Assembly (NCBI RefSeq): GCF_009865135.1
Contig: NZ_WWGH01000001.1
Span: 4,712,001 to 4,776,000 of the forward strand
Length of the DNA stretch: 64,000 nt
DNA from: Streptomyces sp. SID8374
GTDB taxonomy: Bacteria; Actinomycetota; Actinomycetes; Streptomycetales; Streptomycetaceae
Reading direction: 5' to 3'
In this document: one piece after another, positions 1 through 64,000 of the stretch
How the letters are laid out: each line of letters starts with the position of its first letter
Position numbering within the stretch: position 1 is the first letter of the stretch
The notes under the pieces: generated by a model
Seen by the model: the letters and a program-made list of their open reading frames with translations, nothing else
What the model was told of the DNA's origin: nothing
Database searches by the model: none
Translations under genes and position numbers: made by a program

Positions 1-769
1 CCACGCGCCAGCCGGTCATCGCGTACGTCTTGGCGACGCCGTTGACGACGATGCACTTGTCACGCAGCTCGGGCACGATCGCCGGGAGCGAGGTGAACTT
101 CGCGTCGCCGTAGACGAGGTGCTCGTAGATCTCGTCGGTCATGACCCACAAGCCGTGCTCCACCGCCCAGCGGCCGATCGCCTCGGCGTCGGCCTCGCTG
201 TAGACGGCGCCGGTCGGGTTGGACGGCGAGACGAAGAGGACGACCTTGGTCCTCTCGGTGCGCGCGGCCTCCAGCTGCTCCACGGAGACCCGGTAGCCGG
301 TGGTCTCGTCGGCGACGACCTCGACCGGGACACCGCCGGCGAGCCGGATCGACTCGGGGTAGGTGGTCCAGTACGGGGCGGGGACGATGACCTCGTCGCC
401 CGGGTCGAGGATCGCGGCGAAGGCCTCGTAGATGGCCTGCTTGCCGCCGTTGGTCACCAGGATCTGGCCGGCGTCGACCTCGTAGCCGGAGTCCCGCAGG
501 GTCTTCTCTGCGATGGCGGCCTTGAGCTCGGGGAGCCCGCCGGCCGGGGTGTAGCGGTGGTACTTCGGGTTGCGGCAGGCCTCGACCGCGGCGTCGACGA
601 TGTAGCCGGGGGTCGGGAAGTCGGGCTCGCCGGCCCCGAAGCCGATCACCGGGCGCCCAGCGGCCTTGAGGGCCTTGGCCTTGGCGTCGACGGCGAGGGT
701 CGCGGACTCGGAGATCGCACCGACGCGGGCGGAAACCCTGCGCTCGGACGGAGAAGTTGCAGCGCTCAT
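1..769 (-). CDS. aspC: Pyridoxal-phosphate aminotransferase, AspC-like (3' end cut by window)
   Basis: Fold-type I PLP aminotransferase, probably aspartate aminotransferase moving amino groups between aspartate/glutamate and their keto acids in the cytoplasm. The N-terminal 256 residues are present. Seen: [12 protein letters not shown] near the N terminus (substrate loop), [18 protein letters not shown] (PLP-binding Asn), [10 protein letters not shown] (PLP-binding Asp/Tyr), and [11 protein letters not shown] at the truncated edge, whose Lys is the expected Schiff-base residue. The ATG at 769 ([11 protein letters not shown]) is preferred. An in-frame ATG lies three codons upstream at 778, but the GGGAG Shine-Dalgarno sits too close to it. 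The gene is divergent from tRNA-Trp and secE. Placement next to secE is the usual Streptomyces arrangement as I recall it. Exact substrate is inferred. Confidence 0.93.
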
Positions 770-819
770 GGGGCCCATGCTCCCAGACCGGAAAACCCGT
801 CGGCACACGGGTTTCAGGG

Positions 820-852
820 ACCGGACAGGAGTCGTACGGGAACCGGACAGGA
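820..852. repeat. Two 11-bp direct repeats upstream of aspC
   Basis: ACCGGACAGGA occurs at 820-830 and again at 842-852, same orientation, 22 bp start to start (about two helical turns). They lie 50-85 bp upstream of the aspC start and could be an operator. No function is known to me. Confidence 0.5.
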
Positions 853-982
853 CCGGTCGGTAGTTGTCTGTTCGACGCAGCGCCCCTGAGCACGTACACT
901 CACCTGTCGTTGGCCTTCACCAGCCGCACCGTTCCTGCACCCGGGCACCGGGGAAGATGCGGTAGGTTGGTGGAAACCACAA

Positions 983-1055
983 AGGGTCGTAGCTCAATTG
1001 GTAGAGCACTGGTCTCCAAAACCAGCGGTTGGGGGTTCAAGTCCCTCCGGCCCTG
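983..1055 (+). tRNA. trnW: tRNA-Trp (CCA anticodon)
   Basis: A complete cloverleaf can be drawn. The 7-bp acceptor pairs AGGGTCG with CGGCCCT (one G-U). The D arm is GCTC-aattggta-GAGC, the anticodon stem CTGGT/ACCAG encloses CTCCAAA (anticodon CCA, Trp), and the T loop is TTCAAGT. The discriminator is G1055 and the CCA tail is not encoded. It stands alone just upstream of secE, with no integrase or attachment-site duplication nearby. Confidence 0.96.
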
Positions 1056-1161
1056 CTACACACTCCTTCGCCAGGATGTGTGCGCATGTACGTACTTCAT
1101 TGCACAGCCGTGCGGCTCCACCGGGCGCGGCACGGCCACGACCCGGAATCAGGTGAGAAGC

Positions 1162-1449
1162 GTGACGGACGCCGTGGGCTCCATCGACATGCCTGATGCT
1201 GAGGACGAATCCCCCGAGTCCAGCAAGAAGACTCGGAAGGGCGGCAAGCGCGGCAAGAAGGGTCCTCTGGGCCGTCTCGCGCTGTTCTACCGCCAGATCG
1301 TCGCCGAACTCCGTAAGGTTGTCTGGCCGACTCGCAGCCAGCTGACGACATACACCAGTGTGGTGATTGTGTTCGTCGTTGTCATGATTGGTCTTGTTAC
1401 CGTTCTTGACATGGGGTTCGCGCGGGTCATCAAGTACGTCTTCGGCTGA
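1162..1449 (+). CDS. secE: Preprotein translocase subunit SecE
   Basis: Small essential subunit of the SecYEG channel in the cytoplasmic membrane; it clamps SecY. The 95-residue product has a long hydrophilic, Lys/Arg-rich N-terminal region ([13 protein letters not shown]), the conserved amphipathic segment [20 protein letters not shown] and one C-terminal membrane helix (about residues 65-85), as in single-helix SecE proteins. The GTG at 1162 is preceded by AGGTGAGAAG. Reading is open upstream into the tRNA, but that part is not SecE-like. It is followed 73 bases later by nusG, the standard secE-nusG pairing. Confidence 0.97.
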
Positions 1450-1522
1450 GCCGGCGGAAGGCGTCGGACCGGCGCCCCCACCGCATGTTCCACCCCTTTG
1501 TATCCAGGAAGAAGCAGCCATC

Positions 1523-2395
1523 GTGTCTGACCCGAACCTGAACGACGCCGTCGAGCCCGAGGCTGGCGCCTTCGAGTCCGCCAAGGACGAGCTCGGCATC
1601 GTTGAGGCTGCTGATTCCGAGAAGGCCGATCAGGCCGAGGCCACCGAGACCGCTGTGGACGCCGTCGCCGACGAGACGATCGAGGCCGACGAAGACGCTG
1701 AGGCCGCCGAGGCGGCGGAAGCCGTCGAGGCCGACGACGAGAGCGCCGACGGGGAAGAGGCCGAGCCGGCCGCCCCCGTCGACCCCGTCACCGCCCTGCG
1801 CGAGGAGCTCCGCGGTCTCCCCGGCGAGTGGTACGTCATCCACACGTACGCCGGTTACGAGAAGCGCGTGAAGGCCAACCTGGAGCAGCGCGCCGTCTCC
1901 CTCAACGTGGAGGAGTTCATCTATCAGGCCGAGGTGCCTGAAGAGGAAATCGTCCAGATCAAGAACGGCGAGCGCAAGAACGTCCGGCAGAACAAGCTCC
2001 CCGGCTACGTGCTGGTGCGCATGGACCTGACGAACGAGTCCTGGGGCGTCGTGCGGAACACGCCGGGCGTCACCGGCTTCGTGGGCAACGCCTACGACCC
2101 GTACCCGCTGACCCTGGACGAGATCGTCAAGATGCTCGCCCCCGAGGCCGAGGAGAAGGCCGCCCGCGAGGCCGCCGAGGCCGAGGGCAAGCCGGCTCCG
2201 TCCCGCAAGGTCGAGGTCCAGGTGCTGGACTTCGAGGTGGGCGACTCGGTCACCGTCACCGACGGCCCGTTCGCCACGCTCCAGGCCACGATCAACGAGA
2301 TCAACGCCGACTCGAAGAAGGTCAAGGGCCTCGTCGAGATCTTCGGCCGCGAGACCCCGGTCGAGCTCAGCTTCGACCAGATCCAGAAGAACTAG
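1523..2395 (+). CDS. nusG: Transcription elongation/antitermination factor NusG
   Basis: NusG binds RNA polymerase and modulates pausing, termination and transcription-translation coupling. The 290-residue protein has an acidic, Ala/Glu/Asp-rich extension over about residues 1-90, then the NGN domain ([40 protein letters not shown]). A charged linker follows, then a C-terminal KOW domain ([20 protein letters not shown]). The GTG at 1523 follows AGGAAGAAG. The protein is much longer than the roughly 180 residues of E. coli NusG because of the acidic head, which I recall as normal for Streptomyces. A strong hairpin follows the gene. Confidence 0.97.
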
Positions 2396-2425
2396 CGCTT
2401 CCCGCCGGTTTCTGGACACATGCCT

Positions 2426-2475
2426 ACCCAGCAGGTCAGAGGGGCTTCGCGGCCGCTCTGACCTGCTGGGTTTTT
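2426..2475 (+). terminator. Hairpin with T run after nusG
   Basis: A perfect 16-bp inverted repeat (2426-2441 with 2456-2471; arms ACCCAGCAGGTCAGAG and its complement) is followed by TTTTT at 2471-2475. This is a classic intrinsic terminator separating secE-nusG from rplK-rplA. It could also act as an attenuator, since the r-protein genes continue in the same direction. Confidence 0.85.
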
Positions 2476-2571
2476 GGTCGCACAGCTATACCCGTTATCG
2501 TTGTGCGGTATGCCTCCATCCGGATGACCGGAATCGGCGGCGAAACACTCTCATAGGACCCGGAGAGAGCA

Positions 2572-3006
2572 ATGCCTCCCAAGAAGAAGAAGGTCACGGG
2601 GCTTATCAAGCTCCAGATCAACGCCGGTGCGGCGAACCCGGCCCCGCCGGTCGGCCCCGCGCTCGGTCAGCACGGCGTCAACATCATGGAGTTCTGCAAG
2701 GCCTACAACGCCGCGACCGAGTCGCAGCGTGGCATGGTCGTGCCGGTGGAGATCACGGTCTACGAGGACCGCTCCTTCACCTTCGTCACGAAGACTCCGC
2801 CGGCCGCCAAGCTGATCCTCAAGGCCGCGGGTGTGGACAAGGGCTCCGGCGAGCCGCACAAGACCAAGGTCGCCAAGCTGACGGCTGCCCAGGTCCGCGA
2901 GATCGCCACGACGAAGCTCCCCGACCTGAACGCCAATGACCTCGACGCCGCGTCGAAGATCATTGCCGGCACCGCCCGCTCCATGGGCATCACGGTCGAA
3001 GGCTGA
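2572..3006 (+). CDS. rplK: 50S ribosomal protein L11
   Basis: L11 binds the GTPase-associated centre of 23S rRNA and is needed for stringent-factor activation and thiostrepton action. The 144-residue product shows the [20 protein letters not shown] start, the proline-rich [20 protein letters not shown] motif where thiopeptides contact, and the C-terminal rRNA-binding domain ending SMGITVEG. The ATG is preceded by GGAGAGAGC. It is cotranscribed with rplA 80 bases downstream. No odd features. Confidence 0.98.
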
Positions 3007-3086
3007 TTCAGCCCCGTAGCCCTCAGTGGTAGGACCAAGCGCTGGTCCGCACCACGACTCCACACTCTGAAACCACAGGAGTAGAA

Positions 3087-3809
3087 GTGAAGCGCAGCAA
3101 GAACCTCCGCGCTGCGGACGCCAAGATCGACCGGGAGCGCAACTACGCCCCGCTCGAGGCCGTCCGTATCGCCAAGGACACCGCCTCCACGAAGTTCGAC
3201 GGCACCGTCGAGGTCGCCTTCTGCCTGGGTGTCGACCCGCGCAAGGCCGACCAGATGGTCCGCGGCACCGTGAACCTCCCGCACGGCACCGGCAAGACCG
3301 CCCGGGTCCTGGTCTTCGCGACCGGTGACCGTGCTGCGGCCGCGGAAGCCGCCGGAGCCGACATCGTCGGCGCCGACGAGCTCATCGACGAGGTGGCGAA
3401 GGGCCGTCTGGACTTCGACGCCGTCGTCGCCACCCCGGACCTCATGGGCAAGGTCGGCCGCCTGGGCCGCGTGCTCGGTCCGCGTGGTCTGATGCCGAAC
3501 CCGAAGACCGGCACCGTCACCCCCGATGTCGTGAAGGCTGTCAACGACATCAAGGGCGGCAAGATCGAGTTCCGCGTCGACAAGCACTCGAACCTGCACT
3601 TCATCATCGGCAAGGTCTCCTTCGACGAGACCAAGCTGGTGGAGAACTACGCAGCGGCGCTGGACGAGATCCTCCGTCTGAAGCCGTCCGCCGCCAAGGG
3701 CCGCTACATCAAGAAGGCCACGCTGGCCACCACGATGGGCCCCGGCATCCCGCTGGACGCCAACCGCACCCGCAACCTCCTCGTCGAGGAGGACCCGGCC
3801 GCCGTCTGA
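3087..3809 (+). CDS. rplA: 50S ribosomal protein L1
   Basis: L1 forms the mobile stalk at the ribosomal E site and is often an autogenous translational repressor of its own operon. The 240-residue protein contains the family hallmarks [18 protein letters not shown] and [18 protein letters not shown]. The GTG start at 3087 follows AGGAG at good spacing. The 80-base spacer between rplK and rplA contains a small inverted repeat (GGACCAAGCGCTGGTCC), which could be part of an L1-responsive site. That is inference only. Confidence 0.98.
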
Positions 3810-3857
3810 GCCACCGTGCTCACCCGGTAGCCGCGTCGCACGCGTGCACTGTGTGAA

Positions 3858-3897
3858 CGGGCCCCGCAACCTTTCGAGGTGCGGGGCCCGTCCTCGT
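3858..3897 (+). terminator. Terminator after rplA
   Basis: A 10-bp stem CGGGCCCCGC/GCGGGGCCCG (3858-3867 with 3881-3890), extended inside by CCT/AGG around a TTCG tetraloop, is followed by GTCCTCG. It closes the rplK-rplA unit. Confidence 0.75.
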
Positions 3898-3947
3898 ATC
3901 CGGAAGGGATAATCCACGGGGGACACGACGAGGGGCGGAGCGGCCGG

Positions 3948-4850
3948 ATGAGGACGAGCACGTTACGACGACGCATGGGTACGGGGGCCGTCGCGGCGGC
4001 CCTGCTGTCGGTGGCGGCCTGCACCGGCGGTGGAGGCAGCAGCTCCGGTACGGCGGAGAAGCCGGCCGGGGACACGGTGGAGACCGCCTCCGTGGCGGCG
4101 CTCCAGCAGATCCGGAAGAAGACGGGCACCGCACGGTCGGCCCGGATCGAGGGCACCACGGAGATGGGCGAGACCGTCTCCATGAAGCAGACGGGGACCA
4201 TCGGCTGGGCCGACGGCCTCTCCGGCTCGCTCACCCTCACGTACACCGGCGGCACCATGGCCAAGGCCCTTGAGCAGGGCGGCGGTGACGGTTCGGTCCG
4301 GGCGCGCTACTTCAAGGACGAGTTCTACGCGAACATGGGCGACGCCTTCGCGGCGACAGTCGGCGGCAAGCACTGGATCCGGTACGCCTATAAGGACCTC
4401 GCGGAGCTCGGCGGCCCCGCGGGCGACGTCCTGAAGGAGCAGGTCCAGAACAGCACCCCCGAGCAGGGCGTGAAGGCCCTGCTGGCCGCCGGGGACCTCA
4501 AGAAGGCCGGCCAGGAGGATGTGCGGGGCGTCCTGGCGACGCGCTACTCGGGCACCGTCGACGTGGCGGAGCTGACCGGGCGGAACAGCGCCCTGGACGC
4601 CGAGCAGCTCGCCGCCCTCAAGGAGCAGCTCTCCGCGGCCGGTGTCACCACCCAGACCGTCGACATCTGGGTCGGCGAGGACGACCTGCTCGTGAAGAAG
4701 ACCGAGCGCGGACAGAGCGCGGCCGGAGCCTTCAACTCGACGGTCTTCTACAGCGACTACGGCACGGACGTCTCCGTGGAGAAGCCTCCGGCCGCCGACA
4801 CCGCGGACTTCAAGGAGATCCTGAAGCAGCGGATGGCCGAGCCCTCCTGA
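3948..4850 (+). CDS. Putative secreted lipoprotein, LppX/LprG-like
   Basis: The 300-residue protein has a basic N region (RTSTLRRRMG), a hydrophobic core and the lipobox VAAC, so it should be lipid-anchored at Cys25 on the outer face of the membrane. The exported part resembles the actinobacterial LppX_LprAFG-type fold (repeated Gly/Thr strands, WVGEDDLLVKKTERG near the C terminus); this assignment is by pattern only. Molecular function is unknown; relatives bind lipids or glycolipids. The ATG at 3948 is preceded by GAGGGGCGG. The gene lies between the rplA terminator and the rplJ promoter, so it is probably its own unit. I recall a lipoprotein gene at this place in other Streptomyces. Confidence 0.8.
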   Translation: MRTSTLRRRMGTGAVAAALLSVAACTGGGGSSSGTAEKPAGDTVETASVAALQQIRKKTGTARSARIEGTTEMGETVSMKQTGTIGWADGLSGSLTLTYTGGTMAKALEQGGGDGSVRARYFKDEFYANMGDAFAATVGGKHWIRYAYKDLAELGGPAGDVLKEQVQNSTPEQGVKALLAAGDLKKAGQEDVRGVLATRYSGTVDVAELTGRNSALDAEQLAALKEQLSAAGVTTQTVDIWVGEDDLLVKKTERGQSAAGAFNSTVFYSDYGTDVSVEKPPAADTADFKEILKQRMAEPS

Positions 4851-4892
4851 CCTCCGCCCAAACCTCTCGCACCGGGGCGGGCGGCGCCGGAT

Positions 4893-4922
4893 TTGCCCGG
4901 CGCGCCCCCGGTCGCGTACTCT
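4893..4922 (+). promoter_or_regulatory. HrdB-type promoter for rplJ-rplL
   Basis: TTGCCC (4893-4898), an 18-base spacer, then TACTCT (4917-4922) match the sigma-70/HrdB consensus. This places the start about 200 bases before rplJ, leaving room for the L10 leader. Confidence 0.65.
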
Positions 4923-4928
4923 CCGCAA

Positions 4929-5137
4929 GAAGCCAAAGACCGCTGGTCGTCGCCGCGCTCTCGTCAGAGGGACGGTGACCGAAGGTTCCGCTAGATCGGA
5001 CGACCTGCGCAGGTGACTGTGGAACTGCTCCCGGACGTATGTCCGGTCGAGCCGCGCCCTGGCACTTGTGCTGGGGCGTTTCGTCTTTCCCGGCCCCTTC
5101 TGAGCGGTCCTCATCACCCGGAAGGAGGCCGACGCTC
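4929..5137 (+). promoter_or_regulatory. Ribosomal protein L10 leader with attenuator hairpin
   Basis: A roughly 200-base leader precedes rplJ, as expected for the L10(L12)4-responsive mRNA leader. An 11-bp stem with two G-U pairs (5055-5065 with 5068-5078) is followed by the T-rich TTTCGTCTTT, giving a terminator-like attenuator. Upstream is a purine-rich segment (AAGAAGCCAAAGACC) typical of the leader start. Excess L10-L12 is expected to favour termination. Family assignment is from position and shape. Confidence 0.7.
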
Positions 5138-5695
5138 ATGGCAAGGCCCGACAAGGCTGCCGCGGTAGCCGAGCTGACGGACCAGTTCCGCAGCTCGAAC
5201 GCCGCCGTGCTGACCGAGTACCGGGGTCTCACCGTGGCACAGCTCAAGGAGCTGCGCCGTTCGCTCGGTGAGAACGCCCAGTACGCCGTGGTGAAGAACA
5301 CGCTGACCAAGATTGCGGCCAACGAGGCCGGGATCGACACGCTGGACGACCTGTTCTCGGGTCCGACGGCGGTTGCCTTCGTCACCGGTGACCCGGTGGA
5401 GTCGGCGAAGGGTCTTCGTGACTTCGCCAAGGAAAACCCCAACCTCATCATCAAGGGCGGTGTCCTTGACGGTAAGGCGCTGTCCGCCGATGAGATCAAG
5501 AAGCTTGCGGACCTCGAGTCCCGCGAGGTTCTGCTCTCCAAGCTGGCCGGTGCTTTCAAGGGCAAGCAGACGCAGGCGGCGCAGGTCTTCCAGGCCCTGC
5601 CCTCCAAGTTCGTCCGCACCGCGGAAGCTCTTCGCGCCAAGAAGGAAGAGCAGGGCGGTGCCGGTACGCCGGCTCCCGCCGAGGCCGCCGAGTAA
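5138..5695 (+). CDS. rplJ: 50S ribosomal protein L10
   Basis: L10 anchors L7/L12 dimers to the 23S rRNA stalk base. The 185-residue product has the N-terminal rRNA-binding domain ([25 protein letters not shown]) and a helical C-terminal region ([19 protein letters not shown]) that binds L12 dimers, ending in an Ala/Pro-rich tail. The ATG at 5138 is chosen over the longer open frame because GGAAGGAGG precedes it at ideal spacing. rplL follows after 84 bases. Confidence 0.98.
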
Positions 5696-5779
5696 TTTCG
5701 CTCAGCGGTCCAGCGGGCTCCACGTACGCCCGCAGACACATACATCCGGCACCTGCCGAATAGTGGAAGGACGCCTGTC

Positions 5780-6163
5780 ATGGCGAAGCTGTCCCAGGAA
5801 GAGCTGCTCGCGCAGTTCGAAGAGCTGACCCTCATCGAGCTCTCCGAGTTCGTGAAGGCCTTCGAGGAGAAGTTCGACGTCACCGCCGCCGCGGCCGTCG
5901 CCGTCGCCGGTCCCGCCCAGGGCGGCGCCCCGGCCGAGGCCGAGGCCGAGCAGGACGAGTTCGACGTCATCCTCACCGGTGCCGGCGACAAGAAGATCCA
6001 GGTCATCAAGGTCGTGCGTGAGCTGACCTCGCTGGGTCTCAAGGAGGCCAAGGACCTCGTGGACGGCGCCCCGAAGCCCGTCCTCGAGAAGGTCGCCAAG
6101 GACGCCGCCGAGAAGGCCGCCGAGTCCCTCAAGGGCGCCGGCGCTTCCGTCGAGGTCAAGTAA
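5780..6163 (+). CDS. rplL: 50S ribosomal protein L7/L12
   Basis: Multicopy stalk protein that recruits and stimulates translational GTPases. The 127-residue acidic protein has an N-terminal dimerisation domain ([20 protein letters not shown]), an Ala/Val/Gly-rich hinge ([17 protein letters not shown]) and a C-terminal factor-binding domain ([28 protein letters not shown]). The ATG follows GGAAGGAC. It ends the rplJ-rplL unit ahead of a strong hairpin. Confidence 0.98.
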
Positions 6164-6210
6164 CACCCCGGGAGTCCACGGACTCCCCGCGGGCGCGTCA
6201 TGCGCCCGCA

Positions 6211-6248
6211 CCGAAGGGCGATCACCCATCCGGGTGGTCGCCCTTCGG
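6211..6248 (+). terminator. Terminator after rplL
   Basis: A 17-bp stem (6211-6227 with 6232-6248, arms CCGAAGGGCGATCACCC and GGGTGGTCGCCCTTCGG, one G-U) with loop ATCC. Two smaller hairpins precede it (6170-6186 and 6190-6206). There is no T run, as is common in Streptomyces. Confidence 0.75.
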
Positions 6249-6267
6249 CGTACCCGTGGCGGCTGCC

Positions 6268-6295
6268 TTGATCTTCCGCCGTCGACGAGTAGGGT
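6268..6295 (+). promoter_or_regulatory. Candidate upstream promoter in rplL-rpoB spacer
   Basis: TTGATC (6268-6273), 16 bases, TAGGGT (6290-6295). It lies just past the rplL hairpin, about 490 bases before rpoB. The 624-base gap 6164-6787 otherwise holds the rplL terminator, a possible long-range hairpin (CCCAGGGGC near 6325 with GCCCCTGGG near 6367), and the main rpoB promoter. I see no gene in it. Confidence 0.4.
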
Positions 6296-6575
6296 GATCT
6301 TCGCCGTGCGCCTCTCGCGGGGCGCCCAGGGGCCTCCTGAGGGCTTCCCGGGGGCGGCCGGAGAGAGCCCCTGGGGGCCCGTTCGGACCGGTGGGCCTTG
6401 ACGAACGGCACGAGGCGCGCAATTCTCAGGACGCGTCATCACTTCGATCCGTATCCGAGGCATGGATCGAGAGTGAAGAGGGCAGTAAAGAAGAGCGCAC
6501 CCCGCGCGAGGGCCTAACCACACAGGTAGTTGAGAACAGCTGTTGAGAGCAACGTGGGTCTCTGAGAACCCCGAC

Positions 6576-6604
6576 TGGACATCAGTGTGCCGCTTGGCTA
6601 CACT
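6576..6604 (+). promoter_or_regulatory. HrdB-type promoter for rpoB-rpoC
   Basis: TGGACA (6576-6581), a 17-base spacer and TACACT (6599-6604) give a strong vegetative promoter. The resulting leader is about 180 bases to the rpoB start. Confidence 0.7.
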
Positions 6605-6787
6605 GACCCTTTGCGCTGCCTGTTAGCTGCCTCCTGCCCGTCACCAGGGGCATGCCCACGCTTTGAGCAACGATGACTGATCCCCTCCGAGCCGGCCCTT
6701 CGGGTCGACCCGGGGACGGTGTGTCTCGGTGTCCAATGTGGGACCGGTACGCGCGTAGTGAGTCCGAGCCCTCGGAAGGACCCCCTC

Positions 6788-9700
6788 TTGGCCGCCTCGC
6801 GCAACGCCTCGACCGCGAATACGAACAACGGTGCCAGCACCGCCCCGCTGCGCATCTCTTTTGCAAAGATCAAGGAGCCCCTCGAGGTTCCGAACCTCCT
6901 CGCGCTGCAGACCGAGAGCTTTGACTGGCTCCTCGGCAACGCCGCCTGGAAGGCTCGCGTCGAGGCTGCTCTGGACAGTGGACAAGACGTCCCCACCAAG
7001 TCCGGCCTGGAGGAGATCTTCGAGGAGATCTCACCGATCGAGGACTTCTCCGGGTCGATGTCGCTTACGTTCCGCGACCACCGCTTCGAGCCCCCGAAGA
7101 ACTCGATCGACGAGTGCAAGGAGCGCGACTTCACGTTCGCCGCGCCGCTCTTCGTCACGGCCGAGTTCACCAACAACGAGACCGGCGAGATCAAGTCCCA
7201 GACGGTCTTCATGGGCGACTTCCCGCTCATGACCAACAAGGGCACCTTCGTCATCAACGGCACCGAGCGTGTCGTCGTGTCGCAGCTGGTCCGCTCGCCG
7301 GGTGTCTACTTCGACTCCTCCATCGACAAGACGTCCGACAAGGACATCTTCTCCGCCAAGATCATCCCGTCCCGGGGTGCCTGGCTGGAGATGGAGATCG
7401 ACAAGCGCGACATGGTCGGTGTCCGCATCGACCGCAAGCGCAAGCAGTCCGTCACCGTCCTCCTCAAGGCGCTCGGCTGGAGCACCGAGCAGATCCTCGA
7501 GGAGTTCGGCGAGTACGAGTCCATGCGCGCCACCCTGGAGAAGGACCACACCCAGGGCCAGGACGACGCGCTTCTCGACATCTACCGCAAGCTGCGCCCG
7601 GGCGAGCCGCCCACGCGCGAGGCCGCTCAGACGCTGCTCGAGAACCTCTACTTCAACCCGAAGCGCTACGACCTCGCGAAGGTCGGCCGCTACAAGGTGA
7701 ACAAGAAGCTCGGCGCCGATGAGCCGCTGGACGCCGGGGTGCTCACCACCGACGACGTCATCGCGACCATCAAGTACCTGGTCAAGCTGCACGCCGGTGA
7801 GACCGAGACGACCGGTGAGTCCGGCCGGGAGATCGTCGTCGAGACCGACGACATCGACCACTTCGGCAACCGCCGTCTGCGCAACGTCGGCGAGCTCATC
7901 CAGAACCAGGTCCGTACGGGCCTGGCGCGGATGGAGCGCGTCGTGCGTGAGCGCATGACGACCCAGGACGTCGAGGCGATCACGCCGCAGACCCTGATCA
8001 ACATCCGGCCGGTCGTCGCCTCCATCAAGGAGTTCTTCGGCACCAGCCAGCTGTCGCAGTTCATGGACCAGAACAACCCGCTGTCGGGTCTCACCCACAA
8101 GCGCCGCCTGTCGGCTCTTGGCCCGGGTGGTCTCTCCCGTGAGCGGGCCGGCTTCGAGGTCCGTGACGTGCACCCGTCCCACTACGGGCGCATGTGTCCG
8201 ATCGAGACCCCTGAAGGCCCGAACATCGGCCTGATCGGTTCGCTCGCCTCGTACGGCCGCGTCAACGCGTTCGGCTTCATCGAGACGCCGTACCGCAAGG
8301 TCGTCGACGGCCAGGTCACCGACGACGTCGACTACATCACGGCCGACGAGGAGGACCGCTTCGTCATCGCCCAGGCGAACGCGATCCTCTCCGACGAGCT
8401 GCGCTTCACCGAGCCCCGCGTCCTGGTCCGCCGCCGTGGCGGAGAGGTCGACTACGTGCCCGGCACGGACGTCGACTACATGGACGTCTCGCCGCGCCAG
8501 ATGGTGTCCGTCGCCACCGCGATGATCCCCTTCCTGGAGCACGACGACGCCAACCGTGCCCTCATGGGCGCGAACATGATGCGTCAGGCGGTGCCGCTGA
8601 TTAAGTCGGAGGCCCCGCTCGTGGGCACCGGCATGGAGTACCGCTGCGCCACCGACGCCGGTGACGTCCTCAAGGCCGAGAAGGACGGTGTGGTCCAGGA
8701 GGTCTCCGCGGACTACATCACCGTCACGAACGACGACGGCACGTACACCACGTACCGCATCGCCAAGTTCATGCGCTCCAACCAGGGCACCTCGGTCAAC
8801 CAGAAGGTCGTCGTCTCCGAGGGCGACCGGATCATCGCCGACCAGGTCCTCGCCGACGGCCCGGCCACCGAGAACGGTGAGATGGCCCTCGGCAAGAACC
8901 TCCTCGTGGCGTTCATGCCGTGGGAGGGTCACAACTACGAGGACGCGATCATCCTGTCGCAGCGCCTCGTGCAGGACGACGTCCTCTCCTCGATCCACAT
9001 CGAGGAGCACGAGGTCGACGCCCGTGACACCAAGCTCGGCCCGGAGGAGATCACCCGGGACATCCCGAACGTCTCCGAAGAGGTCCTCGCCGACCTCGAC
9101 GAGCGCGGCATCATCCGTATCGGTGCCGAGGTCGTCGCCGGCGACATCCTCGTCGGCAAGGTCACGCCCAAGGGCGAGACCGAGCTGACCCCCGAGGAGC
9201 GCCTGCTCCGCGCGATCTTCGGTGAGAAGGCGCGCGAGGTGCGCGACACCTCGCTGAAGGTGCCGCACGGTGAGATCGGCAAGGTCATCGGCGTCCGCGT
9301 CTTCGACCGCGAAGAGGGCGACGAGCTGCCGCCGGGCGTGAACCAGCTGGTCCGCGTCTACGTCGCGCAGAAGCGCAAGATCACCGACGGTGACAAGCTC
9401 GCCGGCCGTCACGGCAACAAGGGCGTCATCTCCAAGATCCTGCCGATCGAGGACATGCCGTTCCTGGAGGACGGCACCCCGGTCGACATCATCCTCAACC
9501 CGCTGGGTGTCCCGTCCCGAATGAACCCGGGACAGGTCCTGGAGATCCACCTCGGCTGGCTCGCCAGCCGCGGCTGGGACGTCTCCGGCCTCGGTGACGA
9601 GTGGGCCAAGCGCCTGCAGTCCATCGGCGCCGACCAGGTCGCCCCCGGCACCAACGTCGCCACGCCCGTCTTCGACGGTGCGCGCGAGGACGAGATCTCC

Positions 9701-10273
9701 GGTCTCTTCGAGGCCACGATCCCCAACCGCGACGGCGACCGCCTGGTCCAGCCCTCCGGCAAGGCCAAGCTGTTCGACGGCCGCTCCGGCGAGCCGTTCC
9801 CGGACCCGGTCTCGGTCGGGTTCATGTACATCCTCAAGCTCCACCACCTGGTCGACGACAAGCTGCACGCGCGTTCGACCGGTCCGTACTCCATGATCAC
9901 CCAGCAGCCGCTGGGTGGTAAGGCGCAGTTCGGTGGACAGCGCTTCGGTGAGATGGAGGTGTGGGCGCTGGAGGCATACGGCGCCGCATACGCCCTCCAG
10001 GAGCTGCTGACGATCAAGTCCGACGACGTGACCGGCCGCGTGAAGGTCTACGAGGCCATCGTCAAGGGCGAGAACATCCCCGAGCCGGGCATCCCCGAGT
10101 CCTTCAAGGTGCTCATCAAGGAAATGCAGTCGCTCTGCCTCAACGTGGAGGTGCTCTCCTCGGACGGCATGTCCATCGAGATGCGCGACACGGACGAGGA
10201 CGTCTTCCGCGCAGCGGAGGAGCTCGGTATCGACCTGTCCCGGCGAGAGCCGAGCAGCGTCGAAGAGGTCTGA
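6788..10273 (+). CDS. rpoB: RNA polymerase beta subunit
   Basis: Catalytic-core subunit of RNA polymerase. The 1161-residue length matches Streptomyces RpoB as I recall it. The rifampicin pocket is visible as [20 protein letters not shown] followed by [16 protein letters not shown], with Asp, His and Ser in the drug-sensitive state. Other core motifs: [51 protein letters not shown] and the C-terminal [20 protein letters not shown]. The start is a TTG at 6788 (LAASRN...) preceded by GGAAGGACC. Longer in-frame reading exists, but its extra residues are not RpoB-like. rpoC follows after 130 bases. Confidence 0.98.
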
Positions 10274-10403
10274 CGGGTTCGCCGGCCGGATCCCCGTGAT
10301 CCGGCCGGCTCTCCCCGGACCCGTTCAGACCATTGCTGAAGTGCCCCGATTTCTCGCTTCCGAGCGAGGGGGCTCGAACCCCCGAAAGAGGGATTGACGA
10401 CAA

Positions 10404-14303
<3,900 letters not shown>

Positions 14304-14323
14304 GCGAGTCGCTTGAACGCCTG

Positions 14324-14360
14324 AGGGCGGCCGTCCCGTACGCAACGGAGTGGCCGCCCT
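14324..14360 (+). terminator. Terminator after rpoC
   Basis: AGGGCGGCC (14324-14332) pairs with GGCCGCCCT (14352-14360). The 446-base gap 14304-14749 contains this hairpin, the rpsL promoter and the rpsL leader element. I see nothing else in 14361-14527. Confidence 0.65.
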
Positions 14361-14527
14361 TCGGCGTGATGTCGCCCTTGCGGGGGTCTGCGCGGCTGGT
14401 ACGCGAACGTACGGGGGAGGGGTGGCCCCGGGAGGCGGAACCGCTGGTACGGGGCCGGACAGGGGCGGCCACGGCTTCCGGCGAGGAGCGCGCGGGGTCC
14501 GGCGTGTCGGGGTGGACAGCATTTGTT

Positions 14528-14556
14528 TTGACCCAGGTCCGTGAGGTAGGTACGCT
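14528..14556 (+). promoter_or_regulatory. HrdB-type promoter for the str operon
   Basis: TTGACC (14528-14533), 17 bases, TACGCT (14551-14556): a strong vegetative promoter about 190 bases before rpsL. Confidence 0.7.
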
Positions 14557-14675
14557 CAAGCCTTGTGCCTGGGGTGTGCCTGGGCTCCGGTGCGTGTCCT
14601 CAACCGCATCGCGAGCTCGTCAGTAGCCACCGCAATCTGCGCCCTTCAGCCCTTGGGGCGGGAGTCTGCAGTATT

Positions 14676-14700
14676 CGACACACCCGACCGCGTGGGTCGG
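14676..14700 (+). promoter_or_regulatory. rpsL leader hairpin element (copy 1 of 2)
   Basis: CGACACA at 14676 runs into CCCGACCGCGTGGGTCGG, which folds as a short stem (CCGACC with GGTCGG) around a GCGT-type loop. The same 25-base element, with one difference, is in the rpsJ leader at 31627-31651. It lies about 50 bases before the rpsL start. It is probably an RNA control element; the mechanism is unknown. Confidence 0.6.
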
Positions 14701-14749
14701 TGATGTTCCAGGTTAGTTTCACGAACGGCACACAGAAACCGGAGAAGTA

Positions 14750-15121
14750 GTGCCTACGATCCAGCAGCTGGTCCGGAAGGGCCGGCAGGACAAGGTCGAG
14801 AAGAACAAGACGCCCGCGCTCGAGGGTTCGCCCCAGCGTCGCGGTGTCTGCACGCGTGTGTTCACGACCACCCCGAAGAAGCCGAACTCGGCGCTCCGTA
14901 AGGTCGCGCGTGTGCGTCTGACCTCCGGCATCGAGGTCACGGCCTACATCCCGGGTGAGGGACACAACCTGCAGGAGCACTCCATCGTGCTCGTGCGTGG
15001 TGGCCGTGTGAAGGACCTGCCGGGTGTTCGTTACAAGATCATCCGCGGCTCCCTTGACACCCAGGGTGTCAAGAACCGCAAGCAGGCCCGCAGCCGCTAC
15101 GGCGCCAAGAAGGAGAAGTAA
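14750..15121 (+). CDS. rpsL: 30S ribosomal protein S12
   Basis: S12 sits at the decoding centre and sets accuracy; it is the classic streptomycin-resistance locus. The 123-residue protein carries [12 protein letters not shown] with Lys43 and [10 protein letters not shown] with Lys88, both the streptomycin-sensitive residues. The GTG at 14750 follows GGAGAA. First gene of the str operon; rpsG follows after 2 bases, suggesting coupled translation. Confidence 0.99.
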
Positions 15122-15123
15122 GA

Positions 15124-15594
15124 ATGCCTCGTAAGGGCCCCGCCCCGAAGCGCCCGGTCATCATCGACCCGGTCTACAGCTCTCCTCTTGTCACCTCGCT
15201 GATCAACAAGATCCTCCTCGACGGCAAGCGTTCCACCGCCGAGCGGATCGTGTACGGCGCCATGGAAGGCCTCCGCGAGAAGACCGGCAACGACCCGGTC
15301 ATCACGCTGAAGCGCGCGCTTGAGAACGTCAAGCCCTCGCTCGAGGTCAAGTCCCGCCGTGTCGGTGGCGCCACCTACCAGGTGCCGATCGAGGTCAAGC
15401 CCGGTCGCGCCTCCACCCTCGCTCTGCGCTGGCTCGTCGGTTACTCCCGCGCCCGCCGCGAGAAGACCATGACCGAGCGCCTCATGAACGAACTGCTGGA
15501 CGCCTCCAACGGCCTCGGCGCTTCGGTCAAGAAGCGCGAGGACACCCACAAGATGGCCGAGTCCAACAAGGCCTTCGCGCACTACCGCTGGTAG
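15124..15594 (+). CDS. rpsG: 30S ribosomal protein S7
   Basis: S7 nucleates assembly of the 16S 3' major domain and lines the E/P-site mRNA exit path. In many bacteria it is the str-operon translational repressor. The 156 residues show [38 protein letters not shown] and a C-terminal [20 protein letters not shown] typical of S7. The ATG lies 2 bases after the rpsL stop, with its Shine-Dalgarno (GGAG) in the end of rpsL. Confidence 0.99.
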
Positions 15595-15632
15595 TCGCTT
15601 CCCCCATCGAGACCGAGAGAAGATTGAGCCTT

Positions 15633-17762
<2,130 letters not shown>

Positions 17763-17804
17763 CTCTCCCGAGCTCACGCTTTAGGCTTGTCACCGGAGCC
17801 GGGC

Positions 17805-17844
17805 GGGCATGCGGCACAGCGCGCAAGCACTGTGCCGCATGCCC
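17805..17844 (+). terminator. Long hairpin between fusA and tuf
   Basis: A perfect 15-bp stem (GGGCATGCGGCACAG 17805-17819 with its complement 17830-17844) and a 10-base loop, without T run. It probably reduces or regulates readthrough into tuf. tuf may also have its own promoter, but I found no convincing one. Confidence 0.6.
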
Positions 17845-17919
17845 CCGGCGCCGGCACCCCAGCAAAGATCACCTGGCGCCGATGAAGCAAGGCGTACAGA
17901 TCCACTCAGGAGGACCCCA

Positions 17920-19113
<1,194 letters not shown>

Positions 19114-19156
19114 TTCTCTGCTTGGTCCTTGGACCTGGTGGCTCACTGAGCTGCAA

Positions 19157-19194
19157 GAAGGGCCCCGCCCCTCGTAAGAGGAGCGGGGCCCTTC
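19157..19194 (+). terminator. Terminator after tuf
   Basis: A 12-bp stem GAAGGGCCCCGC/GCGGGGCCCTTC (19157-19168 with 19183-19194), with extra pairing inside (CCTC/GAGG). It also lies downstream of the convergent sensor-kinase gene, so it may serve both strands. Confidence 0.8.
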
Positions 19195-19244
19195 GCCATG
19201 TCCGAAAGCCTCAGAGGTACGGGGGTTGGGCGCGCGGCCCCGCG

Positions 19245-20414
19245 TTACGGGCGGTCCGCCAGGGCCCCGGCCGACGGCACGGCGGCCGTCAGGGTGAAGA
19301 CCCCGCCCCCGGCCCCGGCGGTGAACTCCCCGCCCAGCGCCAGGACCCGCCCCCTGAGCCCCGCAAGCCCCGTCCCGTGCCGCTGCCCGGGCACCGGCGA
19401 ACCCGCCTCGCCCCGCTCGGCGCCGTCGTTGCGGACCGTCAGCCGGATCGCCGTACCGTCGGCCCGCAGGGTGATCTCGCAGTAGGTGGCCGCGCTGTGC
19501 TGGAGTACGTTGCCCACCGCCTCGCGCAGGACGAAGCGCAGGCACCCCACGACCGCCGGGGCGGCCCCGGTCCGCGGTGGCAGCACGGTCCGCACCTCCA
19601 CCCCGGAGGCGTTGAGCACCCGCTGGGCGTGGGCGAGCTCCTCGGAGAGGGAGAGGCCGCCGTCCGGCCGACTGATGGAGCGCACATCGTCGTGGAGCCG
19701 CCGGGCCAGGGTGATGATCTCGGTCAGCGCGGCGCGCTCCGGCCCGGAGCCCGTCGGCGTACCGCTGCCGCGCAGCGCGCTCTCCCCCTGCAACGCGATC
19801 GCCGTCAGCGACGACCCGACCAGGTCGTGCAGGTCCTGCTGCATCCGGGCCCGCTCCCGCTGCTCCGCCAGGTGCGCCGCTTGCTCCCTGCTGCCGTGCA
19901 GCCGGGCCGTGAGCAGGGCGAGGTGGGCCACCGCGAAGACGGTGCTCGCGGTGATCGCCGTACCGAGCAGGACGCTGAGCGGGCTCCGGTTGGTGTCGAT
20001 GAGGCCGGTGGCGGCCAGCAGCGGCCCGCTGGCCCCGACCGCCAGCGCGAGCGGTACGGAGGTGCCCGGCGGCAGGGTCAGCAGGACGGCCCCGGCCAGG
20101 AAGCCCAGCAGGCTCAGCCACCGGTAGTGGAAGAGCAGCAGCGGGAGATACGTGAGCACCGCCTGGACGAGCAGCAGCCCCCACCGCCAGCGGTAGGGGA
20201 GCCGGTACGGCGGCGGCGCGTACTGGCCCAGCATGAGCGCGGGCATCAGCACCAGCACGGTCAGCCCGGCGACCACCGACCGCTTGCCGAGCGGCGAGGC
20301 CGCCACGTCCAGGGCGACCAGGGCGAGGGACCCGACCACCAGGACGATCAGCGCCCCGAGGGCGACCCCGGAGCCCTGGGGCGCGGCTGTGCCGAGGCGG
20401 ATCGGACGCCGCAT
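19245..20414 (-). CDS. Two-component sensor histidine kinase, NarL/DesK class
   Basis: Membrane sensor kinase of the HisKA_3 class, which phosphorylates NarL/FixJ-type regulators. The 389-residue reading has five or six N-terminal membrane helices (to about residue 175), then the phospho-acceptor helix [20 protein letters not shown] (His in DLHD). An HATPase domain follows with N-box [12 protein letters not shown] and a G-box [11 protein letters not shown]. The ATG at 20414 (MRRPIRLG) has a strong GGGGAGG five bases upstream; a start 12 codons earlier (20450, MSGTRSG) lacks one. The likely partner regulator is at 27390-27992, separated from it by the Rhs gene. The signal sensed is unknown. 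Confidence 0.9.
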
Positions 20415-20579
20415 CAGCGCCTCCCCCGGTCCACTTCGTGTACCTGACATCGTGAAATCTTCACTTCTTCACCACTGGTCCCCCTGATTTGATCGCCTCT
20501 GTTTGATGCCCACTACAACAGAGAGTTGCCGAACGTGTCGGACCACATACCTCCCGCCCATGGGTGGGAGGGCTCATCG

Positions 20580-23500
20580 ATGGCCCTGCAACGGCGAAGA
20601 CGCCTTCTACCCCGAATCGCCCTCGGCGCGGCCATGGTGCTCGCGGTGGAGATGGCCCTGGTGACGGAGAGCGGCCAGGCCGTGGCCCTCACCCAGCAGG
20701 TGCAGAAGGCTCCGGTCGAGGAGAAGCCGGTCGCCGAGGGGCCCCGCGAGGCCGCGGACATCCTCTCGGCGAAGGTCGCCGCCAAGCTGTACGGCAAGCG
20801 GGTGGAGGCGCTCTCCGAGCGTACCGAGACCTCCACGACGTGGGTGAACAGGGACGGCTCGCTCACCACCGAGCTGACGGCCGGTCCGGTCCGCTTCGAG
20901 GAGAACGGCGGCTGGACCGATGTCGACGTCGAACTGCGCGAGACGGCCGACGGTGTCGAGGCCAAGGCCCACCCGAACGGTCTGAGCCTGGCGGGCAAGG
21001 GCGGTACGCCGCCGCGCTCGCCGCGCGAGGCGGACAAGGCCCCCGCACGTGATCTGGTCACCCTCGGCGAGGGCGACGAGCGGATCACCCTCCAGTGGAA
21101 GGGCGGACTGCCCGCCCCCGTGCTGGACGGGACGCGGGCCACCTACCCCGAGGCGCTGCCGGGCGCGGACGTCATCGTCGAGGCGACCCGTACGGGCTTC
21201 GAACAGTACGTCGAGATCAAGAAGCGTCCGGCCGAGGGCTACTCGTACACCCTGCCGCTCAAGGCCAAGGGGCTGACGGCCGAGGAGCAGGCGGACGGCA
21301 GTGTGCTGTTCACCGACCGGAAGAACAAGAAGCGGGCCCTGATGCCCGCGCCGGTCATGTGGGACGCCACCGTCGACAAGGTCTCCGGCGAGCACACGCG
21401 CCGGGTGCCGGTGGCGATGAAGGTGGTGCGCACGAAGGGTTCCGTCGACCTGGTCGTCACGCCGGACGCGGAGTTCCTCGCCGATCCGGAGACGAAGTAC
21501 CCGGTGACGGTGGACCCGTCCACCTCATCGCTGTCGAACGTCTTCGACACGTACGTCCAGCAGGGCGAGACCGGCAACCTGTCCAACGACATCGAGCTGG
21601 ACTTCGGCAACCCCGGCACGACGAACGCGAACGGCACGCCCCGTACCGCCCAGTCGTTCATCACCTGGAACACCGCGCCGATCGCCGACGCCCTGGTCTC
21701 CAGCGCCAAGCTGAGCCTGTGGAACTTCCACTCGGCCAACACCACCTGCGCCCTCCAGCCATGGCAGGTGTGGTCCTCGCCCGCCGCGACGACGGCCAGC
21801 CGGTGGACCAACCGGCCGACGATGACCGCGCTGAAGGCGGAGTCCACCGAGACGCGGGGCAACGCGGCATGCACGTCCCAGCCCGACGGCTGGATCAACG
21901 CGAACGTGACCACGCTGGCCCAGGAGTGGGCCTCGGCCAAGGCCACCCGCGGCCATGTGGGCATCCGGGCCAAGAGCGAGACCACGGTCGCCCAGTGGAA
22001 GCGGGTGAACTCCGCCAACGCCGCGAAGAACCCGCCGAAGCTCTCGGTGACGTACAACTTCCGGCCACGCACCGGCACCAAGCAGGAGGCCGGTCCGCCG
22101 TTCTTCTCCTACTCCGGCGCCTACATGGTCAACACCCTGACGCCGACGCTGCGCGACACGTTCGTCGACGCGGACGGTGACAAGGTCAACGGCACCTTCC
22201 AGATCTTCGACAGCGCCACCAACACGCAGGTCGGCTCTCCGATCGTGTCGAAGTTCGTGGCGTCCGGGCAGGCAGCGTCGGTGACCGTCCCGGCGGGGGT
22301 GCTGGCCGAGGGCAGGACGTACAAGTTCCGTACGAGTCCCTACGACGGCACGCACTACAACACCGGCTGGTCGGAGTGGAAGACCTTCACGGTCGACACC
22401 AAGGCCCCCTCCGCCCCGACGAAGATCGCCTCCACGGACTACCCGGTGGGGCAGTGGGTCAAGGGCGAGGGCCAGCCGGGCACCTTCACGGTCACCCCGC
22501 CGAGCGGGTCCGACCACAACTGGTTCGAGTGGTCCCTGGACGGGGTGAACTGGACCAAGGTCGCTGCCGGCGGCACCTCCGCGAACCGGACGATCACCCT
22601 CTCCCCGCGGAAGAACGGCAGCCACACCCTCCAGGTGCGTTCCGTCGACAAGGCGGACAACAAGTCCGAGGCGCTGGAGTACCTCTTCCACGCCGGTTCG
22701 GGCGGCTTCGTCCAGCCCTCGGAGGGTGAGCGGACCGCACGGCGGCTGCCGCTGGTCGCCGAGGCGGAGGCCGGCAAGTACAACGCCGTCGCCTTCTCCT
22801 GGCGCCGCTCCGAGGCCGACCCCTGGGTGCGCATCCCCGCCGGGCACGTCACCTCCGGCGGCACCGCGCTGACGGCCTGGCCCGTCCCGCTGACCAACGG
22901 CAGGAACGCACCCCTGGTGTGGAACGCCACCAGCACCGTCGACCCGGACGGCACGATCCAGCTCAAGGCCGACTTCACCGGCCCGAACTCCGCCACCAGC
23001 AGCACCGTGCCGCTGACCGCGGTCGTCGACCGCAACGCGGACGGCGCGGCCACCACCGAGGTGGGGCCGGGCTCGGTCAACCTGCTGACCGGCAACTACA
23101 CGCTCTCCGAGACCGACGTCTCGCTCTTCGACCTGTCGGTGTCGCGGACGGCCGCCTCGCGCACCCCGAACCGGGGCGCCGACCAGGAGGGCCAGGCCGC
23201 GATCTTCGGCAAGGAGTGGGTCTCCGGCACCGCCGCCGAGGCCACCGAGTCCGACTACAGCCATGTCCGGCGCATCTCCGACACCGCGGTCGACGTGGTG
23301 CTGGAGGAGGGCGACGCGATCCACTTCACCGCCAACGCGGCGAAGAACGGGTGGATCCCGGAGCCCGGCTCCGAGGACCTGACCCTCAAGGGCAGTGTGA
23401 GCACCACGTTCACGCTCTCCGACACCGAGGGGACGGTCACGACCTTCGCCAAGGCGGACGCCGCGGCGACCACCTGGCAGGTCAGCACCACACTCTTCGA

Positions 23501-26500
23501 CGGTATCGCCAACTCCACGACCAAGGTGGTCTCCGAGACCGTCACGGTCGGCGGCAAGAAGCTCGCCCGCCCCAAGCGGATCATCGCACCGACCTCGGCC
23601 GCCACCACGGCCGCGTGCGAGACGACGCCCGCGACCAAGGGCTGCAAGGTCCTGGAGTTCGTCTACGCGACCACCACCACGGCCACCGGCACGGAGACCA
23701 ACGCCCAGTTCGGCGACTTCACCGGCCAGGTCCGCGAGATCCGCGTCTGGGCCACCAGCCCCGGCGCCTCCGCAGCCACGGCCACCGCCGTGGCGACCTA
23801 CCGCTACGACTCGGGCGGCAGCCTGCGCCAGCAGTGGGACCCCCGGCTCAGCCAGGCCTCCCAGACCCAGTACGCCTACTACGGCGGCCGGGTCACCTGG
23901 ATGCAGCAGCAGAGCCAGCTCCCGTACACCTTCACCTACGGCAACGCCGGAGCCGGTACGGCTCCCGGCGACGGGATGCTGCTGAAGTCCTCCCGGCAGG
24001 CCCTCAAGCAGGGCACCGCCGAGACGGTCGAGGGCAACGCCACCACGAGCGTCGTCTACGGTGTCCCGCTCACCGGCGCCAAGGCGCCGTACGCCATGGG
24101 CGCGGCCTCCGTGGCGGCCTGGGGTCAGCTCGACCACCCCACGGACGCCACCGCCGTCTTCCCCGCCGACGCCGTTCCCGCCTCGCACGACGGCGCCGAC
24201 CTGGCATCCGGCGGATACCGCCGCGCCACGGTGACCTACCTCAACGCCTCCGGTCGTACGGTCGACTCGGCCACGCCCGGTGGTCACATCAGCGCCACCG
24301 AGTACGACCGTTTCGGCAACACCGTCCGTGAGCTGACCGCGGGCAACCGGGCGCTGGCGCTCGGCGCCACGGCGGACGAGCGGGACGTGCTCACCGATCT
24401 CGGCATCATCGGCCGCTCGGCCGCCGAGCGGGCCCAGCTGCTCTCCACCACGTCCCTCTACGACGAGCGCGGGACGCGGGAACTGGAGCAGTTCGGCCCG
24501 ATCCGCCGGGTGGACCTGACCGAGGACCTCAAGGAGGGCAGTACCGTCCTGGTCGCCTCCGGCACCTCGGTCCCGGCCCGTTCGTGGACGGTGAAGGAGT
24601 ACGACGAGGGCCGCCCGACCGACGGCACGGCCACGGTTCGTGACCAGGTGACCCTGACCGTCTCCGGGGCCCGGGTCCGCGACTACTACTCGGCGATGGG
24701 GGAGAAGCGGGTCGAGTCCGTCCAGTTCGACTGGGTCAAGGGCCTGCCCACCCTCACCACCAAGGACGCCGGCGGCCTCAACCTGACCACCACGACCGGC
24801 TACGACGGACAGGGCCGGATCACCTCCCAGGTGCTGCCCGGGGGGACGGGCAGCGACGCCGCCACCCGGATCACCGAATACTGGTCGGCGACCGGTACCG
24901 GCTGGTGCAAGGGGCGTCCGGAGTGGGCGGACCGGGTGTGCTGGACCGGACCGGGCGGTGACATCACCGGCGGCGGCTCGCAGCCGAACAAGCTGGTGAA
25001 CAACACCACGGAGTACGACCGCTGGGGCAACCCGGCCACCGTCACCGACGAGGTCGGCGGGGTGTACCGGACGACCACGACGACGTACGACGGCGCGGGC
25101 CGACCGGTCTTCTCGAAGACCGCGGGCGGCCTCGGCCAGGAGGTCCCGGAGACCACCACCGAGTACGACGCCGCCACCGGACAGGTCACCAAGGTCATCT
25201 CGCCCACCGGCGGGACCATCACCAAGGCGTACGACAAGCTCGGCCGCCTGATCTCCTACACCGACGCCGACGGCGGTGTCACGAAGACCGAGTACGACCT
25301 GCTCGACCGCAAGGTCAAGGTCACCGACTCGATCCCGTCCACCGTGACGTACACCTACGACCACAGTGCCGAGCCGCGCGGTCTGGCCACGCGGACCACG
25401 GACTCCGTCGCCGGGGCCTTCTCGACGGCATACGACGCCGACGGCTCCGTCTCCACCGAGAAGCTGCCCGGCGGCTACACGCTGAATGTCACCGAGGACA
25501 CCGCCGGCTCCACCACCTCGCGCGTCTACACACGCGACAGCGACGGCACCACCGTCTTCAGTGACCGGGTGAGCCAGTCCGTCCACGGTCAGGTGACCGG
25601 TCACCAGGGCTGGTCCAGCCAGACCTACCGCTACGACCGGGCCGGCCGGCTGACCGGTGTCGATGACACGGCCGGCGAGGTCTGCACCCGCCGCGCCTAC
25701 ACCTTCGACAAGCGCACCAACCGCACCGCCCTGTCCACGTCGGCCGCCGCCCCCGGCGCCGACTGCACCTCCACGGGAGCCACCTCCACCGCCTACACCT
25801 ACGACAGCGCCGACCGGCTCATCGGGTCCGGCCACACCTACGACGCCTTCGGCCGCACCACCGCGCTGCCGGGCAGCACCATCGGCTACTACGCCAACGA
25901 CCTGGTCCACCGTCAGACGGCGGGCGACCAGCGCCAGACCTGGCAGCTCGACGCCGGACTGCGCTTCCGCTCCTGGACGGTGGAGACGGGCTCCGGCACC
26001 ACTTGGACCCGCACCGGCTCCAAGCTCAACCACTACGACGGCGACGGCGACAACCCTCGCTGGATCGTGGAGGACACCGGCACCGGGGTGCTGAGCCGCA
26101 ATGTCGAGGCCCCCTCGGGCGACCTCGCGGCCACCACGTCGAAGACCGGCGACACGGTGCTCCAGCTCACCACCGTCCACGGCGATGTGGCCCTCCAGCT
26201 CCCCCTGGACCCGGAGAAGGCTCCGGTCGTTCTGGACAGCGACGAGTACGGCAACCCCCGCGATGGCCAGGAAGCCACCCGCTACACCTGGCTCGGCGCC
26301 AAGCAGCGCTCCACGGAGACCCTGACGGGTCTCACGCTCATGGGGGTGCGCCTCTACAACCCGGCGACCGGGCGTTTCCTGTCGGTGGACCCGGTGTACG
26401 GGGGCAACGCCAACGCCTACGACTACGTTCACGCCGACCCGCTCAATCGCCTCGATCTCGACGGCAAGTGGGGCATCTCCAACCGGTGGAAGCGCAGGCT

Positions 26501-26789
26501 GTTGCGCGGTGCGGTGTACGCGGTCGCCGGCCTTGCCACCGCAGGTGTCTGTGCGGCGACGGGAGGGCTCGGCTGTATCGTCGCCGGTGCGGCCATCGGC
26601 GCCGCCTGGGGTGCTGCGGACTACCGGGCCAAGAGGACTTTCGGCAACCGCGCCCGCTACAGTCGTCGGGACTTCCGGGCGAGTATCTGGCAAGGGGCTG
26701 GATTCGGCTTCGCCAACGGTGTGGGCGGAGCCGCTTGGAAGTTCGGTGCCAGGTTCTTCAGGAAGGGCACAGGTAAGCGCCGGCGATGA
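20580..26789 (+). CDS. Secreted Rhs/YD-repeat polymorphic toxin-like protein
   Basis: Giant exported protein (2069 residues from this start). It has a signal peptide ([11 protein letters not shown] then a hydrophobic run), a DNRLRE-type domain (about residues 300-490; Phe-Asp-Thr-Tyr-Val and WVRV-like strands), fibronectin-like segments, then many YD repeats (e.g. [30 protein letters not shown]). The Rhs core motif [17 protein letters not shown]...[13 protein letters not shown] comes about 105 residues before the end. After the core is a 107-residue variable tip rich in Arg/Lys, with a Gly/Ala-rich hydrophobic stretch. This is the architecture of Rhs toxins that deliver a C-terminal effector. 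The ATG at 20580 has GGGAGG upstream; GTG 20535 is an alternative. No catalytic motif is recognised in the tip. Confidence 0.9.
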
Positions 26790-26950
26790 TCAAACTGTCC
26801 GACATAGCGATTTTCGTTGCACTTCTGGCGATCGGCGGAGTGCTCGCCGTTCTCTTCGGGGGCGGTTGGCAGAGCCAGGCGTCACTCGTGGTTTTCGGGA
26901 TAGGCGGAGGGGCCTTGGTCGGTACCCGCATCCGGCAGCGGAGAGAGTGA
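26786..26950 (+). CDS. 54-aa two-helix membrane protein, candidate Rhs immunity protein
   Basis: A short ORF whose ATG overlaps the Rhs stop codon (ATGA, 4-base overlap), so translation is likely coupled. The 54 residues start [20 protein letters not shown], a membrane helix. A Gly/Trp/Gln turn and a second helix ([14 protein letters not shown]) follow, with a basic tail RIRQRRE. By hand count it is about 61% GC, lower than its neighbours. Genes placed directly after an Rhs tip usually encode the cognate immunity protein. An integral membrane immunity protein would suit a membrane-active toxin. Function is inferred from position only. Confidence 0.6.
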
Positions 26951-26990
26951 TCTGAAGCAGCTGTACGAAGGCAGATCCCCTGCCTGAGCG

Positions 26991-27030
26991 ACTGTGGGGT
27001 GAAGGCCGCATACGGCCTTCACCCCACAGT
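26991..27030 (+). terminator. Terminator after the Rhs/immunity pair
   Basis: A perfect 18-bp stem (26991-27008 with 27013-27030) and a CATA loop, no T run. It insulates the Rhs pair from the following genes. 27031-27169 shows no gene. Confidence 0.8.
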
Positions 27031-27169
27031 GCGTCGCGCGACTCGGCGACGGACGCGTGAACATCTCACTCCCCCCGCTCCGTGCCTCATGGTCGGATGA
27101 CCGTGGACCGATCTGCGCCGCCTGCCCACCAGGCGTTCATGGCGCGCCGAGCAGTGGGGGAGCAGGGCC

Positions 27170-27421
27170 GTGACAGGGCGAACGAAACGCGAGAAGACCG
27201 AGGTGGCCGCCGTGTGGGCGGTCGCCGGTGTGGTGTACGCCCTCGCCGTCCTGTGCGCGGTGCTCCGGGGACCGTGGATGCTCCTCTACTTCCTGCCCGC
27301 CCTGGTCGGAGTCCTGGTCGCGGTGTGGTGCGTACGGCGGGGAGTCCTCGTCGCCGTGAACGCCCGGGCCGTGGGCGATAATCGAATCCGTGATCAGGGT
27401 GCTGGTGGTCGACGACCATGA
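27170..27421 (+). CDS. Small membrane protein of unknown function
   Basis: An 83-residue product with a charged N terminus (MTGRTKREKTE), two membrane helices (VAAVWAVAGVVYALAVLCAVL and MLLYFLPALVGVLVAVWCV) and a basic tail. The GTG at 27170 is preceded by GGGGGAG. It overlaps the response-regulator gene by 32 bases in another frame, suggesting cotranscription and possible translational coupling. It might modulate the kinase/regulator pair. No family recognised; it could be a spurious frame, though the hydrophobic pattern argues against that. Confidence 0.55.
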   Translation: MTGRTKREKTEVAAVWAVAGVVYALAVLCAVLRGPWMLLYFLPALVGVLVAVWCVRRGVLVAVNARAVGDNRIRDQGAGGRRP

Positions 27422-27992
27422 CGTGGTGCGGTCCGGTCTGACGGCACTCCTGTCGGCCGAAATCGGCATCGAGGTGGCCGGCCAGGCGGCGGACGGTCCC
27501 GCCGCGATCACCGAGGCGGAGCGGCTGCGTCCGGACGTGGCGCTCCTCGACATCGACCTGCCCGGCCTGGACGGGATAGCCGTGGCCGACCAGCTCGTAC
27601 GGGCCCTGCCCTCCTGCCGTACGGTGATGCTCACCGCACTCGACCGGCCCGGCCATCTGCGCCGGGCGCTGGACGCCGGGGCCGCCGGATACCTGCTGAA
27701 GAGCACGCCCCCCGCGCAGATCGCCGACGCCGTCCGGCGGATCGCCGCGGGCGGCCGGGTCATCGACGCCCGGATGCGCGGGGAGGAGCGGTCGGGGCCG
27801 AGTCCGCTCACCGACAAGGAGGCGGAGGCCCTGCGGCTCGCCGCCGAGGGGGCGCACTCCCGGGAGATCGCCGCCGACCTGTTCCTCAGCGTGGGCACCG
27901 TACGCAACCGGCTCTCCTCGGCGGTCGGCAAGCTCCACGCCCGCACGCTGGTCGACGCCGTGCGGATCGCCACGCAGCACGGGTGGCTGTAG
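27390..27992 (+). CDS. Response regulator, NarL/FixJ family
   Basis: A 200-residue transcription factor. The receiver domain has the acidic pair Asp8/Asp9 (LVVDDHD), phospho-acceptor Asp54 (ALLDIDLPG), switch Thr82 (VMLTAL) and Lys104 (GYLLKST). The C-terminal LuxR-type helix-turn-helix reads LTDKEAEALRLAAEGAHSRE, then FLSVGTVRNRLSSAVGKL. The GTG at 27390 gives MIRVLVVDDH; the Shine-Dalgarno is weak, consistent with coupling to the overlapping small ORF. The likely partner is the sensor kinase at 19245-20414, which is class-matched but transcribed divergently across the Rhs insertion. Confidence 0.92.
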   Translation: MIRVLVVDDHDVVRSGLTALLSAEIGIEVAGQAADGPAAITEAERLRPDVALLDIDLPGLDGIAVADQLVRALPSCRTVMLTALDRPGHLRRALDAGAAGYLLKSTPPAQIADAVRRIAAGGRVIDARMRGEERSGPSPLTDKEAEALRLAAEGAHSREIAADLFLSVGTVRNRLSSAVGKLHARTLVDAVRIATQHGWL

Positions 27993-28011
27993 CTCCCGGC
28001 CCCACATGGAG

Positions 28012-28058
28012 GTAGGGCCCCGGTACCTCAGGGCGGCGAGGTAAGGGGGCCCTACGTT
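28012..28058 (+). terminator. Terminator after response regulator
   Basis: GTAGGGCCCC (28012-28021) pairs with GGGGCCCTAC (28046-28055), and TACCTC/GAGGTA pairs inside; followed by GTTTC. It lies between convergent genes. Confidence 0.75.
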
Positions 28059-28112
28059 TCAGAGGGACGGCGGGTCGGTCAGGTGCCCGCCGCCCCAGGG
28101 GGTGACGGCAGG

Positions 28113-28838
28113 TCAGACGCCCGCGATGGACTGGATCCAGGAGCGGTACGCGGTGACGTTCGTGTACGCCGTCGTGGTCTGCCGGTCGCTGGTGGAGGCC
28201 ACGCCGACCTGGATGCCGTTGGCCGTCATCGGGCCGCCGGAGTCGCCGCCGGCGGTGATGCCGTTGCCGCGGCGGGCGCAGATCGCCGAGCCGCCGTACG
28301 CGTCACCGCAGCCGCCGGTCACCGTCACGTTGGCGACCTTCAGGTAGCGGGACTGGCAGTTGGCCTCCGAGCCGCACTGCGAGGTGGCGCCCCAGCCCCA
28401 GACCTGGACGCTCTGGCCGACGCTCACCGAGCCGGGGTTGCCGAGGCGGGAGTAGGTCGTCTGCACGGAGCGGTCCAGGCGGACCAGCGCCAGGTCCGAG
28501 CTGTGGGTGTAGGTCTGGGTGCCGTTGGCGACCACGCCGCCGCTGTGCTGGTCGAGGCTGCCGATGCGGAACGACAGGCCGCCGCCGGTGACGCAGTGCT
28601 TGGCGGTGAGGATCCAGGTCGGCGCGATGATCGTCGCCGAACAGGTCTCTCTGCCCTGCGAGAAGAGCCGTGCGGCCCACGGGGCGTTGGACGCCTGGCC
28701 GCCGCCGATGATCTGCGTGGTCGGGGGCGGGGCGTCCTGGAGCGGGGGCTGGGGGGCGGCGGTGGCGGCGGGGCTGAGAAGAGCGAGGACGGTGGCCGCG
28801 GCGGCGAGGGCAGCGGGAACTAGCCTTGCTATTCGCAT
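28113..28838 (-). CDS. Secreted trypsin-like serine protease (family S1)
   Basis: A 241-residue exported endopeptidase. The signal peptide MRIARLVPAALAAAATVLAL ends near ATAAP; a short propeptide leads to IIGGGQASNAPWAA, the usual trypsin activation site. The triad is visible: His in TAKHCVTGG, Asp in SSDLALVRLD, Ser in GDSGGPM. Cysteines are placed for three disulfides. The residue six before the catalytic Ser region (NGITAGGDSGGP) is not the Asp of true trypsin, so specificity may differ. The ATG at 28838 follows TGAGGAACC. It is monocistronic; its 190-base upstream gap shows no gene. Confidence 0.93.
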   Translation of the reverse strand: MRIARLVPAALAAAATVLALLSPAATAAPQPPLQDAPPPTTQIIGGGQASNAPWAARLFSQGRETCSATIIAPTWILTAKHCVTGGGLSFRIGSLDQHSGGVVANGTQTYTHSSDLALVRLDRSVQTTYSRLGNPGSVSVGQSVQVWGWGATSQCGSEANCQSRYLKVANVTVTGGCGDAYGGSAICARRGNGITAGGDSGGPMTANGIQVGVASTSDRQTTTAYTNVTAYRSWIQSIAGV

Positions 28839-29030
28839 GGTTCCTCATTTCGGGGAGCACGCTGAGGGGCGTGTTTGTGGGGGTTGACGGCCCCAGAGTG
28901 TCGAAGAACCCATCCGCCGGGTACTAACGCTTTCCCATAACGCCGCGTTATGGGGTGGCGAACCCTAGGTAGCGCCACGGAGGCGTCGAGAACCCCCAGG
29001 TGTGGCCACCGGGTGCCGGATCCGGCACCT

Positions 29031-31103
29031 CTATGCGGCGCCCCCGGGACGCCAGATCCACGGCGCCGCGTCCGGCCCGAACCCCACGACGGTGGGTGCC
29101 CCGTCCGCCCCGAGGTGGAGCGCGGCCCCGTCCAGGGCGACGGGCCCCCGTGAGCGTACGGCGCTGGATTCGGCGGTACGCAGGTGGAGCGCGCCCGCCG
29201 CGGTGCGGCCGAGGAGGACCGGGCCACCGGGTGCGGGTGCCGCGGCCACCGCACCGTAGCCCTCGAAGCGGGGGGCCGGGGTATCCGCGCCGGTCACGGC
29301 GGTGAGCGCGGCGCGGGCCGCGGCCCGGTAGTAGAGGTCGACCGATCCGTCCGGCGCGGGCACGGCGGCCGGGGCGTGGGAGGGGACCGGGGCATCGGTG
29401 AGCCGGGCGCGGGCGGTGACCTCACCACCCGGGGCGTCCTGGGCCCAGTGGTGCACGGCGCGGTGCCCGGCGGCGTACACATGGACCCGCCCCGCCGTGT
29501 CCACGACCGCGTTCAGCCCGTCTTGCACCTCGCCGCCGCCCAGGTCACGCCAGCCGCTCCAACGCCCGGTGTCCGCGTCGCGCACCCGGGTGCTCAGCCC
29601 CTTCTCCGCGTTCCGTACGAAGAGGTGGACGCGGCCGTCCGGTGCGGCGACGGCGACCGGCACGCCGATGCGGCGCCCGTGGTCCCGGCCGGTGGCGGGG
29701 TTGCCGAGCCCCCGCCAGGCGCGGAAGGGGCCGTCCGGCGAGCGCTGCTCCAGCACCACGATCTCGCGCTCGTTGTCCGAGCCGTGCCCGCCGAGCGCCG
29801 CGAACCGCAGCCCGAACAGCAGCCGCCGCCCGTCCGCCGTCACCGCCGAGCCGAGCACCGGCGCGAGCGGCCCGCCGCCCAGGTCGTCCGGCGCGTCCCA
29901 GACCCCGCTGCCGGGTGCGCTCTCCCGCCACCGCACGGCGCGCAGCCCCAGCACCCCGTACGCGGTGAGCCGGCCGTCCGCCCCGGAGGCGAGGGCGGGG
30001 CGGGGGCCCGGGTAGCGGTGGTGGGTGGAGCGGACCCAGCCCTTGGGGTTGGCCAGGGGCCGGTCGCCGCCCACGTTGTAGTCGCCGCAGCCGGACGGGT
30101 TGCCGCACTCCCAGTCGGGTGAGCCGCCGTACGGGACGAGGTGGGCGGCCTTCCGCTCCAGCACCTCCGGCGGCAGGTTCTTGGGCCAGTGCCGGTTGTA
30201 GTAGCCCCGGAACGAGGTGACCGTGAACCCGGGCACGGGCTCCTTGGCGGCCGTCGCCCGCGCCACCCAGCGGATCAGCGCCGCCCAGGCGAAGCAGCCG
30301 GCCGCGGTGTGGTCGGCGTGGTCGGAGTACCCGCGCTGCTCGCTGTCCCGGCGCCGCTGGGCCTCGGAGCTGAACTGGAGGTCCGGGTCGGGGTCCAGGG
30401 TGTGCACGAGGGTGGGCCGGTACTGCTCCAGCAGCCCCACGAGGACGTCGACCAGACCGTCGTACGTATACGAACCGGCCCTGTCCAGCGGGGAGTTGTC
30501 GGCGACGACGGTACGCAGCACGAGGCGCCGGTCCTGCCAGAGGCTGGGGAGCCCGAGCCGCCCCCGGCCGGTGTGCATCGCGGTGTTGAGGAAGACCAGC
30601 TCCACCCGGCGCACCCCGTTCACCAGGACGTTCACCTCGGCGCGGTGGCCGCCGTGCAGGGGGAGCACCGACTTCTCCCAGGGCGTGAAGCGGTCGAGGC
30701 CGAGGAGCTCGGCGTACGCCTGGCGCAAACCCTGGTGGCGGGAGGAGGAGTACGCGGCCCGGTCCGGGGCCGGGTGGGGCGCCCCGGGGATCTTGTTGAC
30801 GCCGTCCGCCTCGCCCGCGGTCAGATACACGCAGACCAGCGGGGCCCCGGCGTCCAGGCACTGCCGGGTGTCCGGGTTCATGAAGTACAGGTCGTCGTCC
30901 GGGTGGGCCAGCAGCTGCATGATCTGCGCCCGCCGCGTGGACGCTATGGCCAGCCCGGGCGCCGGATCCGGCACCGGCTCCCGGCGCCTCGGAGCCGGTA
31001 CGGCACATCCGGCGAGCGCGGCGGTCGCGGTGGCCGTCAGGAGGAGCGTGCGCCGGGGCATCCGTATTCGGGACAGGACAGATCGATCCACCACGCCACG
31101 CAC
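29031..31103 (-). CDS. PIG-L/LmbE-family deacetylase lipoprotein with C-terminal propeller-like region
   Basis: A 690-residue exported protein. The N terminus has a twin-Arg-like PRRTLLLTATATAALAGC with a lipobox Cys, so it is lipid-anchored or Tat/Sec exported. The PIG-L domain (about residues 58-290) has the zinc motif AHPDDDLYFMNP and a later YSDHADHTAAG His motif; this family removes N-acetyl groups from sugars. The rest (about 330-690) is a repeat series of VHLFVRNAEKG / VHVYAAGHRAVHHW-type blades like a sialidase/PLL beta-propeller, which may bind glycans. The GTG at 31103 has GGGAG upstream; MPRRTLL at 31061 is the alternative. Substrate unknown. Confidence 0.85.
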   Translation of the reverse strand: MRGVVDRSVLSRIRMPRRTLLLTATATAALAGCAVPAPRRREPVPDPAPGLAIASTRRAQIMQLLAHPDDDLYFMNPDTRQCLDAGAPLVCVYLTAGEADGVNKIPGAPHPAPDRAAYSSSRHQGLRQAYAELLGLDRFTPWEKSVLPLHGGHRAEVNVLVNGVRRVELVFLNTAMHTGRGRLGLPSLWQDRRLVLRTVVADNSPLDRAGSYTYDGLVDVLVGLLEQYRPTLVHTLDPDPDLQFSSEAQRRRDSEQRGYSDHADHTAAGCFAWAALIRWVARATAAKEPVPGFTVTSFRGYYNRHWPKNLPPEVLERKAAHLVPYGGSPDWECGNPSGCGDYNVGGDRPLANPKGWVRSTHHRYPGPRPALASGADGRLTAYGVLGLRAVRWRESAPGSGVWDAPDDLGGGPLAPVLGSAVTADGRRLLFGLRFAALGGHGSDNEREIVVLEQRSPDGPFRAWRGLGNPATGRDHGRRIGVPVAVAAPDGRVHLFVRNAEKGLSTRVRDADTGRWSGWRDLGGGEVQDGLNAVVDTAGRVHVYAAGHRAVHHWAQDAPGGEVTARARLTDAPVPSHAPAAVPAPDGSVDLYYRAAARAALTAVTGADTPAPRFEGYGAVAAAPAPGGPVLLGRTAAGALHLRTAESSAVRSRGPVALDGAALHLGADGAPTVVGFGPDAAPWIWRPGGAA

Positions 31104-31326
31104 CCCGTCCGCTCCCGCTTCCCCCGCAGCGGGCGAACGGTCGCCCTGTCCTGCGTACTCCTGGCTCTTCCCGCAGGTCAGCGGCTGGTCGACCGTGCCT
31201 GCGGGGGGATAGACGGGGAGCGCGGCACGGAGGTTGCCCGGTCAGGGCGTGGGGTTGCGCACCGGGGCCGTGGACCGGGCCGTCCCGCTTCGGCGCGACA
31301 CCGTGCCGCCGGATGCGCGCCCGCGT

Positions 31327-31354
31327 TTGAGCACTCGCTCGCTCGGGGTAGGAT
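31327..31354 (+). promoter_or_regulatory. HrdB-type promoter for the S10 operon
   Basis: TTGAGC (31327-31332), 16 bases, TAGGAT (31349-31354). The 610-base gap 31104-31713 contains this promoter and the leader element at 31627-31651. I see no gene in it. The implied leader is about 350 bases, long enough for r-protein feedback control. Confidence 0.55.
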
Positions 31355-31626
31355 TCCCGACTCGATTGGCCAGGCCCGCGCCCCGTATGGCACACTGACC
31401 AGGTTGCTCGGTTGAGTGTCAATGCTGCGCGCCTCCCGCCGGGAGGACCGGAAGCGAGTCCCACAGTACTCGTCGGCCCTGTATGGGCCGGACGTACGGG
31501 AATCTTCCGGGAAGCAATGCAGGGCGCCGGCCAGGCACCCGGTGGGTGTTCCGCCCCCGGTTCCGCGGTTCAGGGCCGCACCCCCTTGGTTGGGATTTCC
31601 TTCGGGAGATTTTCGTAGAGGGGATG

Positions 31627-31651
31627 CGACACGCCCGACCGCGTGGGTCGG
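31627..31651 (+). promoter_or_regulatory. rpsJ leader hairpin element (copy 2 of 2)
   Basis: CGACACG at 31627 runs into CCCGACCGCGTGGGTCGG, identical to the rpsL leader element at 14676-14700 except for one base. It ends 62 bases before the rpsJ start. A second hairpin-prone stretch (GGGGGAGTCC ... CCCCCGGG) follows. Confidence 0.6.
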
Positions 31652-31713
31652 AGGGGGAGTCCAGAGAACCCCCGGGTTCCAGAGCGTTACGAGAGACAGG
31701 ACTACTAGTAGCC

Positions 31714-32022
31714 ATGGCGGGACAGAAGATCCGCATCCGGCTCAAGGCCTACGACCACGAGGTCATCGACTCCTCGGCGAAGAAGATCGTCGAGACGGTG
31801 ACCCGCACTGGTGCGTCGGTCGCGGGCCCGGTGCCGCTGCCCACTGAGAAGAACGTGTACTGCGTCATCAAGTCGCCGCACAAGTACAAGGACTCTCGCG
31901 AGCACTTCGAGATGCGCACGCACAAGCGCCTCATCGACATCCTCGACCCCACGCCGAAGACGGTTGACTCGCTGATGCGCCTCGACCTCCCGGCGGGCGT
32001 CGACATCGAGATCAAGCTCTGA
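31714..32022 (+). CDS. rpsJ: 30S ribosomal protein S10
   Basis: Head protein of the 30S subunit that also pairs with NusB in antitermination and links NusG to the ribosome. The 102 residues contain [39 protein letters not shown] and the C-terminal [16 protein letters not shown]. The ATG at 31714 (MAGQKIR) is chosen from family N terminus; the upstream open frame is leader sequence. First gene of the S10 operon; 14 bases separate it from rplC. Confidence 0.99.
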
Positions 32023-32036
32023 GGGGACGGGCCGAG

Positions 32037-32681
32037 ATGAGCAAGAACATCAAGGGCGTCCTGGGCGAGAAGCTCGGCATGACCCAGGTCTGGGACGAGA
32101 ACAACCGGGTTGTCCCGGTGACCGTCGTCAAGGCCGGGCCGTGCGTCGTGACGCAGGTTCGCACCAACGACAGCGACGGCTACGAAGCGGTCCAGATCGC
32201 CTTCGGCGAGATCGACCCGCGCAAGGTGAACAAGCCCCTCAAGGGTCACTTCGCCAAGGCCGACGTCACCCCGCGCCGCCACCTGGTGGAGCTCCGCACC
32301 CCTGACGCCAGCGAGTACACGCTGGGCCAGGAGGTCACTGCCGAGGTGTTCGAGTCCGGCGTCAAGGTCGACGTCACGGGCAAGAGCAAGGGCAAGGGCT
32401 TCGCCGGTGTCATGAAGCGTCACAACTTCAAGGGCCTCGGCGCCGGGCACGGCACCCAGCGCAAGCACCGTTCCCCCGGTTCCATCGGTGGCTGCGCCAC
32501 CCCTGGGCGTGTCTTCAAGGGCATGCGCATGGCGGGCCGCATGGGTAACGAGCGCGTCACCACCCAGAACCTGACCATCCACGCGGTTGACGCGGAGAAG
32601 GGTCTGCTCCTCATCAAGGGCGCGGTCCCCGGTCCGAACGGCGGCCTCGTCCTGGTCCGTACCGCGGCCAAGGGGGCTTGA
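32037..32681 (+). CDS. rplC: 50S ribosomal protein L3
   Basis: Early-assembly 23S rRNA protein whose loop reaches the peptidyl-transferase centre. The 214 residues include [14 protein letters not shown]-like start ([12 protein letters not shown]), the loop [19 protein letters not shown] and [19 protein letters not shown]. The ATG is preceded by GAGGGGACGG. rplD follows after 4 bases. Confidence 0.99.
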
Positions 32682-32685
32682 GGTA

Positions 32686-33336
32686 ATGAGCACCATTGAC
32701 ATCCTTTCGCCGGCAGGCGACAAGGCCGGTACCGTCGACCTCCCCGCGGAGATCTTCGACGCCAAGACCAGCGTTCCGCTGATCCACCAGGTCGTTGTCG
32801 CTCAGCTGGCGGCTGCCCGTCAGGGCACGCACAAGACCAAGCGCCGCGGCGAAGTCCGCGGTGGTGGCAAGAAGCCTTACCGCCAGAAGGGCACCGGCCG
32901 CGCCCGTCAGGGTTCGACCCGCGCCCCGCAGTTCGCCGGTGGTGGCGTCGTCCACGGCCCGCAGCCGCGTGACTACTCGCAGCGGACCCCGAAGAAGATG
33001 AAGGCCGCCGCCCTGCGCGGTGCCCTCTCCGACCGGGCCCGTCACTCCCGTATCCACGTCGTCACCGGCGTGGTCGAGGGTGCCGCCTCCACGAAGGCCG
33101 CCAAGACGCTGCTCGGCAAGATCTCGGAGCGCCAGAACCTGCTCCTGGTCGTCGACCGCGCCGCCGAGGCCGCGTGGCTGTCCGCGCGCAACCTGCCCCA
33201 GGTGCACATCCTGGAGCCGGGCCAGCTCAACACGTACGACGTGATCGTCTCTGACGACGTGGTCTTCACCCAGGCCGCTTTCGAGTCCTTCGTGTCTGGC
33301 CCCCAGACCGCTGAGACCGAAGGGAGCGACGCCTGA
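32686..33336 (+). CDS. rplD: 50S ribosomal protein L4
   Basis: Lines the exit tunnel; in many bacteria it is the S10-operon repressor. The 216 residues show the tunnel loop [20 protein letters not shown] and [20 protein letters not shown]. The ATG at 32686 sits just after the rplC stop, with GAGG overlapping that stop. The stop overlaps the rplW start (TGATG). Confidence 0.99.
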
Positions 33337-33659
33337 TGAGCGAGGCGACCGTTACCAGCAAGACGTACTCGGACCCGCGTGACGTTCTCGTCAAGCCCGT
33401 GGTCTCCGAGAAGAGCTACGCGCTGCTCGACGAGAACAAGTACACGTTCATCGTCGCGCCGGGCTCCAACAAGACCCAGATCAAGCAGGCCGTGGAAGCG
33501 GTCTTCTCGGTCAAGGTCACCGGGGTCAACACGATCAACCGGCAGGGTAAGCGCAAGCGCACCAAGACCGGCTTCGGCAAGCGCTCCGACACGAAGCGCG
33601 CCATCGTGACCCTCGCCGAGGGCGACCGTATCGACATCTTCGGCGGCCCGACCTCCTGA
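33336..33659 (+). CDS. rplW: 50S ribosomal protein L23
   Basis: Exit-tunnel rim protein and docking site for SRP and trigger factor. The 107 residues contain [39 protein letters not shown] and the C-terminal DRIDIFGG. The start overlaps the rplD stop by one base. Confidence 0.98.
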
Positions 33660-33709
33660 CGGAGGTCGAGACGTCCAGGATCCGGAATTCTTCCGAGGAC
33701 TGAGAGATA

Positions 33710-34546
33710 ATGGGTATCCGCAAGTACAAGCCGACGACCCCGGGCCGTCGTGGCTCCAGCGTCGCCGACTTTGTCGAGATCACGCGGTCCACGCCGGAGA
33801 AGTCGCTGGTCCGCCCTCTGCACAGCAAGGGCGGCCGTAACAACGCCGGTCGTGTGACCGTTCGCCACCAGGGCGGTGGCCACAAGCGCGCCTACCGAGT
33901 GATCGACTTCCGTCGTCACGACAAGGACGGCGTGCCGGCCAAGGTCGCGCACATCGAGTACGACCCGAACCGCACCGCGCGCATCGCGCTGCTGCACTAC
34001 GCGGACGGCGAGAAGCGTTACATCGTCGCTCCCCGTGGCCTGTCGCAGGGTGACCGTGTCGAGAACGGTCCGACCGCCGACATCAAGCCCGGCAACAACC
34101 TGGCGCTGCGCAACATCCCGGTCGGTACGACCATCCACGCCATCGAGCTGCGGCCCGGCGGCGGCGCGAAGTTCGCCCGTTCCGCGGGTGCCTCCGTGCA
34201 GCTGCTGGCGAAGGAGGGCACCATGGCCCACCTTCGTATGCCGTCGGGTGAGATCCGCCTGGTCGACGCGCGCTGCCGCGCGACGATCGGTGAGGTCGGC
34301 AACGCCGAGCAGTCGAACATCAACTGGGGCAAGGCCGGCCGCATGCGCTGGAAGGGCGTCCGCCCGACCGTCCGCGGTGTCGCGATGAACCCGGTTGACC
34401 ACCCGCACGGTGGTGGTGAAGGCAAGACCTCCGGTGGTCGTCACCCGGTCTCGCCGTGGGGTCAGAAGGAGGGTCGTACTCGTTCTCCCAAGAAGGCGAG
34501 CAACAAGTACATCGTCCGCCGCCGCAAGACGAACAAGAAGCGCTAG
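33710..34546 (+). CDS. rplB: 50S ribosomal protein L2
   Basis: Highly conserved protein near the peptidyl-transferase centre, needed for subunit association. The 278 residues include [35 protein letters not shown] and [20 protein letters not shown], which carries the conserved histidine loop. The ATG follows GAGAGATA, 50 bases after rplW. Confidence 0.99.
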
Positions 34547-34558
34547 GAGCGGGTTTAG

Positions 34559-34840
34559 ATGCCGCGCAGTCTCAAGAAGGGGCCCTTCGTCGACGGCCAC
34601 CTCATCAAGAAGGTGGACGTACAGAACGAGGCAGGCACCAAGAACGTCATCAAGACCTGGTCCCGTCGCTCGATGATCGTCCCGGCCATGCTGGGTCACA
34701 CCATCGCGGTGCACAACGGCAAGATCCACGTCCCGGTGTTCGTCACCGAGTCGATGGTCGGCCACAAGCTCGGCGAGTTCTCGCCGACTCGCACCTTCCG
34801 CGGCCACGTCAAGGACGACCGGAAGTCGAAGCGCCGCTAG
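34559..34840 (+). CDS. rpsS: 30S ribosomal protein S19
   Basis: Head protein that contacts S13 and the A-site tRNA. The 93 residues [19 protein letters not shown] ... [18 protein letters not shown] are textbook S19. It starts 12 bases after rplB with GGAGCGGG as ribosome binding site. Confidence 0.99.
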
Positions 34841-34882
34841 CGCGGGGTGGAAACGACTATGACTTACACCGAAGGGACAACC

Positions 34883-35230
34883 ATGGAAGCCAGGGCCCAG
34901 GCGCGGTACATCCGCGTCACGCCCATGAAGGCCCGCCGAGTGGTGGACCTCATCCGTGGCATGGATGCCACGGAGGCTCAGGCGGTCCTGCGTTTCGCCC
35001 CGCAGGCCGCGAGCGTGCCGGTTGGCAAGGTGCTGGACAGCGCCATCGCCAACGCTGCACACAACTACGACCACACCGACGCCTCTTCGCTGGTCATCAG
35101 CGAGGCGTACGTGGACGAGGGCCCGACCCTGAAGCGGTTCCGTCCGCGTGCTCAGGGCCGTGCCTACCGGATCCGTAAGCGGACCAGCCACATCACCGTG
35201 GTCGTCAGCAGCAAGGAAGGAACCCGGTAA
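34883..35230 (+). CDS. rplV: 50S ribosomal protein L22
   Basis: Its beta-hairpin lines the exit tunnel beside L4; mutations there give macrolide resistance. The 115 residues start [20 protein letters not shown] and end [17 protein letters not shown], with [16 protein letters not shown] as the hairpin tip. The ATG at 34883 follows GAAGGGA and matches the family start; in-frame starts at 34847 and 34859 would add 12 or 8 non-conserved residues. The stop overlaps the rpsC start. Confidence 0.97.
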
Positions 35231-36069
35231 TGGGCCAGAAGGTAAACCCGCACGGGTTCCGGCTCGGCATCACCACGGACTTCAAGTCCCGCTGGTACGC
35301 CGACAAGCTGTACAAGGACTACGTCAAGGAAGACGTCGCCATTCGTCGCATGATGACGAAGGGCATGGAGCGGGCCGGCATCTCGAAGGTCGAGATCGAG
35401 CGCACCCGCGACCGCGTCCGCGTCGACATCCACACCGCCCGTCCGGGCATCGTCATCGGTCGCCGTGGCGCCGAGGCCGATCGCATCCGCGGCGAGCTGG
35501 AGAAGCTGACCGGCAAGCAGGTCCAGCTGAACATCCTCGAGGTCAAGAACCCCGAGGTGGACGCTCAGCTGGTGGCCCAGGCCGTCGCCGAGCAGCTCTC
35601 CTCCCGCGTCTCCTTCCGTCGGGCCATGCGCAAGAGCATGCAGTCCTCGATGAAGGCCGGCGCCAAGGGCATCAAGATCCAGTGCGGCGGCCGCCTCGGC
35701 GGCGCCGAGATGTCCCGCTCGGAGTTCTACCGCGAGGGCCGCGTGCCCCTGCACACCCTCCGTGCGAACGTCGACTACGGCTTCTTCGAGGCCAAGACGA
35801 CCTTCGGCCGCATCGGCGTGAAGGTCTGGATCTACAAGGGCGACGTCAAGAACATCGCCGAGGTTCGCGCCGAGAACGCCGCGGCCCGCGCCGGCAACCG
35901 TCCGGCTCGTGGCGGCACCGACCGCCCGGCCGGCCGTGGTGGCGGCCGTGGTGGCGAGCGTGGCGGTCGCGGCCGTAAGCCGCAGCAGTCGCCGGCAGCC
36001 GAGGCCCCCAAGGCCGACGCCCCCGCCGCCGCTGCTCCGGCTGCTGAGAGCACCGGAACGGAGGCCTGA
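35230..36069 (+). CDS. rpsC: 30S ribosomal protein S3
   Basis: Forms the mRNA entry channel with S4 and S5 and helps unwind mRNA. The 279 residues have the N-terminal KH domain ([20 protein letters not shown]) and the S3 C-terminal domain ([20 protein letters not shown]). From about residue 218 there is a low-complexity extension: an Arg/Gly-rich part ([17 protein letters not shown]) then an Ala/Pro/Glu tail. E. coli S3 is shorter (about 233). The start overlaps rplV (TAATG). Confidence 0.98.
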
Positions 36070-36074
36070 CCGAA

Positions 36075-36494
36075 ATGCTGATCCCCCGTAGGGTCAAGCA
36101 CCGCAAGCAGCACCACCCGAAGCGCAGCGGTATGTCCAAGGGTGGCACGCAGGTTGCGTTCGGCGAGTACGGCATCCAGGCGCTGACCCCGGCGTACGTG
36201 ACGAACCGTCAGATCGAGTCCGCTCGTATCGCGATGACCCGTCACATCAAGCGTGGCGGCAAGGTCTGGATCAACATCTACCCGGACCGTCCCCTGACGA
36301 AGAAGCCTGCCGAGACCCGCATGGGTTCCGGTAAGGGTTCTCCCGAGTGGTGGATCGCGAACGTCAAGCCGGGTCGGGTGATGTTCGAGCTGTCCTACCC
36401 GAACGAGAAGATTGCTCGTGAGGCGCTCACCCGCGCTGCTCACAAGCTTCCGATGAAGTGCCGGATCGTTCGGCGCGAGGCAGGTGAGTCGTGA
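36075..36494 (+). CDS. rplP: 50S ribosomal protein L16
   Basis: Binds near the A-site tRNA elbow and is required for late 50S assembly. The 139 residues include [39 protein letters not shown] and [20 protein letters not shown]. The start is 5 bases after rpsC. The stop overlaps the rpmC ATG. Confidence 0.99.
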
Positions 36495-36718
36495 TGTCGG
36501 CCGGTACCAAGGCGTCCGAGCTGCGCGAGCTGGGCGACGAGGAGCTCCTCAACAAGCTCCGCGAAGCCAAGGAAGAGCTGTTCAACCTCCGCTTCCAGGC
36601 GGCGACGGGCCAGCTCGAGAACCACGGTCGGCTCAAGTCCGTCCGTAAGGACATCGCCCGGATCTACACCCTGATGCGCGAGCGCGAGCTGGGCATCGAG
36701 ACGGTGGAGAGCGTCTGA
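36494..36718 (+). CDS. rpmC: 50S ribosomal protein L29
   Basis: Small helical protein at the exit tunnel rim next to L23. The 74 residues carry [20 protein letters not shown] and [20 protein letters not shown]. The ATG at 36494 overlaps the rplP stop by one base; the GTG one codon earlier would only add one residue. The stop overlaps rpsQ (TGATG). Confidence 0.98.
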
Positions 36719-37005
36719 TGAGCGAGAAGACTGTGACTGAGACCAGCAAGACCGACCGCGGCTTCCGCAAGACCCGTGAGGGTCTGGTCGTCAGCGACAA
36801 GATGGACAAGACCGTCGTCGTCGCTGTCGAGGACCGCGTCAAGCACGCGCTGTACGGCAAGGTCATCCGCCGTACGAACAAGCTCAAGGCGCACGACGAG
36901 CAGAACTCTGCGGGCGTCGGCGACCGCGTCATCATCATGGAGACGCGTCCGCTGTCGGCCTCGAAGCGCTGGCGCATCGTCGAGATCCTCGAGAAGGCCA
37001 AGTAA
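36718..37005 (+). CDS. rpsQ: 30S ribosomal protein S17
   Basis: Primary 16S rRNA-binding protein with an OB fold. The 95 residues have a short variable N terminus, then [39 protein letters not shown] and [19 protein letters not shown]. The start overlaps rpmC. Last gene of the S10 operon, followed by two hairpins. Confidence 0.98.
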
Positions 37006-37007
37006 TT

Positions 37008-37029
37008 CCTGAGGGGCATTCCCCTCAGG
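37008..37029 (+). terminator. Hairpin 1 after rpsQ
   Basis: CCTGAGGGG (37008-37016) pairs with CCCCTCAGG (37021-37029) around CATT. It marks the S10/spc boundary. Confidence 0.55.
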
Positions 37030-37051
37030 TCAGTTCCGCCAGGCTCGGTGA

Positions 37052-37079
37052 GGTGCCTCTCCCGTAACGGAGAGGCACC
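37052..37079 (+). terminator. Hairpin 2 before rplN
   Basis: GGTGCCTCTCC (37052-37062) pairs perfectly with GGAGAGGCACC (37069-37079), loop CGTAAC. It sits 33 bases before rplN and may attenuate or protect the spc transcript rather than end transcription. Confidence 0.55.
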
Positions 37080-37112
37080 CGCCGGGAACCGGCAGACGAT
37101 CAGGAGATAGAC

Positions 37113-37481
37113 GTGATCCAGCAGGAGTCGCGACTGCGCGTCGCCGACAACACGGGTGCGAAGGAAATTCTCACCATTCGTGTTCTCGGTGGCTCGGGTC
37201 GCCGCTACGCGGGTATCGGTGACGTCATCGTCGCCACCGTCAAGGACGCGATCCCCGGCGGCAACGTGAAGAAGGGTGACGTCGTCAAGGCCGTCATCGT
37301 TCGCACCGTCAAGGAGCGTCGTCGTCAGGATGGCTCGTACATCCGCTTCGACGAGAACGCCGCCGTCATTCTGAAGAACGACGGCGACCCCCGCGGCACC
37401 CGCATCTTCGGCCCGGTGGGCCGGGAGCTGCGCGAGAAGAAGTTCATGAAGATCATCTCGCTCGCGCCGGAGGTGCTGTAA
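37113..37481 (+). CDS. rplN: 50S ribosomal protein L14
   Basis: Interface protein contacting 16S rRNA and binding site of silencing factor RsfS. The 122 residues show [40 protein letters not shown] and [10 protein letters not shown]-type C terminus ([20 protein letters not shown]). The GTG start is preceded by AGGAGATAG. First gene of the spc unit; rplX follows after 2 bases. Confidence 0.99.
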
Positions 37482-37483
37482 GC

Positions 37484-37807
37484 ATGAAGATCAAGAAGGG
37501 CGACCTGGTCCAGGTCATCACCGGTAAGGACAAGGGCAAGCAGGGCAAGGTCATCGTGGCCTACCCCGCTCAGGACCGCGTCCTCGTCGAGGGTGTCAAC
37601 CGGGTCAAGAAGCACACCAAGGCCGGTCAGACGGCTCGCGGTTCGCAGACGGGTGGCATTGTCACCACCGAGGCCCCGATCCACGTCAGCAACGTTCAGC
37701 TGGTTGTGGAGAAGGACGGCAACAAGGTTGTCACCCGCGTCGGCTACCGCTTTGACGACGAGGGCAACAAGATCCGCGTTGCCAAGCGGACCGGTGAGGA
37801 CATCTGA
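37484..37807 (+). CDS. rplX: 50S ribosomal protein L24
   Basis: Assembly initiator of the 50S subunit near the tunnel exit. The 107 residues contain the KOW motif [20 protein letters not shown] and [15 protein letters not shown]. The stop overlaps the rplE ATG. Confidence 0.98.
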
Positions 37808-38364
37808 TGACTGCCACCACTGCGCCGCGTCTCAAGACGCGCTACCGCGAGGAAATCGCCGGCAAGCTGCGTGAGGAGTTCTCGTACGAGAACGTCATGC
37901 AGGTTCCCGGTCTGGTCAAGATCGTGGTCAACATGGGTGTGGGCGACGCCGCCCGCGACTCCAAGCTGATCGACGGTGCCGTCAAGGACCTCACCACGAT
38001 CACCGGCCAGAAGCCGGCCGTCACCAAGGCCCGCAAGTCCATCGCGCAGTTCAAGCTGCGCGAGGGCCAGCCGATCGGCTGCCACGTCACCCTCCGCGGT
38101 GACCGGATGTGGGAGTTCCTGGACCGTACGCTGTCGCTCGCGCTGCCGCGTATCCGTGACTTCCGTGGCCTGTCGCCGAAGCAGTTCGACGGCCGTGGCA
38201 ACTACACCTTCGGTCTCACGGAGCAGGTCATGTTCCACGAGATCGACCAGGACAAGATCGACCGGGTCCGGGGCATGGACATCACCGTGGTCACCACGGC
38301 GACCAACGACGACGAGGGTCGTGCCCTCCTTCGTCACCTCGGCTTCCCGTTCAAGGAGAACTGA
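37807..38364 (+). CDS. rplE: 50S ribosomal protein L5
   Basis: Binds 5S rRNA and P-site tRNA. The 185 residues include [40 protein letters not shown] and [20 protein letters not shown]. The start overlaps rplX; the rpsZ-type S14 gene begins 2 bases after the stop. Confidence 0.99.
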
Positions 38365-38366
38365 CC

Positions 38367-38552
38367 GTGGCGAAGAAGGCTCTGATCGCTAAGGCCGCCC
38401 GTAAGCCGAAGTTCGGCGTTCGCGGGTACACCCGCTGCCAGCGCTGCGGCCGGCCCCACTCCGTCTACCGCAAGTTCGGCCTGTGCCGCGTGTGCCTTCG
38501 TGAGATGGCTCACCGTGGCGAGCTGCCGGGCGTGACCAAGAGCTCCTGGTAA
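38367..38552 (+). CDS. rpsZ: 30S ribosomal protein S14, zinc-binding type
   Basis: A short 61-residue S14 with an intact zinc ribbon: Cys24, Cys27, Cys40, Cys43 ([21 protein letters not shown] region). Many actinomycetes carry a second, zinc-free S14 elsewhere that replaces it under zinc starvation; it is not in this window. The GTG start follows AAGGAG in the end of rplE. A 224-base spacer to rpsH contains a small hairpin (TCCCAC near 38708 with GTGGGGA) and no gene. Confidence 0.97.
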
Positions 38553-38776
38553 CTCTCCTCCGCCCTAGGGCGAAGGGAAGTTCTGGAGACTCTCGGTAAG
38601 CATCTGGGTCGGCAGGAGCCCGTCCTTTCATGCCGTAGGCTTGAAGGGTTGGGCGCCTGCCGCCCACGACCGACTTACTACGCCGTAGGTCCCCGCACCG
38701 CACCCGTCCCACCACTGAGTGGGGAGAGGGATGGCGCATACAGGAAACCCCGGCGAGAGAGGCCGAAGGCCAACTC

Positions 38777-39175
38777 ATGACCATGACTGATCCCATCGCA
38801 GACATGCTCACGCGTCTGCGTAACGCGAACTCGGCATATCACGACGATGTCTCGATGCCGCACAGCAAGATCAAGTCGCACATCGCGGAGATCCTCCAGC
38901 AGGAGGGCTTCATCACCGGCTGGAAGGTCGAGGACGCCGAGGTCGGCAAGAACCTCGTCCTCGAGCTGAAGTTCGGCCCGAACCGCGAGCGCTCGATCGC
39001 CGGCATCAAGCGGATTTCGAAGCCGGGTCTGCGTGTATACGCAAAGTCCACCAACCTGCCGAAGGTCCTCGGCGGTCTGGGCGTGGCGATCATCTCCACG
39101 TCCCACGGCCTCCTGACCGGCCAGCAGGCAGGCAAGAAGGGCGTAGGTGGGGAAGTCCTCGCCTACGTCTGGTAG
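38777..39175 (+). CDS. rpsH: 30S ribosomal protein S8
   Basis: Central-domain 16S rRNA protein and, in E. coli, the spc-operon repressor. The 132 residues contain [40 protein letters not shown] and [19 protein letters not shown]. The ATG at 38777 (MTMTDPIAD) is usual for the genus; a second ATG two codons later is possible. It follows the unusually long rpsZ-rpsH gap. Confidence 0.98.
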
Positions 39176-39196
39176 TCGGGAAAGGAAGGAAAGCTC

Positions 39197-39736
39197 ATGT
39201 CGCGAATCGGCAAGCTCCCCATCCAGGTTCCCGCCGGTGTGGACGTCACCATCGATGGCCGTACGGTCGCCGTGAAGGGCCCCAAGGGTTCCCTCACGCA
39301 CACCGTTGCCGCGCCGATCGAGGTCTCCAAGGGTGAGGACGGCGTGCTCAACGTCTCCCGCCCGAACGACGAGCGTCAGAACAAGGCCCTCCACGGCCTG
39401 TCCCGCACGCTGGTGGCGAACATGATCACCGGTGTGACCACGGGTTACAGCAAGGCGCTCGAGATCAGCGGTGTCGGTTACCGCGTCCAGGCGAAGGGCT
39501 CCAACCTGGAGTTCGCCCTGGGCTACAGCCACCCGATCCTCATCGAGGCTCCGGAAGGCATCACCTTCAAGGTCGAGTCGCCCACGAAGCTCAGCGTCGA
39601 GGGCATCGACAAGCAGAAGGTCGGCGAGGTAGCCGCCAACATCCGCAAGCTGCGGAAGCCCGACCCGTACAAGGCCAAGGGCGTCAAGTACGCGGGCGAG
39701 GTCATCCGCCGCAAGGTCGGAAAGGCTGGTAAGTAG
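39197..39736 (+). CDS. rplF: 50S ribosomal protein L6
   Basis: Sits near the sarcin-ricin loop and factor-binding site. The 179 residues show [20 protein letters not shown], the duplicated L6 fold, and [20 protein letters not shown] followed by [16 protein letters not shown]. The start is preceded by GGAAGGAAAG, 21 bases after rpsH. Confidence 0.99.
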
Positions 39737-39738
39737 CC

Positions 39739-40122
39739 ATGGCATACGGTGTGAAGATCGCCAAGGGCGACGCTTACAAGCGCGCTGCTCGCAAGCGCCG
39801 CCACATCCGCGTCCGCAAGCACATGTCGGGTTCGCCGGAGCGTCCCCGTCTGGTCGTGACGCGTTCCAACCGCCACATCGTGGCCCAGGTCATCGACGAC
39901 ATCGCGGGCCACACGCTCGCGTCGGCGTCGACCCTGGACACCTCGATCCGTGGTGGCGAGGGTGACAAGAGCGCTCAGGCCCAGCAGGTCGGCGCCCTGG
40001 TCGCCGAGCGTGCCAAGGCCGCAGGCGTCGAGGCCGTCGTGTTTGACCGCGGTGGTAACCAGTACGCCGGGCGGATTGCCGCTCTGGCTGACGCCGCCCG
40101 TGAAGCCGGGCTGAAGTTCTAA
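39739..40122 (+). CDS. rplR: 50S ribosomal protein L18
   Basis: 5S rRNA-binding protein of the central protuberance. The 127 residues include [40 protein letters not shown] and [20 protein letters not shown]. It starts 2 bases after rplF. Confidence 0.99.
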
Positions 40123-40169
40123 GCCCCGGTTCCTACGCACAGCGGACGTAACAGAGAGAGGTAAATCCA

Positions 40170-40775
40170 ATGGCTGGACCCCAGCGCCGCGGAAGCGGTG
40201 CCGGTGGCGGCGAGCGGCGGGACCGGAAGGGCCGTGACGGTGGCGCCAGCGCCGCCGAGAAGACCGCGTACGTCGAGCGCGTCGTCGCGATCAACCGCGT
40301 CGCCAAGGTTGTGAAGGGTGGTCGTCGCTTCAGCTTCACCGCGCTGGTCGTGGTGGGCGATGGTGACGGCACCGTCGGTGTCGGATACGGCAAGGCCAAG
40401 GAAGTTCCCGCGGCCATCGCCAAGGGTGTCGAAGAGGCCAAGAAGAACTTCTTCAAGGTCCCCCGCATCCAGGGCACCATCCCTCACCCGATCACGGGCG
40501 AGAAGGCTGCGGGCGTCGTCCTGCTCAAGCCGGCTTCCCCCGGTACCGGTGTTATCGCCGGTGGCCCGGTGCGTGCCGTGCTCGAGTGCGCCGGCGTTCA
40601 CGACATCCTGTCGAAGTCGCTTGGCTCGTCCAACGCGATCAACATCGTGCATGCGACCGTGGCGGCCCTCCAGGGCCTTCAGCGTCCCGAGGAGATCGCG
40701 GCCCGCCGCGGTCTGCCCCTCGAGGACGTCGCCCCCGCGGCTCTGCTCCGTGCACGTGCGGGAGCGGGTGCGTAA
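40170..40775 (+). CDS. rpsE: 30S ribosomal protein S5
   Basis: Accuracy and helicase protein of the 30S; its loop is the spectinomycin-resistance site. The 201 residues have a Gly/Arg-rich N-terminal extension (about 1-30), then [20 protein letters not shown] with the loop, [20 protein letters not shown] and [20 protein letters not shown]. The stop overlaps rpmD (TAATG). Confidence 0.98.
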
Positions 40776-40957
40776 TGGCTCGCCTCAAGATCACGCAGAC
40801 GAAGTCGTACATCGGCAGCAAGCAGAACCACCGCGACACCCTGCGTTCGCTCGGGCTCAAGCGCCTGAACGACTCGGTTGTCAAGGAGGACCGCCCCGAG
40901 TTCCGCGGAATGGCCAACACCGTCCGCCACCTCGTGACGGTTGAGGAGGTTGACTGA
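40775..40957 (+). CDS. rpmD: 50S ribosomal protein L30
   Basis: Small 23S rRNA protein (60 residues): [40 protein letters not shown] and a C terminus [13 protein letters not shown]. The ATG at 40775 overlaps the rpsE stop by one base; a longer open frame upstream is a shadow of rpsE. Confidence 0.97.
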
Positions 40958-40958
40958 C

Positions 40959-41414
40959 ATGGCGGAGAACAGCCCGCTGAAGGCCCACAACCTCCGGCCT
41001 GCCCCGGGCGCCAAGACCGCCAAGACCCGTGTGGGTCGTGGTGAGGCGTCCAAGGGTAAGACCGCAGGCCGTGGTACCAAGGGTACGAAGGCCCGTTACC
41101 AGGTTCCGGAGCGCTTCGAGGGTGGCCAGATGCCCCTCCACATGCGTCTCCCGAAGCTCAAGGGCTTCAAGAACCCGTTCCGCACGGAGTACCAGGTCGT
41201 GAACCTGGACAAGCTCGCGACGCTCTACCCCGAGGGTGGAGAGGTCACGGTGGCCGACCTGGTCGCCAAGGGCGCTGTGCGCAACAACCACCTCGTCAAG
41301 GTCCTCGGACAGGGCGAGATCTCCGTGGCGCTTCAGGTTTCGGTTGACGCCGTCTCCGGTTCCGCCAAGGAGAAGATCACCGCCGCCGGCGGTACGGTCA
41401 CCGAGCTCGTCTGA
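40959..41414 (+). CDS. rplO: 50S ribosomal protein L15
   Basis: Mid-assembly 23S rRNA protein. The 151 residues include [40 protein letters not shown] and [20 protein letters not shown]. The ATG at 40959 follows GAGGAGG near the end of rpmD, one base after its stop; upstream in-frame ATG is not favoured. A terminator follows before secY. Confidence 0.98.
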
Positions 41415-41431
41415 GCCCCGGGACAGAACTG

Positions 41432-41475
41432 AGCCTGGCCGGTCGCCTCTTCGGAGGTGGTCGGCCAGGCTTTTC
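41432..41475 (+). terminator. Terminator between rplO and secY
   Basis: AGCCTGGCCG (41432-41441) pairs with CGGCCAGGCT (41462-41471), with inner GCCTC-TTCG-GAGG(T) pairing, followed by TTTTC. The 380-base gap 41415-41794 holds this hairpin, a possible secY promoter and a tandem 10-mer; no gene seen. Confidence 0.8.
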
Positions 41476-41647
41476 TCCGTTTGTGGCGCTGTACGGGAAC
41501 CGTAAAGGCTCGGGAAAGGTTGAACGGGTGTCCACCGCACCGGCGGTGGGGGAGCCGAGGGGCCTTCACGTCCCAAATGGTGTGGCTTGGCCGGTCTTTC
41601 ACGGCGCGGGCCGGGGAGCGGGCGTTGCACCGGTGTGCAGTGAGTGT

Positions 41648-41676
41648 TTCCTGCTCAGTCCCGGGCCGGGTAGGGT
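41648..41676 (+). promoter_or_regulatory. Candidate secY promoter
   Basis: TTCCTG (41648-41653), 17 bases, TAGGGT (41671-41676). The -35 is a weak match. It would give secY-adk-map its own start downstream of the rplO terminator. Confidence 0.35.
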
Positions 41677-41730
41677 AGCGCCGTTAATCTTTTGTGGCCT
41701 CCTTACGATGTAGGGCTGCCTTGTATCCGA

Positions 41731-41750
41731 TCCCATCCAGTCCCATCCAG
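41731..41750. repeat. Tandem 10-bp duplication in secY leader
   Basis: TCCCATCCAG occurs twice in immediate succession (41731-41740, 41741-41750), 45 bases before the secY start. Confidence 0.8.
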
Positions 41751-41794
41751 ACCCGTCGCCTCTGACGCATAGCGCGGGGGTCGCAGGAGGCACC

Positions 41795-43108
41795 GTGTTC
41801 ACCGCGTTCGCCCGAGCGTTCAAGACGCCCGACCTGCGCAAGAAGCTGCTCTTCACGCTCGGCATCATCGTGATCTACCGGCTCGGGGCGCACGTCCCGG
41901 CCCCCGGGGTCGACTACGCGAAGGTGCAGCAGTGCATCGACCAGGCCGATTCGGGTGGCCTGCTCGGTCTGATGCAGATGTTCAGCGGCGGCGCTCTGCT
42001 GCAGATCACCATCTTCGCGCTCGGCATCATGCCGTACATCACGGCCAGCATCATCCTTCAGCTGCTGACCGTCGTGATTCCCCGACTGGAAGCCCTCAAG
42101 AAGGAGGGGCAGGCGGGCACGGCCAAGATCACGCAGTACACGCGTTATCTGACCGTCGCGCTGGCCGTCCTCCAGGGCACCGGCCTCGTCGCCACCGCCC
42201 GGAGCGGGGCGCTGTTCCAGAACTGCTCCGTGGGCAGTCAGATCGTCGCCGACAAGTCGATCTTCACCACCCTGGTGATGGTCATCACCATGACCGCCGG
42301 TACCGCCTGCGTGATGTGGCTCGGTGAGCTCATCACCGACCGCGGCATCGGCAACGGCATGTCGATCCTCATGTTCATCTCGATCGCCGCCACGTTCCCC
42401 GGCGCCCTGTGGGCCATCAAGGAGAGCGGCAAGCTGGCCGACGGCTGGATCGAGTTCGGCACGGTTATCCTCATCGGCTTCGTGATGGTCGCCCTCGTCG
42501 TCTTCGTCGAGCAGGCCCAGCGCCGCATCCCGGTGCAGTACGCGAAGCGCATGATCGGGCGCCGTTCCTACGGCGGTACGTCGACGTACATCCCGCTCAA
42601 GGTGAACCAGGCGGGTGTGATTCCCGTCATCTTCGCCTCGTCGCTGCTCTTCATCCCGTCACTGATCGTCCAGTTCTCCGGATCCAACGCAGGCTGGGCC
42701 ACCTGGATCCAGGACCACTTCGTGACGGGTAACCACCCGTACTACATCTCGGTGTACTTCGTACTCATCGTGTTCTTCGCCTTCTTCTACGTGGCCATTT
42801 CGTTCAACCCCGACGAAGTCGCCGACAACATGAAGAAGTATGGTGGCTTCATCCCGGGCATCCGGGCAGGTCGACCTACTGCCGAGTACCTGAGCTACGT
42901 GCTCAACAGGATCACTTGGCCGGGCTCGCTGTACCTGGGCCTGATCGCTCTTGTGCCGACGATGGCGTTGGCAGGCTTCGGCGGGGCGAACCAGAACTTC
43001 CCGTTCGGCGGGACGAGCATCCTCATCATCGTGGGTGTGGGTCTGGAAACCGTGAAGCAGATCGAGAGTCAGCTCCAGCAGCGCAATTACGAAGGGTTCC
43101 TCCGCTGA
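41795..43108 (+). CDS. secY: Preprotein translocase subunit SecY
   Basis: Channel-forming subunit of SecYEG. The 437 residues contain ten membrane helices, the N-terminal amphipathic start MFTAFARAFKTPDLRKK, GIMPYITASIILQLLTVVIP, LGELITDRGIGNGMSILMFI (SecY signature) and a cytoplasmic loop QAQRRIPVQYAKRMIGRRSY. The GTG start has CAGGAGG upstream. The stop overlaps the adk start by one base. Confidence 0.98.
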   Translation: MFTAFARAFKTPDLRKKLLFTLGIIVIYRLGAHVPAPGVDYAKVQQCIDQADSGGLLGLMQMFSGGALLQITIFALGIMPYITASIILQLLTVVIPRLEALKKEGQAGTAKITQYTRYLTVALAVLQGTGLVATARSGALFQNCSVGSQIVADKSIFTTLVMVITMTAGTACVMWLGELITDRGIGNGMSILMFISIAATFPGALWAIKESGKLADGWIEFGTVILIGFVMVALVVFVEQAQRRIPVQYAKRMIGRRSYGGTSTYIPLKVNQAGVIPVIFASSLLFIPSLIVQFSGSNAGWATWIQDHFVTGNHPYYISVYFVLIVFFAFFYVAISFNPDEVADNMKKYGGFIPGIRAGRPTAEYLSYVLNRITWPGSLYLGLIALVPTMALAGFGGANQNFPFGGTSILIIVGVGLETVKQIESQLQQRNYEGFLR

Positions 43109-43767
43109 TGCGAATCGTCCTCGTCGGGCCTCCGGGTGCCGGCAAGGGAACGCAGGCTGCGTACCTTGCCGAGAACCTGTCGATTCCGCACATCTCCACG
43201 GGTGACCTCTTCCGCGCCAACATCAGCCAGGGCACCGACCTTGGCAAGCAGGCCCGCGCCTACATGGACGCAGGCCAGCTGGTGCCGGACGAAGTCACCA
43301 TCGGGATGGCCAAGGACCGCATGGCCCAGTCGGACGCCGTGAACGGCTTCCTGCTGGACGGCTTCCCGCGGAACGTGGGCCAGGCCGAAGCCCTTGACGT
43401 GATGCTCAAGGACGAGGGCGTGAAGCTGGACGCGGTCCTCGATCTCGAGGTCCCCGAGGAAGAGGTCGTGAAGCGGATCGCGGGTCGCCGCATCTGCCGC
43501 AACGACAGCGCGCACGTCTTCCACGCCACGTACAACAAGCCGAAGACCGAGGGTGTCTGCGACACCTGCGGCGGCGAGCTGTACCAGCGGGACGACGACA
43601 GCGAGGAGACGGTCCGGACGCGGCTGGAGGTCTACCACACGCAGACCGAGCCGATCATCGACTACTACCGGGCCCAGGGCCTGGTGGTGACCATCTCCGC
43701 GCTCGGCAAGGTCACCGAAGTGACCGAGCGCGCCATGGCGGCGCTGAAGCAGACCGACGAGGGCTGA
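43108..43767 (+). CDS. adk: Adenylate kinase
   Basis: Interconverts AMP + ATP and 2 ADP in the cytoplasm. The 219 residues show the P-loop GPPGAGKGTQ (residues 7-16), AMP-site STGDLFRANI, FLLDGFPRN and the long LID. The LID has GRRICRNDSAHVFH then CDTCGG, i.e. three cysteines plus nearby His/Asp instead of the four Cys of classical zinc LIDs, so metal binding is uncertain. The start overlaps the secY stop; it is followed by a hairpin. Confidence 0.98.
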   Translation: MRIVLVGPPGAGKGTQAAYLAENLSIPHISTGDLFRANISQGTDLGKQARAYMDAGQLVPDEVTIGMAKDRMAQSDAVNGFLLDGFPRNVGQAEALDVMLKDEGVKLDAVLDLEVPEEEVVKRIAGRRICRNDSAHVFHATYNKPKTEGVCDTCGGELYQRDDDSEETVRTRLEVYHTQTEPIIDYYRAQGLVVTISALGKVTEVTERAMAALKQTDEG

Positions 43768-43794
43768 GCCCCACCCGTACCACCGCTGTACAGC

Positions 43795-43824
43795 CGGCCG
43801 CGGCGCCTCAGGGCGCCGCGGCCG
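43795..43824 (+). terminator. Hairpin between adk and map
   Basis: A perfect 13-bp stem (CGGCCGCGGCGCC 43795-43807 with its complement 43812-43824), loop TCAG, no T run beyond CTGTTT. It lies 95 bases before map. Confidence 0.7.
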
Positions 43825-43918
43825 ACTGTTTGCGCCCGTATCGTGGAGTGGGCCCCCAGCGGACCCGTAACCCGTCCCCGTCCCCCGTCACCCCGACGAT
43901 CCAGAGAGGCGCCGAGCA

Positions 43919-44755
43919 ATGGTGCAGATCAAGACCCCCGAGCAGATCGCGAAGATGCGCGAGGCGGGGCTGGTGGTCGCTGCCATTCACGCGGCCACCC
44001 GTGAGGCGGCCGTGCCCGGCGCCACCACGAAGGACCTGGACCAGGTCGCCCGCAAGGTGATCGCCGACCACGGGGCGAAGTCGAACTTCCTCGGTTACGG
44101 CGGGTTCCCCGCGACCATCTGCACCTCGGTGAACGAGGTCGTGGTCCACGGCATCCCGGACGACAGGACGGTCCTCAAGGACGGCGACATCATCTCGATC
44201 GACGCCGGCGCGATCGTGGACGGCTGGCACGGCGACGCCGCGTACACCGCCTTCGTGGGCACCGGTCACGCTCCGGAGCTGGTGGAACTCTCCCGGGTGA
44301 CCGAGGAGTCGATGTGGGCCGGGATCGCCGCGATGAAGGTGAACAACCGCCTCGTCGACATCTCCAAGGCGATCGAGTCCTACATCCGCCGCCAGCCCCG
44401 CCCGGCCACCGGCAAGTACGGGATCATCGAGGACTTCGGCGGCCACGGCATCGGCACCGAGATGCACATGGACCCGCACCTGCTGAACTACGTCTCCCGC
44501 AAGCGCGGCAAGGGCATCAAGCTGGTCCCGGGCGTCTGCCTGGCGATCGAGCCCATGGTCTCGCTCGGCACGGCGCGTACGGAGACCCTGGGCGACGACT
44601 GGACCGTCATCACGACGGACGGCACCTGGTCCTCGCACTGGGAGCACTCCATCGCCCTGACGGAGCAGGGACCGCTGGTCCTGACCGCCCCGGACTGCGG
44701 CAGGGCGAAGCTCGCGGAGTACGGCATCGAGGCCGCGCCCGACCCGCTGGGCTGA
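43919..44755 (+). CDS. map: Methionine aminopeptidase, type I
   Basis: Removes N-terminal methionine from nascent proteins, with two metal ions. The 278 residues contain the metal ligands: Asp in ISIDAGAIVDGWHGDAAYT (two Asp), His in FGGHGIGTEMHMDP, Glu in CLAIEPMVSLG and Glu in WSSHWEHSIALTEQG. TICTSVNEVVVHGIPDD carries the substrate His. The ATG follows AGAGAGGCG. Position after adk is the usual spc-end arrangement. The protein is a little longer than E. coli Map (264). Confidence 0.97.
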   Translation: MVQIKTPEQIAKMREAGLVVAAIHAATREAAVPGATTKDLDQVARKVIADHGAKSNFLGYGGFPATICTSVNEVVVHGIPDDRTVLKDGDIISIDAGAIVDGWHGDAAYTAFVGTGHAPELVELSRVTEESMWAGIAAMKVNNRLVDISKAIESYIRRQPRPATGKYGIIEDFGGHGIGTEMHMDPHLLNYVSRKRGKGIKLVPGVCLAIEPMVSLGTARTETLGDDWTVITTDGTWSSHWEHSIALTEQGPLVLTAPDCGRAKLAEYGIEAAPDPLG

Positions 44756-44832
44756 TCCGACCCTTCCGGCAGGTCTAAGGATCACCGGCAGTGGGCAAAC
44801 TTGACGGATTCGTCTTTTGGAGTCCGCTGACG

Positions 44833-44838
44833 TAGACT
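44833..44838 (+). promoter_or_regulatory. Candidate -10 element before infA
   Basis: TAGACT lies 100 bases before infA in the map-infA spacer (44756-44937). The best -35 at 18 bases is TTCGTC, weak; TTGACG at 44801 is too far upstream. A promoter here is expected for the infA-rplQ unit. Confidence 0.35.
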
Positions 44839-44937
44839 GACTCGTCGGCTCTGGTGCATCCGTGTGTCTGCATGCAATCACATGTACGGCACAAGATCGC
44901 GAGAGCCGATCAAGGTAGCCGATTCGAAAGGCGAAGC

Positions 44938-45159
44938 GTGGCCAAGAAGCAAGGTGCCATCGAGATTGAGGGCACCGTGATCGAGTCCCTCCCGAACGCA
45001 ATGTTCAAGGTGGAGCTCCAGAACGGTCACAAGGTCCTGGCGCACATCAGCGGCAAGATGCGGATGCACTACATCCGTATCCTCCCGGATGACCGGGTCG
45101 TGGTGGAGCTCTCTCCGTACGACCTGACGCGTGGCCGGATCGTCTACCGCTACAAGTAG
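44938..45159 (+). CDS. infA: Translation initiation factor IF-1
   Basis: OB-fold factor that blocks the A site during initiation. The 73 residues include [40 protein letters not shown] and [11 protein letters not shown]. The GTG at 44938 follows AAAGGCGAAG; the longer in-frame reading from 44854 is leader sequence. First gene of the alpha unit. Confidence 0.98.
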
Positions 45160-45219
45160 ATCTTGCCCGCACCCCGTTTCGGCGCGGTGATGGCACTGAC
45201 CCGGAGAACCTGACATCCC

Positions 45220-45333
45220 ATGAAGGTCAAGCCGAGCGTCAAGAAGATCTGCGACAAGTGCAAGGTGATCCGCCGTCACGGTCGGGTCATGGTCATCTGC
45301 GACAACCTGCGCCACAAGCAGCGCCAGGGCTGA
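45220..45333 (+). CDS. rpmJ: 50S ribosomal protein L36
   Basis: A 37-residue zinc-ribbon protein, [20 protein letters not shown]..., with ligands Cys11, Cys14, Cys27 and His32 all present (zinc type). It lies 60 bases after infA and 195 bases before rpsM. The rpmJ-rpsM spacer contains a weak inverted repeat (ACCACC/GGTGGT near 45450-45472) and no gene. Confidence 0.98.
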
Positions 45334-45528
45334 CGCACGACCCCCTGCATCTCGCAGTTCTTCGCGCGACGCACGTAATCACGTACATACGCAGTGCCCG
45401 TCCAAGCCACGGCTGACGACACCTCCGGCGGGGGCCGGGGACCCGGACGTACCACCACTCCCAGCGGGTGGTCGGCGGTCGGGAGCGGCACTGCGGAAGA
45501 CCCCCGAACTAACAACTGGAGCCATTGA

Positions 45529-45909
45529 ATGGCACGCGTTTCAGGTGTTGACATCCCGCGCGAAAAGCGCGTGGAGGTTGCCCTCACCTACGTCTTCGGT
45601 ATCGGGCGCACCCGGTCCAAGGAGATCCTCGCCACCACCGGCGTGAACCCCAACACCCGCGTTCGTGACCTGGCCGAAGAGGACCTGGTCAAGATCCGCG
45701 AGTACGTGGACGCCAACCTGCGCACCGAGGGTGACCTCCGTCGCGAGATCCAGGGCGACATCCGCCGCAAGATCGAGATCGGCTGCTACCAGGGCATTCG
45801 TCACCGCCGCGGTCTGCCGGTCCACGGTCAGCGCACCAGCACGAACGCGCGTACCCGCAAGGGCCCGCGTCGCGCCATCGCCGGTAAGAAGAAGCCGGGC
45901 AAGAAGTAG
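45529..45909 (+). CDS. rpsM: 30S ribosomal protein S13
   Basis: Head protein bridging to the 50S and contacting P-site tRNA. The 126 residues show [40 protein letters not shown] and [20 protein letters not shown] followed by a basic Lys tail GKKKPGKK. The start follows ACTGGAGCC. Confidence 0.99.
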
Positions 45910-46013
45910 TCCTCAGCGGACGCACTGCGTGCATCCGGTTCGCCGGGCAGCGCAGCAACCAGCGGTCTTCGCTGTAGGACCGATCACCTCCCCTCTCCAT
46001 CTGGAGTCAAGAC

Positions 46014-46418
46014 ATGCCCCCCAAGGGTCGTCAGGGCGCAGCCAAGAAGGTGCGTCGCAAGGAAAAGAAGAACGTCGCTCACGGCCACGCGCACATCAAG
46101 AGCACGTTCAACAACACCATCGTCTCGATCACGGACCCCTCGGGCAACGTGATCTCCTGGGCCTCCGCCGGACACGTCGGCTTCAAGGGCTCGCGCAAGT
46201 CCACCCCCTTCGCCGCGCAGATGGCCGCCGAGTCGGCCGCCCGCCGCGCGCAGGAGCACGGCATGCGCAAGGTCGACGTCTTCGTCAAGGGTCCCGGCTC
46301 CGGCCGTGAGACCGCGATCCGCTCCCTCCAGGCCACGGGCCTCGAGGTCGGTTCGATCCAGGACGTCACCCCGACGCCGCACAACGGCTGCCGTCCGCCG
46401 AAGCGTCGCCGCGTCTGA
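46014..46418 (+). CDS. rpsK: 30S ribosomal protein S11
   Basis: Platform protein near the E-site mRNA. The 134 residues include a Lys-rich N terminus, [40 protein letters not shown] and [17 protein letters not shown]. It follows rpsM by 104 bases. There is no rpsD between it and rpoA, as is usual in Streptomyces. Confidence 0.99.
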
Positions 46419-46463
46419 TCCGTCGCGGCCGGTGACGGCCGTGCGTCAGTAGCGTTCGGGTCC

Positions 46464-46495
46464 GGGCGGTACGCCTCATACGGGGCGTACCGCCC
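46464..46495 (+). terminator. Hairpin between rpsK and rpoA
   Basis: A 12-bp stem GGGCGGTACGCC/GGCGTACCGCCC (46464-46475 with 46484-46495). A weak promoter-like TTGTTG-18-TAGTGG (46502-46531) follows, so rpoA-rplQ may also be separately started. Confidence 0.6.
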
Positions 46496-46557
46496 GTACC
46501 CTTGTTGCATCTGTCGGGCATCAAATAGTGGGTGCCCACGACTGAAGGACTCTCCCC

Positions 46558-47580
46558 ATGCTTATCGCTCAGCGTCCGTCGCTGACCGAAGAGGTCGTCG
46601 ACGAATTCCGCTCCCGGTTCGTGATCGAGCCGCTGGAGCCGGGCTTCGGCTACACCCTCGGCAACTCCCTGCGCCGTACCCTCCTCTCCTCGATCCCCGG
46701 TGCCGCTGTCACCAGCATCCGGATCGACGGTGTCCTGCACGAGTTCACCACCGTGCCGGGCGTCAAGGAGGACGTCACCGACCTCATCCTCAACATCAAG
46801 CAGCTGGTCGTCTCCTCGGAGCACGACGAGCCGGTCGTGATGTACCTGCGCAAGCAGGGCCCGGGTCTGGTCACCGCCGCCGACATCGCGCCCCCGGCCG
46901 GTGTCGAGGTGCACAACCCCGACCTCGTTCTCGCCACGCTCAACGGCAAGGGCAAGCTGGAGATGGAGCTGACCGTCGAGCGCGGTCGCGGCTACGTCTC
47001 CGCCGTCCAGAACAAGCAGGTCGGCCAGGAGATCGGCCGGATCCCGGTCGACTCCATCTACTCGCCGGTGCTCAAGGTCACGTACAAGGTCGAGGCGACC
47101 CGTGTCGAGCAGCGCACCGACTTCGACAAGCTGATCGTCGACGTCGAGACCAAGCAGGCCATGCGTCCCCGTGACGCCATGGCGTCGGCCGGTAAGACCC
47201 TGGTCGAGCTGTTCGGTCTGGCGCGCGAGCTCAACATCGACGCCGAGGGCATCGACATGGGCCCGTCCCCGACGGACGCCGCGCTCGCCGCCGATCTGGC
47301 GCTGCCGATCGAGGAGCTGGAGCTCACGGTCCGCTCGTACAACTGCCTCAAGCGCGAGGGCATCCACTCCGTGGGTGAGCTCGTGGCCCGTTCCGAGGCG
47401 GACCTTCTCGACATCCGCAACTTCGGTGCGAAGTCGATCGACGAGGTCAAGGCGAAGCTGGCCGGTATGGGCCTCGCGCTGAAGGACTCGCCTCCCGGCT
47501 TCGACCCGACCGCCGCCGCCGACGCCTTCGGCGCCGACGACGACGCGGACGCCGGTTTCGTGGAGACCGAGCAGTACTGA
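46558..47580 (+). CDS. rpoA: RNA polymerase alpha subunit
   Basis: Dimeric assembly platform of RNA polymerase. The 340 residues have the N-terminal domain ([40 protein letters not shown]) and the C-terminal DNA-binding domain (about residues 250-315: [33 protein letters not shown]), ending with an acidic tail. The ATG at 46558 is preceded by GAAGGAC. Confidence 0.99.
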
Positions 47581-47640
47581 GTCGCCTCCCGGCTGGGGTG
47601 CCCGGTTTCAAGGGTGCCCCGGGCCGGGGCTGAGGCTTTG

Positions 47641-47664
47641 TCCTCAACCGCCGGACGGGCCTGA
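47641..47664. repeat. Streptomyces-type dispersed intergenic repeat remnant
   Basis: CCTCAACCGCCGGACGGGCC resembles a short degenerate motif (CTCAAncGCCGGACGGGCTG) common in Streptomyces intergenic DNA, as I recall it. A related copy is at 51881-51932. Confidence 0.45.
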
Positions 47665-47757
47665 TGTCCGGCAGCTATGACTTCCGTGAGGCGTCCGCTT
47701 CACGGGAACTGACACCGGTACCTGGTACGGCCGGTGCAGCACACAAGGAGAATCACC

Positions 47758-48273
47758 ATGCCGCGTCCCGCAAAGGGTGCCCGTCTGGGCGGCAGCGCCG
47801 CGCACGAGCGTCTGCTCCTCGCCAACCTGGCGAAGTCGCTGTTCGAGCACGGCCGCATCACGACGACCGAGGCCAAGGCCCGCCGCCTGCGTCCGGTCGC
47901 CGAGCGCCTCGTCACCAAGGCGAAGAAGGGCGACATCCACAACCGTCGCCTGGTGCTCCAGACGATCACGGACAAGAGCGTCGTCCACACGCTCTTCACC
48001 GAGATCGCTCCCCGGTACGAGAACCGCCCCGGTGGTTACACGCGTATCACCAAGATCGGCAACCGTCGCGGCGACAACGCCCCGATGGCGGTCATCGAGC
48101 TGGTCGAGGCGCTGACCGTGGCCCAGCAGGCCACCGGTGAGGCCGAGGCCGCGACGAAGCGCGCGGTCAAGGAAGACGCCGCCAAGAAGGACGAGGCCCC
48201 CGCGGCCGAGTCCGAGGCCGTCGAGGACGCCAAGCCGGTCGAGAAGGCCGACGAGGAGTCCAAGGACGCCTGA
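47758..48273 (+). CDS. rplQ: 50S ribosomal protein L17
   Basis: Exit-tunnel-side 23S rRNA protein. Residues 1-125 are the normal L17 ([55 protein letters not shown]). A further 45 residues form an Ala/Glu/Lys-rich tail typical of high-GC actinobacteria. The ATG at 47758 has AAGGAGAA upstream; in-frame ATG 47734 is not conserved. Last gene of the alpha unit. Confidence 0.98.
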
Positions 48274-48292
48274 GCGTCTTAAGGACCACGGG

Positions 48293-48334
48293 ACGGGCCC
48301 GCATCTCCCTTCGGGGCGGTGCGGGCCCGTTCTG
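48293..48334 (+). terminator. Terminator after rplQ
   Basis: ACGGGCCCGCA (48293-48303) pairs with TGCGGGCCCGT (48320-48330), with inner CCC-TTCG-GGG, then TCTG. Confidence 0.8.
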
Positions 48335-48363
48335 CTGACCAGGGGCAGTGAGAGGATGACGCG

Positions 48364-49221
48364 GTGAGTGACGAGGCGGAGCCCGGGTTCGTACGGGTGC
48401 GGCTGGACCTGTCGTACGACGGCAAGGACTTCTCCGGCTGGGCGAAGCAGACCAGCCGGCGCACGGTGCAGGGCGAGATCGAGGACGCGCTGCGGACCGT
48501 GACCCGGTCTTCGGTGACGTACGACCTGACGGTGGCGGGCCGCACGGACGCCGGGGTGCACGCGCGGGGCCAGGTCGCGCATGTGGACCTGCCCCGGGCG
48601 GTGTGGGCCGAGCACGAGGAGAAGCTGCTGCGGCGGCTCGCGGGCAGGCTTCCGCCGGATGTACGGATCTGGCGCGCGGCCCCCGCCCCGCCCGGGTTCA
48701 ACGCCCGCTTCTCGGCGCTCTGGAGGCGTTACGCCTACCGGGTCGGCGACCGGCCCGGCGGGGTGGACCCGCTGACGCGCGGTCATGTGCTCTGGCACGA
48801 CCGGCCGTTGGACGTGGACGCGATGAACGAGGCGGCCGCGCTGATGGTGGGCGAGCACGACTTCGCCGCGTACTGCAAGAAGCGCGAGGGCGCGACGACC
48901 ATCCGTACGCTCCAGAAGCTGAGTTGGGTACGGGACCCGGCATCCGGCGTCCTCACCGCGACCGTGCAGGCGGACGCGTTCTGCCACAACATGGTGCGGG
49001 CGCTGATCGGGGCGGCGCTGTTCGTCGGGGACGGCCGCCGCCCGGCCGCCTGGCCCGCCGATGTGCTGGCCGCGAAGGTCCGCGACCCCGGGGTGCACGT
49101 GGTGCGGCCGCACGGGCTGACGCTGGAGGAAGTGGCGTACCCGGCGGACGAGTTGCTGGCGGCCCGGGCCGAAGAGGCGCGGAACGTGCGGACGTTGCCG
49201 GGGGCGGCTGGGTGCTGCTGA
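48364..49221 (+). CDS. truA: tRNA pseudouridine synthase A
   Basis: Makes pseudouridine at positions 38-40 of tRNA anticodon arms. The 285 residues have [17 protein letters not shown], the catalytic Asp62 in [24 protein letters not shown] and [16 protein letters not shown]. The GTG start sits 30 bases after the rplQ terminator, with AGTGAGAGGATG upstream. Adjacent to rplQ as in many bacteria. It converges with the following minus-strand gene. Confidence 0.96.
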
Positions 49222-49271
49222 GGGCCGTGGGCCTTCAACGGCTGCTGCGGGCCTGGCTCCTGAAGTGGCCT

Positions 49272-50132
49272 CTACTCCCCGGCCTCCGCCGCCTCGGACG
49301 CCTGGACCTGGCCGCGGTGGCGGATCTGGCGGAAGACGAAGTTCGTCAGGTCGTCGCCGACGGCGAACACGTTCTTGTCCTGGGCGGTGACGCGGGTGCC
49401 GTCGGTGAAGCCGCCGACGGTGAAGTAGGCGTACCGGCCGTAGGAGTTGGTGGTGCGGCGGCAGACCGTACCGCCGCGGCAGAACGTCGGCACGCCCGCG
49501 CCGCTGAGGGAGGCGAGGCCGCCGGAGGCCTGGTCGACCGTCTTCTTCGCGCGGGCCTCGGTGTCGAAGACCGCGATGCCGACGGTGACGGCCACCCCGT
49601 CCTTGCGGTAGGTCGCGCGGATGAGCTGCTCGCAGCCGTTGTTCGTGAGGACCGCGCCGAGGGCGCCCTGGGTGCCGGTCGCGCAGTCGGTGGTGCGGGC
49701 GGTGGCGCCCTTGAGGTGGACGCGCTCACCCATGGCGAGCTTCTCGCCGGGGAAGAAGCCGTCGACGGTGATCGGCGCCTTGTCCTTGTCGGCGCTGGAT
49801 ATGTACTCCTTCGGGTCCGGCGGAGGCGGCGGTGCCACCGACGAGAAGGAGGGCGCGGGCGCCGATGTGTCCTCGGGGAGGTCGGCCGGCGCCGGGAGCT
49901 TGCTCGCGCTGCCGGCCGAATCGCTCTTGCCGCCCGTGGTGACCACGGCGGTCGCCACGATCGCGCCGACCACGGCGGTGGCCAGCACCCCGCCGCCGAT
50001 CATCAGCCACCGCTTGCGGCGGGCGCGTGCGGCGGACGCCTCGGCGAGCGCGGCCCAGTCCGGAGTCCCGCTGTCCCCCGGAGTTCCGTTGTCCCCCGGC
50101 CCCCAGGAGGGCCCTCCTTGCCATGAACTCAT
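49272..50132 (-). CDS. Membrane-anchored protein of unknown function
   Basis: A 286-residue protein with a Gly/Pro/Ser-rich cytoplasmic N terminus (about 1-40), one membrane helix (about residues 42-65, WLMIGGGVLATAVVGAIVA) and a Pro-rich spacer (SFSSVAPPPPPDPKEY). The external domain has five cysteines (DCATG, NGCEQL, FCRGGTVCRR) and YGRYAYFTVGGFTDG. I recall such proteins as common in Streptomyces without known function. The ATG at 50132 follows GAGTTC-rich sequence with a weak ribosome site. Divergent from the ABC-F gene. Confidence 0.75.
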   Translation of the reverse strand: MSSWQGGPSWGPGDNGTPGDSGTPDWAALAEASAARARRKRWLMIGGGVLATAVVGAIVATAVVTTGGKSDSAGSASKLPAPADLPEDTSAPAPSFSSVAPPPPPDPKEYISSADKDKAPITVDGFFPGEKLAMGERVHLKGATARTTDCATGTQGALGAVLTNNGCEQLIRATYRKDGVAVTVGIAVFDTEARAKKTVDQASGGLASLSGAGVPTFCRGGTVCRRTTNSYGRYAYFTVGGFTDGTRVTAQDKNVFAVGDDLTNFVFRQIRHRGQVQASEAAEAGE

Positions 50133-50222
50133 GCGCGAATCCTAGAGCGTTCCGTTCGACCGCAGACCCCGCCCAGGTAAACCGGTTGGGCCATTGCTTC
50201 GCGGGCCGTGACAATGCTCTGT

Positions 50223-51842
50223 ATGGGACATCTTGAAGCCGGCCACCTGGAGTACTACCTGCCGGACGGGCGGGTGCTGCTCGGCGACGCCTCGTTCCGG
50301 GTGGCAGACGGAGCCGTCGTCGCCCTCGTCGGGGCCAACGGGGCGGGCAAGACGACGCTGCTGCGCCTCCTCGCCGGTGAGCTCCAGCCGCACGGCGGCA
50401 CGGTCTCGGTGAGCGGCGGGCTCGGGGTGATGCCGCAGTTCGTGGGCTCGGTGCGGGACGAGCGGACCGTACGGGACCTCTTGGTTTCGGTCTCGCAGCC
50501 GCGCATCCGGGAGGCGGCGAAGGCGGTCGACGTGGCCGAGGAGAAGATCCTCACCGTCGACGACGAGGCCGCGCAGATGGCGTACGCGCAGGCGCTCAGC
50601 GACTGGGCCGAGGCGCGCGGCTACGAGGCCGAGACGGTCTGGGACATGTGCACGATGGCCGCGCTCGGCGTCCCGTACGAGAAGGCGCAGTGGCGCGAGG
50701 TGCGCACGCTCAGCGGCGGTGAGCAGAAGCGGCTGGTCCTGGAGGCGCTGCTGCGCGGGCCCGACGAGGTGCTGCTCCTGGACGAGCCGGACAACTATCT
50801 GGACGTCCCCGGCAAGCGGTGGCTGGAGGAGAAGCTCAAGGAGACCCGTAAGACGGTCCTCTTCGTCTCCCACGACCGCGAGCTGCTCTCCCGGGCCGCC
50901 GAGAAGATCGTCAGCGTGGAGCCGAGCGCGGCGGGCAGCGACGTATGGGTGCACGGCGGCGGCTTCGCCACGTACCACGAGGCGCGCAAGGAGCGGTTCG
51001 CGCGGTTCGAGGAGCTGCTGCGGCGCTGGCAGGAGGAGCACGCCCGGCTGAAGGCGCTCGTCCTGCGGATGCGGCAGCAGGCGGCGAACAGCCCCGACAT
51101 GGCCAACCGCTACCACGCGATGCAGACCCGCTTCAAGAAGTTCGAGGAGGCGGGCCCGCCGCCGGAGCCGCCGCGCGAGCAGGACATCCGGATGCGGCTG
51201 CGCGGCGGGCGGACCGGGGTGCGGGCGGTGACCTGCAAGGGCCTGGAGCTGACCGGGCTGATGAAACCGTTCGACCTGGAGATCTACTACGGGGAGCGGG
51301 TCGCCGTCCTCGGCTCCAACGGGTCGGGCAAGTCGCACTTCCTGCGGCTGCTGGCGGGGGAGCCGGTGGCGTACACGGGGGAGTGGAAGCTCGGGGCGCG
51401 GGTCGTGCCGGGCCACTTCGCCCAGACCCACGCGCACCCGGAGCTGCTGGGCAAGACGCTGGTGGAGATCCTGTGGTCCGAGCACGCCAAGGACCGGGGC
51501 GGGGCGATGGGGGTGCTGCGGCGGTACGAGCTGGAGCGGCAGGGGGACCAGGCGTTCGAACGGCTCTCGGGCGGGCAGCAGGCGCGGTTCCAGATCCTGC
51601 TCCTCGAGCTGGCGGGGACGACGGCTCTGCTGCTGGACGAGCCGACGGACAACCTGGACCTGGAGTCTGCGGAGGCGTTGCAGGACGGGCTCGAGGTGTA
51701 CGACGGCACGGTGATGGCCGTCACGCACGACCGGTGGTTCGCGAAGTCGTTCGACCGGTATCTGGTCTTCGGCTCGGACGGGGTCGTACGGGAGACGGCG
51801 GAGCCGGTGTGGGACGAGCGGCGGGTGCAGCGGGCGCGGTGA
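50223..51842 (+). CDS. ABC-F family ATPase
   Basis: A 539-residue protein with two ABC domains and no membrane segment, as in ribosome-acting ABC-F proteins (translation factors or antibiotic target protection). NBD1: Walker A GANGAGKTT, signature LSGGEQKRLVLE, Walker B LLLDEPDNYLD and VSHDREL. A charged helical linker (about residues 245-315) follows. NBD2: GSNGSGKSH, LSGGQQARFQIL, LLLDEPTDNLD, VTHDRWF. The ATG at 50223 (MGHLEAG) is chosen by family N terminus; in-frame GTG 50208 and ATG 50214 are possible. It lies just before rplM, but that proximity may be chance. Specific role unknown. Confidence 0.88.
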   Translation: MGHLEAGHLEYYLPDGRVLLGDASFRVADGAVVALVGANGAGKTTLLRLLAGELQPHGGTVSVSGGLGVMPQFVGSVRDERTVRDLLVSVSQPRIREAAKAVDVAEEKILTVDDEAAQMAYAQALSDWAEARGYEAETVWDMCTMAALGVPYEKAQWREVRTLSGGEQKRLVLEALLRGPDEVLLLDEPDNYLDVPGKRWLEEKLKETRKTVLFVSHDRELLSRAAEKIVSVEPSAAGSDVWVHGGGFATYHEARKERFARFEELLRRWQEEHARLKALVLRMRQQAANSPDMANRYHAMQTRFKKFEEAGPPPEPPREQDIRMRLRGGRTGVRAVTCKGLELTGLMKPFDLEIYYGERVAVLGSNGSGKSHFLRLLAGEPVAYTGEWKLGARVVPGHFAQTHAHPELLGKTLVEILWSEHAKDRGGAMGVLRRYELERQGDQAFERLSGGQQARFQILLLELAGTTALLLDEPTDNLDLESAEALQDGLEVYDGTVMAVTHDRWFAKSFDRYLVFGSDGVVRETAEPVWDERRVQRAR

Positions 51843-51880
51843 CCTCGGCGGTCGGCGGCCGGGTGGGGTGGTGGGTGCGG

Positions 51881-51932
51881 TGCGGGGGCGCTGCCTCCGG
51901 GTCCCCGCGCCTCGAACGCCGGCGGGGCTGAG
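51881..51932. repeat. Streptomyces-type dispersed intergenic repeat
   Basis: CGCTGCCTCCGGGTCCCCGC then GCCTCGAACGCCGGCGGGGCT resembles the motif noted at 47641-47664. It sits between the ABC-F gene and the rplM promoter. Confidence 0.45.
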
Positions 51933-51947
51933 TGTGCCCGGCCCGTT

Positions 51948-51977
51948 TTGACCCGTCCGGGGCAGGGCGGGTAGTGT
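51948..51977 (+). promoter_or_regulatory. HrdB-type promoter for rplM-rpsI
   Basis: TTGACC (51948-51953), 18 bases, TAGTGT (51972-51977). The 322-base gap 51843-52164 holds this promoter, the repeat just upstream, and a possible 14-codon ORF (51989-52033). Confidence 0.65.
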
Positions 51978-51988
51978 CGAGGTTTGTT

Positions 51989-52033
51989 ATGCGTATCGGC
52001 TTCGTCGTTTTCGTACGAGAAGCCCTTACGTAG
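51989..52033 (+). CDS. Possible 14-codon near-leaderless ORF in rplM leader
   Basis: ATG at 51989 opens MRIGFVVFVREALT and stops at 52031-52033. Its start lies only 11 bases past the -10 of the rplM promoter, so the transcript would begin almost at the ATG. There is no Shine-Dalgarno. It may be a leader peptide or a chance frame. Confidence 0.25.
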   Translation: MRIGFVVFVREALT

Positions 52034-52164
52034 GTTCTCTGGAGCAGTTACCAGTGGCTCGCATACGGGCGGTGTCCCGGCAGTGTGAGCCCCAGCTGCA
52101 TGATCGCTTCAGGGGTGCCATGTGTTGTCTGGACCTCATCCACTGAAGAAGCGAAGGCTACGAA

Positions 52165-52608
52165 GTGCGTACGTACAGCCCCAAGCCCGGAGATGTGACG
52201 CGCCAGTGGCACATCATCGACGCTCAGGACATCGTCCTGGGCCGTCTGGCCACCACGGCTGCGAACCTCCTCCGAGGCAAGCACAAGGCGATCTACGCCC
52301 CCCACATGGACATGGGCGACTTCGTCATCATCATCAACGCCGACAAGGTTCACCTGTCGGGTAACAAGAAGACCCAGAAGATGGCGTACCGCCACTCGGG
52401 CTTCCCGGGCGGTCTCCGTTCGGTGCGTTACGACGAGCTCCTCTCGAAGAACCCCGAGAAGGCCGTCGAGAAGGCCATCAAGGGCATGATCCCCAAGAAC
52501 ACCCTGGGCCGTCAGATGCTCTCGAAGCTCAAGGTCTACGCGGGCGACCAGCACCCGCACGCTGCTCAGCAGCCGGTCCCGTTCGAGATCACCCAGGTCG
52601 CGCAGTAG
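52165..52608 (+). CDS. rplM: 50S ribosomal protein L13
   Basis: Early 50S assembly protein. The 147 residues include [40 protein letters not shown] and [20 protein letters not shown]. The GTG at 52165 is preceded by GAAGCGAAGG. rpsI follows after 44 bases. Confidence 0.98.
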
Positions 52609-52652
52609 TTCCGGCCACCCCCTAAGACATACAGAAAGATCTGAGGAGCATC

Positions 52653-53180
52653 GTGGCCGAGACCACTGTTGAGACCCCCGTCGAGGGCACCGAGGGCGAG
52701 GAGACCTTCGCCGAGGTGACCACCTTCGAGTCGGAGGTCCCCGTCGAGGGTGAGTACACCTCCGAGTCGCTCGCGGGCCGCTTCGGCGACCCGCAGCCCG
52801 CCGCCGGCCTGGGCCGTCGCAAGAACGCCATCGCCCGCGTCCGGATCGTTCCGGGCACCGGCAAGTGGAAGATCAACGGTCGCACCCTTGAGGACTACTT
52901 CCCCAACAAGGTGCACCAGCAGGAAGTCAACGAGCCCTTCAAGGTGCTCGAACTCGACGGCCGCTACGACGTGGTCGCCCGTATCTCGGGTGGCGGCGTC
53001 TCCGGTCAGGCCGGCGCCCTGCGCCTCGGCGTGGCCCGCGCGCTGAACGAGGCGGACGTGGACAACAACCGCGCCACGCTGAAGAAGGCCGGCTTCCTCT
53101 CCCGCGACGACCGTGCGGTCGAGCGCAAGAAGGCCGGTCTCAAGAAGGCCCGTAAGGCCCCGCAGTACAGCAAGCGCTAA
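52653..53180 (+). CDS. rpsI: 30S ribosomal protein S9
   Basis: Head protein whose C-terminal tail touches P-site tRNA. Residues 1-46 are an acidic Glu/Thr/Val-rich extension. The S9 fold follows ([40 protein letters not shown]) and the tRNA-contacting tail [12 protein letters not shown] is intact. The GTG at 52653 follows GAGGAGC. E. coli S9 is about 130 residues; this is 175. Confidence 0.97.
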
Positions 53181-53202
53181 ATCGCCTGCTCGTCTGCATT
53201 AC

Positions 53203-53248
53203 ACGAACGCCCCGGCGGCACACTCCGTGCTGCTGGGGCGTTCGTTTA
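53203..53248 (+). terminator. Terminator after rpsI
   Basis: ACGAACGCCCC (from 53203) pairs with GGGGCGTTCGT (ending 53245), with inner GGCGGCAC/GTGCTGCT pairing, then TTTAT. Confidence 0.8.
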
Positions 53249-53349
53249 TCGGGCCCCGCAGGCGTATAACGGCATGAGACGTTCATCGGCCCGCACGGGA
53301 CGCTCGGGCCGGCTGTCGGCGTTGCTGCCGTACCCCCCAGCCGTTTTGC

Positions 53350-53407
53350 TGTTTTCGTGGTTGTGGTTGTTTAGTTTCGCTTTGCTTTGGTTTTTTGTGG
53401 TTTCGGA
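53350..53407 (+). promoter_or_regulatory. T/G-rich tract in the glmM upstream region
   Basis: About 58 bases made almost only of T and G on this strand (e.g. GGTTGTGGTTGTTTAG, GGTTTTTTGTGGTTTC). It is very unlike the surrounding GC-rich DNA and ends 18 bases before the glmM start. It may contain the promoter and/or be an unstructured leader. A TTGCTG-20-TAGTTT pair is present but over-spaced. Confidence 0.55.
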
Positions 53408-53425
53408 GCACCTCGGAGGACACCA

Positions 53426-54784
53426 GTGGGACGACTCTTCGGCACGGACGGAGTGCGCGGTGTCGCCAACGCGGACCTGACGGCCGAGCTCGCGCTCGGG
53501 CTCTCGGTCGCGGCGGCGCACGTACTAGCCGAGGCGGGCACCTTCGCGGGCCATCGCCCGACCGCCGTGGTCGGCCGTGACCCCCGGGCCTCCGGAGAGT
53601 TCCTGGAAGCCGCCGTCGTGGCCGGTCTGGCCAGCGCGGGCGTGGACGTCCTGCGCGTCGGCGTGCTGCCGACGCCGGCCGTCGCGTACCTCACCGGTTC
53701 GCTCGGCGCCGACATCGGCGTGATGCTCTCCGCCAGCCACAACGCCATGCCGGACAACGGCGTCAAGTTCTTCGCGCGCGGCGGCCACAAGCTCGCCGAC
53801 GAGCTGGAGGACCGGATCGAGAAGGTCTACGAGCAGCACCGCACCGGTGAGCCGTGGAGCCGCCCGACCGGCGCGGGCGTCGGCCGGGTCACCGACTACG
53901 CGGAGGGCTTCGACCGGTACGTCGCCCACCTCATCGGCGTCCTCCCGAACCGCCTCGACGGGCTGAAGGTCGTCCTGGACGAGGCGCACGGTGCCGCGGC
54001 CCGGGTCTCGCCCGAGGCGTTCGCCCGGGCCGGGGCCGAGGTCGTCACCATCGGCGCCGAGCCGGACGGCCTGAACATCAACGACGGCTGCGGCTCCACC
54101 CACCTGGAGCTGCTGCGCGCCGCCGTCGTGGAGCACGGCGCGGACCTCGGCATCGCCCACGACGGCGACGCCGACCGCTGCCTCGCCGTGGACGCGGCGG
54201 GCGAGGAGGTCGACGGCGACCAGATCCTCGCCGTGCTGGCCCTCGCCATGCGGGAGGCCGGGCAGCTGCGCAAGGACACCGTCGTCGGCACGGTCATGTC
54301 GAACCTCGGCTTCAAGATCGCCATGGAGCGCGAGGGCATCCAGCTCGTCCAGACGGCGGTCGGCGACCGTTACGTCCTGGAGTCGATGAAGGCCGAGGGC
54401 TTCGCGCTCGGCGGCGAACAGTCCGGCCACGTCATCGTCCTGGACCACGCCACGACCGGCGACGGCACGCTGACCGGCCTGATGCTGGCGGCCCGCGTCG
54501 CCGCCACCGGCCGGTCCCTCGCCGAGCTGGCCGGGGTCATGCAGCGCCTGCCCCAGGTCCTCATCAACGTCCCCGACGTCGACAAGTCCCGGGTCAACAC
54601 CTCCTCCGAGCTGGCCACCGCGGTGACCGAGGCGGAGCGCGAGCTCGGCTCCACCGGGCGCGTCCTGCTGCGCCAGTCCGGTACGGAGCCGCTGGTACGG
54701 GTCATGGTCGAGGCCGCCGACATCGAACAGGCGCGCGCGGTCGCGGGCCGGCTGGCCGATGTGGTGAAGTCCGCGCTGGGCTGA
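53426..54784 (+). CDS. glmM: Phosphoglucosamine mutase
   Basis: Converts glucosamine-6-phosphate to glucosamine-1-phosphate for peptidoglycan precursor synthesis. The 452 residues have the start [15 protein letters not shown], the phosphoserine loop [14 protein letters not shown] (Ser104), the metal loop [17 protein letters not shown] for sugar binding and [12 protein letters not shown] for phosphate binding. The GTG at 53426 follows TCGGAGGAC. It follows rpsI as in other actinomycetes. Confidence 0.98.
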
Positions 54785-54842
54785 GCCGCCGCGCCGACGG
54801 CGTACGGAAGCCCCGGCTTCTTGCGCCTGTACGCCCCGGGCC

Positions 54843-55808
54843 TCACGCCCGTACCGAAGCCCCCGGCGTGCTCGCCGGGGGCTTCCGCGCGCGCCGGGCC
54901 CGCCACAGGGCCTTCTCCAGCAGCAGCGTCAGCGTGCCCGCGAGGACGATCCCGCCGAGGTTGGCGAGCAGCTGCTGCCCCGAGCCGATCGTCTGCTGGT
55001 AGTCGGAGTAGCTGAACGCGACGGCCGCGTTGGCGGCGGCCGGGACCGTCGTCACGGAGATCGCCACGCCGATCAGCGCCCCGGACTTCGCCGAGGTGAG
55101 GGAGAGCGTCCCGGCGATGCCCGCCAGGAACGCCACGATGAACGACATCCAGTCCGGCTGCCAGATGAACCCCGTGATGGGCCGCTCCGCCTCGATCATC
55201 GACCGCTGGAACAGCCCGACCACGTCCAGCAGCCACGCGAACCCCGCCGTGATCACCATCGCCAGCGCGAAGCCGCCGATCAGGGCCCACAGCGAACGCG
55301 CCACCAGCCGGGGCGCACGCTGCACGAGGGCCGTGGAGATCCCGGCCAGCGGGCCGAACTCCGGGCCGACCGCCATCGCGCCCACGATCAGCACGGCGTT
55401 GTCCAACATCACCCCGCAGGCGGCGAGCATGGTGGCGAGGGCGAGGAAGGAGACGTAGGTGATGGAGAACGTCGACTCCTCGTGCGTCGCCTCCGTCAGC
55501 TCCTCCCACAGCACCGCGTCCGCGCTGTCGCCCGGCGCCTCCTGCTCCGCCTTGTCGGCGCGCGAGGAGAGGGTGAGGTCGAGGTGTTCGACGCTGATCG
55601 CCCCGGACTCGTCGATGCCGAGGCGCCGGAGCTTCCCGATCAGCTCGTCACCGGCCTCCCGCGCCACGTCGCACAGCACCACGTCCCCGGCGGGGGAGCG
55701 GGCCGCGCCGGGCAGGACCACGAGGTGGGCGGTGCCGACGGTGGACTCCAGGAGGGCGACCACCTCGTCGGTGGCGTCGGCGGGCACGATGAGACGCAGA
55801 TGCAGCAC
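54843..55808 (-). CDS. DUF389 family membrane protein
   Basis: A 321-residue protein. The N-terminal soluble domain (about residues 1-115) starts MLHLRLIVPADATDEVVALL. The rest has six or more membrane helices (e.g. FLALATMLAACGVMLDNAVL, GAMAVGPEFGPLAGISTALV, ALIGVAISVTTVPAAANAAV), the DUF389/TIGR00341-type core whose role is unknown. The GTG at 55808 has GGGGAAGG upstream; a longer open frame overlaps coaA and is not real. It lies 23 bases after coaA and is probably cotranscribed with it. Its last codons overlap a strong hairpin (54856-54885). Confidence 0.88.
   Translation of the reverse strand: MLHLRLIVPADATDEVVALLESTVGTAHLVVLPGAARSPAGDVVLCDVAREAGDELIGKLRRLGIDESGAISVEHLDLTLSSRADKAEQEAPGDSADAVLWEELTEATHEESTFSITYVSFLALATMLAACGVMLDNAVLIVGAMAVGPEFGPLAGISTALVQRAPRLVARSLWALIGGFALAMVITAGFAWLLDVVGLFQRSMIEAERPITGFIWQPDWMSFIVAFLAGIAGTLSLTSAKSGALIGVAISVTTVPAAANAAVAFSYSDYQQTIGSGQQLLANLGGIVLAGTLTLLLEKALWRARRARKPPASTPGASVRA
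54856..54885. terminator. Bidirectional hairpin between glmM and the DUF389 gene
   Basis: A perfect 13-bp stem GAAGCCCCCGGCG (54856-54868) with its complement (54873-54885). It lies inside the 3' end of the minus-strand gene, 72 bases past glmM, and probably ends the glmM transcript. Confidence 0.6.
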
Positions 55809-55831
55809 GCGGCACGCCTTCCCCGGAAGTG

Positions 55832-56827
55832 TCAGAGCTTGCGCAGGGACAGCCTCTGGACCTTGTGGTCCGGCCCCTTGCGGAGGACCAGAGTGGCACG
55901 GCCGCGCGTCGGAGCCACGTTCTCCATCAGGTTCGGCTTGTTGATGGTCCGCCACATGGTGCGGGCGTAGTCCAGCGCCTCCTCCTCGGAGACCTGGGTG
56001 TACTTGCGGAAGTACGAGGACGGGTCCTGGAACGCCGTGTCGCGCAGCTTGCGGAAGCGGCTGAGGTACCAGGTCTCGATGTCGTCGGCGCGCGCGTCCA
56101 CGTACACGCTGAAGTCGAAGTAGTCCGCCAGCCCGACCCTGGTCCGCCCGTCCCGGCCCGGCAGCGCGGGCTGGAGGACGTTGAGCCCCTCCACGATGAG
56201 GATGTCCGGGCGGCGGACGGTGAGGAGCTCGCCGGGGACGATGTCGTAGATCAGGTGCGAGTAGACGGGCGCGGTCACCTCGTCCTTGCCCGCCTTGATG
56301 TCCGCGACGAACCGCGTCAGCGCCCGCCGGTCGTAGGACTCCGGGAATCCTTTGCGCGAGGTCAGCCCGCGCGCCCGCAGCTCCTTCATCGGCAGCAGGA
56401 ACCCGTCCGTGGTCACCAGCTCCACGCTCGGGTGCTCGGGCCAGCGGGCGAGCAGGGCCTGGAGGATACGGGCGCTGGTGGACTTGCCGACTGCGACACT
56501 GCCCGCGACCCCTATGACGAACGGGGTGCCGCGCTGGGCCCCGTGCCCGTTCCCGGCGTCCCCGAGGAAGGTGTTCAGCGCGCCGCGCAGCCCGGACGTG
56601 GCCTGGACGTACAGGTTGAGGAGCCGGGAGAGCGGCAGGTAGACGTCCCGCACCTCGTCCAGGTCGATGACGTCGCCGAGCCCCCGCAGCCGCTCCACCT
56701 CGTCGGCGGTCAGCGGCAGCGGGGTCTTGTCCCGCAGGGCGCTCCACTCGTCGCGCGAGAGGTCGACGTAGGGGGTCGGCGCATGCTCGGTGCGACGCTG
56801 CGGGCTCCGTGCGGGCGATGTGATCAC
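55832..56827 (-). CDS. coaA: Pantothenate kinase, type I
   Basis: Phosphorylates pantothenate, the first committed step of coenzyme A synthesis. The 331 residues contain [20 protein letters not shown], the P-loop [46 protein letters not shown] and [15 protein letters not shown], with the conserved C terminus [10 protein letters not shown]. The GTG at 56827 has no clear Shine-Dalgarno; family start MITSP-like supports it. Confidence 0.96.
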
Positions 56828-56981
56828 CCTTCATTGTTGCGGGAGTTTTAACGGAGTGGAGGGTGGGGTCGGTCACGTGGGTGCCGGGCCCGTGTTCCGG
56901 GAGGCCGCCACGGGCCCGGTGTCCGCTCCCCTGCGCCGGACACCGGGCCCGTGGGCGGCCGATGAGGCCGTACGTCCTGCG

Positions 56982-57989
56982 TCAGGGCTTCCGGCCCTTG
57001 GCGTCGACGACGGCGGCGTGGGTGCGGGCGATGTCGATGAGGACCTCGCCGCGCTTCTGGACGATGTCCGGCAGTCGGCTGTCCCCGCTGATCGTGTGGG
57101 TCCTGGTGACGACGTCGCGTGTTCCCGCGTAGCTGTAGTCCACCGGGTCGAGGAGGATCTCGCGCCGGCTCTCGCTCCGGTCGTACTCACGGGTCACGGC
57201 GATGACCTCGCGGCCGGAGGCGTCCCGGATCAGGTGGCCGGTCACCTCGACGCCCCCGACGGTGGCCATCGCCCGGTAGATCCGGGCCAGTGCGTCCGGC
57301 GGGATCGGGTACGACTCCAGCAGGACGGCCAGGGCGCGGAAGCTGTGCTCGTCCTTCGCCTCGGGGGCTCCGTCGGGGCCGCTGTCGGTGGGGAAGACCT
57401 TGCGCAGCTCCGCGAGGAGCGCCTCGGGGTCCTCCGGCAGCCCCGCGGCGATGCGGTAGGACTCGCGGGCGGTGCGGTGGTCGGTGTCGGACGCGTCGTT
57501 CTCGGCGGCCTTGTCGTCGTACGGGATCCAGGAGTCCAGGCTGTGCGCCACGGGCGTCTTCTTCCGGCCCTCCTCCGGCAGCTCCGTCCACTGCTGCTCC
57601 AGCTGCCGGTCGACCTCTCGGATGTAGATCCACTGGTCGGAGCGCGGCTCCGGGGGGACCTCCTGCCGCTCCAGGTAGTCGGCGGCCCGGTTCAGCGCGG
57701 CGGCCGGGCTGGACAGGTCGAGGTCGCCCGCGACGGTCGCCGGGGCCGAGCGGTCGGGCGGGGACGTGCCGACGACCTGGGTGATGACCAGGGCCGCCGC
57801 GGTGACCGCGACCACCGCGCCGAGCGAGGCGACCCGCCAGTCCCGCAGTCGCAGCCTCAGCGCGAAGGCGCGGCGTCCGCCGTTGCCCGCGATGGTGTCG
57901 GTGAGGCGTGCGCGGCCGGGGGCGAGGTGGGCGCGGTCGGGTACGGGCGCGTCGGCACGCAGCTCGCGCAGCCGGGTCATTTCGTCCAT
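56982..57989 (-). CDS. CU044_5270-type membrane protein, sigma-factor partner
   Basis: A 335-residue protein with a cytoplasmic N terminus (about 1-50, MDEMTRLRELRADAPVP), one membrane helix (about 52-72) and an external domain (SPAAALNRAADYLERQE; WIYIREVDRQLEQQW; REILLDPVDYSYAGTR). This is the CU044_5270 family, usually encoded after ECF sigma factors. It overlaps the sigma gene by 13 bases and may be its membrane regulator. No anti-sigma motif is obvious. Confidence 0.85.
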   Translation of the reverse strand: MDEMTRLRELRADAPVPDRAHLAPGRARLTDTIAGNGGRRAFALRLRLRDWRVASLGAVVAVTAAALVITQVVGTSPPDRSAPATVAGDLDLSSPAAALNRAADYLERQEVPPEPRSDQWIYIREVDRQLEQQWTELPEEGRKKTPVAHSLDSWIPYDDKAAENDASDTDHRTARESYRIAAGLPEDPEALLAELRKVFPTDSGPDGAPEAKDEHSFRALAVLLESYPIPPDALARIYRAMATVGGVEVTGHLIRDASGREVIAVTREYDRSESRREILLDPVDYSYAGTRDVVTRTHTISGDSRLPDIVQKRGEVLIDIARTHAAVVDAKGRKP

Positions 57990-58612
57990 GACGGGTTCAG
58001 CTCCTGTCCGGCCGGGGCGGGCGACGGGTCGAGTGCCGAGGTGAAGGCGGGATCGGTGTTCAGCGCCTCACGGACCTTGCGGCGGGCCCGGTTCAGCCGG
58101 GACCTGACCGTGCCGAGCGGTATCCGCAGCGCGTCGGCCACCTCCTGGTAGCCGAGGTCGGCCCAGGCGACGAGCAGCAGGACGTGCCGGTCCCCGGGCG
58201 AGAGCGCGGCGAGCGCCCCGGCCAGCGGCGCCTGGACGGCGATCCGGTCGTCGGCCCGGTCGCTCCAGGACGCGGAGACGGGGTCGTGACCGGTACGGGC
58301 CAGGGCCTTGAGCGCCCGTACCTCGGTACGCCGGTGCCTGCCGATCAGGTTGGCGGCGATGCCGTACAGCCAGGGCCGGGCCAGCCGGCGGGCGGTGTCG
58401 TACCGGTCCCGGGTGCGGAACGCGATGAGGAACGTCTCCGCGGTGATGTCGTCCGCCGGGCCCTCCCCGAGCCGGCGGGCGACGTAGCGGTGGATGTCCG
58501 GGGCGTGCCGGTCGTAGAGCCCGGCGAACAGCTCGGGCTCGGCGAGGGACTGCGCGATGACGTCCGCGTCGTCGGCACCGTCGGTGGGCCGGGCCGGGGG
58601 TGGTCCGGTCAC
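57977..58612 (-). CDS. ECF-type RNA polymerase sigma factor
   Basis: A 211-residue sigma-70 family protein. Region 2 (LFAGLYDRHAPDIHRYVARR; DDITAETFLIAFRTRDRYD; RPWLYGIAANLIGRHRR) and region 4 (LSPGDRHVLLLVAWADLGYQ; EVADALRIPLGTVRSRLNRA) are complete. The C-terminal 30 residues are Pro/Ala-rich. The GTG at 58612 has GGAGGCGC upstream. Operon with the overlapping membrane gene; divergent from a second sigma gene at 58858. Confidence 0.93.
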   Translation of the reverse strand: MTGPPPARPTDGADDADVIAQSLAEPELFAGLYDRHAPDIHRYVARRLGEGPADDITAETFLIAFRTRDRYDTARRLARPWLYGIAANLIGRHRRTEVRALKALARTGHDPVSASWSDRADDRIAVQAPLAGALAALSPGDRHVLLLVAWADLGYQEVADALRIPLGTVRSRLNRARRKVREALNTDPAFTSALDPSPAPAGQELNPSWTK

Positions 58613-58783
58613 TGCGCCTCCAGGGTGGGTCGGTGGGTCGGTGGATGTCGGTCACCCCTGTTGCCCGCGGCGGACGGAAAAGTTCACGGGTTTTCCGGGC
58701 CTGTCCGTAACATCGCGGGCCGCCCGGGCGTGCCTATGACAGGAAGCGGCAGACAGAGATACGACGACGAGAACGCGCGCATG

Positions 58784-58827
58784 ACAACTCCCGCACGACG
58801 AACTCCCGCAGGACAACTCCCGTACAA
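58784..58827. repeat. Three tandem 14-15 bp repeats in sigma-factor leader
   Basis: ACAACTCCCGCACG (58784-58797), ACGAACTCCCGCAGG (58798-58812) and ACAACTCCCGTACAA (58813-58827) lie immediately upstream of the sigma gene's start. Confidence 0.75.
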
Positions 58828-58857
58828 CCACAGCACACGACCACAGTCAGGATCAGG

Positions 58858-59379
58858 ATGTCGACGGAAGCTGAGTTCGACGCCTTCTACGCGGCGACGG
58901 CCAAACGCCTGGTCGCCACCGTCTACGCGATGACCGGGGACCTGGCGGAGTCCGAGGACGCGGTCCAGGAGGCGTACGCACGGGCCTGGCAGCGCTGGGA
59001 CCGGCTGACCCGTGAGGGCGACCCGCTCCCGTGGGTGCGGACGGTCGCGTCCCGGCTCGCGGTCAGCGCCTGGCGCCGCACCCGCAACCGGCTCCGCGCC
59101 CAGCTGCGCCACGGACCCGCGCCGCACGACCCGGGCCCGTCCGGGGTCTTCGGCGACCGGGCCGCGCTGGTGGCGGCCCTGCGCGAGCTGAGCCCGGACC
59201 AGCGGCGGGCCGTGGTGCTCCACCACCTGCTGGATCTGCCGGTGGAGGAGGTGGCCCGGGAGACGGGCTCCACGAGCGGAGCGGTACGGACCCGGCTCAG
59301 CCGCGCCCGCAAGCAGCTGGGCGAGCGGCTCGCGCACATAGAGACGTACGACGACGAGGGGATGGCCCGGAATGGCTGA
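58858..59379 (+). CDS. SigE-family ECF RNA polymerase sigma factor
   Basis: A 173-residue sigma factor: region 2 (EFDAFYAATAKRLVATVYAM; DAVQEAYARAWQRWDRL; PWVRTVASRLAVSAWRR) and region 4 (LSPDQRRAVVLHHLLDLPVE; EVARETGSTSGAVRTRLSRA). It fits the actinobacterial SigE-family group (SACE_-like), by pattern. The ATG is preceded by CAGGATCAGG. It is translationally coupled to the next gene (8-base overlap). Confidence 0.92.
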   Translation: MSTEAEFDAFYAATAKRLVATVYAMTGDLAESEDAVQEAYARAWQRWDRLTREGDPLPWVRTVASRLAVSAWRRTRNRLRAQLRHGPAPHDPGPSGVFGDRAALVAALRELSPDQRRAVVLHHLLDLPVEEVARETGSTSGAVRTRLSRARKQLGERLAHIETYDDEGMARNG

Positions 59380-60037
59380 CATCGAGGAACTGCTGACCGA
59401 CACCCCCGTGCGGCTCGCCCCGGCCGCGGCGATCCGCGCCCGCGGCGACCGCCGGCGGACCCGCCGCCGGACGGCCGTTGCGGCGGTGGCGGTGGTGGCC
59501 GCCGGGGCGATGGGCTTCGGTGTGTGGGCGGGCCTGGTGCTGCCGGAGGGATCGGGCGGCGGTACGGAGGTGGCCTCCACGGGCCCGAACCCGTTCATGT
59601 CCGACGGGGTGGTGCAGACCCCGGACCCCTCGGAGCTGCCGGGAAACGAGGTCCTGCACTGGAAGGGCGTCGACCCGGCGACGGACTTCCCGCTCGAGAC
59701 GGCCCCGCTGCCGCAGGTGGGCCTGGACACCGCGTGCGGGCTGTGGTCCGGCGACGCGGACAAGCCCGAGCAGCAGTTCACCAACATCTACACGGGCAGG
59801 AACGACGCCCGCGCCCGGTACCGCGTCTCCCAGTACGCGACCCGCGCCGCAGCCGAAACCGCCGTCAAGGACCTGGACACGGCACTCGCCGACTGCGGGG
59901 TGGAGAAGGCCGAGGGGGAGCCGGACGGCACGTACACCGGGGTGGCCCGGGGCACGGCGGCGCAGCTCGTCGTCACCGTGAAGTCCTGGGGGGCGTGGGT
60001 CGCGGTGCAGGAGACGCAGGTGGTCCCGGTGCAGTAG
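59372..60037 (+). CDS. Membrane protein coupled to the sigma gene (putative sigma regulator)
   Basis: A 221-residue protein with a short cytoplasmic N terminus (MADIEELLTDTPVRLAPAAA), one membrane helix (about 34-57) and an external domain with Cys residues (DTACGLWSGDAD; LADCGVEKAEG). The 8-base overlap with the sigma gene and topology fit an anti-sigma or sensor partner, but the cytoplasmic part is short for a typical anti-sigma domain. Function inferred. Confidence 0.75.
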   Translation: MADIEELLTDTPVRLAPAAAIRARGDRRRTRRRTAVAAVAVVAAGAMGFGVWAGLVLPEGSGGGTEVASTGPNPFMSDGVVQTPDPSELPGNEVLHWKGVDPATDFPLETAPLPQVGLDTACGLWSGDADKPEQQFTNIYTGRNDARARYRVSQYATRAAAETAVKDLDTALADCGVEKAEGEPDGTYTGVARGTAAQLVVTVKSWGAWVAVQETQVVPVQ

Positions 60038-60102
60038 GACGACTGACCCGTGCTTCCGGTGGAGTTGGACGGACGACTGACCCGTCCTTCCGGTGGAGTT
60101 GG
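60037..60102. repeat. 34-bp-period direct duplication
   Basis: Two 32-base units (60037-60068 and 60071-60102, starting GGACGACTGACCCGT) differ at one base. A degenerate third partial unit follows (CGACCGACCCGTCGG). It spans the stop region of the preceding gene. Confidence 0.85.
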
Positions 60103-60132
60103 GCGACCGACCCGTCGGTCCTGGCACGGGGC

Positions 60133-60166
60133 GGTGGCCACCCGGCCGGGGGGTCGGGTGGCCACC
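60133..60166. terminator. Possible bidirectional terminator
   Basis: The palindrome GGTGGCCACC occurs at 60133-60142 and 60157-60166, giving a potential stem between the copies. It lies between convergent genes. Confidence 0.45.
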
Positions 60167-60240
60167 CTTCTCATCGTGTTCCGTCTCTCATCGTGTCCCG
60201 GCGCGGCTGAGCCCGAGGGCTCGCGCGGCGGTGCGGTCGC

Positions 60241-61470
60241 TCAGGAGGTGGTGTTCAGCGTCAGGCCGTAGTAGCGGAGCAGGTCGTCCAGCGGCTGCAT
60301 CCAGCTGGCGCCGCTGCCGAAGCCGCCGTCGCAGTTGACGTTGCTGGAGCCGGAGGTCACGCCCTGGGCCTGGCCCTGGTTGGTGATCCAGGCGCCGCCG
60401 CTGTCGCCCTTGTGGATGCAGACGCTGGACTTGGCCAGGCCCTTGACCAGGGTCTGCGGCTGCCCCGGGTCGGTGTAGGTGACCGAGTGGTTGTAGCTGT
60501 TGATGGTGCCGCAGGTCCACCTGGTGGTCGCGCCGGACTTGCACACCGTCGAACCCACGGCGGCCCGCTGGCTCCCTCTGACCGGGGTGTCCGCCACGAC
60601 GCGCCAGCCGCCGACCGTGGTGGTGACGGAGTTGCCGGAGCTGATCGCGGCGACGCCCATGTCGACGCTGTCGTAGCCGTGCGCGAAGCGGGTGGCGGTC
60701 CCCTTGGCGAACTGCGACCCGTTGAAGTACAGGGTGTCCAGGCCCTTGACGCAGTGGCCGGCGGTGGCCAGGTACTGCCGGCCCTGCTGGTCCCGGGCGC
60801 CGAAGCCGACGGAGCAGTAACCGCCGTTCACATCGGAGGTGTTGATGTTCATCTTGCTGCCGGGGGCGATGGCTGCGGCGGCCTGCGGGGCGTCGTCGGC
60901 CGTGGTCTCCACGGTGACGGCCGGGCCGTGCGAGCGGGCGGCGGCGACGAAGGCGCGGCTGGTGGCGTCGTCCGTGTCGCGGACGGTGACGACGACCTTG
61001 TTTCCGGCCGGGTCGACGTGCCAGGACTCCACGCCGACGGGGAGCTTCTTCTCGGCGAGCCGGTCGAGTTCCGCCTTGATCCGGTCGAGGGCGGCGGGGG
61101 CCCGGGCGGGGATACGGGCGGCGAGTCCGGCCGCCTTCACGTCGGCGGCCTGCTGCGCGGTGGTGACGTCGACCGTGAGGGTGCCCTTGGCGTCGAAGTA
61201 CGCGCTCCTGGTGGGCACTCCCGACCTGCCGAGGCGCTCCAGGGTCTTCTGCTGGGCGCTCTGGCGGTCGAGTTTCCGCTCGGCCTCCGCGACGGAGACG
61301 CCGAGCGAGTCGGCGAGCGCCTTCACCATGCCGGTGGGCTGGGTCGCACGGGCGGACGGGGCGGGGGTGGGGTCCGCGGCGGTGGGCTGTGAGGCGGCCG
61401 CGATGCCTCCGGTCAGAGCCACCGCTCCGGCTATCGCGCCGATCGACAGAGTCCTGCTGATCCTGTTCAC
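60241..61470 (-). CDS. Secreted streptogrisin/alpha-lytic-type serine protease (S1)
   Basis: A 409-residue preproprotease. The signal peptide (RTLSIGAIAGAVALTGGIAA) is followed by a long pro-region (to about residue 205) with the alpha-lytic pro-domain pattern. The mature domain has His in ATAGHCVKG, Asp in YDSVDMGVAAI and Ser in HKGDSGGAWI. Cys pairs fit streptogrisins (GGYCSVG/AGHC; VCKSG/WTCG; VCIHKG/NVNCDGG). The GTG at 61470 has AGGAGA upstream. Expected to be secreted and self-processed. Confidence 0.94.
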   Translation of the reverse strand: MNRISRTLSIGAIAGAVALTGGIAAASQPTAADPTPAPSARATQPTGMVKALADSLGVSVAEAERKLDRQSAQQKTLERLGRSGVPTRSAYFDAKGTLTVDVTTAQQAADVKAAGLAARIPARAPAALDRIKAELDRLAEKKLPVGVESWHVDPAGNKVVVTVRDTDDATSRAFVAAARSHGPAVTVETTADDAPQAAAAIAPGSKMNINTSDVNGGYCSVGFGARDQQGRQYLATAGHCVKGLDTLYFNGSQFAKGTATRFAHGYDSVDMGVAAISSGNSVTTTVGGWRVVADTPVRGSQRAAVGSTVCKSGATTRWTCGTINSYNHSVTYTDPGQPQTLVKGLAKSSVCIHKGDSGGAWITNQGQAQGVTSGSSNVNCDGGFGSGASWMQPLDDLLRYYGLTLNTTS

Positions 61471-61687
61471 GTCTTCTCCTATGGGGATACGGCCCTGTTC
61501 CGCCGTGCTCAGGACCGGTCAGCCCAGCTCGAACTGGGCATGACAAAAAAAGGGGGGTGGCGCATGCGTGCGGAAGCGCGGAACGCGCATGCTCAGCTCG
61601 CGGGATCCCGGTGGGACGGGAGCCCGTTGTGATGCGGCTGATCGCTGTGAGGTGCGAGTGATCGGCCGATGAGGGGAAACCTACGAA

Positions 61688-61719
61688 CGCGGCACCCGGA
61701 TCACCATCCGGGTGCCGCG
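61688..61719. terminator. Orphan perfect hairpin in divergent intergenic region
   Basis: CGCGGCACCCGGAT (61688-61701) pairs with ATCCGGGTGCCGCG (61706-61719). It sits between the divergent protease and regulator genes, so it follows no recognised gene. The 521-base gap 61471-61991 holds this hairpin and the tandem repeats at 61762-61809; I see no gene. Confidence 0.65.
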
Positions 61720-61761
61720 TATACGGACCCCTATCTAATTCGCCGAGAGCTCTTCCGCGCG

Positions 61762-61809
61762 CCCGTGTATACGCATGCCCGTGTGTGGGGATGCCCGCGT
61801 GTACGCATG
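61762..61809. repeat. Three tandem 16-bp imperfect repeats
   Basis: CCCGTGTATACGCATG, CCCGTGTGTGGGGATG and CCCGCGTGTACGCATG follow each other exactly (61762-61777, 61778-61793, 61794-61809). They lie about 180 bases upstream of the regulator gene and could be operator iterons. Confidence 0.75.
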
Positions 61810-61991
61810 TCCGGGTGCCGTCTGAAGGTGATCGCGGCGGCTGTTCGCCGAAGGTGTCCGGCCCGCTGTCGTTCACCGAGGGCAGGTGATCTACTTGTTT
61901 TTCCAGGAGGCGGAGAAAGATCTCGTGGCGTAGTCCGGGCCACCTGGACGCATCCGGGCCCACCGGGGCGGAGGAGAGCGAGGGTGGCGAC

Positions 61992-64000
61992 GTGATCACG
62001 ACGTGTGGTTCCGCCCTGCGGTCCCTGGCGCGTGCGCTGCCCGGCCGACACGCCGATCCGGTGCTGATGTTCGTCGAGGGCGCCGCAGGCGAGGGTAAGA
62101 GCCACCTGCTCCGGGAGCTGGCCGAGCTGCCCGGGCTGCCGGAGCCGGCCCGCCTGTGGTGGCGGTGCGGCGCCGAGGACGGGCCGCCCGAGGAGGACGA
62201 GCACCGGCGGGAGCCCACCCTGTGGCTGGTGGACGACGTGCACCGGGCGGACGAGGACGAGTTGCGGCGGCTGCGCCGGGTGCTGGAGCGGCTGGAGCGG
62301 GGCTCGGCGGCCGTGGTGACGTACCGCCCCGAGGAGCTGGCGGTGCCCGGTCTGCCGCTGGGCGGCCCGCCGATGACGTATCCGGACCGGCTGGTGGTGC
62401 TCAGGAACCGGCTGGCGCCCTGGGACGAGGAACGTGTCCGCCGGGCCGCCGCCGAGGCGCTGGGCGAGAGCGGCTGTACGGCGGAGGCCGTGGCCAGGAT
62501 CCATGAGCGCACCGGCGGAGTGCCCCGGGTGGTCGTCGACCTGCTCGCCATGGCGCGGGGGCAGTGGCCCGCCTTCACCGGCACGGCCGCCGAGGTGGAC
62601 GCGGCCGGTGTGCCGACGCGGCTGGCGGAGCTGGTGCTGAGCCGTACGGACGCCCTGTCGCCGGAGCACCGGCCGGTGGTCTGGGCGGCCGCCGTCCTCG
62701 ACGGGCCCGTCGCCCGTGAGGAGCTGATCGCGGTGTCGGGGCTCGGGGCCGCGACGGGGAAGGACGCGCTGCTGCGGGCCCTGGAGAGCGCGGCCCTGGC
62801 GGAGCCGGCCGAGGGCCGCTACGGCTTCGCCGTACCGCTGGCCGCCTCTGCCGTACGTGCCACCGTGCCCGGCCCCGTACGCCAGGATCTGCACCGGCGG
62901 ACGGCGAACGTCCTCAGCCGCAGACACCCCGTGGACTGGGCCGCCGTGGCCGAGCACCACAGGGCGGCCGGGGACGGCCACCGATGGCTCAGAGCGGTGG
63001 AGAAGGCGGCCGAGGCGGCGGAGGCATCCGGCCGGCACCAGCAGGCGATCACGCTCCTGGAGCGGACGCTGGCCACGCCCGACATCCCCCCGCAGGCCCG
63101 GGCCCGGCTGGCACCGCTGCTGGCCCGCAACGCGGTGACCGGACTGCGCTCGGACCAGACCGTGGAAGTGCTCGCGCAGATCGTGCGGGACGCGGCCCTG
63201 CCACCGGCCGTACGAGGAGAGCTGCGCCTCGATCTCGGGCTGATGCTGTGCAACCAGGTGGGCCGGTTCCCCGAGGGGTGGCGGGTGCTGGAGACCGCCG
63301 CCGCCGAACTCCGCGAAGTCCGCTCCGCCCTGGCCGCACGCGCCATGGCGGCCCTGGTCCTCCCGTACCAGCCGGGCGTCTCCCTCGACGTCCACCAGGG
63401 CTGGCTGATCAAGGCCATGGCCGCCGCGGACGACAGCGGGGACGAGGCCATGCGTACGGCGGTCCTGGCCAACCGGGTGGGGCTCGCGATGAGCTGGGCC
63501 GACCCCGAGGCGTGGGAGCTGGTGGAGAAGCTGCCCGTGGAGAGCACGGACCCCGCCTGCGTCCGGCAGGCGGCGCGCGGTCTGTGCAACGCCGCGGACT
63601 CCGCGGTCTGGCTCGGGTTCTACGGGCGGGTGGACGACCTGCTGGCCCAGGGACGCGAGCTGTCCGCGCGGACCGGCGCGCCCTACACCGAACACAGCGC
63701 GCTGGGGACACTGCTGCTCCAGGCGTGGTGGACCGGCCGGTGGCTGGGCCTGGCCAAGCGGTGCGAGGACTTCATCGCCACCACCGCCGATATGCCGTTC
63801 ATCGCCTCCGACGCCTATGTCGTACGCGGCCTGCTCGCCGTCGCCCAGGGGGACTGGGGCGAGGCGAAGTCCTGGCTGTTCCAACGGGGGACGTTCGAGA
63901 CCGAGAGACTGCCCGTGCCCCTGGGAGCGGCGGCGGCCGGAGCCGTGATCCGCCTGGCCCTGGCCCGGCAGGAGGTGACGGCCGCGGCGGAACAGGCGCG
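61992..64000 (+). CDS. Large ATP-binding regulator, LAL-like (3' end cut by window)
   Basis: The first 669 codons of a large AAA/STAND-type ATPase. Walker A is VEGAAGEGKSHLLREL (about residues 28-43) and Walker B is TLWLVDDVHRAD. Winged-helix/TPR-like helical repeats follow (AVAEHHRAAGDGHRWLRAVE; EAWELVEKLP; LLLQAWWTGRWLGLAKRCED). This is the layout of large ATP-binding LuxR-family (LAL) regulators, whose C-terminal DNA-binding domain would lie beyond the window. The GTG at 61992 follows GAGGG. Regulated process unknown. Confidence 0.82.
   Translation, partial: MITTCGSALRSLARALPGRHADPVLMFVEGAAGEGKSHLLRELAELPGLPEPARLWWRCGAEDGPPEEDEHRREPTLWLVDDVHRADEDELRRLRRVLERLERGSAAVVTYRPEELAVPGLPLGGPPMTYPDRLVVLRNRLAPWDEERVRRAAAEALGESGCTAEAVARIHERTGGVPRVVVDLLAMARGQWPAFTGTAAEVDAAGVPTRLAELVLSRTDALSPEHRPVVWAAAVLDGPVAREELIAVSGLGAATGKDALLRALESAALAEPAEGRYGFAVPLAASAVRATVPGPVRQDLHRRTANVLSRRHPVDWAAVAEHHRAAGDGHRWLRAVEKAAEAAEASGRHQQAITLLERTLATPDIPPQARARLAPLLARNAVTGLRSDQTVEVLAQIVRDAALPPAVRGELRLDLGLMLCNQVGRFPEGWRVLETAAAELREVRSALAARAMAALVLPYQPGVSLDVHQGWLIKAMAAADDSGDEAMRTAVLANRVGLAMSWADPEAWELVEKLPVESTDPACVRQAARGLCNAADSAVWLGFYGRVDDLLAQGRELSARTGAPYTEHSALGTLLLQAWWTGRWLGLAKRCEDFIATTADMPFIASDAYVVRGLLAVAQGDWGEAKSWLFQRGTFETERLPVPLGAAAAGAVIRLALARQEVTAAAEQA

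What the first reader, a model, noticed from the sequence alone, without database searches (positions are those of the whole stretch)
26467..26950. Candidate new Rhs toxin tip with an overlapping 54-aa membrane immunity protein
After the conserved Rhs core ([17 protein letters not shown] ... LDLDGKWG) the protein has 107 extra residues, and a 54-codon ORF starts within the stop codon (ATGA overlap). The small ORF encodes two membrane helices. Established: Rhs C-terminal tips are polymorphic toxins whose immunity gene is the next ORF. Inference: this is a membrane-acting toxin with an integral-membrane immunity protein. The small ORF is easily missed because of its size.
Basis: partly seen in the sequence, partly recalled or inferred. 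Interest (0 to 1): 0.75.

Follow-up and report, generated by a model that had tools for sequence, protein, structure and literature searches.

The report
Rhs membrane-toxin tip with tiny immunity protein
A soil bacterium (Streptomyces-type) carries a giant, probably secreted Rhs protein whose exchangeable, oily C-terminal tip is most likely a membrane-damaging weapon against rival bacteria, paired with a 54-residue membrane protein that most likely protects the producer; the pair is new, the kind of system is known.

Summary
A 2087-codon Rhs/DNRLRE protein ends in a 107-residue tip after LDLDG, and a 54-codon ORF starts inside its stop codon. (1) The tip is not a conserved part of the protein: an orthologue at the same locus in G115 is 61-94% identical per block over the backbone but 22% over the tip, with different ORFs behind it. 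(2) The 54-aa protein is conserved as protein in 10 genomes, dN/dS 0.20 against its nearest relative. The same tip plus the same small gene occurs on a diverged backbone in G225. Six further tips share a C-x7-C, glycine-rich core; five of them and both tips of this pair were checked, and each is followed by an ORF with two hydrophobic segments; these fall into five groups without detectable homology. Some copies of the 54-aa gene without the tip lie beside another likely immunity gene. Best reading: a new effector-immunity pair of the Rhs polymorphic-toxin kind, working like Tse5/Tsi5 (membrane depolarisation). Toxicity, membrane action and protection are inferred, not shown.

The parts
20526..26465 (+). 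Rhs / DNRLRE backbone of the probably secreted polymorphic toxin (start uncertain: TTG 20526, GTG 20535 or ATG 20583); signal-like N-terminus [23 protein letters not shown]
   Evidence: ORF; NCBIfam DNRLRE 3e-16, YD_repeat_2x 8e-16, Rhs_assc_core 3.8e-13; signal-like stretch and alternative starts read by eye
26244..26465 (+). end of the Rhs-associated core, up to LDLDG
   Evidence: TIGR03696 residues 1907-1980
26466..26786 (+). variable C-terminal tip (107 codons, KWGISNRW...GKRRR): hydrophobic glycine/alanine-rich part, then a cationic part; inferred membrane-acting toxin
   Evidence: no Pfam/NCBIfam family above cut-off; 22% identity to the tip of the orthologue in G115 against 61-94% per block over the backbone; 105-aa form: pI 12.0, 21 K/R, 2 D/E, 20 G, 22 A; three helices predicted, pLDDT only 58
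26550..26576 (+). C-x7-C motif in the hydrophobic part of the tip
   Evidence: present in all 8 tips compared (G000, G225, G559, G524, G511, G605, G476, G043), which were chosen as relatives of this tip
26786..26950 (+). 54-aa membrane protein with two hydrophobic helices; inferred cognate immunity protein, start overlaps the Rhs stop (ATGA)
   Evidence: family alignment; dN/dS; AlphaFold2 hairpin pLDDT 88.5
27170..27421 (+). 83-aa hydrophobic ORF between the pair and the response regulator; role unknown, kept near the response regulator in relatives
27390..27992 (+). LuxR-type response regulator that marks the locus in relatives
   Evidence: Pfam Response_reg 9.9e-24, GerE 7.3e-11; synteny
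19245..20450 (-). probable sensor kinase (read from sequence, not by a family search), divergent from the rhs gene
   Evidence: ORF; homologue divergent from rhs in G115, 79% identity

Best explanation
This is an exchangeable effector-immunity cassette at the 3' end of a WapA-like Rhs gene, probably exported by Sec. The Rhs shell carries the tip to the cell surface (inferred). On contact with a rival bacterium the tip is released, and its glycine-rich hydrophobic helices plus cationic helix insert into the rival's cytoplasmic membrane and collapse the membrane potential (inferred). The 54-aa two-helix protein sits in the producer's own membrane and blocks insertion or assembly of the tip (inferred). 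Shown here by sequence: the tip is variable, the pair moves and is exchanged together, the 54-aa frame is under protein-level constraint, and relatives of the tip are followed by hydrophobic ORFs.
For: Swap at an orthologous locus: G115 keeps the kinase-like gene, Rhs, 83-aa homologue, response regulator and S1 protease, but has another tip and two 184-aa ORFs with 4 and 3 strong hydrophobic segments. Same pair elsewhere: the G225 tip is 55-63% identical and the small ORF 53-54%, on a backbone 37-60% identical per block over most of its length, 71% in the last 83 aa. Tip relatives: 7 of 7 C-x7-C tips checked (both of this pair, five of six others) are followed by an ORF with two hydrophobic segments at a cut of 1.2. 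The caller fixed chose the same frames in all 7; at a cut of 1.6, 6 of these 7 calls have 1-2 segments, G511 none because of a later start; the eighth tip, G043, gets a low-scoring 158-aa ORF with 4. In the wider 13-tip group the called next ORF has at least one strong hydrophobic segment in 13 of 13. Pairing: among 67 Rhs C-ends, 28 pairs share both tip and next-ORF homology, 41 tip only, 6 ORF only, 2136 neither; permutation maximum 7 in 2000. Small ORFs with a strong hydrophobic segment follow 18 of 70 core-derived Rhs ends, against 0 in 40 Markov simulations and 2 of 69 reverse-complement controls. Constraint: dN/dS 0.20 (54-aa, vs G245); tip pair G000-G225 dN 0.31, dS 1.39. In G380, G279 and G649, 54-aa copies without the tip lie beside the YWLA family, which follows Rhs genes bearing the SCGFW tip in G714, G019 and G091.
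Against: No experiment. The tip model has low confidence (pLDDT 58, pTM 0.31). Exactly this tip with exactly this immunity family was found together in only 2 genomes. Behind the five other C-x7-C tips checked, the next ORFs show no detectable homology to the 54-aa protein. Several of the called next ORFs score poorly for coding: G000 -1.9, G559 -15.8, G476 -16.1, G043 -11.2, L119 -8.2. Hydrophobic next ORFs are common behind Rhs genes in general (40 of 65), and the tip/ORF hydrophobicity association is modest (22 of 28 vs 18 of 37, p = 0.02; Spearman 0.52, n = 43), with rows that are not independent. Many tip-homologous pairs lack ORF homology (41). Glycine-zipper segments can also serve translocation rather than killing (PMC10240207, title and abstract start in a search listing only).
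Confidence: 0.77

Rival explanations
1. The hydrophobic part of the tip only helps the Rhs tip cross or enter the target membrane, and the cationic C-terminal part is the toxin with an intracellular or nucleic-acid target; the 54-aa protein blocks entry rather than activity.
For: Longer Streptomyces-type Rhs tips carry a hydrophobic stretch before a Hint-like and further domain (L011, L017, L018, L020, domains read by eye). The tip is strongly basic, pI 12.0.
Against: After the hydrophobic first half only about 50 residues remain, with no recognised domain. In the 8 C-x7-C tips the columns kept best are in the hydrophobic core, not in the basic tail. Of the longer or soluble-looking tips listed, L011, L017, L018, L022, L024, L025 and L031 are followed by ORFs without a strong hydrophobic segment.
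Confidence: 0.12
2. The tip is a truncated or degenerate remnant and the 54-aa ORF an orphan immunity gene for some other, lost toxin.
For: The tip is short. Several genomes carry 54-aa homologues without this tip on a stretch with a response-regulator homologue (G380, G279, G245, G649, G714). Copies at that hub (without G245) have dN/dS 0.69-1.24. G295 has a tip relative cut off from its core by a stop.
Against: The G225 tip has nearly the same length and is 57% identical, at another place, with the homologous gene 27 nt behind it. The tip pair shows constraint (dN 0.31, dS 1.39). Tips of 107-121 residues recur in two other genera. ATGA coupling.
Confidence: 0.06
3. The 54-aa protein is not immunity but a general small membrane protein or an export/processing helper for the Rhs protein.
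For: It is also found where no Rhs match was seen in the stretch fetched (G056, G005, G612), and small hydrophobic ORFs follow many Rhs genes (18 of 70).
Against: A general helper should be the same for all tips, but the next ORF changes with the tip and differs at the orthologous locus. Only 12 of 392 (E <= 0.01) and 6 of 393 (E <= 1e-5) genomes have it, whereas the Rhs core end is found in 52 of 121 (E <= 1e-6).
Confidence: 0.05

Closest known systems
Tse5 / Tsi5 of Pseudomonas aeruginosa
   Same: Rhs protein with a C-terminal tip that inserts in membranes and depolarises cells; immunity protein with two predicted transmembrane regions (PMC9637101, passages read)
   Different: Tse5 is a type VI secretion cargo of a Gram-negative with a PAAR-like N-terminus; here a signal-like N-terminus and a DNRLRE domain. 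Tse5 was not compared directly with the tip; no solved structure matched the tip alignment convincingly.
WapA-type Rhs toxins of Gram-positive bacteria
   Same: Large YD-repeat protein exported by Sec, with a variable C-terminal toxin and an immunity gene (PMC12704120, passages read)
   Different: Sortase or SecF-like partners, described there, were not looked for here; tips and immunity proteins were not compared.
EsxX / ExiCD of Staphylococcus aureus
   Same: Glycine-zipper, membrane-depolarising toxin countered from the outside by polytopic membrane proteins that also occur in antitoxin islands of strains without the toxin (PMC12744356, abstract and outline)
   Different: Type VII secretion LXG protein, not Rhs; sequences not compared. 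No second, soluble immunity protein was recognised here.
CDI ionophore toxins with CdiI immunity proteins
   Same: Exchangeable C-terminal toxins that dissipate membrane potential, with highly polymorphic cognate immunity proteins (PMC11630599, abstract and outline)
   Different: CdiA delivery; five-helix ionophore domains, against about three predicted helices here at low confidence.
Tox-WTIP; Imm17 and Imm-CdiI (Zhang et al. 2012)
   Same: A two-helix pore-forming polymorphic-toxin domain, and immunity families with two transmembrane helices (PMC3482391, passages read)
   Different: The tip has no Wx[ST]IP motif and the 54-aa protein no WxW motif (read by eye); no Pfam match to the 54-aa protein.

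Membership tests
Rhs / polymorphic toxin-immunity system | conserved Rhs core followed by a variable tip | tested here: met
   TIGR03696 at residues 1907-1980; backbone 61-94% per block but tip 22% identical in the orthologue G115
Rhs / polymorphic toxin-immunity system | immunity gene directly downstream, exchanged with the tip | tested here: met
   genomic pattern only; function not shown
Rhs / polymorphic toxin-immunity system | tip is toxic and the downstream protein protects | not testable with these tools
   needs expression and competition assays
Rhs / polymorphic toxin-immunity system | displaced (orphan) immunity genes near the toxin locus | tested here: met
   genomic pattern only: 54-aa genes beyond the response regulator in G649/CB01373 and G714, and beside a decayed rhs in G380
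WapA-type secreted Rhs protein | Sec signal peptide | tested here: inconclusive
   [23 protein letters not shown] stretch read by eye; no signal-peptide predictor available
WapA-type secreted Rhs protein | cell-wall anchoring domain | not tested
   DNRLRE domain found; wall binding not assessed
Tse5-like pore-forming Rhs tip | membrane-spanning helices in the tip | tested here: inconclusive
   one hydrophobic region peaking at 1.9 and a weaker second one at 0.7; helices 4-30, 32-57, 65-98 at pLDDT 58
Tse5-like pore-forming Rhs tip | sequence or fold homology to Tse5-CT | not tested
   Tse5-CT was not fetched and no fold search was run; a profile of 13 tips matched no solved structure convincingly (best E 0.75)
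Tse5-like pore-forming Rhs tip | two-helix integral-membrane immunity protein | tested here: met
   predicted only: hydropathy and AlphaFold2 hairpin

The most novel reading that the evidence does not exclude
The tip belongs to an undescribed superfamily of short (about 105-155 aa) cationic, glycine-rich Rhs tips with a C-x7-C hairpin, spread over at least three genera of one family. Unrelated two-helix membrane proteins have been recruited independently to neutralise the same kind of membrane insertion (five groups of next ORFs without detectable homology behind seven such tips). The locus itself is an exchange hub inside a split two-component locus, where displaced membrane-immunity genes collect.
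Probability: 0.5. Interest if true: 0.62.

Novelty: new member of a known kind. Interest (0 to 1): 0.46.

Why it matters
The worked-out membrane-acting Rhs tip cited here, Tse5, is a type VI secretion cargo of a Gram-negative. This pair, with the wider set around it, suggests that Streptomyces-type bacteria use many short membrane-acting Rhs tips guarded by small membrane proteins, often of 55-80 residues, that are easy to miss and match no family in Pfam or NCBIfam so far as tested. It gives a small, cloneable test case for how a two-helix protein blocks a membrane-inserting toxin, and for how immunity genes are displaced and kept.

Tried and rejected
Family libraries: Pfam and NCBIfam gave nothing above cut-off for the tip or the 54-aa protein. 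For 13 related tips neither library gave a match at E <= 0.01. For 8 relatives of the 54-aa protein only one-member weak Pfam matches (DoxX_2, DUF7940). PHROGs and PADLOC were not searched. Solved structures: nothing credible for the tip alignment. Plasmid collection: no match by protein for tip or 54-aa protein; by DNA short pieces (12% of the query) in 3 records, in annotated Rhs/DNRLRE genes in 2 of them. Named-genome scan with the 54-aa alignment gave 3 loci, on contigs of the same length as those of G279, G245 and G649.

Considered and rejected: that the tip is a conserved part of the Rhs protein, and that the 54-aa frame is spurious. The overlapping 148-codon frame at 26509-26955 was not tested separately. 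Synteny by the response regulator in 61 genomes: of 30 loci only L047 was displayed, without an Rhs gene; L046 and L048 were translated only at the match, the others not examined.

Rows dropped: one search listed 122 places; the best 74 less 4 (three at contig ends, one with a 52-aa open frame) gave the 70 analysed (30 loci given plus 40 fetched). One search left out 5 of 70 (2 without ORF, 1 duplicate, 2 with tip under 50 aa). One search used the other 65 plus G225 and G714. In one search, 98 tips were collected and 87 kept (tips under 50 aa and exact duplicates dropped); L003 and L019 were left out by hand and loci without a recognisable core end were skipped; L016 joined the profile group but was left out of the 13. 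Five weak hits (E 8.6e-4 to 4.1e-3) were not examined. G043 had no next-ORF check.

Results against: the leave-one-out profile test failed for 2 of 13 tips (L006, L144). Correction made on re-checking: one search had seemed to show no hydrophobic ORF behind L008 and L014; the fixed caller finds one in both.
Full report
What is there. The window lies in a 7.78-Mb genome. A 2087-codon frame at 20526-26789 has a DNRLRE domain, YD repeats and an Rhs-associated core. After LDLDG at the end of the core come 107 residues, then TGA at 26787-26789. A 54-codon ORF starts at 26786 in an ATGA overlap and ends at 26950. The tip (105-aa form) has pI 12.0, 21 Lys/Arg, 2 Asp/Glu, 20 Gly and 22 Ala. Its first half is hydrophobic (17-mer Kyte-Doolittle up to 1.9). 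The 54-aa protein has two hydrophobic segments (3.0 and 1.5). AlphaFold2 models it as a helical hairpin (pLDDT 88.5). The tip model, three helices, is poor (pLDDT 58), and no fold search was run.

Is the tip variable? Yes. G115 has an orthologous locus with the divergent kinase-like gene, Rhs, 83-aa-ORF homologue, response regulator and S1 protease in the same order. Its Rhs is 61-94% identical per block of 83-150 residues over residues 1-1983 but 22% over the tip, and the 54-aa gene is replaced by two 184-aa ORFs with 4 and 3 strong hydrophobic segments. G076 and G017 have core ends 92% and 88% identical to the window's with tips 30% and 12% identical, followed by a 63-aa hydrophobic ORF and a 108-aa ORF without a strong hydrophobic segment. 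In G649/CB01373 and G714 the Rhs gene beside a response-regulator homologue carries yet other tips and other next ORFs.

Is the pair a unit? G225 has the same tip (63% with the core end, 55% over the tip) followed 27 nt later by a 56-aa homologue of the 54-aa protein (53-54% identity). Its backbone is only 37-60% identical per block over most of the length, 71% in the last 83 aa. None of the kinase, response-regulator or 83-aa genes was matched in the stretches fetched around it. In 392 genus genomes the tip-plus-core-end query gave 40 genomes at E <= 0.001; only G225 resembled the window's tip closely, and G295 had a 44% match with a stop inside (not followed). In 393 genomes of the family the tip alone gave 6 at E <= 1e-6: G225, G559, G524, G511, G605, G476, from three genera. 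These, the window and G043 share C-x7-C and a glycine-rich stretch. In 7 of 7 whose next ORF I checked (all but G043) that ORF has two hydrophobic segments at a cut of 1.2. The frames were first picked by eye. The caller fixed then picked the same frames in all 7; at a cut of 1.6 six have one or two segments and G511, called with a later start, none; three of the seven (G000, G559, G476) have negative coding scores. By BLAST the seven fall into five groups: G000 with G225, G605 with G476, and G559, G524 and G511 each alone (distant homology between such short proteins could be missed).

A wider control. From a core-end search (52 of 121 genomes, 122 places) I took 70 Rhs ends and called the next ORF with one rule. 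Small ORFs (80 aa or less, score >= 0) with a strong hydrophobic segment follow 18 of 70, against 0 in each of 40 Markov simulations and 2 of 69 reverse-complemented controls. Tip homology and next-ORF homology coincide: 28 pairs both, 41 tip only, 6 ORF only, 2136 neither, permutation maximum 7 in 2000; three of the 28 pairs involve the added loci G225 and G714. I suspect that many tip-only pairs share just the linker after the core or have a badly called ORF; this was not tested. Hydrophobic tips are more often followed by hydrophobic ORFs (22 of 28 against 18 of 37, Fisher p = 0.02; Spearman 0.52, n = 43), but the rows are related to one another. A looser group of 13 tips is held together by profile; 11 of 13 beat 200 of their own shuffles in a leave-one-out test, 2 do not. 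The called next ORF has at least one strong hydrophobic segment in 13 of 13, three of them (L075, L006, L119) with negative coding scores.

The 54-aa family. Ten genomes hold it: G000 and G225 behind this tip; G380, G279, G245, G649 and G714 on a stretch with a response-regulator homologue, without the tip; G056 and G005 behind an acidic ORF of no known Pfam family; G612 elsewhere. In G380, G279 and G649 it lies beside a 203-aa YWLA family. That family follows Rhs genes with an SCGFW tip in G714, G019 and G091, so it is itself a likely immunity family. In G649 a remnant of another Rhs core lies between the present pair and the response regulator, and in G380 the Rhs gene is decayed. These look like displaced immunity genes, comparable to the polyimmunity loci of PMC3482391 (passages). 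dN/dS is 0.20 for G000-G245 and 0.24 for G279-G225, but 0.69-1.24 among the hub copies G380, G279, G649 and G714. That fits relaxed selection once the toxin is gone, but about 55 codons and, for G380-G649, only 5 changes make this weak.

How it most likely works. Steps shown by sequence: variable tip, exchange as a pair, constrained small frame, hydrophobic ORFs behind relatives. Steps inferred: export (signal-like N-terminus, by eye), contact delivery, insertion of the tip in the target membrane, depolarisation, and blocking by the 54-aa protein in the producer's membrane. The nearest working model is Tse5/Tsi5: Tse5-CT depolarises cells and is a transmembrane protein, and Tsi5 has two predicted transmembrane regions (PMC9637101, passages). 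EsxX/ExiCD is a glycine-zipper parallel with orphan membrane immunity genes (PMC12744356, abstract and outline). CDI ionophores show the same logic of polymorphic cognate pairs (PMC11630599, abstract and outline).

Novelty. No Pfam or NCBIfam model fits the tip above cut-off, none the 54-aa protein, and no solved structure the tip alignment. Among the papers listed by six searches (four of the lists were cut short) no title or abstract start deals with membrane-acting Rhs tips of Streptomyces. Most of these papers were seen only as listings, and the library lacks most subscription journals. The kind of system is known; I found no name for the pair or for the C-x7-C tip group. I file it as a new member of a known kind.

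Noticed in passing
19245-20450 (-) and 27390-27992 (+): The rhs gene sits between a divergent probable sensor kinase and a response regulator. The same arrangement is kept in G115, with a kinase remnant in G380, suggesting a split two-component locus that may control the toxin.
   Followed up: partly
27170-27421: 83-aa hydrophobic ORF whose homologues lie near the response regulator in relatives (G115, G279 twice, G245, G380, G714); it may be an orphan immunity gene or part of the two-component locus.
   Followed up: partly
L116 (G000:C1:1917234-1919634): The same genome has a second Rhs gene whose 128-aa tip is followed 21 nt later by a 64-aa ORF with two strong hydrophobic segments, resembling by eye the 69-aa ORF behind the Rhs gene of G649/CB01373.
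   Followed up: no
L084, L086, L092: Rhs tips of one family are followed by ORFs with one N-terminal hydrophobic stretch and a soluble remainder, lipoprotein-like by eye, as expected for immunity against a toxin acting outside the cytoplasm.
   Followed up: no
L108, L109: In G056 and G005 the 54-aa homologue lies behind an acidic ORF (81% identical between the two), close to DUF397-like and helix-turn-helix genes (these read by eye).
   Followed up: no
L105, L036: In G380 and G279 the 54-aa homologue lies a few kb or less from smpB/tmRNA-like sequence (read by eye), a common integration site.
   Followed up: no
L005 (G295:C47): A 44% relative of the core end plus tip has a stop codon just after the Rhs core; not followed.
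   Followed up: no
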